Of a stretch of 64,000 nt of DNA, positions 1 through 64,000 are shown in pieces; the first letter of the stretch is position 1, and every line of letters starts with the position of its first letter. Below the pieces are notes generated by a model. That model saw nothing but the letters and a program-made list of their open reading frames with translations. It was not told the origin of the DNA and made no database searches. Both the position numbers and the translations under genes were made by a program. The DNA is from Clytia hemisphaerica (Eukaryota; Cnidaria; Hydrozoa; Leptothecata; Clytiidae): the NCBI GenBank assembly GCA_902728285.1, contig CACVBU010000879.1:232382-296381 (forward strand), given 5' to 3'.

Positions 1-2085
1 ACGAACGAACGAACGAACGAACGAACGAACGAACGAACGAACGAACGAACGAACGAACGAACGAACGAACGAACGAACGAACGAACGAACGAACGAACGA
101 ACGAACGAACGAACGAACGAACGAACGAACGAACGAACGAACGAACGAACGAACGAACGAACGAACGAACGAACGAACGAACGAACGAACGAACGAACGA
201 ACGAACGAACGAACGAACGAACGAACGAACGAACGAACGAACGAACGAACGAACGAACGAACGAACGAACGAACGAACGAACGAACGAACGAACGAACGA
301 ACGAACGAACGAACGAACGAACGAACGAACGAACGAACGAACGAACGAACGAACGAACGAACGAACGAACGAACGAACGAACGAAACGAACGAACGAACG
401 AACGAACGAACGAACGAACGAACGAACGAACGAACGAACGAACGAACGAACGAACGAACGAACGAACGAACGAACGAACGAACGAACGAACGAACGAACG
501 AACGAACGAAACGAACGAACGAACGAACGAACGAACGAACGAACGAACGAACGAACGAACGAACGAACGAACGAACGAACGAACGAACGAACTAACGAAC
601 GAACGAACGAACGAACGAACGAACGAACGAACGACGAACGAACGAACGAACGAACGAACGAACGAACGAACGAACGAACGAACGAAAACGAACGAACGAA
701 CGAACGAACGAACGAACGAACGAACGAACGAACGAACGAACGAACGAACGAACGAACGAACGAACGAACGAACGAACGAACGAACGAACGAACGAACGAA
801 CGAACGAACGAACGAACGAACGAACGAACGAACGAACGAACGAACGAACGAACGAACGAACGAACGAACGAACGAACGAACGAACGAACGAACGAACGAA
901 CGAACGAACGAACGAACGAACGAACGAACGAACGAACGAACGAACGAACGAACGAACGAACGAACGAACGAACGAACGAAACGAACGAACGACGAACGAA
1001 CGAACGAACGAACGAACGAACGAACGAACGAACGAACGAACGAACGAACGAACGAACGAACGAACGAACGAACGAACGAACGAACGAACGAACGAACGAA
1101 CGAACGAACGAACGAACGAACGAACGAACGAACGAACGAACGAACGAACGAACGAACGAACGAACGAACGAACGAACGAACGAACGAACGAACGAACGAA
1201 CGAACGAACGAACGAACGAACGAACGAACGAACGAACGAACGAACGAACGAACGAACGAACGAACGAACGAACGAACGAACGAACGAACGAACGAACGAA
1301 CGAACGAACGAACGAACGAACGAACGAACGAACGAACGAACGAACGAACGAACGAACGAACGAACGAACGAACGAACGAACGAACGAACGAACGAACGAA
1401 CGAACGAACGAACGAACGAACGAACGAACGAACGAACGAACGAACGAACGAACGAACGAACGAACGAACGAACGAACGAACGAACGAACGAACGAACGAA
1501 CGAACGAACGACGACGAACGAACGAACGAACGAACGAACGAACGAACGAACGAACGAACGAACGAACGAACGAACGAACGAACGAACGAACGAACGAACG
1601 AACGAACGAACGAACGAACGAACGAACGAACGAACGAACGAACGAACGAACGAACGAACGAACGAACGAACGAACGAACGAACGAACGAACGAACGAACG
1701 AACGAACGAACGAACGAACGAACGAACGAACGAACGAACGAACGAACGAACGAACGAACGAACGAACGAACGAACGAACGAACGAACGAACGAACGAACG
1801 AACGAACGAACGAACGAACGAACGAACGAACGAACGAAAACGAACGAACGAACGAACGAACGAACGAACGAACGAACGAACGAACGAACGAACGAACGAA
1901 CGAACGAACGAACGAACGAACGAACGAACGAACGAACGAACGAACGAACGAACGAACGAACGAACGAACGACGAACGAACGAACGAACGAACGAACGAAC
2001 GAACGAACGAACGAACGAACGAACGAACGAACGAACGAACACAGGTTAATTCATAGGACCTCCAGGTAGGTCCAAAAAATATAAC
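1..2085 (-). repeat. (GAAC)n tetranucleotide array with flank of its source element
   Basis: Almost pure GAAC repeat from base 1 to about 2,040, so it is cut by the window edge and is longer in the genome. Rare interruptions are seen (extra A near 385 and 509, a T near 593, one-base losses near 633, 992 and 1,512). It runs directly into an 'acaggttaattcatagg' and 'aggtaggtccaaaaa' flank. That flank is the end of the dispersed family seen at 3,410-3,722 and, in the other orientation, at 44,541, so the array is an expansion of that family's internal tract. Confidence 0.97.
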
Positions 2086-2309
2086 TTTTGAGATCGACGT
2101 TTATTCGCTAATATTAAAGATATAAAGACGGTATAAACCTTTTTCCTGATTTCAAAGGTGATTTTACTACTACTATAATACTTTTTTTTTCAATGCTACG
2201 AATTGAATTTTTTTTTATTTTGAACTTTGACTTCAGCGTTCAGCTTTCTAACAATAAACAAGCAAGATTGTTGTGTTAGAAAGTAGTAATTGTTATTAAA
2301 TATAAAAAG

Positions 2310-2843
2310 ATGAAGCCTTTATCAAATCGTTTGATATTTGGAACAAACGTTCCGTACTATGGTGCGGGGTATTCCGGTTTCGAACCCGTAATTGGGCCGA
2401 ACAAATACACCCGACCGAAATTGACAGATCGTGAAGCAGCTCACTCGTGCTACTTCCGTCACGAGGCTGCCTCGTGGCAAAACAACCGAGCTTTTGGAGA
2501 AGAGCAATTTGAACATCTCCAACAGCAAAATGATGGATACGAAGGAGTATTAATTCAACAACCACAAAACCAAAACTACCAACACTACGAGAACCACAAT
2601 CACGAAAACAACCTTCTTGGACTACCAGCTGACCAACCAATCCACCGTTACCAACTCTTCCCAAACCCCCCGTTTCCACAACAACAAATAATACAACAAC
2701 TTAATGTGCTACAACCACAGCAAAAACCAGAGCCACTCGTTTCACAAGAGCCACCAAACCAACCACCAAACAGCTCAACCAAAACCTCAAAAAGACGAGA
2801 AAATGCCTTCCTAGGAAAACCCAAAATATTGCTTTATGCATAA
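2310..2843 (+). CDS. hypothetical Gln/Asn/Pro-rich protein, 177 aa
   Basis: Open frame from an ATG in good context (aaaaagATG) to TAA, preceded by an A/T-rich TATA-like stretch. The first 80 residues are of mixed composition with several aromatic residues. From about residue 70 on it is rich in Gln, Asn and Pro (for example QQQIIQQ, QPQNQN), followed by a short basic tail. No domain is recognised, no signal peptide or membrane segment is seen, and no intron is needed. The opposite-strand ORF over the same bases is a composition shadow. The low complexity lowers confidence that it is a real gene; a transposon-encoded or spurious ORF is possible. Confidence 0.4.
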   Translation: MKPLSNRLIFGTNVPYYGAGYSGFEPVIGPNKYTRPKLTDREAAHSCYFRHEAASWQNNRAFGEEQFEHLQQQNDGYEGVLIQQPQNQNYQHYENHNHENNLLGLPADQPIHRYQLFPNPPFPQQQIIQQLNVLQPQQKPEPLVSQEPPNQPPNSSTKTSKRRENAFLGKPKILLYA

Positions 2844-3409
2844 TTTTCTTTTCATTGGTTTTTTTTTTTTTTTTTTTTCTCCACTGTTCCATTGTTTATT
2901 TTTGGTTTTTTGTTTTTTAGTAATTTTTTTCTCATACCGGATTTGTTTCTTTGTACCGTTAAAAAATTGGATAAATAGGGAAGGTTTAGACAGTGCGTAA
3001 TATGAAATCTGTATTCAAATTCAACCGACCTTTCAAAAGCAATAAGTTTCTAACAATGGCTGTAGCTTTTTGTTTATCAAGCCAAATCTAATGATGTTCA
3101 GTTAAGGTAATATACATTTATGAGAGTTCGAATCCTACACTGTGTGTTGTGGTACTGGTATGTGTTATTTTGTCAGCATTGACCAAACTTTTTCTGTTTT
3201 ATGAGCTCTCATTGATATTTTTGAAAATATCCGTTAGAATTTTAAGAAACAAAAATTTTCTAAGTAGCGTCACCTCATTTAGACTTTGCCATCAAGTACT
3301 AGTACTGTATTTCAAAATAGATCAGGTTGGTTAGCGGGTGGAGAGTCAAGAGTAATGACTTTCCCTTCTCTTGAAAATCTAGTATTCCAAAATTTTCAAC
3401 TAAAAAAAT

Positions 3410-3722
3410 ACATAAAAATCGACTTTCTTCTTTTTTTTGTTATTTTACAAACACCTTTTTCAGAACCAATTAATGATCCAATTTTTCACAAGTCCAAAAA
3501 AACTGTTTTTAGCCGTTTTTTGGCCCAAATTTTTTTGAAAATCGGGCTCCGTTACATTCGAGGGTTTATAGTTACACATCTTTGTGCAAAAAAATCAGAA
3601 AAAACTGATGAGCAAATCTCGAGAAAAGCTGGTAACTAACTAACGAACGAACGAACGAACGAACGAACGAACGGACAAAGGTTAATTTATAGGACTTCCA
3701 CCCCACCAGGGTAGGTCCAAAA
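3410..3722 (-). mobile_element. dispersed element with internal GAAC tract (copy 2)
   Basis: Reads in reverse: 'ggacctaccc', 'tataaattaacct', a short (GTTC)n tract, 'gttaccagcttttctcgaga', then text ending in a 'gggctc...gattttc' block and a run of T. The same order recurs at 6,380, 44,541, 49,010 and 58,430. No coding capacity is visible. The short tract here (about 9 units) contrasts with the 2-kb expansion at base 1. Confidence 0.75.
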
Positions 3723-4527
3723 AGTACTTTGTTAACTAAGATTCCCCTGTTGGTTTTTTTTTCAGGTGAATGGGGTATGTTAAGTCGTAAATGTTTTAAA
3801 TATTAAGCCTCATTATTCCCAATGATCTATTGTAATTTTGTGGTCTAAAGTCTAAATGCTTGAAACAAATGAAATCCGGAAGTAAGAAACAAAAACAGGG
3901 TTATGACTTAATGAACCTTTCTCAATTTTCAATGTTTCAATTGGGCTAGTAATAGGAAAGGATTTTTTGAACGCAATGGACTCTACCAATGATAAAACAA
4001 TCTAGAAAATTATAGTACCAAAATACCCCACAATTATCAAGAATATCACAGACAGCTAGAATTTCTGGGCCTAATAGAGTTTTAAGACATTCCAAGGACT
4101 TTAATTATTTTCAGTATTCTACAAGACAATTCTGAAATTTTAGACTTTAGCTTAGTTATACTCTACGGAGTAGAATTGTTTTTTAGCGTACCAGGGATGT
4201 CTCTGAGTTTAAACAGAAGTCAGAAATAGGGCTGTTATTTTAAAGTATTACTCGAAATACATCTTATATCTGATTTCGCTTTAATTAGGGACAGAGGGTC
4301 GTCTCCCCTCAACTTCATCAATTGTAGCTTTCATAGACTAGCTATTGGATAATATTGCTTCAAGGATCCAACAACATGGATTCCCCGTGAATTATTCGGT
4401 ATCGAGCAGGGGGGTAATGGTCGTTTGTCCGAAGTCAATGGTTTAAACTGAACGTCAATAATAGCGACGGATTTGATTAGCTGCAATTCTCTTGCTCTGA
4501 AATGGGTAATAAAAGATTTGACACATG

Positions 4528-4700
4528 ATTAGCCTATACTAGACGTCTCCCGCGTTTTTTCTACGCAATTAACGTCTATTCTACTATGCAACTTTTTCGA
4601 ATTGAAAGGCTTCTATTTTTCGAAAATTGTCAAAGTGGAACTCATCAAGAAACGGAATAAGAAATCCCAGTTTTTGGTGAGGTGCTCGCTAACTTATGAT
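4528..4700 (+). repeat. dispersed repeat, internally deleted copy of 42,334-42,598
   Basis: Begins 'agcctatactagacgtc' and ends 'gaggtgctcgcta', like the longer copy near 42.3 kb. About 95 bases of the middle of that copy are missing here. Confidence 0.7.
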
Positions 4701-5038
4701 AGTAATCGCACGATGGGTTATTTTTTCTTATTTGGCACGCCCTCAAAGAGTGCAATTAATCGTTAATTGCATCCTGTAGAGAGCAATTAATCGTTAATCA
4801 CACTCTCCAATGCAGCGCCAATGTTTACAAAATTGATTTTAATGTTTTTTTTACATTTTTTTTTGCATCGAACGTTTTAATTGCATTCGAAATTTATTTT
4901 GTGAGAAAGAAAATCAATAAACAACAATAAAAGAAAGACATAAAGAGAAGAGAAAAATATAAAACTCTCAGTGTAATTTCTGTAATTTACTTTCCTAACT
5001 GGGAAAAAGTAGTGAAAGCCATTGTGCGATTAGCTCGT

Positions 5039-5184
5039 AATCACATAATAACTCGTACACTTCGAAAATTGCACTCGTGATTTTTTTGTTTCGAATTTCC
5101 CTCGTCCTTTCGGACTCGGAAAATTAATAACAAAAAAATCACTCATGCAATTATATTCGAATTGCACTCGTTATTATGTGATTA
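5039..5184. repeat. foldback (inverted-repeat) element
   Basis: Left arm starts 'taatcacataataactcg' and the right arm ends 'cgttattatgtgatta'. Inner arms 'gtgatttttttgtt' and 'aacaaaaaaatcac' also pair. Non-coding. Confidence 0.7.
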
Positions 5185-5650
5185 CATATACAAACCATTA
5201 GAAATTACTTTAGGCGTACAAACTTTCGCAAGTAGAATTTTAGCCCTTTTTGCGAAAGTATATGACCTCGCTCTCATCTACTCGATCGCCGTTCCAAGAC
5301 CATTCACAGACCAAACATTAATTTCAAACTAGATTGTGTTTTACTTATTTCACTGAATTGTAAAAAAAGGAAGAAGAAGAAAATTCAGTAAGCTAGGGAA
5401 TTTGAAATTTATGGTTAGTTTTCATGAGTTTGACGATTGTTTTTAAAAATGGCTTTAAAAAAGGGTTTAAGGAAACAAGGAAAATAAAAATCCCCGAAAA
5501 ATTGGAATTTATTTCAACCAATTTGAGAAAATTTTGGTATCCTACTTTTATTGACCTTTTCATTCTGCTTTGCCTTGTTCAACGAAAAAATACCTAATTA
5601 GACCTTTTTCTATCCAATTATATCAAAATATTAACCCATTACCTAGAACA

Positions 5651-5966
5651 GTGTCTCACCACAGATATCGGTAAAGCCCGAAGGGCTAGATAGGCAACTT
5701 TAAGCTTTCTCCAGCAAAAAAAAGTGAAGCAAAAATTTGATTTTTTAAAATTTGTGCCGATGGATATTATCTAGGATTTTAATTGTTTTCGGAGCGCGAG
5801 ATCAAAAAAGGTAGGCGGCAAACGCTATTTCGCATCTCTCAAACAAGTGAAATTGCTAGTTGTCGCATGATTTCTTTGGTAGGAAATCCTACCAAAACTT
5901 GCTTCATTTTTCGATAAAGGCCGCGGATCTAGCCCTTCGGGCTTTACAGATCTGTGTGTCTCACTG
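5651..5966. repeat. MITE-like inverted-repeat element, ~315 bp
   Basis: Left terminus 'gtgtctcaccacagatatc' with 'taaagcccgaagggctaga'; the right terminus is the approximate reverse complement. The interior is AT-rich with no domain. Confidence 0.7.
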
Positions 5967-6379
5967 GCAGGCTCCATTAAAAAAATGATAAAAAAACAAT
6001 TTCGGCCGTCGTGCATCAAGCCCTGGCTCCTTCCATCCACCTAATAAAGCTGACATTTCTAGTCTTGTCAGCTGTGTCTGTTCCATTCCAAAAGAATCGT
6101 GAATTATAAGGAAAATCGAATCTTTCAGTCTCAAAACTTATTCAAAACAGGGAACAGTATTTAAAGAATGAGATACATAACTAAACCACCACATTGACAG
6201 AGCGCTGCTTAATAGATAGTCAGAAACATGTTGAATGAAAATGTTCGAACGGAAAAGAAAAGATAACATCATAGCATAGAGATACATAAGCTTGAAAAAC
6301 ATGATGAAACTTGTTTTACACTGGCTTTCCGATGTTTATCAGAGGTAAGGAGCCATGCTGAGTTTTGGGCACAAATAAA

Positions 6380-6578
6380 AACAATCTTTTTTCTTGGCCC
6401 AAAAATTTTTTTTTCGAAAATCGGGCTCCGTCACTTTATGGGTACTGTCATTTTACATCACAATGCAAAAAATCAGAAATAAATAATGGGCCCGAGAAAA
6501 GCTGGTAACAGATGAACGGACAATGAACGGACAACGAACGAACAAAGGTAAAATAAAAGGATCTCCAAGGTAGGTCCG
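6380..6578 (-). mobile_element. dispersed GAAC-tract element (copy 3)
   Basis: Same family as 3,410-3,722: 'gaaaatcgggctccgtcac', 'gagaaaagctggtaac', a degenerate GAAC/GGAC tract, then 'ccaaggtaggtccgaaaa'. It lies 200 bp upstream of the 6,775 gene. Confidence 0.7.
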
Positions 6579-6774
6579 AAAACTTTCTTTGCTGTAAAAG
6601 TTTCGGAAGCCACCAAAATCTGGACAAATTTGAAATAAATCGTTACGTAAATTTTCAAAACATCATCCTCTGACGTATCGTGAAAATATTTGACGTCAAT
6701 TGTTTTCTTTCAATTCAGAAAGTTCTTTTCAAATATTTCTTCTGTCGAATCAAGTCGCAGAAAGTCTTGCAAAA

Positions 6775-7473
6775 ATGTGTATTTTGAGTAAAATGAAAGT
6801 CTTTGGTGAAAATTCGAATGCTTCGAGTAAATCTTTGTTCAAGATTGCTTCTGAGACAAAGGTCGATATCACTCGTGCAAAGGTTTTCACCGCGAAACGC
6901 AAATCTGTTGTCGATTTGCATTTAAAAATTGAATCCCGAGATGAATTTCATCAGATCGGAAAATCCAAAAATCCTCGTGCAATGGCATTTGCATTGGAGG
7001 ATTCAAACATAAAGAAGTTAAACACTGGGCGTTCTCAAATCAATTTGAAATTGTATCACCGTGTTCTGAAAGCTTCATACAAGAAGGCCGTTTTCAAATC
7101 AAAACCTTTTACTGAGGCTCGTGGTAATATCAAAGCAAAACGCCGAGACGTGAATGATCTGATTCAACAACGTTCATTTCCTCGTGTCGAAATGGGTGAA
7201 TCAACAGTCTACAAATCTACAGATGACAAAGTCTTCAAAGACTTAGCAGACCAGCTCACCAAAATGACAATCTCATCAGATGTCCGCTCAGGAGAAACCA
7301 AAGTTAACAAGCTTTTCACACCAACCGACTATGTTGCTAAAACACTTAACGATGCTAAATCAAACGTCGCAAAAGGACGAAAGAGAAAATCTGCGTTGAA
7401 TGTCAAAAATGTCGAGTATGACGAAAGTGACGATAAAGACTTTGAGCAACTCTTCAAGCGTCTACGCATCTAA
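6775..7473 (+). CDS. hypothetical basic protein, 232 aa
   Basis: Uninterrupted frame from an ATG in strong context (aaaaATG) to TAA. In-frame codons continue upstream to 6,700 but contain no ATG. The protein is Lys/Arg/Ser-rich, mostly polar and without membrane segments. It has basic clusters (TAKRKS, GRKRKS) that could act as nuclear signals. An acidic stretch (DESDDKDFE) is followed by the C-terminal end FEQLFKRLRI. AATAAA signals lie about 170 bases downstream. Composition and codon use look like a real single-exon gene; a small nuclear regulator is a guess. I do not recognise the family. Confidence 0.6.
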   Translation: MCILSKMKVFGENSNASSKSLFKIASETKVDITRAKVFTAKRKSVVDLHLKIESRDEFHQIGKSKNPRAMAFALEDSNIKKLNTGRSQINLKLYHRVLKASYKKAVFKSKPFTEARGNIKAKRRDVNDLIQQRSFPRVEMGESTVYKSTDDKVFKDLADQLTKMTISSDVRSGETKVNKLFTPTDYVAKTLNDAKSNVAKGRKRKSALNVKNVEYDESDDKDFEQLFKRLRI

Positions 7474-7926
7474 ACATCCAACAAACTTCTATTTTTTTGC
7501 AAATATTAACATCTTTAAACGCAAAATACGTTGTTTTTCTTCTTTGTCCTGAATTGAATTTTCGCTATTTATAGGGAACTAAAGATGCAGGCAATAGGGT
7601 CAGCTGTAGGATGTGTTCAAAACGCAGGTGTTCAAATTAAATAAATAAAATTGCAAATTACGTATAGTAGAACAGTAAAAACACAGTTGTGTAATATACG
7701 ACTTTTTGACGTTTGTCTTTTACTAAGTTCAATAAAAAAAAACAGATTCTGATGAAAAAACTTTAAGTAACTGATTCGTATCCGAGCTAAAGAGGGGTTG
7801 GTAAAGTGGCCTTAGTTATGATAAGTTGCTCCATCCCGATGGAAAGGGGCATTCAACAATGAAACACTGTGTGAATTTTGAAAGACAATGAAATCAAAAG
7901 ATTTAAAGCTCAAATAGACTAGGTAC

Positions 7927-9490
7927 CGGGAGCCAGAGATCAATATGAATGGTTTTCGATCCATCGACAAGTGCTTTGTATACGTCATCATAATGTCCGA
8001 AATCGAACCATAACGTCAACAATCTATCGGACAAAAACAAAGAAGTAGTCGAAGTTACAATAAGATTGATTTAAAAATTAACTCCTTAATTCTAAAATGA
8101 AAATGAGACTTCCAAAAATTCGTGGTACAAAAACTTTGATTGAATCATGAAAGCAAAGTAGGAAACTATTGACATTACGCATTATAAAGTTTACAATTTC
8201 TGTCAAGTTTTGAATTGCCAACGAGTGTTAAGTCCTAGAAGATTCTTGTTAAGTGACAAGAGTATTCATGATATGCACCATTGCAATGTCTTCTGACCTT
8301 ACATCACGGACCCAACAACTGATTTGCGGTAAGTAACGTAAAATCAGTCAATAGGGTCTAGGAAGACATTGCAATGGTGCATATCATGAATTACGATGAA
8401 AATTATTCTAAACAGTAAACTAACTTTAGAGTGTCTTGGATGAGCGAATTACCACGGGACACCGAGATGAAATGAAAGAAAGCTTTGACAGCAGGAACTG
8501 TATAATTATGCACTGTCGCATCCAACGGCTACAATATAGCAAAAAAAATAATTTTTCCGACGTATTAATTCTACCTCAATTTAATCTGCAGCGGGGACAA
8601 AAAACTGTTGATAGAATTCGAATTAGATAGTGGCCTTGTTTAATGATAACCTCCAGGGGGAAAATTATCAAAAAAAAACAAAAAAACAAAGAAGATCTTT
8701 TTTGTCTCCGCTGCAGATTATATTGAGACAAACTTTGATGAAACAATATTTTATCCAGGAGCAAACGACCCCAGAGATGCCATGACCGATCTAAGCCAAA
8801 ATCTTTCGTGTTTTCTTTGTCTCGATGATTTAAAAATACAGTTTACAAGAAAAAACAAGATTTAATTATAGTAATTCAAGTTTTGTTTTTTCTTGTACAC
8901 TGTATGAAGCTCTGGTCCTGATCATCGAGCATTCTTTGATAGAATCATCTATCACTTATTGATATTAATTTAAAAATAGCCAAAATGTCGGATTGAAATC
9001 CATACGGAATTGAGAGTAATCAAGCGTTCAAAATGGGAGTTTCATGTTAGATGGAAAATTGATTTCAGTCAACTAAGCGAGAATCTCTCAGCTACTTCAA
9101 TGTTTACTGTGCCACATTTTAACCTCGATGGGATGGAAGAAGTTTGAGCAGTGGTTACTAAAATCAGTTCCAAAATAATTGGCACAAAAGGGAAATTCCC
9201 CACGAAATTTTATAACCACAAACAATTTGTAAGTGCTCCAAATTAGGTTGGAAAGGTAGAATTTTAACTCTGAGTTTTAATGCTAGACTTAAGATCCGAG
9301 GATCCAAAAGTTCAAAAGTTCAAAAATTGTCTGTTAGGGCTTGAAATCATAGAAACTAATAAATTACCTGAGGTTTTCTTGGTGATTCAGGAGAACTGGA
9401 AACGACTGGCATAGGAGGTGCAATGGGCGTGTCGCTATTCTTGTAATACAAAACACTCTCATAATTCATCAAAGCCCACGAATGCCATGC
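7927..9490 (-). CDS. TOR: three exons of target of rapamycin (TOR) kinase, partial
   Basis: Three minus-strand exons with correct splice sites and compatible phases: 9,490-9,368 (41 codons), 8,528-8,425 and 8,023-7,927. They read AWHSWALMNYESVLYYKN with a Pro/Ser-rich linker, then TVPAVKAFF with SRGNS and IQDTL, then LLTLWFDFGHYDDVYKAL and IDLWLP. This order matches the end of the FAT region of animal mTOR just before FRB, including the variable Ser/Pro insert. TOR is the PIKK-family kinase that controls growth. Both introns carry inverted-repeat elements. I found neither the next downstream exon (about 40 residues later in the protein) between 2 and 7.9 kb nor the upstream one up to 13 kb. 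Either the introns are long or this is a gene fragment. The symbol is by similarity only. Confidence 0.82.
8265..8390. repeat. short inverted-repeat element in TOR intron
   Basis: Perfect 29-bp inverted termini beginning 'ttcatgatatgcaccattg', with a 68-bp spacer. Lies inside the 8,024-8,424 intron. Confidence 0.85.
8575..8726. repeat. MITE-like element in TOR intron
   Basis: Inverted termini 'aatctgcagcggggacaaaa' and its near reverse complement around a T/A-rich core, extended outward by ctcaat/attgag. Confidence 0.75.
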
Positions 9491-9639
9491 CTTAAATAAA
9501 TAATGGATATAATCGAATATATTTGAATCAGTATTGGAATTTCCGTTATTACATTTCACTTTTACGGATATGACTATAACGAGGTATTAAAGCCTAAGAT
9601 TCATAACATAATCAAATTTATCCTGACTGAAGCCAGAGG

Positions 9640-9930
9640 GGTGTAAAGAGATAGAAAAACAGCTTGTTGAAGACAATGGCAATACGGCTCGTCATACACC
9701 AGGGCCTTTGTCCTTAAAGGGAGTTTGTTTCGGCTAGTGGGTTTCTTTTGTTGCTGATCAAATAAATCTGTATAATTAGCACGATGTGACGAGACTATTT
9801 TGTTTTGAGTCTAATTAATACGTAAACTTTAGGGGCTTATATTTTGGGAACACCTCGTTCAGACAAAAAGATACCTATATTTTCTTGCTAAGAATATTCT
9901 AGCGATTCAAATAATATAACGGCATCACGA
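9640..9930 (+). repeat. dispersed repeat, inverted partner at 60.1 kb
   Basis: About 290 bp that reappear as the reverse complement at 60,095-60,360. Shared blocks include 'cggctcgtcat', 'ctttaggggcttata' and 'tattttcttgct'. Non-coding. Confidence 0.8.
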
Positions 9931-11197
9931 CGGCATAATTAGATAAAAAGTTAAAGTGCTGGAAAATAAGAAATTAAATCTGTTTTTAATGAATTTTCTT
10001 TCGTGATGAGAATTTTTCAGACTACAAGTCAGTGTAAAATTTGTTACTGGATACCGAAAGTTTAAGAGTAATGGATCAAAAACATTGTATACCAATCCAC
10101 TTGCAAAGAATTGAGGTCGTTTGCCGTACGAATGGCCACCCTTCAAATCATTTCAACATTCTGCCGGCGACGACATGCGACTGAAAGTTATTTTTGTAGG
10201 AAATCTTTCACGCTCAAAACGATCGGTCAGGTTCGGTCTCGTGTTTTCGAGAAATTTCCTTGAACCACCTCATTTTTGCCATTTCACTGAATGCATTTTC
10301 TGAACCAGGCTCAAAATTAAAGATTTTCCTAGCACAGAAGCAGCTAGATAAGTAATCCCGCAAAAAAATCATAACAAAGATTTTTTACAGCGCGGGAAAG
10401 CTAGCTACACCGTACACTCATAACCTAAAGATTTTTTAGCGCAGAAAAAGCTAAGTTTGTGGCGCGCACCACGGAAACATCGCATACAACCCCTGGTAAA
10501 ATAATATCGAGATGAACGAGAAGAAAAATCAGTTCCGATCAGAAAACTAGATTTCACTTGATTCCCTTTCTTTGTATTTTTTATTTACCAAAAGGGTTGG
10601 GGTGGTTCAGCTGAACTGAGCCCCCTCAGATCTGCCGCTGAATAGAGTGAACTTAATTAAACTCCTCCGGTAATCGATTACCATATAGCAATAGTTTGAA
10701 AAAAGTGCAAGTGATGCAATTTATGAAAAGGGCTAAATTAAAACCGTATTTTAAAACTTCCTCATTAAGGTTTTCGATTACTCCTCATGAAGTTTCAATT
10801 GAAAAATAGACAGTAACTCCAACTTTTAACATTTTTTCTCGATTGTGCCTTGCAAGACCTGTGAGGTCTCCATTCTGAGCGTAGACCACGCAAATGGCCC
10901 AAGTCACATTGGCCAAACTTCAACCGAAAACACGTCAACAACTTAGGTGCGGGTACAATCCACGGACCTCTTTAATCGGCGAGATCGTAATTTGGGGCCA
11001 GTCGAACGGAAGAAGCGCAGTAGACTCCCATGGGCGGTTTAATCATAAAAATGTGGCGCCACAACCGGGTCAATGAAAAACTGGAGATGTGTTTGTGCCA
11101 GTCAACGGATCGTTTTGCGCTAGAGGTATAACATTCAAAAATTACCAGCTTTCGTCTCTTAAGCTAAAGCGGAACAAAAATTTCAAGACATTTTTTA
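9931..11197. other. intergenic, no gene recognised
   Basis: Only short unsupported ORFs. Near 10,320-10,460 a 'aaagattttttagcgc...gaaaagcta' motif is repeated about three times. 10,894-11,076 is an open 60-codon frame with no recognised domain. Confidence 0.6.
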
Positions 11198-12543
11198 TGA
11201 ATGAGCCCTGTATTCCTCAAGGAAAATGAACGAGCCCTGTATTTCTCAAGGAAATTGAATGAGCCCTGTATTCCTCAAGGAAAATGAATGGAACCTGTAT
11301 TCCTCAAGTTAAAATTAATGAACCCTGTATTCCTCAAGGAAAACGAGTGAGCCCTGTATTCCTCAAGGAAAATGCATGAGCCCTGTATTCCTGAAAATGA
11401 ATGAGCCCTGTATTCCTCAAGGAAAATGAACGAGCCCTGTATTTCTCAAGGAAATTGAATGAGCCCTGTATTCCTCAAGGAAAATGAATGGACCCTGTAT
11501 TCCTCAAGGTAAAATTAATGAACCCTGTATTTCTCAAGGAAAACGAGTGAGCCCTGTATTCCTCAAGGAAAATGAATGAGCCCTGTATTCCTGAAGATGA
11601 ATGAGCCCTGTATTCCTCAAGGAAAATGAACGAGCCCTGTATTTCTCAAGGAAAATGAATGAGCCCTGTATTCCTCAAGGAAAATGCATGAGCCCTGTAT
11701 TCCTGAAAATGAATGAGCCCTGTATTCCTCAATGAAAATGAACGAGCCCTGTATTTCTCAAGGAAAATGAACGAGCCCTGTATTTCTCAAGGAAAATGAA
11801 CGATCCCTGTATTTCTCAAGGAAAATGAATGAGCCCTGTATTCCTCAAGGAAAATTAATGATCCCTGTATTTCTCAAGGAAAATGAATGAGCCTTGTATT
11901 CCTCAAGGAAAATGCATGAGCCCTGTATTCCTGAAAATGAATGAGCCCTGTATTCCCCAAGGAAAATGAACGAGCCCTGTATTTCTCAAGGAAATTGAAT
12001 GAGCCCTGTATTCCTCAAGGAAAACGAATGGACCCTATATTCCTCAAGGTAAAATTAATGAACCCTGTATTCCTCAAGGAAAACGAGTGAGCCCTGTATT
12101 CCTCAAGGAAAATGCATGAGCCCTGTATTCCTGAAAATGAATGAGCCCTGTATTCCTCAAGGAAAATGAACGAGCCCTGTATTTCTCAAGGAAAATGAAT
12201 GAGCCCTGTATTCCTCAAGGAAAATGCATGAGCCCTGTATTCCTGAAAATGAATGAGCCCTGTATTCCTCAAGGAAAATGCATGAGTCCTGTATTCCTCA
12301 AGGAAAATGAATGGACCCTGTATTCCTCAAGGAAAATGAATGAGCCCTGTATTTCTCAAGGAAAATGAATGAGTCCTGTATTCCTCAAGGAAAATGAATG
12401 GACCCTGTATTCCTCAAGGATAATGAATGGACCCTGTATTCCTCAAGGAAAATGAATGAGCCCTGTATTTCTCAAGGAAAATGAATGAGTCCTGTATTCC
12501 TCAAGGAAAATGAATGGACCCTGTATTCCTCAAGGTAAAATTA
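11198..12543. repeat. 29-bp minisatellite with higher-order structure
   Basis: About 47 head-to-tail copies of a 29-bp unit (gagccctgtattcctcaagg plus aaaatgaat). A 25-bp variant has lost the central bases. Variant units (cctgtatttctc, aatggaccc, aacgagtg, aatgcatg) recur in the same order about every 200 bp, so amplification was of blocks of about seven units. The open frames through it are by-products of the unit. Confidence 0.97.
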
Positions 12544-13147
12544 GGTTAGGGGAATTACAGCAGCCAGGGACTTGATTGAATTGATGGAAAGGTGTCCAGT
12601 TGTAAAACTTAATATCAATTGGCCAAAGGATAGACTAAAGTGAAACAGGGCCAAAATTGAAGGTTCTTGAATCACTCGTTGATCAAAAATGGCCAAAAAA
12701 CGGTCAAATCTCAAAAAGTGGATTTTTGTCAAAATTTAGCATTTTTTGACATTTTGGCTTAAAATTTCGCTGGAAAGACTCACTTTTGATGTCCTTTGCT
12801 TTGGATCTTTTTCCAAAAGGCGACCGAGGAGATAAAGACATTCTAAAGTGAAAATGAAACAAAATGTATTTTTGTATTGACTCTAAATTCTTGATATTCA
12901 TAACGCAATCTTTTACACGGAAAAACTCGAAATTCCGAAAGGTTTTGTTTAGAATCCCAAAGATGTTGACAAAAGCTTTATTTTCTTGTTGACTAGATAT
13001 CACCTAAGAACGCCGTGGTCCACGCTTAGAGGCGTTTCAATCGGCGTATACTTGTATACGTATAATTGTGGTTGACGTTTTTATTGTGTGGCCTTACAGA
13101 GTCAAGGTGAGCCTCGAAAGAAAGAAAAATAATTGTTTGTGTTTACC
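12544..13147. other. intergenic, no gene recognised
   Basis: AT-rich sequence between the minisatellite and the last kinase exon. Minus-strand ORFs here show no recognisable domain. Confidence 0.5.
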
Positions 13148-13379
13148 TTAGGACAACGAAATTTCAGATGGCAGTCTCTCGGCAAAACTTTTTTTCTCGA
13201 TTAATTTGCTCACTATTCTCCATTCAAATGCTGGATATGGTCGCTTACCAGTCAGCACCTCAAACAGGATGATGCCGCTAAAAAAAAGTATAAAATTTTA
13301 ATAAGATACTAATGAACAAAATAATGAAATTGAACTGATGATATACCAGATTATATTGCTGTATTGCAACAAATTACCT

Positions 13380-14600
13380 GCGAGTTCATCAATTTTGACC
13401 CTCCAAAAAAGAACGAAATTGTATCTACCCTCAAATCTTTAAAGAATGGTAAATCCTCAAACGCTCTTCCTGTATAATTCTTCAAGTATGCAGCCAAACG
13501 CGCTATTATCAGAGCTCGAATTAATACTTCTTTAAAAATGGACGACGAAATCTATACCATCATCATGGGGTCATTCAAAGCTTATTGCCTTATGGAAAGG
13601 AGAAGCTAAAGGAAGTGCGAAAGACCCATCATCGTACAGAGGTTTACAAGTAGGATCAAGTCTTTGTAAAGTTATGGTGATAATAACTTGAATAGACTTA
13701 AAGACTGGTATGACGAATAACTGCTTGACCAGCAGCAAGGATTTAAACGTGGTAGAGGAACCGCAGACGGCATATATGTGACAAAAAGACTTCAACAAAT
13801 CTCGGACAAAACACAAAAGCCAGTATATCTCCTATTCGTCGATTTGAGCTCCGCGTTCGACCACGTTGTGCGAAATTGGCTTTTCGAATCCATCTACCAG
13901 AGATTTCCTGAGCAAGTCGAGTCTACCCTAATAAATCTACTCGAATCATTGTATCATAAAACAACAACATCATTAGCACAAACTCCAGATGATGTTTTCA
14001 AGCTTCTACTGCTAATTCTCAATGAAACATTTGTTCGTTTTCACCTGCAAATAAACGCCAAGAAAACCAAAAATTTCAAGTCTCAAAACCAAGATGAGTA
14101 TATCCTCAATCTATCGTCACGCTTTATGATCAAGTCATCGAAAATGTTGAAGTGTTCAGATATCTTGGAGACGACATACACTTCAATTAACCTTCAACAG
14201 GAGATGCCTACATTAATATGCTTCGTAAGATGGTGAGAGGCGGCTTTGAAAGAAATATCGATGAAAACAATGAGCAAACTTTCCACTTCCTCATGTCAAG
14301 TGAAGATGTTTTACGCGTCTGTAAGACTGAAGACATCCTTCAATACGTCAAACGACAGCAGCAAAACTATCTTGGCCATATTGCAATACAAAAGAACACC
14401 AGCATTGTCAAAAGACTGCTTTTCAACGACAACGCTAACAAGAAAAGAGGCCGACCAATCAAAACACTCGAAGATCACGTGCTTGATGGTCGGTGAGCAG
14501 ACGAGTTCTACAAAGAGGTCTTGAAGAAAAAGAAGGATATGGTTGGCCTTCGCCCTAACCACTCAATGTTGGCACCTGCGAACACGAGCTAAAGAAGAAG
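13380..14600 (+). mobile_element. non-LTR retrotransposon (RTE-like) reverse transcriptase fragment
   Basis: Translated pieces read VSTLKSLKNGKSS, LLDQQQGFKRGRG, VYLLFVDLSSAFDHV, NWLFESIYQRFPE, LHLQINAKKTK-like text, then a C-terminal block with GHIAIQKNTSIVKRL and KKRGRPIKTLEDHVL. That is the order of a LINE ORF2 from RT finger to C-terminus. The frame is broken by several stops and shifts, and the palm segment with the catalytic YADD box is missing between about 14,000 and 14,010. It lies in the intron between the last two kinase exons, on the opposite strand. Dead copy. Confidence 0.88.
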
Positions 14601-15354
14601 TAAGAAGTAAGTAATAAAATTACTATTTATAGGAACCAGTAAATTTTGGTTCAAACTCTTCTTATTCACTTAGAAAGGCATTTTTTTAATTGTTCTTAGG
14701 CTTTTGTTAAAATGAAACTTCATGTTCTTATAAAACGGTCCACTGAGAAGAAATGGCACAAAAAAGAACTAGAATTGTCAAATTTGAAATAAACTTACAG
14801 ACTCCAATTGTCTGACTTAGTGCCATCATAGCGGATGCAGTCTCCAAGATAACCTCGAATCATTTCAGGTGCCATGTAAGACGCTGTTTCACAGTAGGTA
14901 CTCAAAAGGCCATCAAAGCTATCTTTAAAGAATTCGGAGACTCCAAAGTCTAAAAGTAAAGGAAAAATATTTACAAAAAAAGAATTCTGCAAAATGTCAA
15001 ATTAAAAAAACGTTCGTTTATAAAAGGATATTGCATTCAGTCAAATTTTCTTGAAATTTCATAGACTGTTATAGTTGGGTAAACTGGTGGGTTTAGCTCT
15101 CGAAAAGTTGTGTGATAAAGTGCACAGATATTTTATTTGGTATAAAAAATCTTACCAGCTATTTTCAATTCGCTAATTTTTGTCAACAAAGATGTTTTCC
15201 ATCTTTAAATCAAAAAATTATTAAATTAAATTAAATGAAAAATGAAAAAAAGGAATATTAACATCAAAATCGACCGTAGCAGAATCTGATAGGCGGAATC
15301 CTAACGAGTGAGATAAATCAAATGGCTGTCTAAGTCCTGAATTAAGAGTGATAA

Positions 15355-15616
15355 GGCCGGTCTCCACTTCCGCGCGCTGCCATAACACCTTTTGGCTTAA
15401 ATCCTTTTTGCTTGGAAAAAAAATTACATAAAAATGTCATAAAAATGTAGCGCGCGCTCGAAAAAAAAGTTGAACACATTTCAACTTTTTTCAACCAGTT
15501 TCAACCGTTATGTCACAGATCGCGCCAATGGAGCTGCTTCATTATTCTTTTGACCGATGAGGTGGAAGCTTTGCTAGAAAAAGTGCGATCGAAGCGTGCG
15601 CAAGTGGAGACCGGCC
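15355..15616. repeat. inverted-repeat element, ~262 bp
   Basis: Termini 'ggccggtctccactt' and 'aagtggagaccggcc' are perfect inverses. GC-rich ends (cgcgcgctg) enclose an AT-rich centre. Lies in a kinase intron. Confidence 0.85.
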
Positions 15617-15997
15617 TATGCATGGCTCTCATACGCATTGATAAGTGCGATTAGAAAAAACTATCGATATTGATACTTGCTAACTTGTATATTTATGATT
15701 ATCGTCCACCTCTAAGCAAAACGCACTGTCGAATATTTTTAGATATCCGATAGTAACATATCTCTTTTGTAGCAGCGAGCATAAAGAAAATAGTTTTTTG
15801 ATATATTTATTTAAATATACAAAAACAGATAAAAGCAAACTTCTTTTTAACAAAAGAGAAAGAAAGGAAATTTGACATCCTTAATAAGATAGTAAAACGT
15901 TCGAAAATGTCATACAAAGAGAGAAAGGCTGAATGAAGTAGGGAAAATGAAAATGATTTTCTGCTAATTGGTGAACGATAAACCATATATTCAACGT

Positions 15998-16108
15998 GAA
16001 AAATCGGATATCGAAATTATTCAGTCTCGCTTCAATGATATTCGACTCAGCTTCGCTTCGTCGAATATCATCAAGTTCGACTGAATAATTTTCGATATCC
16101 GATTTTTC
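15998..16108. repeat. foldback element
   Basis: Arms 'gaaaaatcggatatcgaaa' and 'ttcgatatccgatttttc' with inner pairing 'gatattcga/tcgaatatc'. Kinase intron. Confidence 0.75.
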
Positions 16109-17002
16109 TTGTCGAATATCTGCTTATTATCCACAATCATTTGTTGAACGGTGAAAAAGAATGCTGCTATTATATTTTGATTTTTGTCCGGTATATCGGC
16201 GCAATCATTTAAATATTTTTAACTTTATTACAACCTACCGATGACAGATTCCGAGTAGGTGACATTCGTTGACACCTTTGACGATAATTTGGAACAATTC
16301 CTTTGCTTTTTGCTCCTCAACGAATGGAGCAGGTGATAAGTAATGGCTTAAATCACCATTTTTACAATATTCCATTACTACAGGAATTCTTTTTTCCGTC
16401 GAATTTGGTGTAAACTTCAACCTGGAATCATGAATTAATATAAAGTGTGATTTTCAAGATAGCCAATCTAACGGAACAAACTAACGGCTTCGGCGTATGT
16501 TCAGCGCTGTCAAGCCGTGGGAGGTGCCGAAATACAAAGTGCGAAAAAAGACGTTTCTTATTACTTATCACTAATTTCATGCTCGCGTAATTTTCACAAA
16601 GATATTTACTTTTAATACCAGGCGCCAAAATAAAAATTTCCTGAAATTGCCTCTCCAGTTTGTCCAAAATTTAGCCGACCCACCACTACTGTTGATAGTC
16701 CCATGTTTTTTTATAGCTGGGGATTTGAATTCCATTGTTTTCTAGCCAAAACAATTCAATGGAGATGGAGAATAGCACAATATTTTGCAATGAGGAATCG
16801 CTCATCTGATTATTTTCAGCGGGGACAAAAATCAGAGCGTAATTTTCCACAGGGGGCGATATTTTGGCCAATTTTTCCAGTAGGAAGGGTTCCCAGTGGG
16901 TCTGATAGAAAGGGGTGTAATTTAGTTTTCGAAGGCAAGGTCGTGCTCCCCAATGGTTTAAAGTCAAACTTGTTTGATGGTGAAAACACAACAAAACACA
17001 TC

Positions 17003-17098
17003 ACAGCTGGCACATAACGTTGTTTCAACATTCATCTGACGTTATATGGACGTTGCGAACGTTAGATGAACGTTGAAAGAGCGTTGTGTGCCAGCTGG
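17003..17098. repeat. short inverted-repeat element
   Basis: Termini 'cagctggcacataacgtt' and the imperfect inverse 'gcgttgtgtgccagctg'. The inner motif 'aacgtt...atgaacgttga' repeats. Confidence 0.7.
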
Positions 17099-17432
17099 GA
17101 TACAGAAGAAGACGTATCAAGAAAGATAAGTGATATTAATATTGATGAAACTTAGCTCAGAAGTTTGACTTTTAAAAAACTCTCTTAAAGGAATTATACG
17201 GTGTTATATACACCCGACTTGTCTGAAACTGATTTCAGCAAAATTTTAATAAAAGATTCCTTTCAAATTTGTAAATAAAAGGAAGAGAAAAAATCTTGCT
17301 CCACATTTTTCTTTATTCATTACAAAAGATTCAATCTGCTGAATCAACATACATTATAACTATGTAAAAGTTCAATGGCTTTAACAGTGATATAAAACTC
17401 TCTTGACAGAAGATAGGGCGTACTACAGCGTA

Positions 17433-17825
17433 CTCGCAAGCTCGATCGTTTCTTCACCTCGGGCAATATTTCTCAGTACAGCCCTCACTAACCGGTCATT
17501 ATTGTATTAGAGTTGCCTGTCGTTAAGAAAATTCATTGTGATATTGGTCAACACAACAACCTCGTAAGCTCAGTCGTTTCTTCACCTCGGACAATATTTC
17601 TCAGTACAGCCCTCACAGACCGGTCATTATCGTATCTATAATGGGGCTCCCCCAGGGGCTGGCGTGACGCGTGAATGACCCTTTCTTCTGTCGTGAATAC
17701 GTGAATTGGACTTTTTCAACGCGTGAATACGTGAATTGAGATATCCGCGTGAACGTGAAAATAAGATTTTACCAGCGTGAATTCGTGAATCGAGATTTTG
17801 AGCGTGAACGTGAAAAGCAAATTAT
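17433..17825. repeat. tandem duplication and CGTGAAT-motif repeat
   Basis: A ~78-bp segment (cgtttcttcacctcgggcaa ... accggtcattatt) occurs twice, 126 bp apart. It is followed by four imperfect copies of 'cgtgaatacgtgaattg' between 17,660 and 17,825. Confidence 0.75.
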
Positions 17826-18404
17826 TGTCTAAAACAAAACTGAATAAACCTAAATATGTAAAATTTTCTTGCTCGCTTCGCTCGCATAATCCTTCATATC
17901 ATATTGACCTATTGCAATTGTAAAGTTATTCAAAATAATCAAAAATTGAAACAGAAACAAATATTTTTTTCCTTATTTTTCTAAGGGCGCATTTTGTGAT
18001 GCAAATATTGCATCCAGCAAGAGTGTTTTGAGCCAAAACAAAAAAGTTTAAATGAGAAAATTTTCTTCGTCGGCGCTAATGATGGTCATCTTTCTGTAAT
18101 CGCTTATATTGTTACTAAATGCAGTACACAAAATGATACCGCATGAACTTGGAGACAGCGAAGGGTATTTGATTCTTCGATAATTTACAAAAGTAGGTAG
18201 ATAGTTCTAAAAAATGTTAAATGATTGCATCATCGAACATTCAGAAAAAAACTCTTGTGACGCCGCACCGTGTAAGGCAGGTACGTCACTCGCCGTACCA
18301 GATTTGTACCAGTAAATGGTCAGTGTTGAAAATAATCAAAGATTCTGAATGAATTGTTTGACCAAACAAGGCATATTAAGGTAACAATGTAACAATAGTG
18401 CAAT

Positions 18405-18600
18405 AATAACAATAATAATAATAATAATAATAATAACAATAATAATAACAATATCGATAGGTACTATATGTCAAAAATCCGGTACCGATTGCTTGAAACC
18501 AGGTACCATTTGCGATTATAGGTACTGTTTGCGCGGTACTAGGTACTATTTGCTTCATTGTAGGTACCATTCACGTCGATGTAGGTACGATTTGCAAAAT
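18405..18600. repeat. AAT/AAC microsatellite and GGTACC short repeats
   Basis: An (AAT)n/(AAC) tract at 18,405-18,455 is followed by about six spaced copies of 'aggtaccatttgc'-like units. Confidence 0.8.
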
Positions 18601-19016
18601 TTAATTGTCATTCAAAATTGCAGATTTTTTGCAGAAATCGCATGTGCAGAATCAGCTGAACAGATCAGAGGACATGGCCCTTGTGCCTGGGTGACCTCGT
18701 GTGGTTATAGTGGTGTTGTTTTACCAAGGTACAAGGTACTAAATTGGTAGGATATGCTGGTGGTAAACAAGGTCAATTGAAGTGTTTATACCCTCTCTGT
18801 ACAGTAAGTTCTTATTTTAAACTGACACTGAAAGTGCCTTACCCTTATCATGAAACATATAGCATATTATATAGCAATAATTTTTCAAGCATCTCAAATA
18901 AAATAAATGTTCTGGGTTCTGGCAATGAATTTTGAGTCAATTATCAAGTCTAACAAAAGCTTGCCATGTAAAGGAGGCAGCAGTAAATTATTGGATGACA
19001 AAACTCCTAAGAGAAT

Positions 19017-19135
19017 ATGAAAACAGCAATATCTAATCTGTTGGAAGTTGGACTATGCATTGTAATATTTTTGGTTTTTATTTTGCTGCTGGCTGCTGGC
19101 TGTTTTTTGACCAAAAAAGGGAAACTACCAAGGTC
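19017..19135 (+). CDS. possible membrane-protein exon, unassigned
   Basis: ATG-initiated frame encoding a strongly hydrophobic segment (GLCIVIFLVFILLLAAGC), then TKKGKLP, then an AG/GTCAGT donor-like site. It could be a signal-anchor exon. A Cys-containing open stretch at 18,630-18,730 upstream may belong with it. No family recognised. Confidence 0.2.
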
Positions 19136-19636
19136 AGTGATTTTTGTATTTACTACATGCATGGAATTTTTTGTATTTTTATTGTTAATTTACCTCTTTA
19201 TTAATTGTGTGCTACAGTCTTCCAGTCTTCCATTATTTATGACCCTGCTGGCGCATCGTTTTGACCGGTGTCAAAAAGTATCCTTTTGCTAAATCGGACG
19301 TGGTAATTCCGGTGTTTAATGTCGAGAGCTCTACTCTAGGCACCGGACATGCGTCGGGAAAAAATTAATGTGCACCGGGCGGGACACGCACATCGGACTT
19401 GGGACTTCCGTAAGTCCGGTGTTGGGGTTGTCGGGTCGTAAAAAATTTTCTTACATTGATCATTTGTGTTCTTTGTGTCAAGTGGAAGCTTTTCCAAGCA
19501 AAAAAAAATTCGCATTTGTTTCATTCTGGGTCAACAGTGAAAGAATGCTATTGTAAATAGCGGCAATATCGAATGCATAATTACGATGCGTTTCACTTTT
19601 GTTTTCTTGTTTGATTTACATTTCTGACATAATTTA

Positions 19637-20082
19637 CCGTGAGTGGTCCTAAATCCGACAGCCCTGCCTAAATCCGACGTGGTCTTTCAAAGATAAAAAC
19701 TAAAATAAAAAAACCTTTTGCTGTGACGCAACAAAAATACCAAAGTGTCAACTAAACTGAGAAAATTGATACAGTAAAAGTTGAACCAAATAATTAACAC
19801 TAATTGCTTCTTATACGAAACATAATTTTTTATTGCAATATGTCCAACAATAAAAAGTAATTACTTTTACAACTCACACTTTTTAATTACATTATTGACG
19901 TTTTGACATTATCAATTATATATAGCCATCTGTTAGATGTTTTGAATTTGTTTTGAGAATTTTTGCAATAGTTTATCGTTCAACTTGGAGAGGGAGTGTT
20001 TGTAAACATAGAATTTCTTTTCATAACAGTTATTTGGGGGGTCGGAATTAGGCAGGGCTGTCGGATTTAGGACCATTCACGG
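19637..20082. mobile_element. TA-flanked inverted-repeat element, 446 bp
   Basis: Termini start 'ccgtgagtggtcctaaatcc' and end with its near inverse, with over 40 bp of arms. It is flanked by TA on both sides, the target-site pattern of Tc1/mariner-type insertions. Non-coding, hence non-autonomous. Confidence 0.85.
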
Positions 20083-20399
20083 TATGCGGCCATTATTGAC
20101 GTAACTAAAAGTTCGCAAGATGGTAGACTTTTGCATTTTTACCACGGTTTCAAGTATTTAGGTAAGAAATAAATGGATTCTGTTTCCAGGGGGTTCTCTC
20201 TTCATAAACTAGCATCAATAGTTACTTTTCCACAAAATTTCACTTTCCAGAGGGGTCTACTCCCTGATTTCCATTTCAGGAGATAATTTGTTATTCAAAA
20301 TTTCCAGGGGAATAGTGAAAAAATTCATCAATACCCCTGTATAATTTTTTTGGAATAAATAGCCCATTCCCATTTACAAATAAATACATCCATCAAATA

Positions 20400-20920
20400 A
20401 TTGCGATTCGATTGTCGAACGCAATAAATATTACACAGGATTAGCTGTTGGATTTACGTTCGATTGATTTGATTACATTCAATTTTATTTGATTACGTTC
20501 CATTAATTCACTCTCGTACGGTACTTTTAAGCGCTTGGCCACCCACGCTAAAAAAGCTCTGAAGGGGTGATCCAATTTAATTTTAATCGCAATCAAAAAA
20601 CTTATCGAACATAATCATAATCAAAAAAACTTATCAAACATAATCGTAATCAAACATAATCAAAGATCAATTGAATGTGTAATAGACAATCAATTGAGCC
20701 AATCGAACATGGTTGACTCTCAATGGAACCAATTGAACCTTCCTGGAACTCAATCAAACACAATTAATATTATATATATTGAATATAATATACTCAAGAA
20801 TCGGCCGTTCAATTGCGATTCGATTGCGTTCAATCAAATTGCAATTATTCGATTGCTTTTGATTACGTTCGATTGGTTTGATTGCAATTTTTGTTCCAAG
20901 TTGTTTGATTGACAGCGTCT
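20400..20920. repeat. degenerate 'cgattgcgtt/caatcaaa' repeat tract
   Basis: Many imperfect copies of 'attcgattgcgtt' and 'aacataatcaaa' in both orientations. No coding signal. Confidence 0.5.
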
Positions 20921-20970
20921 GGATATATCTGACCAATTTCACTGTGGGAGATCAAAATGGACAACAGATA

Positions 20971-21267
20971 CCTTAAGGGAACTTATTTTGGTGGGAACTA
21001 ATTTTTGGCGAGCAACGAAAATCCTGAAATTTTTAAAATTTGACGGGAACTTATTTTGGCGAATTACAGTGTAAATCTGTTCTATTTTGAACAAATTTGA
21101 TTAATTTCGAGGGTTGTTTGGTTGTTTAGGCAAGAATACGGGAGGGGAACTTATTTTGGCAAGTGAGCAAAATATTTAATTTTGACGGGAACTAATTTTG
21201 GTGAATTTTATCTAAATTTGCCAAATCTGCCAAAATTAGTTCCCGCCAAAATAAGTTCCCTTAAAGG
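20971..21267. mobile_element. TA-flanked MITE, 'ccttaagggaac' family, 297 bp
   Basis: Left end 'ccttaagggaacttatttt', right end its inverse with one extra A, flanked by TA. Other copies of the family: 54,716-54,805 and 55,692-56,019, with degraded copies near 21,430 and 35,300. Confidence 0.88.
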
Positions 21268-21599
21268 TACATTGTGGCGACCCTTTGCGGTGTGGCCCAT
21301 TGCTAGGGTTGTTCGTTACGTGAAAAAGTTCACATGAACAGACACGGTTTTTTCTTGAGCTTCCATGGGAAAAATGGGTTTTTGTGTATCTTTTTTGAAA
21401 CCTCTGGTGACAGGTTAGAACTTTTTAGAATTAGTTCCTGCCAAAATTAGTTCCCTTATAAGGTAAGTCAAATTTTTCCCCTAAAAATATACATCTAGAT
21501 CTAGAAAATAACATTACAGCACATGATTTTTTTAGGATGACAATGGCAACAGTGAAGACCACATTGATTAAGGATGATGGGTGATTTATGAAGATAAAA

Positions 21600-22350
21600 A
21601 AGACATTGTTCTTCTGAAAATGTTGTGAATTTGGAGATTTCAAATAAACGTGGAAAACTTTTGTTATTAATTCAGAGATTTTACTCAATGTGCGTTATAA
21701 AACATTAAAACTTTTGTTATAATTTTCAGGAGATTTTCTTCAATGTGTGTATGAAATTTGGAAAACTTTTTTTATTAATTCAGAGATTTTCTTTGGCCTT
21801 TGTTTAAAATGTAGAAAACTTTTTTGGTAAATTTGAGATTTTTTTCAACGTACGTTTAAAATATGGAAGTTTTTGTGTGAATTTTGACATTTTTTCCACA
21901 TGTGTTCAAAAAATGTAGAAAACTTTTTTTGTCAATCAAAAATGTTTTCTTTTCATTTGATTTCCCATGCATGAAAACTTTTTTTTCAACATTTATTTAT
22001 TTTGAAATTATGATTGTTTTCAAGTATGCAACATTATTTTGCTTTTGCAGCATGCTTTTGGAAATTATAAATGTCTTTTGTTAGGGGAATTTTTCCTATC
22101 CACAATTTTTTGGATAATGAAATATATTCTATATGAGATTTTTTTTTTTGCATTCAGTTGGACTATTATGAAATTGATTCCCTGTTTTGAAAGTTTTTTT
22201 TCTATTTGGCATGTATTTCAAAGAAACATCTTTGGGATACTATAATTTTTGATCTTTTTCCAATATTTTATAATATGAAAGTATGCAAAATATTTCATCG
22301 CTTTTTGAAAATATAAATTTCCTTTGGTTTTCTTATTGTAAAATATTTTC
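21600..22350. repeat. degenerate tandem repeat, ~70-80 bp period
   Basis: Repeating 'gaaaacttttttt...ttcagagattttcttcaatgtgtgt' text with increasing divergence toward 22,350. No coding signal despite short ORFs. Confidence 0.55.
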
Positions 22351-22705
22351 CTTTGTGTCATTTTTTCATTGTAGATAATTGCCCTTTTTGGCTATAATGT
22401 GTTTGACAATCAGCACTTAAAATGAAAATGATTTATCATCCAACAACACTCAACTTCATCCCCCTAGAAATAATTGGAATCTTTTATTGGAGTCTGAGAG
22501 TTGGAAAAAACTTCTTGGGCTTTGTTCCGATTTCACCATCATTCTCCATTTTTACATTATTTTGAAAATGATAAATAAATGAGTTCTGGATTTGATTAAT
22601 CTTGAAGTTACAGAACCAATCTGAATACAACCATTTTGCACAAAACTTCCAAGAGTCTAATGCTTTTCATTTATTTAGAAAACAAAAGAATTTCAAATCT
22701 TATAT

Positions 22706-23090
22706 TTGATCAAGAAATGGCTGATAGTGATTACAAAAAAGTGTGTTCCATCTTTTGGAAACTTACAAATCATAGATCACCAAGAAGATACAGTTGATCA
22801 AGAAATTATTCAAGAAACACACAATGTAAACTTAAATGAAACCAGCCAGAGAAGAGATAATCAAGTCGGTTCCTGCATTGGTTCTAGTGTTGATGAAAAC
22901 TCAAATATTTTGAATGAAAATATCCAGTCTTACCCACCCTGGGGATATTTTCTCCCATTTGACACAAATAAATTTACCGTATTTGCGCTTAACAATGATG
23001 GATAAATCAAATTTGGTCGTAATCCAGATTCAAATTATTTTTTTGATAGCCAAAAACTGTCCTTCACTTTGCTATTAAAAGAGGAAAAGA
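22706..23090 (+). pseudogene. FHA-domain protein fragment (Chk2-like FHA)
   Basis: The frame ends with PPWGYFLPFD then FTVFALNNDG, a TAA stop, then IKFGRNPDSNYFFDS. PWG-x-L, then a short strand, then (Y/F)xFGR-x3-(C/S)xYxF-D is the start of an FHA domain as in Chk2-type kinases. FHA binds phospho-threonine, and the Arg of FGR is a conserved contact. The stop replaces a residue just before the FGR strand, and the rest of the domain is not visible, so this is a broken fragment. An AG acceptor-like site precedes the frame at about 22,775. Confidence 0.55.
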
Positions 23091-23131
23091 ACAGACTGTC
23101 GTTATAAAAAGTACCCTCAAGTATACCCCAT

Positions 23132-23325
23132 TCAGTGGATCTTTAAATTACTGGTGTTGATGAAAGTTTTGGAGTAATGTGAACATTTATAAAGGCGTTC
23201 CCCAGTGTGAACCCTCATATGTGTTTTAAAATTGCTCGAATTTATAAATCGTTTATCGCACTGCGAACAAACATGTGTTTTCATTTGTTTATTTTCTTTA
23301 TCATCATCAGGATGGTGTTGGTGTT
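23132..23325 (-). pseudogene. C2H2 zinc-finger fragment
   Basis: Minus-strand frame reads HVCSQCDKRFINSSNFKTH, then MRVHTGERLYKC, then SHYSKTFINTSNLKIH and stop. The first finger is a complete C2H2 unit with the classic HTGE linker. The second has Tyr in place of its second Cys and ends early. Remnant of a Kruppel-type gene. Confidence 0.8.
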
Positions 23326-24022
23326 TTTATGCATGTCCATTATTTTTTATAGCTTAAACAGCTAGGCTTTATTACCAAAAATATTTGTGGCTGTATGATT
23401 TTTTAGGATGCCATTTTTCTTTAGGTTAGCAATATAATTGTTTGGTTTGTCCGCTTTTAAGTAGTGTTAGTTGGCTGACACTTGACAGCAGTGATATTTA
23501 AAAACCAGATTATAGCAACATTTTTTGAGGCCAGCGCTAGCCTAAGGAGGCTTCATTAAACCAGCTTTCTGCCTCTATAATTTTTCTACTAATGTTCTCT
23601 TTGTCAAGCAAAAAAAAGTCTATTAGTACCTTTAAAAAATAGAATTTTACCAGAAAAAAAAATTTACTCTCCTTCTGTAGAGTGATTCGTTGGTGGAAAG
23701 ATAGGATTGTCGGTAGGATTGTTTGTGTTTGTATCGTGCTTGATGAATTTGAATTTGGTACCAATCGGTGTTTCCGTCATTCATGCTCGAACGATTGATC
23801 TCCAACGATTCTTTGGTTCATCAGGCGAGCGCAACACATTTGTCATGTCCGCCATCTTGACACCTTTGTTGTTTGTTTGTTGTGAGAAGTAAAAAAGTGT
23901 GGTATGGTTCGATGCGGCAATTTGGATGTGTCAATCATCGCCTTTCTTATCTCTGCTTTATGGATTTTGTGATGGATTTTCATCAAGTAAGGTGCACTTT
24001 CCAAACATTAGAAAGAAACATT

Positions 24023-25018
24023 GTATGCAGAGGGGTTCTAGGTCCCCCCAGAAAATTTAGCCCCCCCCTAAAAATTAGTTACCCCCTGACATGAAACCTC
24101 TCAGCCCCCAGTAGAATAACCTAAGGTAAGAAGGATCAACAGATAAAATAAAGATGAAACAAAGATGCTATTTTACACGAAACGAAGACTTTTTTATAAA
24201 CTAAGAAGAAACAAATATAAACTATAAATGTAAACTATAAAAACTGTGAAACTTTAAAAATACAAACTATATGAAATGATGTACATTTAGGAAAACCAAG
24301 TTCCTCGACTTAAGACACAAACTACATGAAAACTTATTGAATTTAGTATTAGATCATACTAAAACTTACTTTCAAAAAAACTTCACACTTAAGAATGAAA
24401 AACCTAAATAGGTCCTTTTACGGAGCTGATTATTAAGTGAAATGTTCTAAAAATCATAGGGATATTAACAAAATTAATTTATGAAATACCCTGGAATAAA
24501 TTTTGATATAATACATCCATCCTTGCAACAAATAAAATATAGCATTTTAATGTGCAAAGAAAATATGATGATAAACAGAAAGAAAACTAAAGAGCAAGAA
24601 GGTGAGTAAAGAACTGAAAACTACAATGATCTTTTGTATTTGAGGGTTTTTTTTATTTAATACAATTTAGTAAAAACACTAGTAAATTTTTAAAAAACGA
24701 AAGGAAGAAAAAAAGAAAGTGAAATAAAGGGGGAAATCTGAACACATAGCAATCTTTAATAAATATAACGGCACAGGACAGATGTTTAAAAACTTTCTTG
24801 ATATAAAAGTTGGACTAAAACAATGAATCTGTGGATTGAAAGCAGAAAAAGATTACTCCCAATTTTATACAAAGCCAGCCCCCAGATCTTTCACATGCAG
24901 TTGTAGGTCCCCCCAGCAATATAGGTACCCCCTAAAAATTAAATTTTGCCAGCCCCCAGCCAGAATATTGTAAAAAAAAATTAGGTCCTCCCTAATCTCT
25001 GGGGGGGGTTCATACCAT
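24023..25018. mobile_element. ~1-kb insertion with C-rich ends
   Basis: Absent from both sister copies of the duplication, which read straight through. Its left part has 'ctaggtccccccag', 'agccccccccta' and 'gttaccccctga'. Its right part has 'gtaggtccccccag', 'ggtaccccctaaaaa' and 'agcccccagcc'. The interior is AT-rich and non-coding. A possible short duplicated target 'agaaa' flanks it. Confidence 0.75.
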
Positions 25019-25289
25019 GAAGAAAATGTAGGGCACTCCAAGTTCAAGCGATTCGTAATTCCACAAAACAATTGTTAATGGTGTGAATTTTCTATCTGAT
25101 TGATATTTGGTTCAGGAATAGAAAAGTTGGTAATGAACTTTACTTTGTCCTTCAGTTAGACTAAGAATCCTGGCGCTTTTCCTGGGATCATTCTGCCATT
25201 TTTCTTGGGTATAGCGGCTAAGATGTTGATATAATGACCCAGAAAAATGTGACCCACTTTAATTGAAGGAGTGACTACACAGGTTTATT

Positions 25290-26140
25290 TAAAGCTCATC
25301 CAGTGACAACCTTTGCAGCGTCTGGTCGTCCGATTGCTAACAGTGCACCGTATAACTGTTCTTTTGTAGGCTTTCCCCTGTGACATAATCTTCCAGTAAT
25401 GGTTCTACAGGGTCTTCTGTTGATTCAAGTCTCTTGATAAATGCATATTTGTAGTTTAATATCTATCTTGGCAAGTTGTCATTATCAGTACATGGCAGAC
25501 TTCAATTTAATTGAAAAGTTAAAGACTCTCACAAAAAGTTTTGTTTCCAAAATAATGTACAAATTTCTGCGCGATCAAACAACCTTCTTTGCTTACACTC
25601 AATTCATGGTATTTGCCTTCAAAAACTTCGCGGTAATCACAGGGAGTGCTTCCAGGTCGATGAGGGTGGTCATTTTTCACTTAGTGCGAAAATTAATGTT
25701 TTGCCCTTAGAATTAAAATCTTTTTTATTTTGACAAAAATTTCGAAATTTTTTTGTTTACAGCAAACAACTTTCCAACAGAATATTTTTTCAAATTATAA
25801 ATATGTTCAGAATTTTTCAGAAAAGTCATCCAAAAAATTAAAAGAATTACAAAAATAGCTAAAATTTGCTAATTTTACCAGTTTAACTACCCAGGTAGTA
25901 AAATATTTTCAACAATTAACATATAGATACCACCAATTTTAGTATTTAACTACTCTGGGTAGTATTTTTTTTTTTCGATTTTTCGTCACACCACCACCGT
26001 AGTAAACATCATTATGTCTGAGATTTTAATACCGACCCCCCTGGTGGCTGCTCCACCGTTCCTCGTGAATCTTGAAGAACGTGAATAACCCCAACGCCAT
26101 TGGGCGCACTCGGCCGGGCGTCAATATTACTGTCCGTTTT
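25290..26140 (-). pseudogene. ankyrin/Death-like gene remnant, copy 1
   Basis: Minus-strand fragments, upstream to downstream: INIDARPSAPNGVGVIHVLQ (ankyrin-like), DHPHRPGSTP, then FIKRLESTEDPVEPLLEDYV and PTKEQLYGALLAIGRPDAAK with VVTG and stop. The last piece resembles the final helices of a Death domain (T-x-L-x-x-AL-x-x-IGR-x-DVA). Frames change between pieces and stops intervene, so it is not intact. The Death assignment rests on a short motif; other helical adaptors are possible. Confidence 0.4.
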
Positions 26141-26150
26141 TTTGTTTTAT

Positions 26151-27790
26151 TTTGCACTTTGCCAAATGCGACGTGAATTTTAGGTTTAGTGACCCAAAAA
26201 ATTTGAAACTCACAAATGCATAAAATTTTTTAACAAGGTAGTAACAAAATGGGGTCATTTTGTTACTTCATTCATTTGTTTGTCTATTGCCTGCTATTAC
26301 TTTTAAACCCTCTACCTTAAAACTTTATTAATGCTTTAGCAACTTGCTTCTTTGCTACTTGGTTCGTTTATTCTTCGCCACTTTGTGCAAACTCAGTGTT
26401 TTTGAAGCAGCGATTCAGACCTCGTAAAACCATAATGTCAATCTGGCTTTAACAATACGTCCTTACCGATTCTACTTCTGAAAGAATAAATCTATCTCAA
26501 CATATGTTCGATCAATGTATGAGCATGAATCTGGTAATGTGGCCCACTTTTCGATTTATTAATTTCCCTACTTTGAGGCTTTGGTGAAATCTCTATAGGT
26601 ATATAGTCATATCAAATCTTTTTGTTTCTGGTCAATCTTGATATGGGCAATCTTAAACAGTCATTTTTTCTGATATAACAGGTACTCAAATTTTCCTAAA
26701 AGGGGCTTTGTTTCAAAATGTGAACAGAAAATAAGGTTTTTAAAAAAATGATCAACATCATTGTATTATAATTCATCAACAACATGCTTTTTCCAGCTTG
26801 GTTTTTGTTGTTCTCACAGCCAGAGGATATGAAAATTGAAAAACACAGTCAGAACCGCCAAAAAAAGTTTTTTTGGCATATAAAATCAAAAATGTTGCGG
26901 ACTAGTTTTTACATTTTAAATCCTTTCCAGATAATGGGAAACTAGAGCAAGATGCCAATTATATTGGTCAACGCGAAAAATTGTTTTGAAGTGAACAGCG
27001 TCTTGTTTCCGTTCACATTTTTGAGTTATGTCTGCACACTATTTAATCCTTTAAATTTTTCAAGGAGTTATCCTTACTCAGCTGAATCATTTTTCTATGT
27101 CAAGGGTTACATTTGGGGTCATTTTATACAAATTTGAAGTCTCAAAGGCTATTTGTTGGGAGACGGTGAAACAAAACAGTTGCTCCAAAAATCAGTTATG
27201 TCCGCAACAAATTATGAAGTTTTCTCAGCCTCCAAACACCAATTTTAGGTTTCTTTGACAAATTATTGCATGTAAGGTCATTTTAAGTTGGTTACAACCA
27301 GAAAAAAGTTTCATAATTATTTGCCATTGGCAAGATTTCCAGTTTATTTACCTCTTTCATATGTATTTCATGTTGCAGACATAACTATTTCGTATTATAT
27401 GGAAGTAATGCTTTGGCTATCAGAAATAGAAAACAAATACTCTGATGCCAATTTAAGGTCCAAAATTAAAATTTTAACAGAAGAATAAACTTTTTGTTTC
27501 TTTGAAAATGATGGTTCTGAACCTGTGAGCTTGAGTAAAGGATAAATCATGCATTAATTTGCATATTAAATTCCTTGTGTAGTGTTCACACAACATAATC
27601 TACTACACATTCACTTACAGACTAGTTAGAATTGTCAGTTTGATTAAGCCCTGATATCTATGTTTTCTGAAAATTGAAGTCATTAATAAAAAAATTATCC
27701 AGGAATAAAAGTGAAATTCAAAACTTTATTTTTTCCAAATTTTTTCACCAATTTGGGTGACAATACCAGATTCATGCTCTTATATATAAT
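26151..27790. other. no gene recognised
   Basis: AT-rich with short ORFs only (for example 26,952-27,137 and 27,288-27,488) and no identifiable domain. Confidence 0.5.
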
Positions 27791-27796
27791 AAAGCT

Positions 27797-28256
27797 TTAC
27801 TGGTTTGCAGGCCACCGTGAAGACACATGGGCCTCTATAAACCGCTCGTACTTTTTACAATGATCTTTTTTAAATAGAGTTTTTTTTCGCGGGCTCCCCC
27901 GGACTTTCCATTTTGTGTTGTCTTCATTGATTTTAGCATTCATTTTTTTGGCTTCCTTACACCATTCTTTAATTATCTGTCTTTCAATTTTGGTCAAATC
28001 CTCTGTCTCTCGGTAAGGAAAGCCTTTTTCTTTTGTTATTGCTTGCAACACTGTGTTCTTGTCCTCTTTGTTCGTAAATGTGACTTTAATTGGTCGGTAT
28101 CTCGCTTTATCTTCTCTTTCTTTCGTAAATTTCCCGATCCGCTGCGTCTCGGTAATCTTTATATTCCTCAGATGGAGCCGCTGACCAATAATTTTGCCAT
28201 GGATAAATTCTTCGTCCTCGGTTTTTGTTTCTTCTTCAGTTTCATATGATTTTCAT
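27797..28256 (-). mobile_element. LINE ORF1-like protein fragment, ~150 codons
   Basis: Open minus-strand frame from just after a TGA at about 28,254. It has an acidic start (ETEEETKTEDEEF), RYRPIKVTFTNKEDKNTVLQ, then EDLTKIERQIIKEW, KWKVRGSPRKK and a basic tail. 'RPI-x-VTF-x-NK-x-D' followed by 'EDLTK' and 'VRG' is the layout of the nucleic-acid-binding ORF1-type proteins of animal LINEs. No ATG starts the frame. Immediately upstream, the bases resemble the BTB coding text GNFKESLTK of 29.2 kb, so the piece looks fused to a BTB fragment. Confidence 0.55.
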
Positions 28257-28698
28257 ATGATTTTCCTTTTAACGTCACTCTCTTCGTTAGGGATTCTTTA
28301 AAATTACCACGTGATCTTTTTAAGCATTTTCCTTATTCTTGTGACCTTGTCACAAAGACAGTCATCCATAAAACCCCCTTCATGTGCAAAAACGTAGATT
28401 AAAAGATGTTCTTTTAATGATACGGAATGGAGGCGTGCCTCTATGCTGACAAAGCAGAATAAGCAATTTTAATATTATTTATAAAATCCATAACTGTTTT
28501 GAAGGGTCAGAAATGCCGCGTTCTTTTTCACTAAAATTGTGAGCACGATCAAATTGAAATTGTGCCATTGAATAGAAGTAGGTTTCCAAGAAAGCCAATT
28601 CTTGCGTGATGGGTAAATTTACGTGTCAGTTACCCTACAAGAATGGAAAGAACCAGCAGGCACAATAGAATTTTTTCCTGGGGTGTCTTCGTGCCAAT

Positions 28699-29468
28699 CT
28701 AGTCCTTCATTTTCTTCCGTCTTTTTCCTTTCGCAGTACGACCCGTGTTGTCGGGTTTGTTGATGTCAACGTAGTCCATCTGTGTACGGATAATATGTAG
28801 AATACCGTGGTGTGCGGCGTAATGGAATGGCGGGTTATTGTGGCGTTGTTGTTAGTCTAACGTATCGTTCGGCTGAAAAAGAGATAAAGGTGAGAATCTC
28901 AATGAGTTGTAGAGCACTTGGAAAACCATTATGAAAATGCTGAAACTGCAGTTCTTCATCCATGAAGATATGCAAGCAAATTTTGTTCCTGTTCATTTCA
29001 CCTTGTTAACTTATTTGTTCGTCCAGGAAAAATCTAAGTGCGAGGACTATGAAAATAGAATGATCTTCCACAAAAGCACAAAGGAATGCAACAAATAATA
29101 AGTCTTAAATAAGTCTTGCTTACAATCATTCCGATGTTCATATTGTTCATATTGCTGATACTGGTTGAACCGTTCATGCCATTTATTTTGATGCCGCTCC
29201 CATTAGTTTCTTTGAAAGATTTTAAGTTTCCACTTTTTGTTAGGGATTCTTTAAAATTACCATTGAACATTTTCTTGAAATATTCAGAGGCCAAAGATAA
29301 AATCATTGTGTGTACATGGAACTCTTCATCTTCTACAACCAAAACAGCATCACTTCCTTCCCATGGTTTGGAAAACCGCGATTCATTTTGTATTCTCCAG
29401 CATTTGACTGTTGGTTGTTCTTCTAGTACATTTGTCTGACTTTTCCTTTTACCAGCTGTCCCATTCAT
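28699..29468 (-). pseudogene. BTB-ankyrin protein, two exons with one stop
   Basis: Exon 1 (29,468-29,124, 115 codons, ATG start) encodes a BTB/POZ start: FSKPWEGSDAVLVVEDEEF, HVHTMILSLASEYFKKMF and NGNFKES. It ends at a good GT donor in phase 0. After a 251-bp intron, exon 2 (28,872-28,699) follows a T-rich tract and AG. In phase 0 it encodes an ankyrin repeat (NNPPFHYAAHHGILHIIRT, DINKPDNTGRTA) and a basic tail. One TAA at 28,854-28,852 sits before the repeat. BTB domains dimerise and often recruit Cullin-3; BTB-ankyrin proteins are known. It could be recently dead, or the stop could be an assembly error. Confidence 0.65.
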
Positions 29469-29728
29469 GTTAAATCTGTCTTTGTTATATCTTTTGTTTT
29501 ATTTGATTTTAATCTATAAAATGTGTAAATTGGTGGTTACTATAAACCATTTATAGAACAATGTTAAAAAAAGATCATAAAAGTGGATAAACGTAAAAAT
29601 TGTACATCATTTTGTTACCTGAAAAATTTTCGTCCCATAAGTATTAGTTATCGCAAACATTGTCTTTGTGAACGATTTCAATTTTACAGCTGCTTTCTCT
29701 CTAGATAATCTTGGTTCATAAATTCCTT

Positions 29729-30385
29729 CTAAACAGTGGTATAACCACCTTTCCCAAGGATCTCATCCTCTAGAGTGTATTTTTTGAAAAACTTATTAGC
29801 TGAAAAGTACATCACATATCTTTCCAGGGCAAAGAATAGTGTCCAGTTATCTGTCATGACTGTTTTCCTATTTTTCATAAACCATTCTAATTGCTTTTGG
29901 AGCACAAGATTTGGTAGCACGGACAGGGCTTTCAGGGCAACGTTTGATAGTGGAGTCAAGTCATTCCAGAGATTGATCAAACGAGTGATTTCTTCAACAA
30001 ATCTTTTTCCAACTGCACCACTTGGAATGTTGAACTAGTTCTTTTGCCAATGACTGATTTCGTTGAATGTGGCTGAAAGGATTTGATCGAGGTCATTAAA
30101 TGTGTGATTTGCCCATACTTTTGGTTCAAAGCGGTTTTGATCAAAGGTTTCTGACGTCAATTTGTCATCTGGCGTTTGTGACGTCACCTGGTTTTGTGTA
30201 GAAGTTTCGGTTGATACTGGAGCAACTTCATGATTTTTGATACAACGATTTCTATGCCTAGTCCGTCCTCCCTTACTTTGAAAATCGTTACCACATATGT
30301 CACAAGAATAGGTTTCAGCTCGACTCTGTGATGGTTGGAATGGCGGTAAAGTTTTGCCGGATGATACGGAGGGCTTTTTCTTTTA
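29729..30385 (-). mobile_element. non-LTR retrotransposon N-terminal ORF fragment with C2H2 finger
   Basis: Frame reads SRAETYSCDICGNDFQSKGG and RTRHRNRC (a C2H2-type finger as in R2/NeSL-like LINEs). A linker follows, then FNEISHWQKN, a TAG, FNIPSGAVGKRFVEEITRL and ALKALSVLPNLVLQK. 'HW-x-x-NLF-x-x-PSG-x-x-GK' before 'LILQKP' is a block I associate with the region upstream of RT in animal LINEs. After LVLQK the similarity ends, so the element is 3'-truncated. Confidence 0.6.
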
Positions 30386-30424
30386 ACGAGATATGATTTT
30401 TTGGGTGAACAGTTGGAAAAACGA

Positions 30425-31560
30425 CTTTCCTTCTATTGAGGGATTCATTGGTGGAAAGATAGGATTGTCGGTAGGATTGTTCATGTTGGTATCGTGCTGG
30501 ATGAATTTGAAGCAGTTTGGTACCAATCGGTGTTTCTGTCATGCGCGAACGATTGATCTCCAACGATTCTTTGGTTCATCGGGTGTGCGCTACACGTTTG
30601 TTACGTCCGCCATCTTTATTGTGAGAAATAAAGTGTGGTACGGTTTGATGCGGGGGATGTAGCTGTTGAATTTCGATGTGTCAATCATCGTCTTTCTTAT
30701 CTCCGGTTTATGGATTTTGTGATTTTGTGTTTTTCATCAAGTAAAGTGCACTTTCCAAACATTAGAAAGGAAATGTAGGGCATTTCAAGCTCAAGTGATT
30801 CGTACTTCCACAAAACAATTGTTAATGGTGTAATTTTCCATCTGATTGATATTTGTTTCAGAAATAGAAAAGTTGGTAATGAACTTTACTTTGTCCTGCA
30901 GTTATACTAAGAATCTTGGCGCTTTCCTGGGATCATTCTGCCATTTTTTTGGGGGTTTTAGCGGCTAAGATGTTGACAACCCACTTTAATTGAATGAGTG
31001 ACTAAAATCAATGGAATTGGATTACAGGTTTATTTAAAGCTCATCCAGTGACAACCTTTGCAGCGTCTGGTTGTCTGATTGCTAACAGTGCACCGTATAT
31101 ATCTTTTGTAGGCTTTCCCCTGTGACATAATCGTCCAGTAATGGTTCTACAGGGTCCTCTGTTGATTCGAGTCTCTTGATAAATGCATATTTGTAGTTTA
31201 TCTATGTTGGCAAGTTGTCATTATCAGTACATGGCAGACTACAATTTAATTGAAAAGTTAAAGACTCTCACAAAAAGTTTTGTTTCCAAAATAATGTACA
31301 AATTTCTACGCGATTAAAACGACCTGCTTCGCTTACACTCAATGCAGGGTATTTGCCTTCAAAAAGGGGAGTGCTTCCAGGTCGATGAGGGTGGTCCAGT
31401 CGATCTTCCTCTTTCACTGTTTATAATAATCCTTTAGCCAATTCTTTTGCATTTTAAGAAGTGTGGCTACTCCTCCGTTCCTCGTGGATCTTGAAGAACG
31501 TGAATAACCCCAACGCCATTGGGCGCACTCGGCCGGGCGTCAATATTAATGTCCGTTTTT
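30425..31560 (-). repeat. segmental duplication, copy 2
   Basis: Uninterrupted counterpart of 23,674-26,150. It contains the same ankyrin/Death-like remnant (30,990-31,560, minus): KYAFIKRLESTEDPVEPLL and IYGALLAIRQPDAAKVV, with IRQP in place of IGRP. Frames are also disturbed here. Confidence 0.88.
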
Positions 31561-31872
31561 TTTTATTTATTTTGCACTTTAGACTTAATTTATAGACTTA
31601 AAACTTTATCTATATAAAATCCAATTAAAATAAGTCCAAAATATCTCTTTGACCCTGTGTTATGGCCTCTAAGACTTTGAATTTTGTAAACCACCAACCT
31701 TGTCTAGTTTTGTCTCAATGAGTCGAAGCTTTTTTAAGAAATGTCTTTTCTCTTTATTGCTTTCGTCAGCATATTTTCTTTTATTGACTCTGATTGATAA
31801 CAAGCTTAATAATACTGTTGGTGTATTTTCGTCAAGTGGGGGCTTTCTGAAACATTTATTCCTTTCGTGATT

Positions 31873-32244
31873 TCAGATTTTGTAAGTCCAATCTTTTTTC
31901 ATTCCCCAGACATAATCCCAACCCTTTTCATTGAAGTAATCCAAGACTTTGATTTCTACAGTTTTCAACACACAGGTCAATTGAATCATATGTGAATATC
32001 TTAAAGGTTCTAGCATGAAAGTGATGTCAGACTTTCTTTCTGACGTCCAGTAGAGAAACTCTCTCACATCAGAAAACACTTCAAGACTAACATCGTTTAA
32101 CATAATTTTACGACCCTCTATTTTTGTAAAGGATGATTTGATTAACTGTTTCAGATACTTGTTTTGACCGAGTATGGCTTTGTGGCAAACAACTATGTTT
32201 TCTCCAATTACGATCTTCATATCATAAAATTCCTTGTTTTGCAT
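31873..32244 (-). CDS. BTB-like domain protein, 123 aa
   Basis: Minus-strand frame whose first ATG is at 32,244 (MQNKEFYDMKIVIGEN). It continues VVCHKAILGQNKYLKQLIKS, IMLNDVSLEVFSDVREFLYW, and an end with EIKVLDYFNEKGWDY. D-x-K-(I/V)-x-(I/V)-GE then CHK-x-IL-x-x-x-S/KYL is the BTB core (strand, then helix A2), and the 'F-x-x-V-x-EFLYW' block is the A4 region. The protein ends without a partner domain. It sits directly downstream of copy 3 of the duplicated module, whose bases supply the sequence just before the start. Could be a short gene or the exon of a larger one. Confidence 0.5.
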   Translation of the reverse strand: MQNKEFYDMKIVIGENIVVCHKAILGQNKYLKQLIKSSFTKIEGRKIMLNDVSLEVFSDVREFLYWTSERKSDITFMLEPLRYSHMIQLTCVLKTVEIKVLDYFNEKGWDYVWGMKKDWTYKI

Positions 32245-32269
32245 CAATGCGGATGTGGGAGTTGAATTT

Positions 32270-32500
32270 GGATGTGTCAATCATCGTCTTTCTTATCTCC
32301 GCTTTATGGATTTTGTGATTTTGTGATTTTCATCAAGTAAAGTGCACTTTCCAAACATTAGAAAGGAAATGTAGGGCACTCCAAGCTCAAGTGATTCGTA
32401 CTTCCACAAAACAATTGTTAATGGTGTGAATTTTCTATCTGATTGATATTTGTTTCAGGAATAGAAAAGTTGGTAATGAACTTTACTTTGTCCTTCAGTA
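32270..32500 (-). repeat. segmental duplication, copy 3 (short)
   Basis: About 230 bp nearly identical to 30,665-30,900, from 'gatgtgtcaatcatcg' to 'tttactttgtccttcag'. Only this part of the module is present. Confidence 0.9.
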
Positions 32501-32919
32501 AGTCAAACCACCTTTGAGTTTCGGTCTGAATCTTTAGTTGTTCAAATTTACCACTAACAAGGTAAAATTTTGATGAAAGCTTTTCATTTAGTTTTCTTTA
32601 ATTTTTACATACTAAGCAATTATATGTTGAAATCTATGGGGAGAGTCCATCATGTTGCTATGGTCTGATTTTTCAAAAAAAATTAATACTTGGCCTCTTC
32701 ATAAACATAATAGAAATTCTTTTGCAGCCTGGATGATTTTTTTCAAAATTTTCAAACAACTGGTCTGTAGCTTGAGCAAAACATTTTAAATGATTATGTT
32801 CTAGGTTTTAGGGCTTTAGTGCCTTGCAGACTACATTTTTTACATTAATTTTATTTATTCAAATTTTTGTAATTACTTAATATCTGTAAAGAGCAATTAA
32901 AGTCATCCAAGACACAAAA

Positions 32920-33545
32920 ATTTGGCCAGCCTTTGGGTGCAGGTGGGTTTGGCATGTTGTTGGACAGAATTATGCTCATTTTGACAGCTTTCAGTCTGAG
33001 GAGATTGCTATCAAACTTCAACATAAAAACATTTTAAAGACCTCACGTACATTTTTACATAATCATATTCCCATTATATTTTGATGGAATATTGGAATGC
33101 AAAAACATTGCAATCTGTTCTTAACGAAAATAATGAAAAAAAGACATCAGGCCCATGTAAAATAAGGAACTTTGGATCCTATAAAAACTTAACCGATATG
33201 TCTTCTCCAACAACCTCACTAGAAATAAACTTGACAGGCACATATCCATACTGTGCACCAGAAAAGTTCTGTGGTGAATCTGCTACATTTAAAGCTGACA
33301 TGTATTTGCTCAGTATATGTCTATGACAAATTGCAACATGCTAAAAACCTTATACTAACACACATCATGAAGTTATCATCTTTAATCTTGTCACTCATAA
33401 CTTGAGACCACACAATATACCCGATAACATAGAAGAACTCTATTCACAGTTGATCATCCAGTGTATGGACAATTGTAAAGAAAAACGAATGGATGCATAT
33501 GCAATTCTTTCTAGAACATTTTTAATTACATTTTTAACTAGTGAA
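32920..33545 (+). pseudogene. protein-kinase-like remnant
   Basis: Plus-strand pieces in order but in changing frames: LGAGGFGML (glycine loop), FDSFQSEEIAIKLQHKNILK (helix C), LMEYWNAKTLQSVLNE (hinge), CKIRNFGSYKNL (DFG position, Asp replaced by Asn), LTGTYPYCAPEKFCGES (APE), FKADMYLLSIC, then NIPDNIEELYSQLIIQC and KRMDAYAIL (C-lobe end). The VAIK lysine and an HRD loop are not visible. At least two frame changes and a stop separate the parts, so it is a dead gene. It sits between the BTB ORF and the SET gene. Confidence 0.6.
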
Positions 33546-33662
33546 ACATTACATGCATATATTTTTATATATAGGTTAGTTTTATATTTAGAAACAAAAT
33601 AAAAACGAAAACATACATTTTTATTTCATATTTACAGAAGAATCTTTACATACATATCGCTA

Positions 33663-34268
33663 CCTTAATTCAAAAGGGGCCTATGTCCATTTTTATGAAA
33701 TTTGATCTCTGGTTCATTTGCTCTCTTTTGATGTACATAACAAGTAGTTTTTAAAGTTAAAAAGGCTTAAAACTTCATACTGAAGCTCTGATAAAAGTGA
33801 TTTTTAATTCAAAAGAGGCCTAAATCCATTATTTTTTTAACAATGAATAAGTTTGTTAAGTTTTGAAGAGGCCTAAGTCCAATTGAATTGCAAATAGGCC
33901 TAAGTCCATGCATCCTAAAAAGTTTGAGTTTTTCTTTATTGTACTGAGATTGTCTTTTCTCTTTATCTTGAATCTAGGTGTAAGTGGCTTTATTTTGGAA
34001 TGTCATGTGTGCAGGTTTTGAAGTTTAAAAGGCAAAAATTAACACTTGCACGTTTTTCAAAATTTATGTTTAATTCAACAAAGACCTACAAAAATATCTA
34101 CTTTCCAAACGGATGCCTTTTCATTGGAAAAACAACTTATAGCATGACTTTCAGAAAACATTTACTTCAAAGCTTTAACATCAAAAATGGTTTCAGAATC
34201 AAGAAAAAACTTTAATTGCAATTTTCTCAAAATGACCAAAATGGACTTAGGCCCCTTTTGAATTAAGG
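33663..34268. mobile_element. TA-flanked inverted-repeat element, 606 bp
   Basis: Ends 'ccttaattcaaaaggggcc' and its inverse, arms about 32 bp with one mismatch, flanked by TA. Several internal 'ggcctaagtcca' copies. It ends 270 bp upstream of the SET-gene ATG. The 71-codon ORF inside is not supported. Confidence 0.88.
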
Positions 34269-34539
34269 TAGCAATATAAGGGTTATGACTTTTAGGGGGC
34301 GTTATGATTTTTTAGGGGGTTTAAGAACACCCCTCATAACTTTTATGAAATATTGATTTTTGACTTCTGATTGGAACATTTATGTTTTTATTTGGATTGA
34401 CAACTGGTTCGCTTCGTTCAAAGATTTTCATTTGAAATCTTTTGCAGTTGGAATCCCTTTAATTGCACTGTGTTTATTTTTATTTCAGATAATAATAAAA
34501 TGATATAAAATGATATAAAGAATTTGCAACCTGGAAAAA

Positions 34540-36957
34540 ATGCAAGCAGCAGGTATTTTCTAATTTTCAAAATTTTTATATTAGAAAATAGAATTCATCA
34601 AACTAAAGGCATTAATTGCTTCAAAACAAAAAGTGATAATTCAGATGGTTTTTTTATATTTTTAACCTACAGATACCTTCTAGGGTCAGCATAGGAATTT
34701 AAGAATTTTAATCTTTGTTAGGTAGAGTTCTGGGGGATAGGAAAAGATTGTCCAAAATTACCTTGTCCGGAGGTAATTTGGGGTGCCTGGGGGTCAACTG
34801 ATGCTTGTCCAGAGCTAAATCTATTGTCAAAAGTTATGATTACTGGGGCAAATCAATTAACTTAATTGTCTCCCTCCTCCACCGCCAGTATACATTTTTT
34901 TCTGGAAGAAGCCATGCGGTTTTTTATTATTTCCTTCATATTTTACACAATAACTAGTTATGTTCTTTCTTTAGGTAAAAGAAAAAAGCTTACAACAATC
35001 ACAGAAGTGTTATCACTCAAAGAGAGTGATAAATTTTTACTTCAAAAAATTGATGATAAGATAGGTAAGCAAGTATTTTCATCTTATTTGCTTATTCAAG
35101 TTTAGGTTAGTTTTTTGGAGACCACTTCTGGCTCAAAATTACTGAAAGTGAGGGGTTGTTTGAAAAAGTGCAAAATAAGGGGAGGGTAAAAACAAAGGAA
35201 GGGTTAAAGGAGCTTAACAAGAAAATGGAAAGAATGTGAAAAGTTTCATTGAATTTTACTCAACAAAATTAACTCATGGAAACAAATGACTTTTTAAGGT
35301 GAACTTATTAAATTTATTTTGGTGAGAACTAATTTTTGCGAATTTGAAAAATTAAATGTTTTACTTAGTTTTTTCGTTAAAAATTGATCAAAATTGCTCA
35401 AAATAAGGTAAAATTAAACAGACAATTACAGATTTAACTAATTTGCCAAAATTAATTCTCACCGCAATTATAAAAAAACCACCATTCTCCAAAATAAGTT
35501 CTCACCAAAATTAAAACAGACCTTAATAAGAAGTTTATGGTATCATTTTTCAGGGCATGGTGTTTTTGCCAAGACAGATTTCGAAAAAAATGAAATTCTT
35601 CTAGAATATAAAGGTAAATTTACACGCCAAATAAGCACTCTTCAACAGTGCGAATATAGCATGTGAAGATAAAATTTGGTTTATTTTGAATTTCCCATTA
35701 TTTTACTGCTGTCTTTAAATGGAATTGCAAACTCATTTTTTGTTTAACTGTTTTCATTATCAAACTTGTTACTCTTTTATTGACAAACTTAATTTCTCAA
35801 ATTAGGGGAACGTATATCCAGAGAAGAATCCCGACGAAGATCCATCGAATATGAATATTCAAACAAGGGGTCTTTCATCTTCGATGGGGCCAAAGATGTG
35901 TATGGGAATTTCGTTAGGTATATTATTTTAATTCTAACATTAACTGTGAATCAAACTTCTTTCTTTTTTTCTTAGAATTTTAATAAGAAAAAAGAATAAG
36001 TGTCTCTTGACACTCAGTAATATAGTTTTCATATTCAATGAAAATCTCTGCTTCAGTCCAGAGGGAATGAATCTCTTGAACAGGTGTTAATTTTTTTGTA
36101 CTGAAAAGTGTAATTGTGTGTGAGCTATTTTTCTGTAAAATTCTTGAAATTTATAGCTAGTTAAATGTTAGTTTACATAGTAAATGAAAAACCTTCCTCA
36201 AATAAAAATCTTGGACTATCATGATACTATCTTATTATATTATTTCAGTATTGATGCAACTTTCTATGATGATTACGGACGTTTCGTCAATGATTCACCC
36301 AAACAATTCGCCAATGCTCAAGCAGTAAGGCTAGTGCACAAAGGCATTGTCCGAATAGTGCTGAAGTCAATAAAACCGATCTCAATTGGAACTGAGCTTA
36401 GGTAACAAACATATTTCCATCTTCTAATCTCTCAATTTTTTCTTTGAGAAAATGAGATGGCAACACGCATATGTTGGGAATAGGGTATTTTAGTGGCCAA
36501 AATAAGCTTTTTCTCGTCTTACTGGTGATTTTTTTTAATTACAATTTTGACGAAGATTTGACTAATGAGGTCCTACAGTTTTGAAAACAAACTCTGCTAT
36601 TCAGCAATTTTTGAAATGATTAGTTATCTCTATTTGGTTTTATTTTTGTTTTAATCGCGATAGCTGACCGTTATTTTGATCACTGGTATTTATAATGAAT
36701 TCAAAATTTTAATTTCAATTTCAATTTTAACTTTAACAAATTACATAGATTTTGTTCTTGTAAATTCTATTTCTTTTAAAAATATGTCTTATAAGGTCTT
36801 CAAGAAAATTTAAAAGCTTTGTAAGAGTGTCATGACTTTATCCTAAATTTTTCAGAGCTTTATAATTATTTATATTTCTATCAATTTTCTACTCAATTTT
36901 AGATATGATTATCTTGAAGGAGGTGGATCCCTCGAAGCAATGCCATGGAGGGCACCA
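34540..36957 (+). other. SET methyltransferase domain (exons 1-6 of the fusion gene)
   Basis: Residues about 30-150 of the predicted protein. Landmarks: IGHGVFAK (35-41), EILLEYKGE (48-56), ISREESRRR (58-66), SFIFDGAKD (77-85), SIDAT (92-96), GRFVNDSP (102-109) and GTELRYDYL (139-147). This is the order of a KMT5A/SETD8-like SET domain: G-x-G for AdoMet, IDA, the pseudoknot (R)xxNHS and E-(L)-x-YDY. The NHS motif is NDS here, with His replaced by Asp. There is no Cys-rich post-SET. In the known family the YDY tyrosine lines the lysine channel. Start chosen because the 4-codon first exon (MQAA) has a good donor and the correct phase; a more upstream exon cannot be excluded. Confidence 0.85.
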
Positions 36958-39900
36958 GTATGTAATTTTAATACTTTTGCATATAAGAAACAAACTTTTG
37001 CAAAACTTTAAATCCATGGCTAGTTCGATTCTTTTAGACTTTCATGAACAATGTGTTTTTGTATTTGTCCATATAATTTACTTCTATCTTACGGAAAGAA
37101 AAATTGTTTTTTCTAGCAATTGGAACCCTCCAAGCCATGTAGCTTCTATTATGATGAAGCCGGCGAGGTACGAAAACTGTCTTAGTAAAGTTGTTCAGGT
37201 TTACTTTTCAAACTTAATCTAAGGCCTTGAAATATTTTTAGATCAATGCAATACCAAAATATCATTTCATCAGTCTTTTTAATTTTGAGTCATATGAATC
37301 TTAATAAGCCAAGGCCGAAAATGGTTATTCACGTGAAAAGTTTTATCATTATTGTTGTTATAACTTTTTAGATTGTGATTGTTGGGGCTAAGACAAAGCA
37401 ACCTGGTATACTGAAAGCTTCACAAGTAAGTTTTTTTCTAAATTTGCTTTCATATTGGAATGTACTACTTGTACTTATACTCTAATTACATATTAAAAAC
37501 AACAAAGAAATTAATAAACTGGCAAAGGGTATTTAAACCTTTAGAAATACAAATTGGGACTATCATTTACTGTTTTATTCCAGGCCATCCAGCATATCAA
37601 TGAAAGGTTTGAAAACAAGGTAATGTTATATTTTATTTAAATTCCAATCTACTTTTAGGCGGTAGTCAAAATTTCTTCAATGACGATTGAAACATATATT
37701 CAGCTATCTGCCTTATGAGATTAAATCTGTTAAATATAAACATCTTCTTTTTTTCAGTCAAATGATGATGGAGTACCACCTACACCAGAAAAGGCAATAG
37801 ATCAAAGTTATTTTAAGTTTAAACCGATTAATAGTAAAAGTAAAGAAGGTGTATTTTTGGTACCATTGTCGCACTGAACTCAAAAAATTTGAAAATCTTT
37901 ACAAATGTTTACAAATGAATATTTTGTATTTTTCTTCGTTAATGCATTTCATAGTAATTTTGTGATTAATTTCATTATTCAGGTTGGATCAAAAAGGTCA
38001 ATTCTGGAAAGAAAATCAGGTAAATACATTTTTTCTAAGGCAAATTCTATGGGTATAGTATAGATCACAACACGCATTATTTATGTTTCAATAGTATATA
38101 GTAGTATATAAAATTGTACTGAACAATATAAATTGACAAAAAGAATGAATTGCATTGTATCAGCGCAAGGAACATTTTGAGGTCATTTTGCTTGACCGTT
38201 GCATCGTTGTGTGTACATATATTAAACCATACTAGTTTGTTTTATTCTTCCCTTCTAATTACCTTCTTTTTTAGTATGTGAACCAAATGAAAACATCGTC
38301 AATAAGAACATATTTTTGACCCCTCCAAATAATGTCGAGGAAGATTTGGTAAGAAAAAATTTTGATAACTAATAATGTAAAGAAGTGGGTTAACCACTCG
38401 CAAAAGGGGAATCGTGTGAAAGAAAATCAACTCCTCTAAATCAGAATCGAGTAATTTTCCACAGAAGACGATTGTCCAAGAATAGTGATCTCAAACCATT
38501 GATTATTGTATCAAAATAGTCTTCTCCACAAACTACGTCCTTTATTTAACTTATATTTCCTATCCAATTACAAGTTGACATTGCTCTATTATTCTTCTCG
38601 TCATGTTATTATCTTCATTTTCTATTCTTTTAGGTGGATTATCATTTCCTTGTTGAATGGAGAGATGATGGAGAAGTCATAGAAGTAATTCAGGTAAATG
38701 AAAGCAATTAAGAATATGTAATGTTTTCAATTATTATTTTCACCTTTGTAACAAAAGCCTCATATTTTACCTATTGGTAGGTTTTTTAAACCAACAGAGT
38801 TATAAATCTAGAAATTACCGTGTCAACAAAGTTTATGGAAGAAATTTGTTTAAAACTGTGCAATTCTTTTCTGCGAAAGCTGAAAATTGAAAGCAAAAGA
38901 AATTAATGACAACTGATATAATTCAGGATATTAAATATTTTTTTGAATAGGAAAGTATGGAATCACAGGAATACCAAGAAATTCTTCTTTTACCTGAACA
39001 AACTGAGTCGTGTTCAACAACATCTGAAAGCAGCAAAATTAACCAGGTAATTAACCAAATCCAATAGTATCTTTTCATCTCATCATCTTCTTATTCACAT
39101 CAGTTAACAAAAGCCTCATATTTTACCTATTAGGGGTTTTTATTAAAACCAACAGATTTATAAATCTAGAAATTACCGTGTCAACAAAGTTTATGGAAGA
39201 AATTTGTTTAAAATTGAGCAGAACTGAGCAATTCTTTTCTGCGAAAGCTGAAAATTGAAGGCAAAAGAAATTGATGACAACTGATATAATTCAGGATATT
39301 AAATATTTTTTTTTAATAGGAAAGTATGGAATCACAGGAATACCAAGAAATTCTTCTTTTACCTGAACAAACTGAGTCGTGTTCAACAACATCTGAAAGC
39401 AGCAAAATTAACCAGGTAATTAACCAAATCCAATAGTATCTTTTCATCTCATCATCTTCTTATTCACATCAGTTAACAAAAGCCTCATATTTTACCTATT
39501 GGTGTTTTTTTTTTAAACCAACAGATAGAGTTATAAATCTAGAAATTATTGAAGAAACTTGTTTAAAACTGAGCAATTCTTTTTTGCGAAAGCTGAAAAT
39601 TGAAGGCAAAAGAAATTAATGACAACTGATATAATTCAGGATATTTTTTTGAATAGGAAAGTATGGAATCACAGGAATACCAAGAAATTCTTCTTTTACC
39701 TGGACAAACTGAATCGTGTTCAACAACATCTGAAAGCAGCAAAATTAACCAGGTAATTAACCAGATCCAATAGTATCTTTTCATCTCATCATCTTCTCGT
39801 TCAATAAAAAAACTGATCTTGCATTTTCGCACTTTTTGGAATTAAGTTCCATCCACAAAACAGGGTGCTATATCAAAGTTATTTTCTTGTTACAGAGATG

Positions 39901-42900
39901 CACAATTGTTGAGGAGCCCAGGTAAGCCCAGTTTTTTAAGTGCACTTTCGGTGTGTTTTTCGGGCAAAAACACGGTCTCAGGCCAAAATTGTGGTGGATT
40001 TTTAATGTGCGAGTTGCGAGTTGCACTTTTAAGTGCAACTTAAGTTTGAGTTGCAAATTAAAAGTGCAAGTTGCAAATTAAAAGACTAATCATATTATGA
40101 GGGAAAATTAATCATGAAAACTTTTGCTTAAGAAAATAGGGTGATGTTATATATATACAATTCGAAAGGTCTCAATAATTAAGATAAAAGATACATTAAG
40201 ACTGATATGCGAGCGATACCTATACCTAACTCAAGACGTCAAGTCTCAAAATACCCAAAGAGTGAACAAAACAGCTCTTCCTGGCTAAGATTTACGATCC
40301 CACTAAGATGAATAAAACGGGATGAAACGATTAAGAAGCTCAATTTATAGAAATCGTCCATTTTATACCTTTTCCCCTTTGTGATTAGAACGTTTATTAT
40401 GAAAAATATGCTGTTTCGTTTTTTTTTTTTCTGGACGCACTGTGTAGACACACTAGACACACTATTTATTTTACGAACTTGATTATAGATCTACATTCCC
40501 AGAGCACAATTCAACCCATTTGTCATCTATACCATCACAGCAGCCGAGATGCATAAGAACAACTATTGACGAACCTAGGTAAGGCAAAAACCTTTTTAAA
40601 TACTATTGATTCTTCAGCAAAAAAATTATTTTGCCCTTTTCATCAGTTTATGGCAAAAATATTAAGTTTTGTATCAAAAATACCTCCAGTACGCATTTTG
40701 ATGCCAAATAATACCGAAATGCCACTTTTTAAGGCATTTTTGGTTGGTTGCTTAGCTTATGATCAATTTTTGGGCTAGGTTTCTAAGTCGAGTTTCTTGA
40801 TTCTTTGGCCATTTTCAAGACCCTTAACCACCACAGATATCTTATATAAAACACTATAAAAACACTAAATGGAGCTTCTTTATATTTCCCAGGCAACGGG
40901 AGGCGAAGTAACATAATGCGCCATCTTTACTAAAAGTAGACAACAGCTCGGTGCCTGCAATTTGTTCAATCAAAACAAACATCTGGTATTGCGGAAAGTG
41001 AGGAGGCTAGAAGATGGGCTTGATTGAACAAATTGCCGGCGCCGAACTGTGGCTTACTCAATAAAGATGGTGCATAATTTTGAATCAGCAGGGACGGAGA
41101 TGCTCCAACTTAGTATTTTATATAAGATATCTGTTAAAAGTAATAATGTTTAATTTTAAAGGGAGTCATTTTACAGGCATGTTTTCCACTATGCCAGAAA
41201 TATGAATGGAAGGAATATTGTATTAATAAAGCTCCTACTTTCATCTTAGACATATTTCCAATCATGTGATGAGACAGCAAATAGAAGACACATCTGATAT
41301 CGTAAAGAAGAAGCCTTCTATAGCCCGAGAGACAGATAGGTATGAAGACTTATACTTTAATTTGTTTCCATATTTTATGTGCTCCTTCAGGCTTCTGTAA
41401 TCCTTTGATTATAGATTTTGTGCCAGGATATGATATTATTAACATCAATGTAGCGTTTTCATTTGGGTGAATGTCGTTCGATTGAAAGTAACATTTCACA
41501 GTTTTTGTAATTGTAGTCATATGAGAATGACGCCAATTATAGCAACGGGACTAAGCAACAAAAACAATTCCAACATAGTGCTCCAGAGAAAGGTTCTTGT
41601 AGTCATCTTTCTGCTCTTTCCCTTTATAAATTCGTCTCTATTAAATTCTGGAGAATTCTTGACAACTAACCATTCCAAGAACTTCTTGAAGAGTGACTCT
41701 CAAATCACCCTAAAGCTAGTCCCAACCCCCAACCCTACCTGGGCACCTTCCATTTTAGACCTTACCCCCGGGGGCACTCGATCTGAAAACGACCATACGT
41801 TCGGCGGAAAATTTGGTTTCCAAAATCGAACCCTTAAAGTGCATGCAGAGAAAATTTGGCCAAAAAATGACCCTTACAGTGGGGGGCTAGAGGAGGAAAG
41901 GATGTAAAAAAGACAAGAAAGAACGAAGAGTCGTGTTTGAATAAAAAGGTCAATACCACTTTCTCTCCCTAAAAAGCTTGTCTGGCACACACAACAAGTT
42001 GGCCACACGACACCACCCTTGCTACCATCTTTGTTTACATTTTTTTGCTGATGAAGCATTTTTAAAAGCGCGGGATATTTCCGACCATCAAGTTATATTT
42101 CCGACCATCAAATTATATTTCCGACCATTACGCTATGATATTTCCGACCATTAAATATATTTCCCGCCCGTCTACGGAAAAAAAAATTGCGTCACCGACC
42201 TCCCAACTCCTTTTCAAAATGGAGATATCGCATTTAGAAGTTTTTCCCAAATATGTGACCTCATTGGGTCCCTCTACCCCTAATGTTGTCAACGGTCAAT
42301 TCGCGAATTTTGAAATTTTTGCGGTCAACGGGTAGCCTATACTAGACGTCACCCGCGTTTTTTTACGCAATTAACGTCTATTCCACTTTGCGACTTTTTC
42401 GAATGTTTTGAGCCCGGGCTCTAAACATTCGATTTTTTGACGTCACTTTTAACTTTCGAAGCTCCTGCAGTAGCAAATAATCGAATTTGCGTCAGAGCAC
42501 TGGAAAGGCTTTTATTTTTCGAAAATCGTCAAAGTGGAACTCACTAAGAAACGAGATGAAAAATCCCGGTTTTTAGTGAGGTGCTCGCTACTTATGCCCC
42601 AAGGGTCCCAAAAAAACAAAAACGTCAATTATTTCCACGGGAAAGTGGATTTTTAAATTTGCGAAAGATTGACACTGCAACGACTTCTTCCTCAAAACGA
42701 TAATTTTCACACTCTTCCCCTGACCACTTTCGCTTTCGTTCTCAACCACCCATCTACCCAAACTGAAATCGGTCACGTAACTTTCGAACCCCCATCTCAA
42801 AAATCCATAATGGCCCCTCGTAGCTCACTCACATTAAACTTTTAGTATATACTGTAGATAAAGATTTCTGAAGATTAGAAACATTTTAACTGTAAAATAG

Positions 42901-45900
42901 GGGAACTCGGGAATTTTTGAAAGAAAAATGCTATACTAAAAAGTAACAGCTCCTTAGAAAAATATCATTGAGTGGAAGATTACTATTGGAAGATAATATT
43001 CCTTGCGGAAAGTAAAAAAATCATATCTCGACGATTCCGAAACCTCATTTTTTCTTCTACATTTACATTCAATTTTTTGAAATTTTTCCTTAATTAAGAT
43101 ATTCCACTCATTGATATCTCTCCAGAGAGGTTTTACTTTTTGTTATGCCTGTTTCCGTTCAGGTCCAATGTATCAAAATGTGCCGACTGCCAATTTTTTT
43201 GAAATAAAATGTAAAATGCCTAAAATATTAACCGATGTTAAAAAGTCCCGAGCTTGTGAAGGCAATACATTTGTCATTATTTAAGGTATTACACGTGGAG
43301 TATTACTTTCAATCGAAAGTCACTATACCAAATTATTAAAAGACTGCGTTGTGTTAATATCAGTTCCAACCCTCTCACTCTCTTAATGACCCTCACTCAT
43401 TATTTGACTTTGGATTTAGTTTTGTACGTTTAGTCCAGACTTGTTTACTCGAACAGTTCGAGAATCAAACTACTCGAACTTACTCGAACAATTGGTACTA
43501 GTAATAACATGGTTAGAGGGTGATTTGGGATTAATAACTCCGATGTTCATTGAAAACATTTCAAAATAGCCCGAACGTAGTGAGTAGTGGCTTAAAAACT
43601 TCGTACGATATTTTGTTAACCATCAAAATATCGTAGAAATTTTTGTTTACATCAGGGCGATTACAAGAAAGCGGGGCAATTACGGATTTATCGCCCCGCT
43701 CGTCCTTTACAAATCTAAGCTAAATGTAATCAACCATATAATTAAACAGCTAATAATTAGGACGAACTCGTTTGGCCTCTACATCAATAACGCTCGAGAG
43801 GTTTAAACTTTCCAATTATCGTAAAACTCAAAAGTTCGAGTAAGTTCGGTTCATTACCCAAACTTACTTGAATTTCATGTTTTTCAAAAATTGTGAGGAG
43901 TTCGAGTGATTTTTTTACTCGAACTTTACTTTACTTTACTTTACTCGAAATACACGGGTAAGACAGTACAGTAATAATCGTGTTTTTCCCTATTTAGCAA
44001 GAGGCTCGTATCAGTGGAAGAATTTTTTCATCCAGAATTTCTTGGGTATGCCCTACTGTCTATTATTGCCTATCCAGGCCTATCTATTATTTGACAATTC
44101 TTATAGCGTAACTTTTAAACTTTGATTTCTCACTTTTATCAATCTCAATTCATATTGTCTGTGTTTAAAAGCTTGTTAAAGGAAAGTTGGGTTTTTTGGC
44201 AATTTGTATCAGAAATCCTTCCGCTCGAAAGCTTTTCACTATCAATAATTAAGTATTTTCCTTTTTCATAGCTTTACAAAGAGGCAAAAGTGGCGTATTT
44301 GTGAAATGTATGTCCAAATTCTCGCGCAAAATTTTATTTTACTTTAAATAAGTATGATCTGGAATAAATATTTTTCATTTTAAAGGCTGCAAAACTATAT
44401 ATTCGTTGAGTGATTTTTTCATTTATCGTAAAAATTGTAAAACCATTTAAAATTTTAAACATTTTTTGTTATTTTAGGCGTTCTTCTACCAAGCAGTCGC
44501 CTATTGATGTAGCCACCAAGAAAAGGTATGGAATCGACTTTTTGGACCTACCCCGGTGGGGTGGAGGTCCTATAAATTAACCTGTGTTCGTCCGTCCGTT
44601 CGTATGTTACCAACTTTTCTCAGGATTGAATCATAGGAATCTTTTGATTTTTGGTATAAAGGTGCAAAATGGTGTTGGCCAAAATGTGACTGAGCCCGAT
44701 TTTCGAAAAAAAAATTTTGGGGGTAAATTTGGGCCAAAAAACGGCTAAAAAACGTTTTTTGGACTTTGTGAAAAATTGAATCATTTTTTTTTTTTCTGAT
44801 TTTTTGCATGAAAGTAGGGTACCATCAGGGGGGGACACGCAGTTACTACAAGACAGTATGACACTTACTACCGTGGTGGTACTGTATTCAGAAGTTATGA
44901 AAACAACGAAAAAAAATTTTTCTCAGACCCAACTTTGAAATTATGCTTACCCTAATTATCATTAAAATGTTCTCAACAGCTGTTAACCAAGTAAATTAAA
45001 AGAAAATCTAGCACAAAAATGGCTTTAGGTTGATAAATAATCGCAATTTAGGGTAATTTATAGCATGTTTTTGATGATATCACTCAAAAACAGGGGTGGT
45101 ACCTGGAAATCTTTTCTGAAAACAGTTACTACCAAGGTGTAGTAACTGCAAAGGGTGGTGGTCCCGAAAAAAAGTGTTGAAAAAGCACTTACTACACATC
45201 ATGTCTTGTAGTAACTGCGTGCCCCCCCCCCCCTGGTACCATCGTAGGTAAAAGATGGCTCAAGCAGATTTTCGTAAAAAAAGAATTTTCAGCTCAAAAA
45301 ACGCATATTTATCTATAAGAATCAATATTAATAAGCATACATCAATGCTCTTAGCCAAATTACTAAAATTGTTGATGAGATGGATGTTTTTTTTGTTCAC
45401 GAAGTCTTGAATATGAAAGAATATTTTAAGAGTATGAAATATTGGTCTCTAAACGTTTTTTTTTATAAGAAACAAACGAGTAGTAGTAGTAGTAGAGATT
45501 TCTCGTGGGCATATTGATTTTGGGCAATTTTGGGTGCCTCTACTCTATGCAACAAAATGGCCAGAATTTTAGTATTTTTGACAACTTGTTACCTTTGACA
45601 TACTCCAAAAATCAAATTAGTCAGTCGACTATGGAATATGACGTTTTTCAGTGTTTCTACCCCCAATTTGATTGTCAAAGAGTACTGTATGTAGGTAAAA
45701 TGGGCAGAAAATGGAACAAATCGATTTAATCGATTTATAGTATTGGGCTATTCCAGAAAAAATTTGTACCCCCTATGTTGAGGAGGTCTTTTTCCGGAAA
45801 GGTGGACCCCCTGGATTTTTTCCAATTTTTCAGGACCCTCCTGGATTTCTCCACCCCTGGTTTTGGTCTTTTTTTATGACCCCCCCCCCCTGGATTTTTA

Positions 45901-48900
45901 CACTCAGAAAACTAGACTCCTCTGGATTTTTTTTATTTTCCAGACCACCCTGGAAATCACACCTCCTCAACATAGGGGATACAGACTATTTCTGGAATAG
46001 CCCATTCTGACCAACCTGGTTTATACCAGTACCGGAGACCCTAAAACTTATCATGTTCTAATCAAGTCATCAATAGTCATAATTGGAACCGTTTTGATGT
46101 AATAAAACAATATTTTGCCTTCAAATTCAGAATTGAAAACTATCTGAAACATCATACAGAATTGCCCGTTTTGGGGGTATTCTGGCCAATTTGGTGTATA
46201 AAGTAGAAGGTACTAAAACAACTCAGCCAAAATGAGTGTGATATTCGGAATCAGCACCTAAAATATGTCCTAAATCAACTTGTCCACCCGGGGGGGGGGG
46301 CACCCAAGGTAAATGACCTACCAGACGTTCGGCCCTCAAGGGTAGGTTTTTCATAGTTCAGCTAGTGCACTGTAAGGGTAGGAAATTACAAAACTGCACT
46401 GAAATGCACTGTAAGGGTAGGAAATTGTGATAAAAGGCCAATTTTTTGGTAAAATTGGCACAAAATTGGTCAATTTTGGAGGAAAAATTCCACATTTTCT
46501 TGGAAAAACGCAAAACTTTCGCCCTTACGGGTGAGAAATTTTGAAAAAGTGCACTGTAAGGGTATGATTTTTCATGGAAATTCACTGCACTGTAAGGGTC
46601 CGATTTTAGAAGCTAAATTTTGGGCCGAACGTATGGTCGTTTTGAGATCGAGTGCCCCCCCCCCCGGGTACACATAACCATAGTATAAGAAAGCCGCGGC
46701 TGGAATATGTACCGGCATTGTCTTTTCAGTTAATTGCTGTTCCATCTCTGTCTCCGAGCTTTATAAGAACATCAAGATGCCCAGTTTATTTTTGGTAGAT
46801 AGTTTTTGAAATTTTTATGTTATTTTCCTTCACAAAAAGTTTTTCATGGCTAGATATTTTTGAATCTGTACCCAATAGAACACTTGAACTAATTTTGGAC
46901 ATATTTTAGGGGTGTTTTGTGGAAACAATAGTTTTTCACGAAAATTTAAATTATAAGAACTTTATTCAAGATGAGAACTTTCCTGTCAGTTTGGAAGGTG
47001 CTGGCTTGAAATTTTTCACAGTATTATCTCGATGTACTTTTTCATTTATTTCTAAAGAAGATTTCACTGAAATATTGTGAAGGCGTTTGAGGCACTTTAT
47101 TAATTTTTGAGCTCTTTCAGCACAGTCATTTTGTGCTTGTTTAAATTTCTTATTGTTGATCTTTCCTTTAAAATAATCATCAGATTATCAGATACGACAG
47201 AGATAGAACAACACAAATTCAAGATGTTATCATTCCAGCCACGGCTTTCTTATACTATGACATAACAAATCCCAAAAAGTCGATTATACTTCTTTAAGAA
47301 GGGGGTCCTACTTTCGGCATGTTCGGAGTATGATGATGTCACTGTCACGAAAGAAATGCTTTACGAATGATTTAAGAAATTTTACTAAAGGCAATATTTT
47401 GTTCACACTGCGAAAATTTCAAGTTGACTAGATAAGTATTTCAAAAGTTATCGACATTTTTCGTTTAATTTTCTCTTTAAGATGCACGACGGGATAAGAA
47501 TTTAATGGTACCACGTATTTCATCCTTTAATGTCCCAGTTTTTAACTGGAATTGCAAAGGCAAACTATTTTTTAATTCATTTTCTGGATCATGTAGCGGA
47601 AATGTTAACTTACTTCTGACTATGTAAAAAAAATCGAATGTTTCTGTGACGTTTTGGCGCTAAATACAGAAATTTGACACCGCGATGTCTTAATTTCAAT
47701 TGTAAGGAAAGAAATACCATAGGAGAACGAAATTAATGTCTAAAATTACAAATTCATGCTCAATCAGCAATTATTTCAATCCCCCAAAATAGTTTTAAAT
47801 CATTTAATATATTACACTTTAAGGTATTATATTTACACTTTCAAGGTCTTTGGCGAAAAATAAAGTCTCGAACTAGCAAAAAATAGTGTACCAAATTTCT
47901 TGCTTATTTCCCGTCCGGAACTTATCTACCTGTGATGACTAACTTAAACCTACACACCAGGTAATGCTGATATGTAATTTGAGGGTTTAATATAACCTTT
48001 CCTCTACAGTCCTCTACAAAAAGATCTAAGAAATCTTAAAACTTTTGACTTTCCGAATCAAAAACTGGCACTGGGACTGGGAATGTTTTCAAAGTTTATT
48101 ATCAAAGGCAAACGGTACCTATTTCAAAGTTAATTATCCAAGGTAAATGGTACCTATTTCAAAGTTTATTACCCAAGGCAAATGGTACCTATTTCAAAGT
48201 TAATTATCCAAGGCAAACGGTACCTTTTTCAAAGTTTATTACCCAAGGTAAATGGTACCTATTTCAAAGTTAATTATCCAAGGCAAACGGTACCTTTTTC
48301 AAAGTTTATTACCCAAGGCAAATGGTACCTATTTCAAAGTTAATTATCCAAGGCAAACGGTACCTTTTTCAAAGTTTATTACCCAAGGTAAATGGTACCT
48401 ATTTCAAAGTTTATTATCCAAGGCAAACGGTACCTTTTTCAAAGTTTATTATCCAAGGCAAACGGTACCTTTTTCAAAGTTTATTACCCAAGGTAAATGG
48501 TACCTATTTCAATGTTTATTATCCAAGGCAAACGGTACCTTTTTCAAAGTTTATTATCCAAGGTAAACGGTACCTTTTTCAAAGTTATTATCTCCAAGGC
48601 AAATGGTACCTGTTTTAAGTTTTAGGAATCGGCTATATATCGCCTAAATGTCCTTTATATCGTCTTTGGAGGCTATCTAATGGGATAAGCATAGAGTACA
48701 CCCCCCAGAGATTTGGGGGTACCTAAAAAACACGAATTTAAGAGGTACCTGGTATATTTGGGGGTACCTGTAATTTCGTAAGTGGGGGGGAGGGCTGTTC
48801 TTTCTGTATGAAGTATTTTCCTTGACTCAACCAATTTTCAATCGGACCTTTTCATTGAGAAGACTTTATAACTTATGTCTTTCCCTAGAGGTAACTCAAA

Positions 48901-51900
48901 GTTGGGGGGGGCTACGTTAGAATTCTAAAAATCTTAGGGGTAACAAAATGATTGGGGTGCCCAGGAGGACCCTATGATAAGTGGTTATTGGTTTTAGTTC
49001 TTCTCGTTTAAGACGTACCTGGAGCTCTTATAAATTAACTTTTGCCGTTTGTTTATTCGTCCGTCCGTCCGTCCGTCCGTCCGTTTGTCCGTTACCAGCT
49101 TTTCTCGAGATTGGCTTATTGGATTTTTTCTGATCCTTGGCAAAAAGATGCAAAATAGGGGGGGGGGGGGTGTTCGAGGGGTCTGCAATATCGTAATACC
49201 GTAATTTTTTCCCCCAAATACCGTAATACCGGACAAAATAAACTTGAAATATTGTCACCGACTATCTGTTTAAATATTTTTAGGCCTCATTCCGGGGTGA
49301 ACTACTGCAACCAAATTTACTACTCTCAGGTGCCAAATAAACTCCCCCCCCTGCTTGTTAATTTTTCGAACATTTTCCAACCCCCTGGACCTTAGTAGGA
49401 CCCCCCCCCATTTATTAATTTTTAAGAATATTTTCAGCTGTCGAGAAGGTTCCTTATTTTGCTCTAAATAGCCTGATTTTAGCCTATATTTACCTTGTTT
49501 TACCATTATTTGGCACCTAAGAGTAATCGTTTAAAGTTTTAGGATGACCTTCTAGCGCAGCTGGTTTATATTTTAACTTATTTATCTTTGCAGAGAACAT
49601 GGAGAAGAAAAAGCAGTATACGAAGGAGAAGAGAAAGAAGAAGAACACGGAGGAAAAGAGAAAAAAGAACACGGAGAAGAGAAAGAAGAACACGAAAAAG
49701 AAGAACACGGCGAAGAAGAACACGGAGAAGAAGAACACGGAGAAGAGAAAGAAGAAGAACACGGAGGAAAAGAGAAAGAAGAACACGGAGAAGAGAAAGA
49801 AGAACACGAAAAAGATGAACACGGAGAAGAAGAACACGGAGAAGAGAAAGAAGAAGAACACGAAAAAGATGAACACGGAGAAGAAGAACCCGGAGAAGAG
49901 AAAGAAGAAGAAATCGTCATTCGACGAAGCGGTTTGAGCGCGTAAGAAAATCTTTTATTTTTTATTTCATACCTGTAAATTTGGAAACAGTATAGCGTCG
50001 CATGCGCAACTTTTTAAAGTTTCCCTATGAAAAACAATGTAGAAAGAATTGAAAGTTACCGAATTACCATGGTTTATGAAGTTAAAAAAAATCGTGTTGG
50101 TTTAGCTCGTCTTAAAATGACATTTTATGAAAAATGGTGTTCTCTTTTTTAGGAAGATCCAGAAATCACTTTCAAAAAAGAAAACAAAGAGGTAGAGTGC
50201 TAGATCATACCTATTATATCAGTCAAAGAAAAGCTACTTTATTTTTCGAAATCGAGAAGAATTTCTCGTAGATTTTATTTACACAATTCGAAGGTTATTT
50301 TAAGTTCTGACCTAATTTGTCTTAAAAAGTCACTTCGGAGGTGCTTGTTCGAATTTCATCATTTTTTTGTTGTTTTTTTAATCGCAAATACTCTTAATTA
50401 TTACAGGGAAATGAAAAGATGTATTGTGGACCCATTGCATATAGTGCCCGATTTACCGAAAGCATTTACGAGACGTTCATGGGTTTTCACGCGTTGAATC
50501 CTTAGCAGCTATGTCGCAGTATGGCTTGCGCAAAGTGCCAAAAAAAACAAAAATAAATTATCATCACAGAAAACTTTGTCCCTTCAACTGTGGAAAAGCC
50601 CTCGTACACCTAGGACCACATTTCCTTGCTGAGCACAAAGAATTGGTCAAAGAAAAGGGTTCTGCAGAATATATCAAATCATTGAAAATGGCAAAAAGAT
50701 TTGATTCTTCTAGAATGGAATTCCCTGTAGACAGAACGAAACCAAATGTCGAACTAGGTGTCATAACCAATAAAGGTGCACCTTTGAGAAATATCTCTCG
50801 CTCAACAGCTGAAAATCAACTGGCTACCAGAAGGGAATTTGTACCATCTCATGCTTTGGCGTTCCTACGTCCTACTTCGGCTCAAGACCGAGAAAACCTC
50901 GAAAATTTACCGTCTGACCTAATAAATTCTTGCCCACCAAGCCAAGTGAACTCTTATCCATCGACAAGCACAGCCGTGTCGCACTTGGAAAATTCTGCTT
51001 CATCAAACTTAAACAGCGAATGTAACAGAGACATTGAAGTTGCATTAAAAGATTTCTACAACTATATGATTGGTCCAGATAAAGGGCGCAAACCATCGTC
51101 AGTTGCTGAGGTTGTTAGAGATGTCAAAAACATTCTCTCAGATATTGATGTAACCAACCTTAATGAACTTTTTGACTTTAACTCCCAAATCGTCAGGGAA
51201 AGATACATGAATGGAGTTATCATCGAACGCAATCTCAAGCCGGCTAGTGTTGTAAAGTACCTAAGCTCTGTATTAGACTTCGTGAAATTTTTAAAAGATT
51301 CCCCTTATATTTCCAGACTACCGCGAGAAAACGTCAAAGCGTTAAAGAAAAACATTAAAGCTTGGGCAAAAAAACTGTCTAAAAAATGTAAAAAAGACAA
51401 AATGATTTCGAGACAAAAGGATTATATAATGCTAATTACGCACGAACAAGTTGCTGATGTTCTGTCAAGTGAACCCGGTCGTCTAGGTCAGCGTGTATAC
51501 TCGAAGCTGTTGGAAGACTCAGAGTTTGGCCTTAGTATGACTGACTATTGTGCATTGCGGGATTACTTATATGTCAAGATACTTTTTACTAATGCGTGTC
51601 GATCTGGTGTTCCTTCAGAGATGCTGATGAGCGAATTCAAAAACCGCAGGAAACTAAAAGACGGTACCGGATACCAAATAGATGTAGATAACCATAAAAC
51701 AGATTATAACTTCGGCCCTGCTACCATCAAAATTAGTAACCAAGACTTTGATGTAATGAAAGTATATGTTGCTCACGCTAGACCCCAAGTTTTACCTCAA
51801 TGCATGCATGTGTTTCTTAGTTACTATGGAAACCAGCAAACTGGTGGTGATATAAGTTCAAGGCTGAATGTCATGTTCATGAAGGCAGGAGTGAGAAAGG

Positions 51901-54900
51901 ATGAAGACTTACCGAAAAATTGGTGTGTAAACATTATCAGAAAATCGGCATCAACTCATGCTAGAGAAGATAATAACATTGATAACCAAGCCCTTGCAGA
52001 TACAATGTGTCATTCCGAAGCAACAGCTAAAGAACACTATTGGCCACGTGCTAGAGAAAAAGCTCTGGTAGCTGGAACAGATGCTCTTCAAAAAATCTTT
52101 TTTGTAAGGACGTTTTTTGCTAATATATTTTCCTAAAATGGAAGACCTTCTTTATCGGGTTTACCTGACACTCCTTTTGGGGCTTCCGATATCACTTGGG
52201 AACTCTCTGGTATAGTTACTTTTGCTAAACGACGGGGTTTTGTTGTTGCTGTGCGTGACAAGATCTGAAAATTTAACCTCTCCAATACATACACAAACTC
52301 TTAGTGGAACCTGTTCTTCTTCAAGTATGGTTCTGTAACGTGGACTAAGACCACAGGTTGAGAAAGACTTGACGATTGTCAATGTAAAAAAGCTCCAGAA
52401 CAACGAAAGCATCCTGATCTGAGGTTAACCCTGTGGTATCAGGCATCCAAGCGGTAAAGAAAAAACGTTCCTTGAAAGTCTTAAACGGGAAACTGGACTC
52501 GAAGCGACTGCCTTGTTAAATGCTAAATCGGGATCTGTGAAGGAATATGTAGTTGGTAAATTTATGTTTTCAATAAATGATAGTATTTTTTGTTTTTCAG
52601 CCAAAGAAAGGAGGAAACGAAGAAGAGAAGACAAGTAATGAAAATGTGAGTTTAAAACACTATTCATCCCGGGTTTCCAGATATCGTATCACCATTCAAT
52701 GCGAACGATTGCATTCTGGTTTTGAAATTTAACATCATAATTATTTCAGTAAAAGGCTTTTTGTGATGAATTGAAACTTTGATAAAGTCATCATTTTATC
52801 GTTTCTTTGCTAAAGGAACCACAGGAACCAAAGGAACCACAGAAACCACAGAAACCACAGGAACCAAAGGATTGTTGCGAGGAGAAAAGCATTGACAATG
52901 TGAGTTTGAAATGCTAAGTATTCATCCCTGGTTTCCAGATATTGTATCACCATTAAATGCGAACGATTGCATTCTGGTTTTGAAATTCATCTGCATTAAG
53001 AAATCTGTAAAAGGCTTGTTGTGATGAATTGAAACTCTGGTAAAGTCATCATATTTATCGTTTTCAGCCAAAAAAGCCACATAAACCACAGGAACCAAAG
53101 GATTTTTGCAAGGAGAATATGATTGAATCCGTAAGAATAAAACTATTCTTTCCGTGTTTCCTTTCCGTAATTGCATTTTACTGATATCGTATCACCATTT
53201 AATGATAATGATTGCGCTTTGCTCTTGAAATTCATCTTCCTTGTGATTTTTTTCTATTAACGGCTTGTTGTAATGAATTGAAGCTCTGAAAAAGTTATCA
53301 GTTATCACTGATTTTCTTTTTCGTTTAGACACCGACAAAGAAAACGAAGGTTAGTTCTTTCTTTAACCTAACTACCTTAAAGTGAATTTTCGTGGATATT
53401 AAATTTTCGCTCCAAGAAACGTGCTTCGCGTGTATTAACTTTCGCGATTGCCATTTTCTGGAATATTTCCCTTAAGGTCTGTTCATTTGTTCGATTGCCC
53501 CTGAGGCTCACAAGACACTTCTAGTTCTGGCACACTTCCAGTTCACAAATTTTACAAGAACTGGAGCTGTCTGGGGTCAATGGCCCAGAAGGCTCAAAAT
53601 AGACACTGCGTACTTCTGAAAAAAAATTCTCTTTGAGAGTTCAAGTAAAGCTTCAACTATGCATGTATGACAAAAAAATCTTGGTTTAACTCAAATAGAG
53701 GCCGAGTTGAGTTGAGTTATCGAGTTTTATCAAATTATTAAATTTAAGAGTTACGTTATGTGGTCTGTCTGTTTTACATGATTCATTATTGGCACGAAAA
53801 TTATATTTTCCAGCTTGTTTTAATCTAATCATCAGACTGGATAATGATTTTTGGAAAATGTATTTCACTGCCTCAGTAATCACTAGGTTACTCAAAAACT
53901 CGCAAACTAGAAAACATAACTCATTTACAATAACTCGCCCTAAATTTCCCAGACCTGAAAGAGAATTTTTATGAAAATCATGTTTGAGAATTTTCACTCT
54001 TGAGAATTTTTTCTTACTTGAAAATTTTTTTTCAGAACTGTGCAGTGTCTTTCGAGCCTTCTGGGTCATTGAGCCTAGACAGTTCCAGTTCACAAATTTT
54101 TGTTCAGAACTGCGCAGTGTCTTTTGGGCCTTCTGGGCCATTGAGCCTAGACAGTTCCAGTTCACAAATTTTATAAGAACTGCAAGTGTCTTGTGAGCCT
54201 TAGAGGCCATCGTACATTGGAGGGAGGGACGAATGAAATACATTATGTATCCTGTCAAAAATTCATCTACACTAATTTGTTAAGAAAATATCGTCAAAAA
54301 TGATTCAAATTGACTGTATGGTAGAAAGAATTACAGCACGAGAAATCATATATACCATTTTGAAAAAGAGCGATTGTATCTAACCTTCATTTTCTTTTTT
54401 AGAGAACGCGTAAAACTTGGAAGCCTGAGGAGCTGTCAGCGTTAAAGAAAAGTTACCCTACTCGATTGAGCCTTGGAGATATAACAGAAATAGACAACCT
54501 CGAAGCCTCACCTCGGCAAATCTATGACCGAATGAGAGTAAGTTTCTTTGAATATCCTTTTCTTTGCAATAAATTGGTATTTGGCTCTTCCAGAAAAAAT
54601 TGTTGTGTTAGTAGGATGGAACATAACATTTTGCTATACGCTAGATAATATTTCCTCCGACCAGGGTGTACAAAGATTTCCTAGAAGCATTGCGGAACTG
54701 CTTTTCTTTCAGATACCTTAAGGGAACTAATTTTCGCGATTTTAGGTGCGAAAATCAGTTCCTCGTGTTTTACCTTTTTACCACGAAGATTAGTTCCCTT
54801 AAAGGTAAAGCTAATACCTCCTTGAATAATATTGTAACACTTTACAGCAAGACTTTATTGATTTCTCCTCGTCAGAAAGATCCCGATTATGAGCCTTCGG

Positions 54901-55190
54901 ATAATCAAACTTCCAGCGAAGAATATGACGACAACAATGACGAGGAAATATGTATCGCCAAAAAGAAATCTCCAAAGAAATCACTTTTTAAATTAAAGAA
55001 GACTACACGCGCGAGATGGAACACACCCGACAAAGATCTTCTTGCGGAGAAAACAAACGGGAATTTTTTGAGAGGTTTGGTTTTGAATGAAGATAATATC
55101 AAAGAGGAGTTAAAAGGCAGTTACCTACTAACAAAATACAAATGGACTCAGATCAGAACAAGGTTAACTTATTTACAACAACAGTCATGA
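34540..55190 (+). CDS. SET - zinc finger - tyrosine recombinase - SANT gene, 31 exons, one frameshift
   Basis: Exons: 34540-34552, 34975-35064, 35554-35613, 35806-35917, 36249-36401, 36903-36957, 37117-37167, 37372-37425, 37584-37619, 37758-37850, 37983-38019, 38275-38348, 38634-38693, 38951-39046, 39320-39415, 39657-39752, 39896-39921, 40489-40578, 41250-41339, 43998-44045, 44272-44307, 44478-44525, 49594-49941, 50153-50191, 50407-52103, 52601-52645, 52816-52899, 53068-53130, 53329-53349, 54403-54537, 54876-55190. All junctions are GT-AG and every phase matches, except one surplus base in exon 25. About 1,420 residues. A SET domain suggests histone/protein lysine methylation; the recombinase suggests descent from a mobile element; SANT-like ends suggest DNA or histone binding. 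It may be a chromatin-targeting transposon or a domesticated gene. Splitting into a SET gene and a recombinase gene remains possible. Confidence 0.7.
35296..35530. repeat. degraded copy of the 'ccttaaggg' MITE in intron 2
   Basis: Paired text 'aacttatt...ttttggtgagaacta' and 'attctcacc...aaaataagttctcacc', reaching 'gacctta'. Diverged from the copies at 20,971 and 55,692. Confidence 0.55.
38750..39780 (+). repeat. tandem triplication containing exons 14, 15 and 16
   Basis: A unit of about 337-369 bp is repeated three times, each with part of the flanking introns and one 96-bp exon. The exons are near identical (start ESMESQEYQEILLLPEQ, end SESSKINQ); the third has Gly for Glu in LPEQ. Each is phase 0 at both ends, so copy number changes keep the frame. 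Confidence 0.95.
40835..41143. repeat. inverted-repeat element in intron 18
   Basis: Outer arms 'acagatatcttatataaaa' and inverse. Inner arms 'ttgttcaatcaa' / 'ttgattgaacaa' and 'gccatcttta' / 'taaagatggtgc'. Confidence 0.75.
41755..41885. repeat. half copy of the 'cccccggg..cactcgatct' element
   Basis: 'ccccgggggcactcgatct' followed by 'acgaccatacgttcggc' matches the inverse of the right end of 46,270-46,670. Intron 19. Confidence 0.65.
42334..42598 (+). repeat. dispersed repeat, full copy (partner of 4,528)
   Basis: 'agcctatactagacgtcacc' to 'gaggtgctcgctacttatg'. Contains the middle segment with 'gagcccgggctc' that the 4.5-kb copy lacks. Confidence 0.7.
42935..43145. repeat. weak foldback element
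   Basis: 'aaaaagtaacagctcc...atatcattgagtgga' pairs imperfectly with 'ccactcattgatatctctcc...acttttt'. Confidence 0.45.
43430..43930. repeat. repeat rich in 'tactcgaac' motifs
   Basis: 'tttactcgaac' clusters occur at both ends with the inverse 'gttcgagtaagttcgg' inside. Probable inverted-repeat element in intron 19. Confidence 0.5.
44541..44817 (+). mobile_element. dispersed GTTC/GTCC-tract element (plus-strand copy)
   Basis: 'ggacctaccccggtggggtg', 'aggtcctataaattaacctg', a short GTCC/GTTC tract, 'gttaccaacttttctc', 'gagcccgattttcg', 'ggccaaaaaacggctaaaa'. The plus orientation shows the order of the family. Interrupted on its right by the next element. Intron 22. Confidence 0.8.
44818..45240. 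mobile_element. inverted-repeat element with poly-G/C ends, 423 bp
   Basis: Ends 'ggtaccatcagggggggac' and inverse 'gccccccccccctggtacc', with inner arm 'gcagttactacaagaca'. Inserted in or beside the GTCC-tract element, hence younger. Confidence 0.85.
45745..46003. mobile_element. inverted-repeat element, ~259 bp
   Basis: Ends 'gggctattccagaaaaaatt' and near inverse, with 'ccccctatgttgaggaggt' paired on the other side. The core is C/T-rich and repeats 'ccctggattttt'. Intron 22. Confidence 0.85.
46270..46670. repeat. inverted-repeat element with poly-G/C ends
   Basis: Left 'cccggggggggggcaccc', right 'gtgcccccccccccggg'. Contains four copies of 'gcactgtaagggta'. Related to 41,755. Confidence 0.75.
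46679..47259. mobile_element. inverted-repeat element, ~580 bp
   Basis: Ends 'catagtataagaaagccg' and inverse 'cggctttcttatactatg', extended by 'ggctggaat'/'attccagcc'. Non-coding interior. Confidence 0.82.
48085..48612. repeat. 35-bp minisatellite, ~15 copies
   Basis: Unit 'aaggcaaacggtaccttttt' followed by 'caaagtttattaccc'. Variants (tta/taa, ttttt/tattt) alternate, giving a 70-bp higher-order period. Because 35 is not a multiple of 3, the open frames through it are artefacts. Intron 22. Confidence 0.95.
49010..49160 (+). mobile_element. dispersed GTCC-tract element (5' part)
   Basis: 'gtacctggagctcttataaa', 'ttaacttttg', (GTCC)n, 'gttaccagcttttctcgaga'. Shorter copy of the family. Confidence 0.7.
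49300..49530. repeat. poly-C-bearing repeat, partner of 55,310
   Basis: 'ctctcaggtgccaaataaac' with C7, 'ttttcagctgtcgag', 'aaatagcctgattttagcc', closing with 'ggcacctaagag'. The same order is present at 55,310-55,570. Confidence 0.8.
49594..49941 (+). other. Glu/Lys/His-rich low-complexity exon 23
   Basis: 116 codons with acceptor 'tttgcag' and donor GCGC/GTAAGA. Read in the frame set by the preceding exon (phase 2), it gives repeated EEHGEE, KEEEHGG and EEHEKDEHG units, ending IVIRRSGLSA. The other two frames give Lys/Asn/Thr-rich and Arg/Thr-rich strings. The phase match chooses the acidic one. Likely a flexible acidic linker between the SET half and the recombinase half. Confidence 0.65.
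50407..52103 (+). CDS. tyrosine recombinase (Crypton-like) exon 25 with zinc fingers
   Basis: From the ATG at 50,511 the frame is open for 531 codons to the donor TTTTTT/GTAAGG. A C2H2-like motif has C23, C27, H37, H42. A SAM-like core-binding region spans about 175-265 (DFYNYM, KPSSVAEVV, LKPASVVKYLSSVL). The catalytic domain has R364 (TNACRSG), K396 (NHKTDY), R477 (NIIRKSA), H501 (CHSEA) and Y510 (KEHYW). These are the residues a tyrosine recombinase needs for strand cleavage and joining, although the usual HxxR His is N474. Upstream of the ATG the exon encodes KRCIVDPLHIVPDLPK in the spliced frame, then HLRDVHGFSRVESLAA in the recombinase frame. This is a second finger split by one extra base near 50,462. 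A short product from the 50,511 ATG would bypass the shift. Confidence 0.85.
52601..53130 (+). repeat. tandemly duplicated exon-intron units (exons 26-28)
   Basis: Three units of about 215-250 bp share intron text ('tttccagatat.gtatcacc', 'gcgaacgattgcattctgg', 'ttgtgatgaattgaa') and Pro/Lys/Glu exons (PKKGGNEEEK, EPQEPKEPQKPQKPQEPKD, PKKPHKPQEPKD). All exons are phase 0, so they lengthen a proline-rich linker without a frame change. Exon 27's acceptor (gctaaag) is weak. Confidence 0.8.
53500..54230. repeat. inverted-repeat element with internal direct repeats, intron 29
   Basis: Ends 'gaggctcacaagacactt' and inverse 'aagtgtcttgtgagcct'. The right half has two ~85-bp copies of 'cagaactg.gcagtgtcttt' ... 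'agttccagttcacaaattt'. The 190-codon minus-strand frame across it shows no domain. Confidence 0.75.
54403..55190 (+). other. two Myb/SANT-like segments (exons 30-31, C-terminus)
   Basis: Exon 30: RKTWKPEELSALKKSYP, IDNLEASPRQIYDRMR. Its W, helix spacing and RQIYDRMR third helix fit a Myb/SANT fold. Exon 31: an acidic stretch (EEYDDNNDEE), a basic stretch (KKKSPKKS), then RARWNTPDKDLLAEKTNG and LTKYKWTQIRTRLTYLQQQ, a second Myb-like unit. Stop at 55,190. Such domains bind DNA or histone tails and could target the protein. Exon 31 opens at cgtcag/AAA; the closer 'ttacag' would hit a stop. Confidence 0.6.
54716..54805. mobile_element. 90-bp MITE of the 'ccttaaggg' family, TA-flanked, intron 30
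   Basis: 'ccttaagggaactaatttt' at the left, inverse at the right, TA on both sides. A minimal copy of the 20,971 family. Confidence 0.88.
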
Positions 55191-55309
55191 ATGTAGTCGT
55201 TAGTGTGATTGGTTCAATTGTTCGTTGACATTTAAAATCAGTTCACATTTTTAATTTCGAGACATATTGATACCCAGTCATCATACAGACCATCCTTGAA
55301 GTGATGTAC

Positions 55310-55570
55310 TCTCAAGTGCTTAATGAATCCCCCCCCCCGCTTGAGGTTAATTTTGCGAGTTTTTCTAATCCCCGGACCTTATTAAGCCCCCCTTATTCCC
55401 CCGTTAATTAATTATTGAAAATGTTTTCAGCTGTCAAATGGAAAGTCCCCTGTTTCTAAATAGCCTGATTTTAGCCAATATTTATCCTATTTTGGGGTTC
55501 TCAGAAGTTCAATTTCCAACCCCCTAGCAATTACGTTCCCCCGTTTATTAGGCACCAGAGAGTACTAGTA
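55310..55570. repeat. poly-C-bearing repeat, partner of 49,300
   Basis: 'ctctcaagtgcttaatgaat', C10, 'ttttcagctgtc', 'aaatagcctgattttagcc', 'ggcaccagagagta'. Lies just after the fusion gene. Confidence 0.8.
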
Positions 55571-55691
55571 ACTAAATATAAGAAAAATCTGAAAACAATT
55601 TTTATTGAGGGGCCGCGGCAGTGGGGGCAGTTGGCACTGACCACCCTTTTTCAATGCAAAAGGAAAATTCAACCGGGAATTCTGCTTACTA

Positions 55692-56019
55692 CCTTAAAGG
55701 AAGAAATTTTGGCGGGAATTTAATTTGGCGGATGGCCGAAAAAGTTTTTTCAGAGGGAATTTAATTTGGCGGATAGCTGGATAAAGTAAATTTGACGGGA
55801 ATTTAATTTTGCGGTTGCAGGATATTTTTGGCCAAAAGCGTTATTAGATAAGCAAAAAGAAACTGTTTTAAGGCTTGAAATAGCACAAATTTGGGGAATG
55901 CGTGAAATAAATTAAATTTGGCGGATGGAGGAAAAATAAATTTTGGTAGGGAACTTAATTTGGCGGATTTTGGCGAAATCCGCCAAATTTTCTTTCCGCC
56001 AAAATTTCTTCCATTAAGG
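55692..56019. mobile_element. TA-flanked MITE, 328 bp
   Basis: 'ccttaaaggaagaaattttgg' shortened ends with inverse 'ttcttccattaagg', TA on both sides. Interior repeats 'gggaatttaatttggcgg' three times. Confidence 0.85.
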
Positions 56020-56449
56020 TAGCCTTGAAAAAGATATGTTTTAGGCAATGTTAAAGGGCTTACTTTCAATAAATTTCGCTCACCGACGCCAACGATGCGT
56101 TAGTCACAATAATATGACCACTTTAAAAGTGGAGCCGCGGCCCTGAGATGAGAAATGAAAAAGGAAAATGAACCTTTCTTAGAATTGTGCCATAATTACC
56201 ATTTCCACAGGAGTTATTCGTTGATCTTAAAACACTGAAAAGTTCCAAGAATCTTTTTTGCTGTTCTTTAGTGTTGATTGAATAAATGGTCATTTCTGTA
56301 AAAATGGTAGTTAGAACGCAAATCCGGAGTGTGAAGTGACCAAATACTTTTCTGGACAATTTGCCATAGGACTAAAATGATTTGCTTCTTTATCACGCTT
56401 TATTTTGTTTTATTTTTTTGGTTAACATTTTGTTCTATAGAAACTAGTT

Positions 56450-56606
56450 ACATGTTTTTTCTTTTATAAGCATAACGTTTATAAGCATACACAGGCTCAG
56501 ATTTTGGTACCTAAACAATGGCTCTATTGTTTGAGAACAATAGAATGCTAAGCATAATGCGAGCCTGATGTAGGGGCAGACACTTGCTTATAAAAAAAAA
56601 ACATGT
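56450..56606. repeat. inverted-repeat element, ~157 bp
   Basis: 'acatgttttttcttttataa' and inverse. 'aacaatag'-type inner pairing around a central A/T loop. Confidence 0.8.
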
Positions 56607-57109
56607 ACCATGTTTCTCTATGTTATATGTACGTTTAGGTTTTTAGGAGCTCTGACCATAGTTAATCTGCGTAATTTGGTATGCATTAGGTGTTAAATTA
56701 AATATTTTATAGGCCATTAAAGTATATCATGTTAGGCCAATCATTTTTGCATCTAAAAAATTCAAAAATTGCAACGAAGAAACTCGATTATAATTAAAAT
56801 GAAAAGTTTTACGAAGAAGGGTGTTGACTTTGAGGACCTTATTTTCGGCGAAGAATTTAGATTTTTTTAAAGTTTTTGGTCATTTTTGGTCATAGATTTT
56901 CGGGAAACTTTTATCACGGCTTGTTTGTCTCAAAATCTTCAAAAAAGAAGTTTTTCGTTAATTTTTTGCTTGCAAATTACATAAAAAGCCGCTCATAACC
57001 TTTTACCCATGAAATATGAAAAATGTTCCAAAAAAGAACAATTAGAAGGAAATAACTGTTTTCCCTATCGAGATTAAACACTTTTTGTAAAAACTATATA
57101 AACTTTTGT

Positions 57110-57203
57110 CAAAAAGAAGTAGGCCACATTGAGAACCAGAGGTACAGGTTTTTTTAGATTTTATCGGTTACGACCGTTTAGAAATGTGGCCTACTTCTTT
57201 TTG
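57110..57203. repeat. short hairpin element
   Basis: 'caaaaagaagtaggccacat' and 'atgtggcctacttctttttg' are perfect inverses around 50 bp. Confidence 0.85.
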
Positions 57204-57332
57204 GCGAAAGTGGACATAATTAACGTCTTTGTGACGTCTTTTTAGGGTCCTTGCTTCACTAGTTTCTTAATGATCAGATTAAGAATGATAGAATCAATTA
57301 AAAAGATTTTTCAAACGTACCTGATCTTAACT

Positions 57333-58186
57333 AAAGTCTATTCCAAAAAAATTGGCAGTCCGCACATTTCGATAAATTACACCCCTGTCCCAGTGCCCCG
57401 GTGCAAATTTTTCCCTCGTTGGGGATGGAAATTTTTATCGAAATATCAATGGGGATAGAAAATCTATTGTTTCAAGCTCAAAAATTCCAATGGGGATGGT
57501 TTTAGAGCACAACTTTTCCATTCAATTTTCAATGGGGATAAAATCATAAAGCAATTTCCCAGTGGGGTTGAAATTGTAAGGTATTTTTTCAACCGGGGAC
57601 GATATTTTGGCCTATTTTTCGACCGGGGTGGGGGTCCACCGGGTCTGTGACACAGGGGTGTTAAATTGCTCTTGAAGGATAAAAGATATAATGAAAAGTA
57701 ATACCTCGTTGGAAAGATAATTCTGAGCAGACTATATTTAAGGCTTCAAAATCTTGAAAATGAAGATGAAAAATGAAGAAGAAAAAAATGCAGATATCAT
57801 TTGCAGGAATAAAAACCTTAAATTTACGTTTTTCTAAAACTTCAAACCTCGCTGATTTCAAATATGTATTCAGATTTTTCATATCTTACTTGGATCAAAA
57901 GTTCCAGCCCTCCATATTTTTAGCCATTTTAGCATACTTTTAACTTTTAATATTAGACGGCTATGAAAATTCTGAATACATATTTGAAATCAGCGAAGTT
58001 CGAAGTCTCAGAAAAGTGGAAAATCGAGATTTTTGGTCCAGCGGAAAAAGTTTTAGTTTCTTTCTTCTTCATTTTTCTTCTTCATTTTCGATTTTTTTAT
58101 TAAAGTTTAAAGCCAATTATATCTTGCCTCTTTCGAGAGCAATGAATGAAAATGTGCGGACTGTCAATTTTTTTGGAACAGACTTT
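57333..58186. repeat. long nested foldback, ~854 bp
   Basis: Outer arms 'aaagtctattccaaaaaaat' and near inverse at 58.15 kb, plus a large inner pair 'gatttcaaatatgtattcag' / 'ctgaatacatatttgaaatc'. Between them on the left is a G-rich 'caatgggga...' repeat shared with 16,820-16,930. Confidence 0.75.
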
Positions 58187-58429
58187 ATGTTAGAAAAGCG
58201 AACACAAAAGGTTTTATGTCAATTTTCAAAACCGATTTTCTATTCACTATGGCCAGAGCACTTTAATTTGGATACTGATTTGTTGATTATATGGATGTAA
58301 CAACCGGTTTCTTGATAATTTCTGAAAGAAGTCTTTTGATACGATACGTACCTGTTGTCCTGATTTTTTAATTTTTGGAAAAGTTTAAGTATTGTGACGG
58401 CCCTTTTTCTGGCCTCCTAGCCTGTATTT

Positions 58430-59230
58430 CCATTTTTGGACCTACAAATTCCTATAAATTGTCCGTCCGTTCGTTCGTTCGTCCGTCCGGCTGTTACCAG
58501 CTTTTCTCGAGATGGGCTCATTAGTTTTTTCAGACTTTTTGCACAAAGATGCGTATTAGCAATGCCCAAAACATGGCAGAGTCCGATTTTTGAGAAAAAT
58601 TCTTTTCCGGTCGAAAATGCCGGAAATATGCCGGAATTCGCCGTTTTTGCAGATTTTCATCGGACTTTTTCCTTATAATTGGTTGTTTTTTCACACAAAA
58701 ACATTGTTAATAGCAATGTCCACGATCAAGCATGGTTCAATTGTCAATAAAACTGATTTTTGAAGCCGGGAATTTCAAAAATCGCCGGAACTGCCGATTT
58801 TTGCCGGAAAAACGTCATTTCTTGAATTTCTAGAGCTGTACTTTATATTTTTCCATGAAATTTTGCACACTGATGCAATATGACAATACCTAAAATGTGA
58901 CGGAGCCCAATTTTAGAAAAACAATTTTTTCCGGCCGAAAGTGCTGGAAATATGCCGGAAAACCGTTTTTTTTTTACATTTTCTTTCATCAAAAGTTTTT
59001 TCTGATTGTTTGCAGAAAGATGCGTATTCGCAATGCTCAAAACATGGCTGAGCTCGATTTTTGAGAATTTTTTTTTTTCGGTTGAAAATGCCGGAAATCA
59101 CCGTTTTTGCAGATTTTCATTAGATTTTTTCCTTGTAAATCTATGTTTTTCACATAAAAATATTATTGATAACAATGCTCACCATCAAGCATGATTCAAT
59201 TGTCAATAAAACTGATTTTTGCGACCAGAA
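58430..59230 (+). mobile_element. GTCC-tract element with internal duplication
   Basis: 'ggacctacaaattcctataa', GTCC/GTTC tract, 'gttaccagcttttctcgaga'. Then two to three copies of a ~200-330 bp module ('aaagatgcgtattmgcaatg', 'gagaaaaat', 'ccggaaatatgccggaa'). Longest family member here. Confidence 0.75.
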
Positions 59231-59639
59231 ATTTCTATTTATTTTTCCCCTACAGCCCTTCCCTCTCCCCCATCAACAATCAATGATGAATTTATTGTGT
59301 TTTGCATTTCCGCTAAACGCTATATTTTTTGACTGATTTTTTTCTCCTCCCAACTTTCATCATCAGGTAGGTCCATTCAGCATCTAGCTTGTTTATTGTG
59401 TTTTGTCAATATTTTTGTTAATTTGCCTGTAATATTTCGGAAGGGACGTCAAAATTTAAAATTGCCTAAAACGCTCGCATTTCTCCACTGTGAAAGTTTT
59501 TGTTGGGTTAGGCGGTTTTTAAGACAAATTGGCATTATTTGTGGCCCTAATTGGCGTAAAGCCAAAATTGACCAATGGCGTTATTAAAGGATGCGACACA
59601 TTTAAAACAAGGTATCGTGGATATTCTTGGCGTACCGAG

Positions 59640-59760
59640 AAAGTTATCTACTCTCGGGTACCTGATAGACGGGGGGGGGGGGGGGTGGAAAAAAATCCAA
59701 AACTTAATAAGCGGGGGGGGGGAGGTCGGAATTAAAATGTCCTGGGTGGAAAAAATTTGA
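59640..59760. repeat. poly-G-bearing repeat end
   Basis: 'ctctcgggtacctgatagac' with G14, 'cttaataagc' with G9, 'atgtcctgggtgga'. Related to 61,085-61,265 and, in inverse, to 49,300. Confidence 0.65.
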
Positions 59761-60094
59761 GTTACTCCGTGAATATATACCCCCTAAAGACATTGATCAT
59801 GCTCATGCTGCAAAAAAAAAGGTCCAAAAAATCTGCACAATTTCCTTTGTTTGACGACGTTAGCGTTAATCATTTTTACCACTTTTAATCTGCCAACATG
59901 TCCGTCTGGTGCTCTAAAATTTAATCAAAATTAACAATTTTTGACTCCAAGTGATGCATCCTCGCATATGTTTTAAACTTAGTTTCCCGATGATTTCTTA
60001 AATTCTCCTTACAATGATATAAAATTTTTTCGACAAAATTTGGTAGAACTGCGTTATTACCAAATTAAATTATTTACTTCCTTGCATTCAGGCT

Positions 60095-60360
60095 TTTATC
60101 TAATGACGTGGTCGGTTATATCATTAGAATCACTAGGAAATTCTGAGCAAGAAAATATAGGTAAAATTTCGTCTGAGCAAGGTGCTTCCAAAGTATAAGC
60201 CCCTAGAGTTTACGCATGATTAAACTCAAAACAAAAGAATTTCGTCCCATCACACTAATTATGCAGATTTTTCGAAGCAATAACAAAAAGAAATCCATTT
60301 ACCGAAACAAACTCCCGTAAGGGCAAAGGGCCTATGACGAGCCGTATTTACATTGTTTTC
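60095..60360 (-). repeat. dispersed repeat, inverse copy of 9,640-9,930
   Basis: Reverse complement of the 9.6-kb copy throughout, with about 80 percent identity by eye. Confidence 0.8.
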
Positions 60361-60699
60361 TATAAAGCTGTTTTCCATCTCTTTATACGCCTCCGGTTCA
60401 TTGAATGTCCGTGCCATTGTCTGTGTCATTAAATTGTAAGCTCAAGACTCTTATTATGATTCCTTGAAAACTAAATTTTTGCGTGTCAATAACCTTTCTC
60501 TTCTTCTGATATGTCCTTCAGTGTCTCTAGAAAAGTCCTTCGGACCGAATTTTTATATTTTTGACATCTTGACATTGTCTAATATCAAAATTAGAGCTCA
60601 TAGTTGGAAAGTTTATAAAAGGCGGACACTAGCCCGTTTCCCCGATGGTGTCCGCTATAATTAGAGGTTCAACTTTGCAAGCAAAAATTTACAAATAAG

Positions 60700-60950
60700 A
60701 TATTTGATAACATTTGGTAAGATTTGATCATACTTGATAACATTTGATCATATTTGATAACATTTGATCATATTTGATCATATTTGATCATATTTGATAA
60801 CATTTGATCATATTTGATAACATTTGATCATATTTGATAACATTTGGTTATATTTGATGACATTTGGTTACATTTGATAACATTTGGTAGATTTGGTTAT
60901 ATATAACATTTGGTTATCGCTAACATCTGTTAAAATCTAGTCAAATCTAA
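60700..60950. repeat. 10-bp 'tttgataaca/tttgatcata' satellite
   Basis: About 22 imperfect 10-bp units. 'tttgatcata' and 'tttgataaca' alternate in the centre, and 'tttggtta' units lie to the right. Confidence 0.9.
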
Positions 60951-61084
60951 AGCAGTGAACCAATTTTCGCGGGAACTAATTTTCGTTCCACAAAATTCTT
61001 CCGTTAAAATAATGTTCTCTCTCGTAATTTCCTTATATCTATCAGTTAAGTAATTTTGTAATATCATCAAAAAAGAGCTTGTTA

Positions 61085-61265
61085 CTATCGGGTATCTGAT
61101 GCACAGAAAAGAATTATTGATTCCCTAGGCTAGGGAAACGTATTTTCCGGACCGGGATTATGATGCATATAGTCTATATAGACGGGGGAATAAACAGGGC
61201 AACGTTGAAAATATCTCAAAAATTAATAAGTGGCGAGGTTCAGATTAAAAAAGTCCTGGGTGGAA
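61085..61265. repeat. degraded copy of the 59,640 repeat
   Basis: 'tatcgggtatctgat', 'atagacgggggaataaac', 'aaattaataagtgg', 'aaagtcctgggtggaaa'. Confidence 0.6.
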
Positions 61266-62034
61266 ATATGGCAGGGAAGATTCTGACCCTGTCAGAGCAA
61301 TTTCCTGGAATTTTGTGATTTTTTAACCCAGTCCCCGAACCCGTTTTCGCCTAAGTGTTTTCCGCAAATGGAAAAAGTTTGCGACTTTTGATGCTGGGTA
61401 TGATTGAAACTTTAAGCTAGAAATCGAATTTAAGCTTTCAAAATGAAAAATTTCAAAGTCTCAAAAAGGTTACTATTCATTATACTATTTCATTAAAACT
61501 TTAAAAACCGGACCAGGACCTCAAATTAGACCTAAAAGTCGGACCCCAAATCTGGAAAAGTCGGACCCCATCTAAAAAGGTCCGACAAAAACATAAAAAA
61601 TAAAATTGTGAACTCTCCTTTGCTCGATGAAAAGATTATCGGCGTTTTGATGCTAACTAATAGTGCCAATTATCGACAACATGAAAAATATGAGCAATCT
61701 GATTGGCTAAAAGAGAAGCGATATATCCCGTTTTTCATATTTTAATTAAAAAATACAAGACCGCGTTCAGCATAAGGGGTCTAGTAAGCGAGAGGTTATA
61801 CTTTGTATAAATTTATGCTCAGAAAAATGTTTTTCTTTTTACTGATAATATACACAGTAAGTTATCCAAAGAGTTATCAAAAGAATGTTTTGAGCTTTTT
61901 AATGACCATTCGATTTTGTTTAATGTTTTTACGTTGATTTTTCAAGTTCGATTAGTTTCAAAACACAAAAATTCACTTTTGACACTACGTTACGTTACAC
62001 GACATAAAAAAAGTAGCATACCTACCGTATTACT
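61266..62034. other. no gene recognised
   Basis: AT-rich, with a short tract repeating 'gtcggaccccaaatctgg' at about 61,500-61,580. No coding signal. Confidence 0.5.
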
Positions 62035-62155
62035 TCGAATAAACGCCCCCTTCTCTTAAACGTCCTCCTTCGAGAAAAAAATTTCAATAAACGCCCCTTC
62101 AAGTAAACGCCACCCTTCAATAAATGCCTCCCCTCTAGGAGGGGCGTTTATTTGT
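62035..62155. repeat. 'aataaacgcccc' repeat
   Basis: Five spaced 'aataaacgcc'-like units, ending with the inverse 'ggaggggcgtttattt'. Confidence 0.8.
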
Positions 62156-62350
62156 AACAAATAGCTATAAGGAAGTATATAATGAAGGATCACTTAGATA
62201 TTGATAACAATTGGATTTCTTTCGTATTCGAACTGATTTTGACCCGTTTATACATCCCTAAATTGACATGTTTGTACTCATTAAATAATGAAGAAGCGAA
62301 ATAATTCACTTTATTAAAGTGAGATTGGTTAGAAATTATTTAATAAACAC

Positions 62351-62463
62351 ATAGAACCAGTGCAGCTCCTACCCACTGGTAAAAATTGACAAAATTTAAA
62401 AGAAAGGGGTTCTTTTAAATTTTGTCAATTTTTACCAGTGGGTAGGAGCTGCACTGGTTCTAT
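62351..62463. repeat. perfect hairpin, 54-bp arms, 5-nt loop
   Basis: Arm begins 'atagaaccagtgcagctcct'. The right arm is its exact inverse around the loop AGGGG. No mismatch is seen over 54 pairs. Confidence 0.95.
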
Positions 62464-62891
62464 GACACGGGGTTTAGTCCAGGAAAAAATGGCCAAAAAC
62501 CCACCTTTGTGAACCATGGTTTTTTAGCTTCCTATGTACCTATAGATTACAGTTTGGGATGGTTTTCAGGCTGAATAGGTGATAAAACCCTAAAATTTGA
62601 CCTAAAACGGGGTCTTTTGCTCAATCAAGGGTCCCCCTTTACTAGTCGATTTTTCAAAGTGCTCAAATGAACAAACTTTTGCGCTAATCTGATAGAGCTC
62701 GAAGTACTGAGCAAGAAAATGGGTTCAAATGTTTGGTTTTGAACATACGTCGCGGAGCTAGGGCCCGCCAAAGTCGTCAAAATGGCCGTTTTAGCCCTTT
62801 TTCTGCTGACGTCAGCGTTTTTCCTTCGAATTTTTAGGCATTTCTGACACTTTCGCTGGATAGCCCTGAAAGAGTGCTTCTTTTATAATAA

Positions 62892-63185
62892 GGAGCGATG
62901 GCCGAATGGTCTCAGTGCCTAAAACCAGGGGTTCCCAGTTTGAATTTATCTGATATACGGATGGCGGATTGGCAGCTGCCCCCGCTAAAGCTCTAAAGGG
63001 AGTGGGCCAATCTCCCATCAGAGAGGAATGACAGTCAGCCTTTGATGTGCCGCATCCCTAGTCGGGTTCAACTGTCTTTACCCGTCAACACTGAAAGAAT
63101 TACAGTTCGACCCGACAAGCCCCAAAAACGAGGGCTGGGATTTCAGGCCTCCCACTGCAAAATCCATGATGCGGTAAAAAAGTCA
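62892..63185 (+). mobile_element. tRNA-derived SINE candidate
   Basis: 'ggagcgatggccgaatggt' resembles the 5' end and A box of a Ser/Leu-type tRNA. 'ggttcccagtttgaattta' is a diverged B box about 35 bases later. A GC-richer ~230-bp body follows (63,000-63,170), unlike its AT-rich surroundings. The tRNA part is too diverged to be a working tRNA. Confidence 0.5.
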
Positions 63186-64000
63186 TCAACTCTTTTAAAA
63201 AAGTGTCATCGATAGAGAATTATAACATAAAGATCTGTCTATTATTTCGATTCCATTGAAGTATCATTACCATAATTAATAGTTTAGTAATTACTGTTAT
63301 ACACTTGGGAATCATGTAGAAGATTTCTTTTGAAAGAAATTCAATTCAATTGGGACACTCGGAGGTTTCTGGGGAATTCGTCAATAGCAAACATGTATAC
63401 TGACACAGTCTGCTAGAAATTAATACTATAATATTTGCTCTTCGTCTTTGATTCTTTCTATATATAGTGACTAGATTGACACAACGGATTAGAATAGGTG
63501 GATTAAGAACTCATAGAAAACACTCCTCGTTAGGTTATCAAACTTTTTTACGAGTTTGCTAGCAATTAAAACTCTTGATAAGTTGTAAAAAAGTTGTAAA
63601 AAATCATTACTTTCAACATTTTCATTGGTCATTACGTATCACGTGGTACATTTTAAATAAGAAAATGCACTTTTTTAGCCCTTTCTATCCAATGCAGAAA
63701 TTAGCCAAATAATTTGAAATTTATTTTCCTCTTCTAAATACGTCTTCTTTCACCAGTATGCAACCCATTCGTGACCCATCGAGTTTCTTAGTTATAGACC
63801 ATACGTTAATTTTCACTTATCTGAAGATTGCCATTGACAAAAGATTAAAAATTTACATTAAAACTGGTCTAGCGTTTGTTGATGCTAAAACTTAAGTGCA
63901 GGATTTAAAATATTTGCAAAATCATCAAAATTGATCGAATCATAGGACAAATTCGTTTTCGAAACTGTATAAATTGGAAAATTGTTCTTATAAAAACAAT
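63186..64000. other. no gene recognised
   Basis: AT-rich, no domain, no clear repeat. Confidence 0.5.

Follow-up and report, generated by a model that had tools for sequence, protein, structure and literature searches.

A KMT5A-type SET domain, a linker, two C2H2 zinc fingers, a tyrosine recombinase (YR) and two SANT-like segments follow one another on one strand of the Clytia hemisphaerica genome. The linkage of SET domain and recombinase recurs elsewhere in the genome, with recurring intron phases and with the recombinase active-site residues kept. The arrangement occupies 34540-55190 of the window, i.e. the whole stretch of 64,000 nucleotides that was analysed (C605:232382-296381, + strand), in a genome of 417,433,876 bases and 951 contigs. 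We consider it likely that the intact form of the family is a single intron-rich unit of SET domain, linker, fingers, recombinase and SANT-like segments, which had a Crypton-like recombinase element at its origin and is partly still such an element. From sequence comparison we infer that this unit would be read as one transcript, that its product could recombine DNA and act as a methyltransferase, and that the family may be mobile. The window copy is probably a divergent family member in decay. The following features were assigned:

34540..34552, + strand: proposed start exon (MQAA); its phase fits the next exon; weakest of the SET exons
34975..35064, + strand: SET N-flank (KRKKLTTITEVLSLKESDKFLLQKIDDKI); counterparts in C207, C566 and C419
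35554..35613, + strand: SET exon (HGVFAKTDFEKNEILLEYK); aligned in relatives, intron phase recurs
35806..35917, + strand: SET exon (ERISREESRRR...FIFDGAKDVYGNFV); aligned in relatives, intron phase recurs
36249..36401, + strand: SET exon with IDAT and RFVNDSP, NDS replacing NHS
36903..36957, + strand: SET C-terminal exon (YDYLEGGGSLEAMPWRAP); the spliced SET scores 52 bits in Pfam
37117-37167, 37372-37425, 37584-37619, 37758-37850, 37983-38019, 38275-38348 and 38634-38693, + strand: seven linker exons; open chain
38951-39046, 39320-39415 and 39657-39752, + strand: exon in three tandem copies
39896-39921, 40489-40578, 41250-41339 and 44478-44525, + strand: linker exons ending in phase 2; placed by splice sites and phase only
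49594..49941, + strand: Glu/Lys/His-rich repeat exon; placed by phase and splice sites, tandem repeat
50153..50191, + strand: short basic exon (KIQKSLSKKKTKR); kept in the C432 and C492 copies
50407..52103, + strand: exon with two C2H2 fingers and the tyrosine recombinase; near 50461, within finger 1, the frame is broken by one base
52601-52645, 52816-52899, 53068-53130 and 53329-53349, + strand: Pro/Lys-rich linker exons; repeated units, phase 0 chain
54403..54537, + strand: SANT-like segment 1; counterparts behind the recombinase in C256/C419 and, weakly, C207/C208 and C566
54876..55190, + strand: last exon, carrying the stop and SANT-like segment 2, which has counterparts in C261, C327 and C431

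The first half of the arrangement had been described in an earlier note as a KMT5A-like SET domain, and profile searches uphold this. When spliced by hand the window SET reached 52.0 bits against the Pfam SET model (cut-off 22.4, E 1e-13), its single exons scoring under the cut-off. Among solved structures, a profile built from eight family SETs ranked the chains of KMT5A/SETD8 highest (E 7.8e-22), closely followed by KMT2A (1.8e-21), and its KMT5A match takes in the SET C-flank. The window SET taken singly scored slightly higher with EZH2 (39.3 bits, 5.3e-9) than with KMT5A (38.4 bits, 1.1e-8), the KMT5A match being the longer. Intron places and phases of the SET match, by eye, the exon starts of seven relatives; homology support for the start exon 34540..34552 is nil. 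The family differs from KMT5A/SETD8/PR-Set7, its best profile match, in that its SET is N-terminal and that the KMT5A motif NHS is changed to NDS, which was found in all ten SETs that were aligned out of the 45 SET loci. The place of this change is called catalytic core in the part of PMC4628957 consulted, hence the SET may bind more than methylate. Looking up the NHS residue of SETD8 gave no result.

Between SET and recombinase the exons were built by hand. Phases agree from 34540 up to the recombinase exon, and the five exons preceding the latter run from phase 2 to phase 2, as the earlier note had claimed for five introns before the recombinase. Read through 22 exons and on into the first 55 bases of the recombinase exon, the chain has 624 open codons. 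The first linker exon, 37117-37167, has a weak counterpart in C207. Among the three tandem copies within 38951..39752, the 96 exon columns are free of gaps and two of them vary; in the flanks, part of which lies beyond the repeat unit, 51 of 225 columns vary and a further 49 are gapped. The hand-built exons hold as an open chain, but exon 37758-37850 requires a poor donor, the better-looking donor two bases earlier (37848) giving 25 stops, and the linker exons at 39.9-50.2 kb are supported mainly by splice signals and phase. A chain model using splice sites only, trained on the other exons and on the acceptor and donor of the recombinase exon, lends these linker exons what we would rate as moderate support. 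Whichever of the three penalties was used, one in 40 local shuffles reached its score. With the middle penalty it returned three exons of the hand-built chain and no others, the other exit phases scoring 10.5 and 10.9 versus 11.9; with the lowest penalty it returned 15 exons, of which four are in the hand-built chain. Exon 41517-41592 was dropped from the chain because it breaks the phase pattern. Among the copies, whose SET-YR stretches were sampled in part, linker homology with E < 0.1 was found in the SET C-flank only. The long intron before the Glu-rich exon contains a 35-bp minisatellite (47982-48716) with 15 copies in register.

The recombinase lies within one large exon, its ORF being 50445-52136. 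The frame entered from the splice acceptor reads MKRCIVDPLHIVPDLPK and the recombinase frame starts HLRDVHGFSRVES; after the one-base break in finger 1 the frame is open again to the stop at 55190. Hence, of the exon with zinc fingers and recombinase proposed in the earlier note, the recombinase exon 50407-52103 stands, but finger 1 is split between frames and lacks its second Cys. As assembled, the window copy has no single continuous frame. In the four relatives that have finger 1 in alignment A3 it reads [DE]LPKH[LMTV]R in a single frame. Finger 1 is also open in the close copy C492; in the close copy C432 the frame is kept and a stop lies inside finger 1; both have further stops elsewhere. 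The second Cys, which is the second zinc ligand, is seen in relatives but lost from the window and likewise from C432 and C492. A break in the window where C492 is open means that the copy is decaying or that the assembly contains an error. We give about even chances to the view that either the window copy is a pseudogene or an assembly error has caused the break, such that little can be concluded on its product; this view is compatible with the other readings for the family. Apart from the break and the missing Cys, shared with C432 and C492, it draws on a dN/dS of about 0.5 between the window and its two nearest copies, whereas the otherwise open chain and the five active-site residues, all kept, speak against it. 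If the frame break is real, the window copy is probably not a working enzyme.

Tyrosine recombinases have an active site of R, K, R, H and Y, in that order. The putative equivalents are R386, K418, R499, H523 and Y532 (ORF from 50445), which are the R364/K396/R477/H501/Y510 of the earlier note at a numbering shifted by 22, and these are common to all unbroken copies covered. Changes at R/K/R/H/Y occur in C432 and C431; C65 and C327 are covered in part and C492 lies outside the alignment. The HxxR box of tyrosine recombinases has His first; here the first place is N in all covered loci except C39, which has T, and the window reads NIIR. Two family members, C59 (28.8 bits) and C594 (28.4 bits), both 37-38% identical to the window recombinase, pass the cut-off of 27.1 for PF00589 (Phage_integrase), which identifies the family as tyrosine recombinases; the window copy and the five relatives scanned score below it. 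Matches to the core-binding model are weak in the window (E 0.0043, below cut-off) and in four of the five relatives scanned, as are those to XerC/D (window versus XerC, E 0.0017).

The genome is rich in tyrosine recombinases: its listing contains 142 PF00589 and 74 DUF3504 matches, some of the former in open frames of over 1000 codons. None of the 60 family loci overlaps any of the 74 DUF3504 hits listed, which places the family outside DUF3504 as defined by the Pfam model. Of the Crypton reading in the earlier note, a Crypton-like origin is plausible, but membership in the CryptonA/DUF3504 type is not supported. With the recombinase as query, neither PHROGs nor the PDB sequences yielded anything useful, and pattern-seeded scans of IMG/VR and of bacterial and archaeal genomes retrieved no relatives. 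Among old lineages (C256/C566 and C208/C256) dS is saturated with a dN of 0.35 to 0.58, which argues for a protein that has long been under constraint; because of the saturation a long-term dN/dS value is not obtainable. Pairs of young copies have dN/dS values of 0.5 to 1.8, partly based on very few changes.

Behind the recombinase, both SANT-like segments named in the earlier note have downstream counterparts in relatives, with E 6e-6 to 4.5e-5 for segment 2 (C261, C327 and C431) and E 1.6e-4 (C256/C419), 0.06 (C207/C208) and 0.11 (C566) for segment 1, but the Pfam Myb/SANT match is weak (E 0.01) and restricted to the C256 relative. The profile searches suggested beforehand have accordingly given a pass for SET, a pass for the integrase in C59 and C594 with the window below cut-off, and a weak Myb/SANT match in C256 only.

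The genome was searched for other copies of the architecture. The window recombinase and that of a relative each gave 76 matches, and two SET queries gave 41 and 47. These were collapsed by hand to 60 recombinase loci and 45 SET loci, counts that are lower bounds; the 60 include weak matches (E up to 5e-4) that may be foreign to the family. At 13 of the 60 a KMT5A-type SET lies upstream on the same strand at 12.5-24.0 kb, with 0.10 expected per arrangement; a first count with one query each gave 10 of 48. The paired loci are C605 (window), C207, C566, C65, C261 (twice), C49, C431, C419, C39, C578, C308 and C327, of which the near-identical C261, C327 and C431 pairs are not independent and the second C261 locus is a weak recombinase match (E 1.1e-5). 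The reverse order, SET downstream on the same strand, occurs at one locus (C205), and a small antisense fragment at C419 has a SET downstream on the other strand. No SET was detected upstream on the same strand at the remaining 47 loci, which is weak evidence since the counts are lower bounds. Conversely, for 32 of the 45 SET loci there is no same-strand family recombinase in the 30 kb downstream, and at 31 of the 45 none was detected within 30 kb in any arrangement. The listed hits to PF00589 (142, of which C59 and C594 are members of the window recombinase family) and to DUF3504 (74) served as a control. Only 20 PF00589 and 14 DUF3504 hits share a contig with a SET locus; the nearest are at 55 and 53 kb, so that no hit of either kind is closer than 30 kb to a SET locus. 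A chance arrangement is ruled out by the linkage counts together with this control.

The earlier note had named, as an outcome that would speak against it, homologues whose two halves are always separate genes; this was not observed, though 47 of the 60 recombinase loci have no detected SET in that position. Its claim that SET and recombinase form one gene gains from the recurrent linkage and the phases, but for the window copy it meets the frame break of the assembly. A KMT5A-like gene and a separate recombinase element that merely sit side by side are an improbable alternative. Such neighbours would explain why C432 and C492 match only from 49994, with no SET exons in their fetched flanks, the lack of linker homology among the pieces compared, the many recombinase loci without a detected SET, and the SET and recombinase distances, which at seven loci do not correlate significantly as co-descent would predict (Mantel r 0.49, exact p 0.085). 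They would not explain 13 same-strand upstream pairs with 0.10 expected, nor the open, phase-matched chain of 22 exons. Furthermore, the recombinase exon has an acceptor with one leading base (phase 2) in the window and in C208/C207, C256/C419, C566 and C65, and C208/C207 and C566 are devoid of an in-frame ATG before finger 1. The latter argument is not general, since the window and C65, and also C256 in its upstream part, do have an in-frame ATG near and before this finger.

Several family copies are broken. C261, C327 and C431 are 93-99% identical where compared, i.e. at the SET end and the recombinase end, and span about 22-27 kb; C261-type stretches, many of which are partial, occur on at least eight contigs. 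The copies fall into groups with common break points (C261/C327/C431/C140; C341/C464; C905/C680), a pattern that transposition would explain no better than segmental duplication or recombination among copies. Neither clean element ends nor target duplications were seen in the copies compared. A clean C261-type 5' end at GTACTG was considered and rejected, as the flanks are common to whole groups of copies and an unrelated insertion with inverted repeats forms one of the breaks. This insertion, located in C431 (L046:527-3227) beside the C261-type break point, has ends GGGATCTTCTC and a TTAG duplication. C432 and C492 are dispersed copies of the recombinase part, broken by stops and about 92% identical to the window from 49994 (C432 to 52752). 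An element with the recombinase only, ending at 49994, was likewise rejected: C432 and C492 are homologous to each other further upstream, so that they look like one partial duplication rather than an element end.

These copies bear on a second alternative, to which we give somewhat less than an even chance: a KMT5A-like gene took up a recombinase gene, and the host gene family that resulted spread by segmental duplication, its product being a chromatin regulator and not a transposase. The intron-rich structure with recurring SET intron phases and the flanks shared in groups, as in segmental duplicates, agree with this, and no other DNA copy of the window SET stretch 35500-39200 was found. Many N-terminal-SET KMT5A-like genes are moreover expressed in the early embryo, according to the part of PMC10368294 consulted. 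On the other hand, active-site residues are kept across diverged members, which is needless for a pure binding role, and many copies are broken and spread over many contigs. The host gene family and the favoured recombinase element have the fused gene in common and differ in its present role, hence the confidence placed in them overlaps.

If the favoured reading of a recombinase element holds, the fingers and SANT-like segments might bind the ends of the element itself or target chromatin, the KMT5A-type SET could engage nucleosomes by binding or methylating the H4 tail at the site, and the recombinase would cut and rejoin DNA by means of Tyr532 of the ORF. A DNA-rearranging enzyme would then travel with a domain of the histone-methyltransferase type in one protein, and the use that a mobile element makes of chromatin marks at its own target site would become testable.

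Eukaryotic tyrosine recombinases are likewise found in animals as Cryptons (CryptonA/CryptonI) and in the DUF3504 genes KCTD1, KIAA1958, ZMYM2/3/4, QRICH1 and WOC. For animal Cryptons, the part of PMC3212892 consulted states that no terminal repeats were found and that a C-terminal domain is lacking, whereas the window family adds trailing SANT-like segments and a preceding SET. Another combination of a SET domain with a DNA-transposon enzyme is SETMAR, differing from the many-copy family with a tyrosine recombinase and a KMT5A-type SET in that it is one gene with a mariner enzyme. The mariner transposase is of the DDE type. SETMAR joined its SET methylase to this transposase about 50 million years ago (PMC6326780, part consulted). 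In the literature searched, which excludes subscription journals and preprints, no paper pairs 'KMT5A' with 'tyrosine recombinase', and among the matches listed for other SET and recombinase terms none names a SET-YR fusion or family, in line with the earlier note, which knew of no named family that adds a SET domain.

According to the consulted part of PMC10368294, KMT5A-like genes number up to 65 in Hydractinia, 61 in sea urchin and 24 in Hydra. Most of them have an N-terminal SET, and the longer ones of Hydractinia and sea urchin are alike at the SET and C-terminal ends. Like the window family, these expansions consist of many divergent KMT5A-type genes with N-terminal SET, and they may represent the same SET-YR family; the words 'integrase' and 'recombinase' have zero occurrences in the main text of that paper. 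More tentatively still than the host gene family, we propose that animals harbour large (about 20-27 kb), intron-bearing tyrosine recombinase elements whose own NDS-variant SET would read or write H4-tail chromatin at excision or insertion, and that the hydrozoan and sea urchin genes regarded as 'expanded H4K20 methyltransferases' are such elements or their descendants. If so, the reported expansion could reflect a recombinase family and not epigenetic regulators.

Elsewhere in the window, 596-2056 is a very long tetranucleotide-type array with frames that read (RTNE)n and (SFVR)n, and 13721-14236 contains an ORF fragment that by eye resembles a LINE-type reverse transcriptase.
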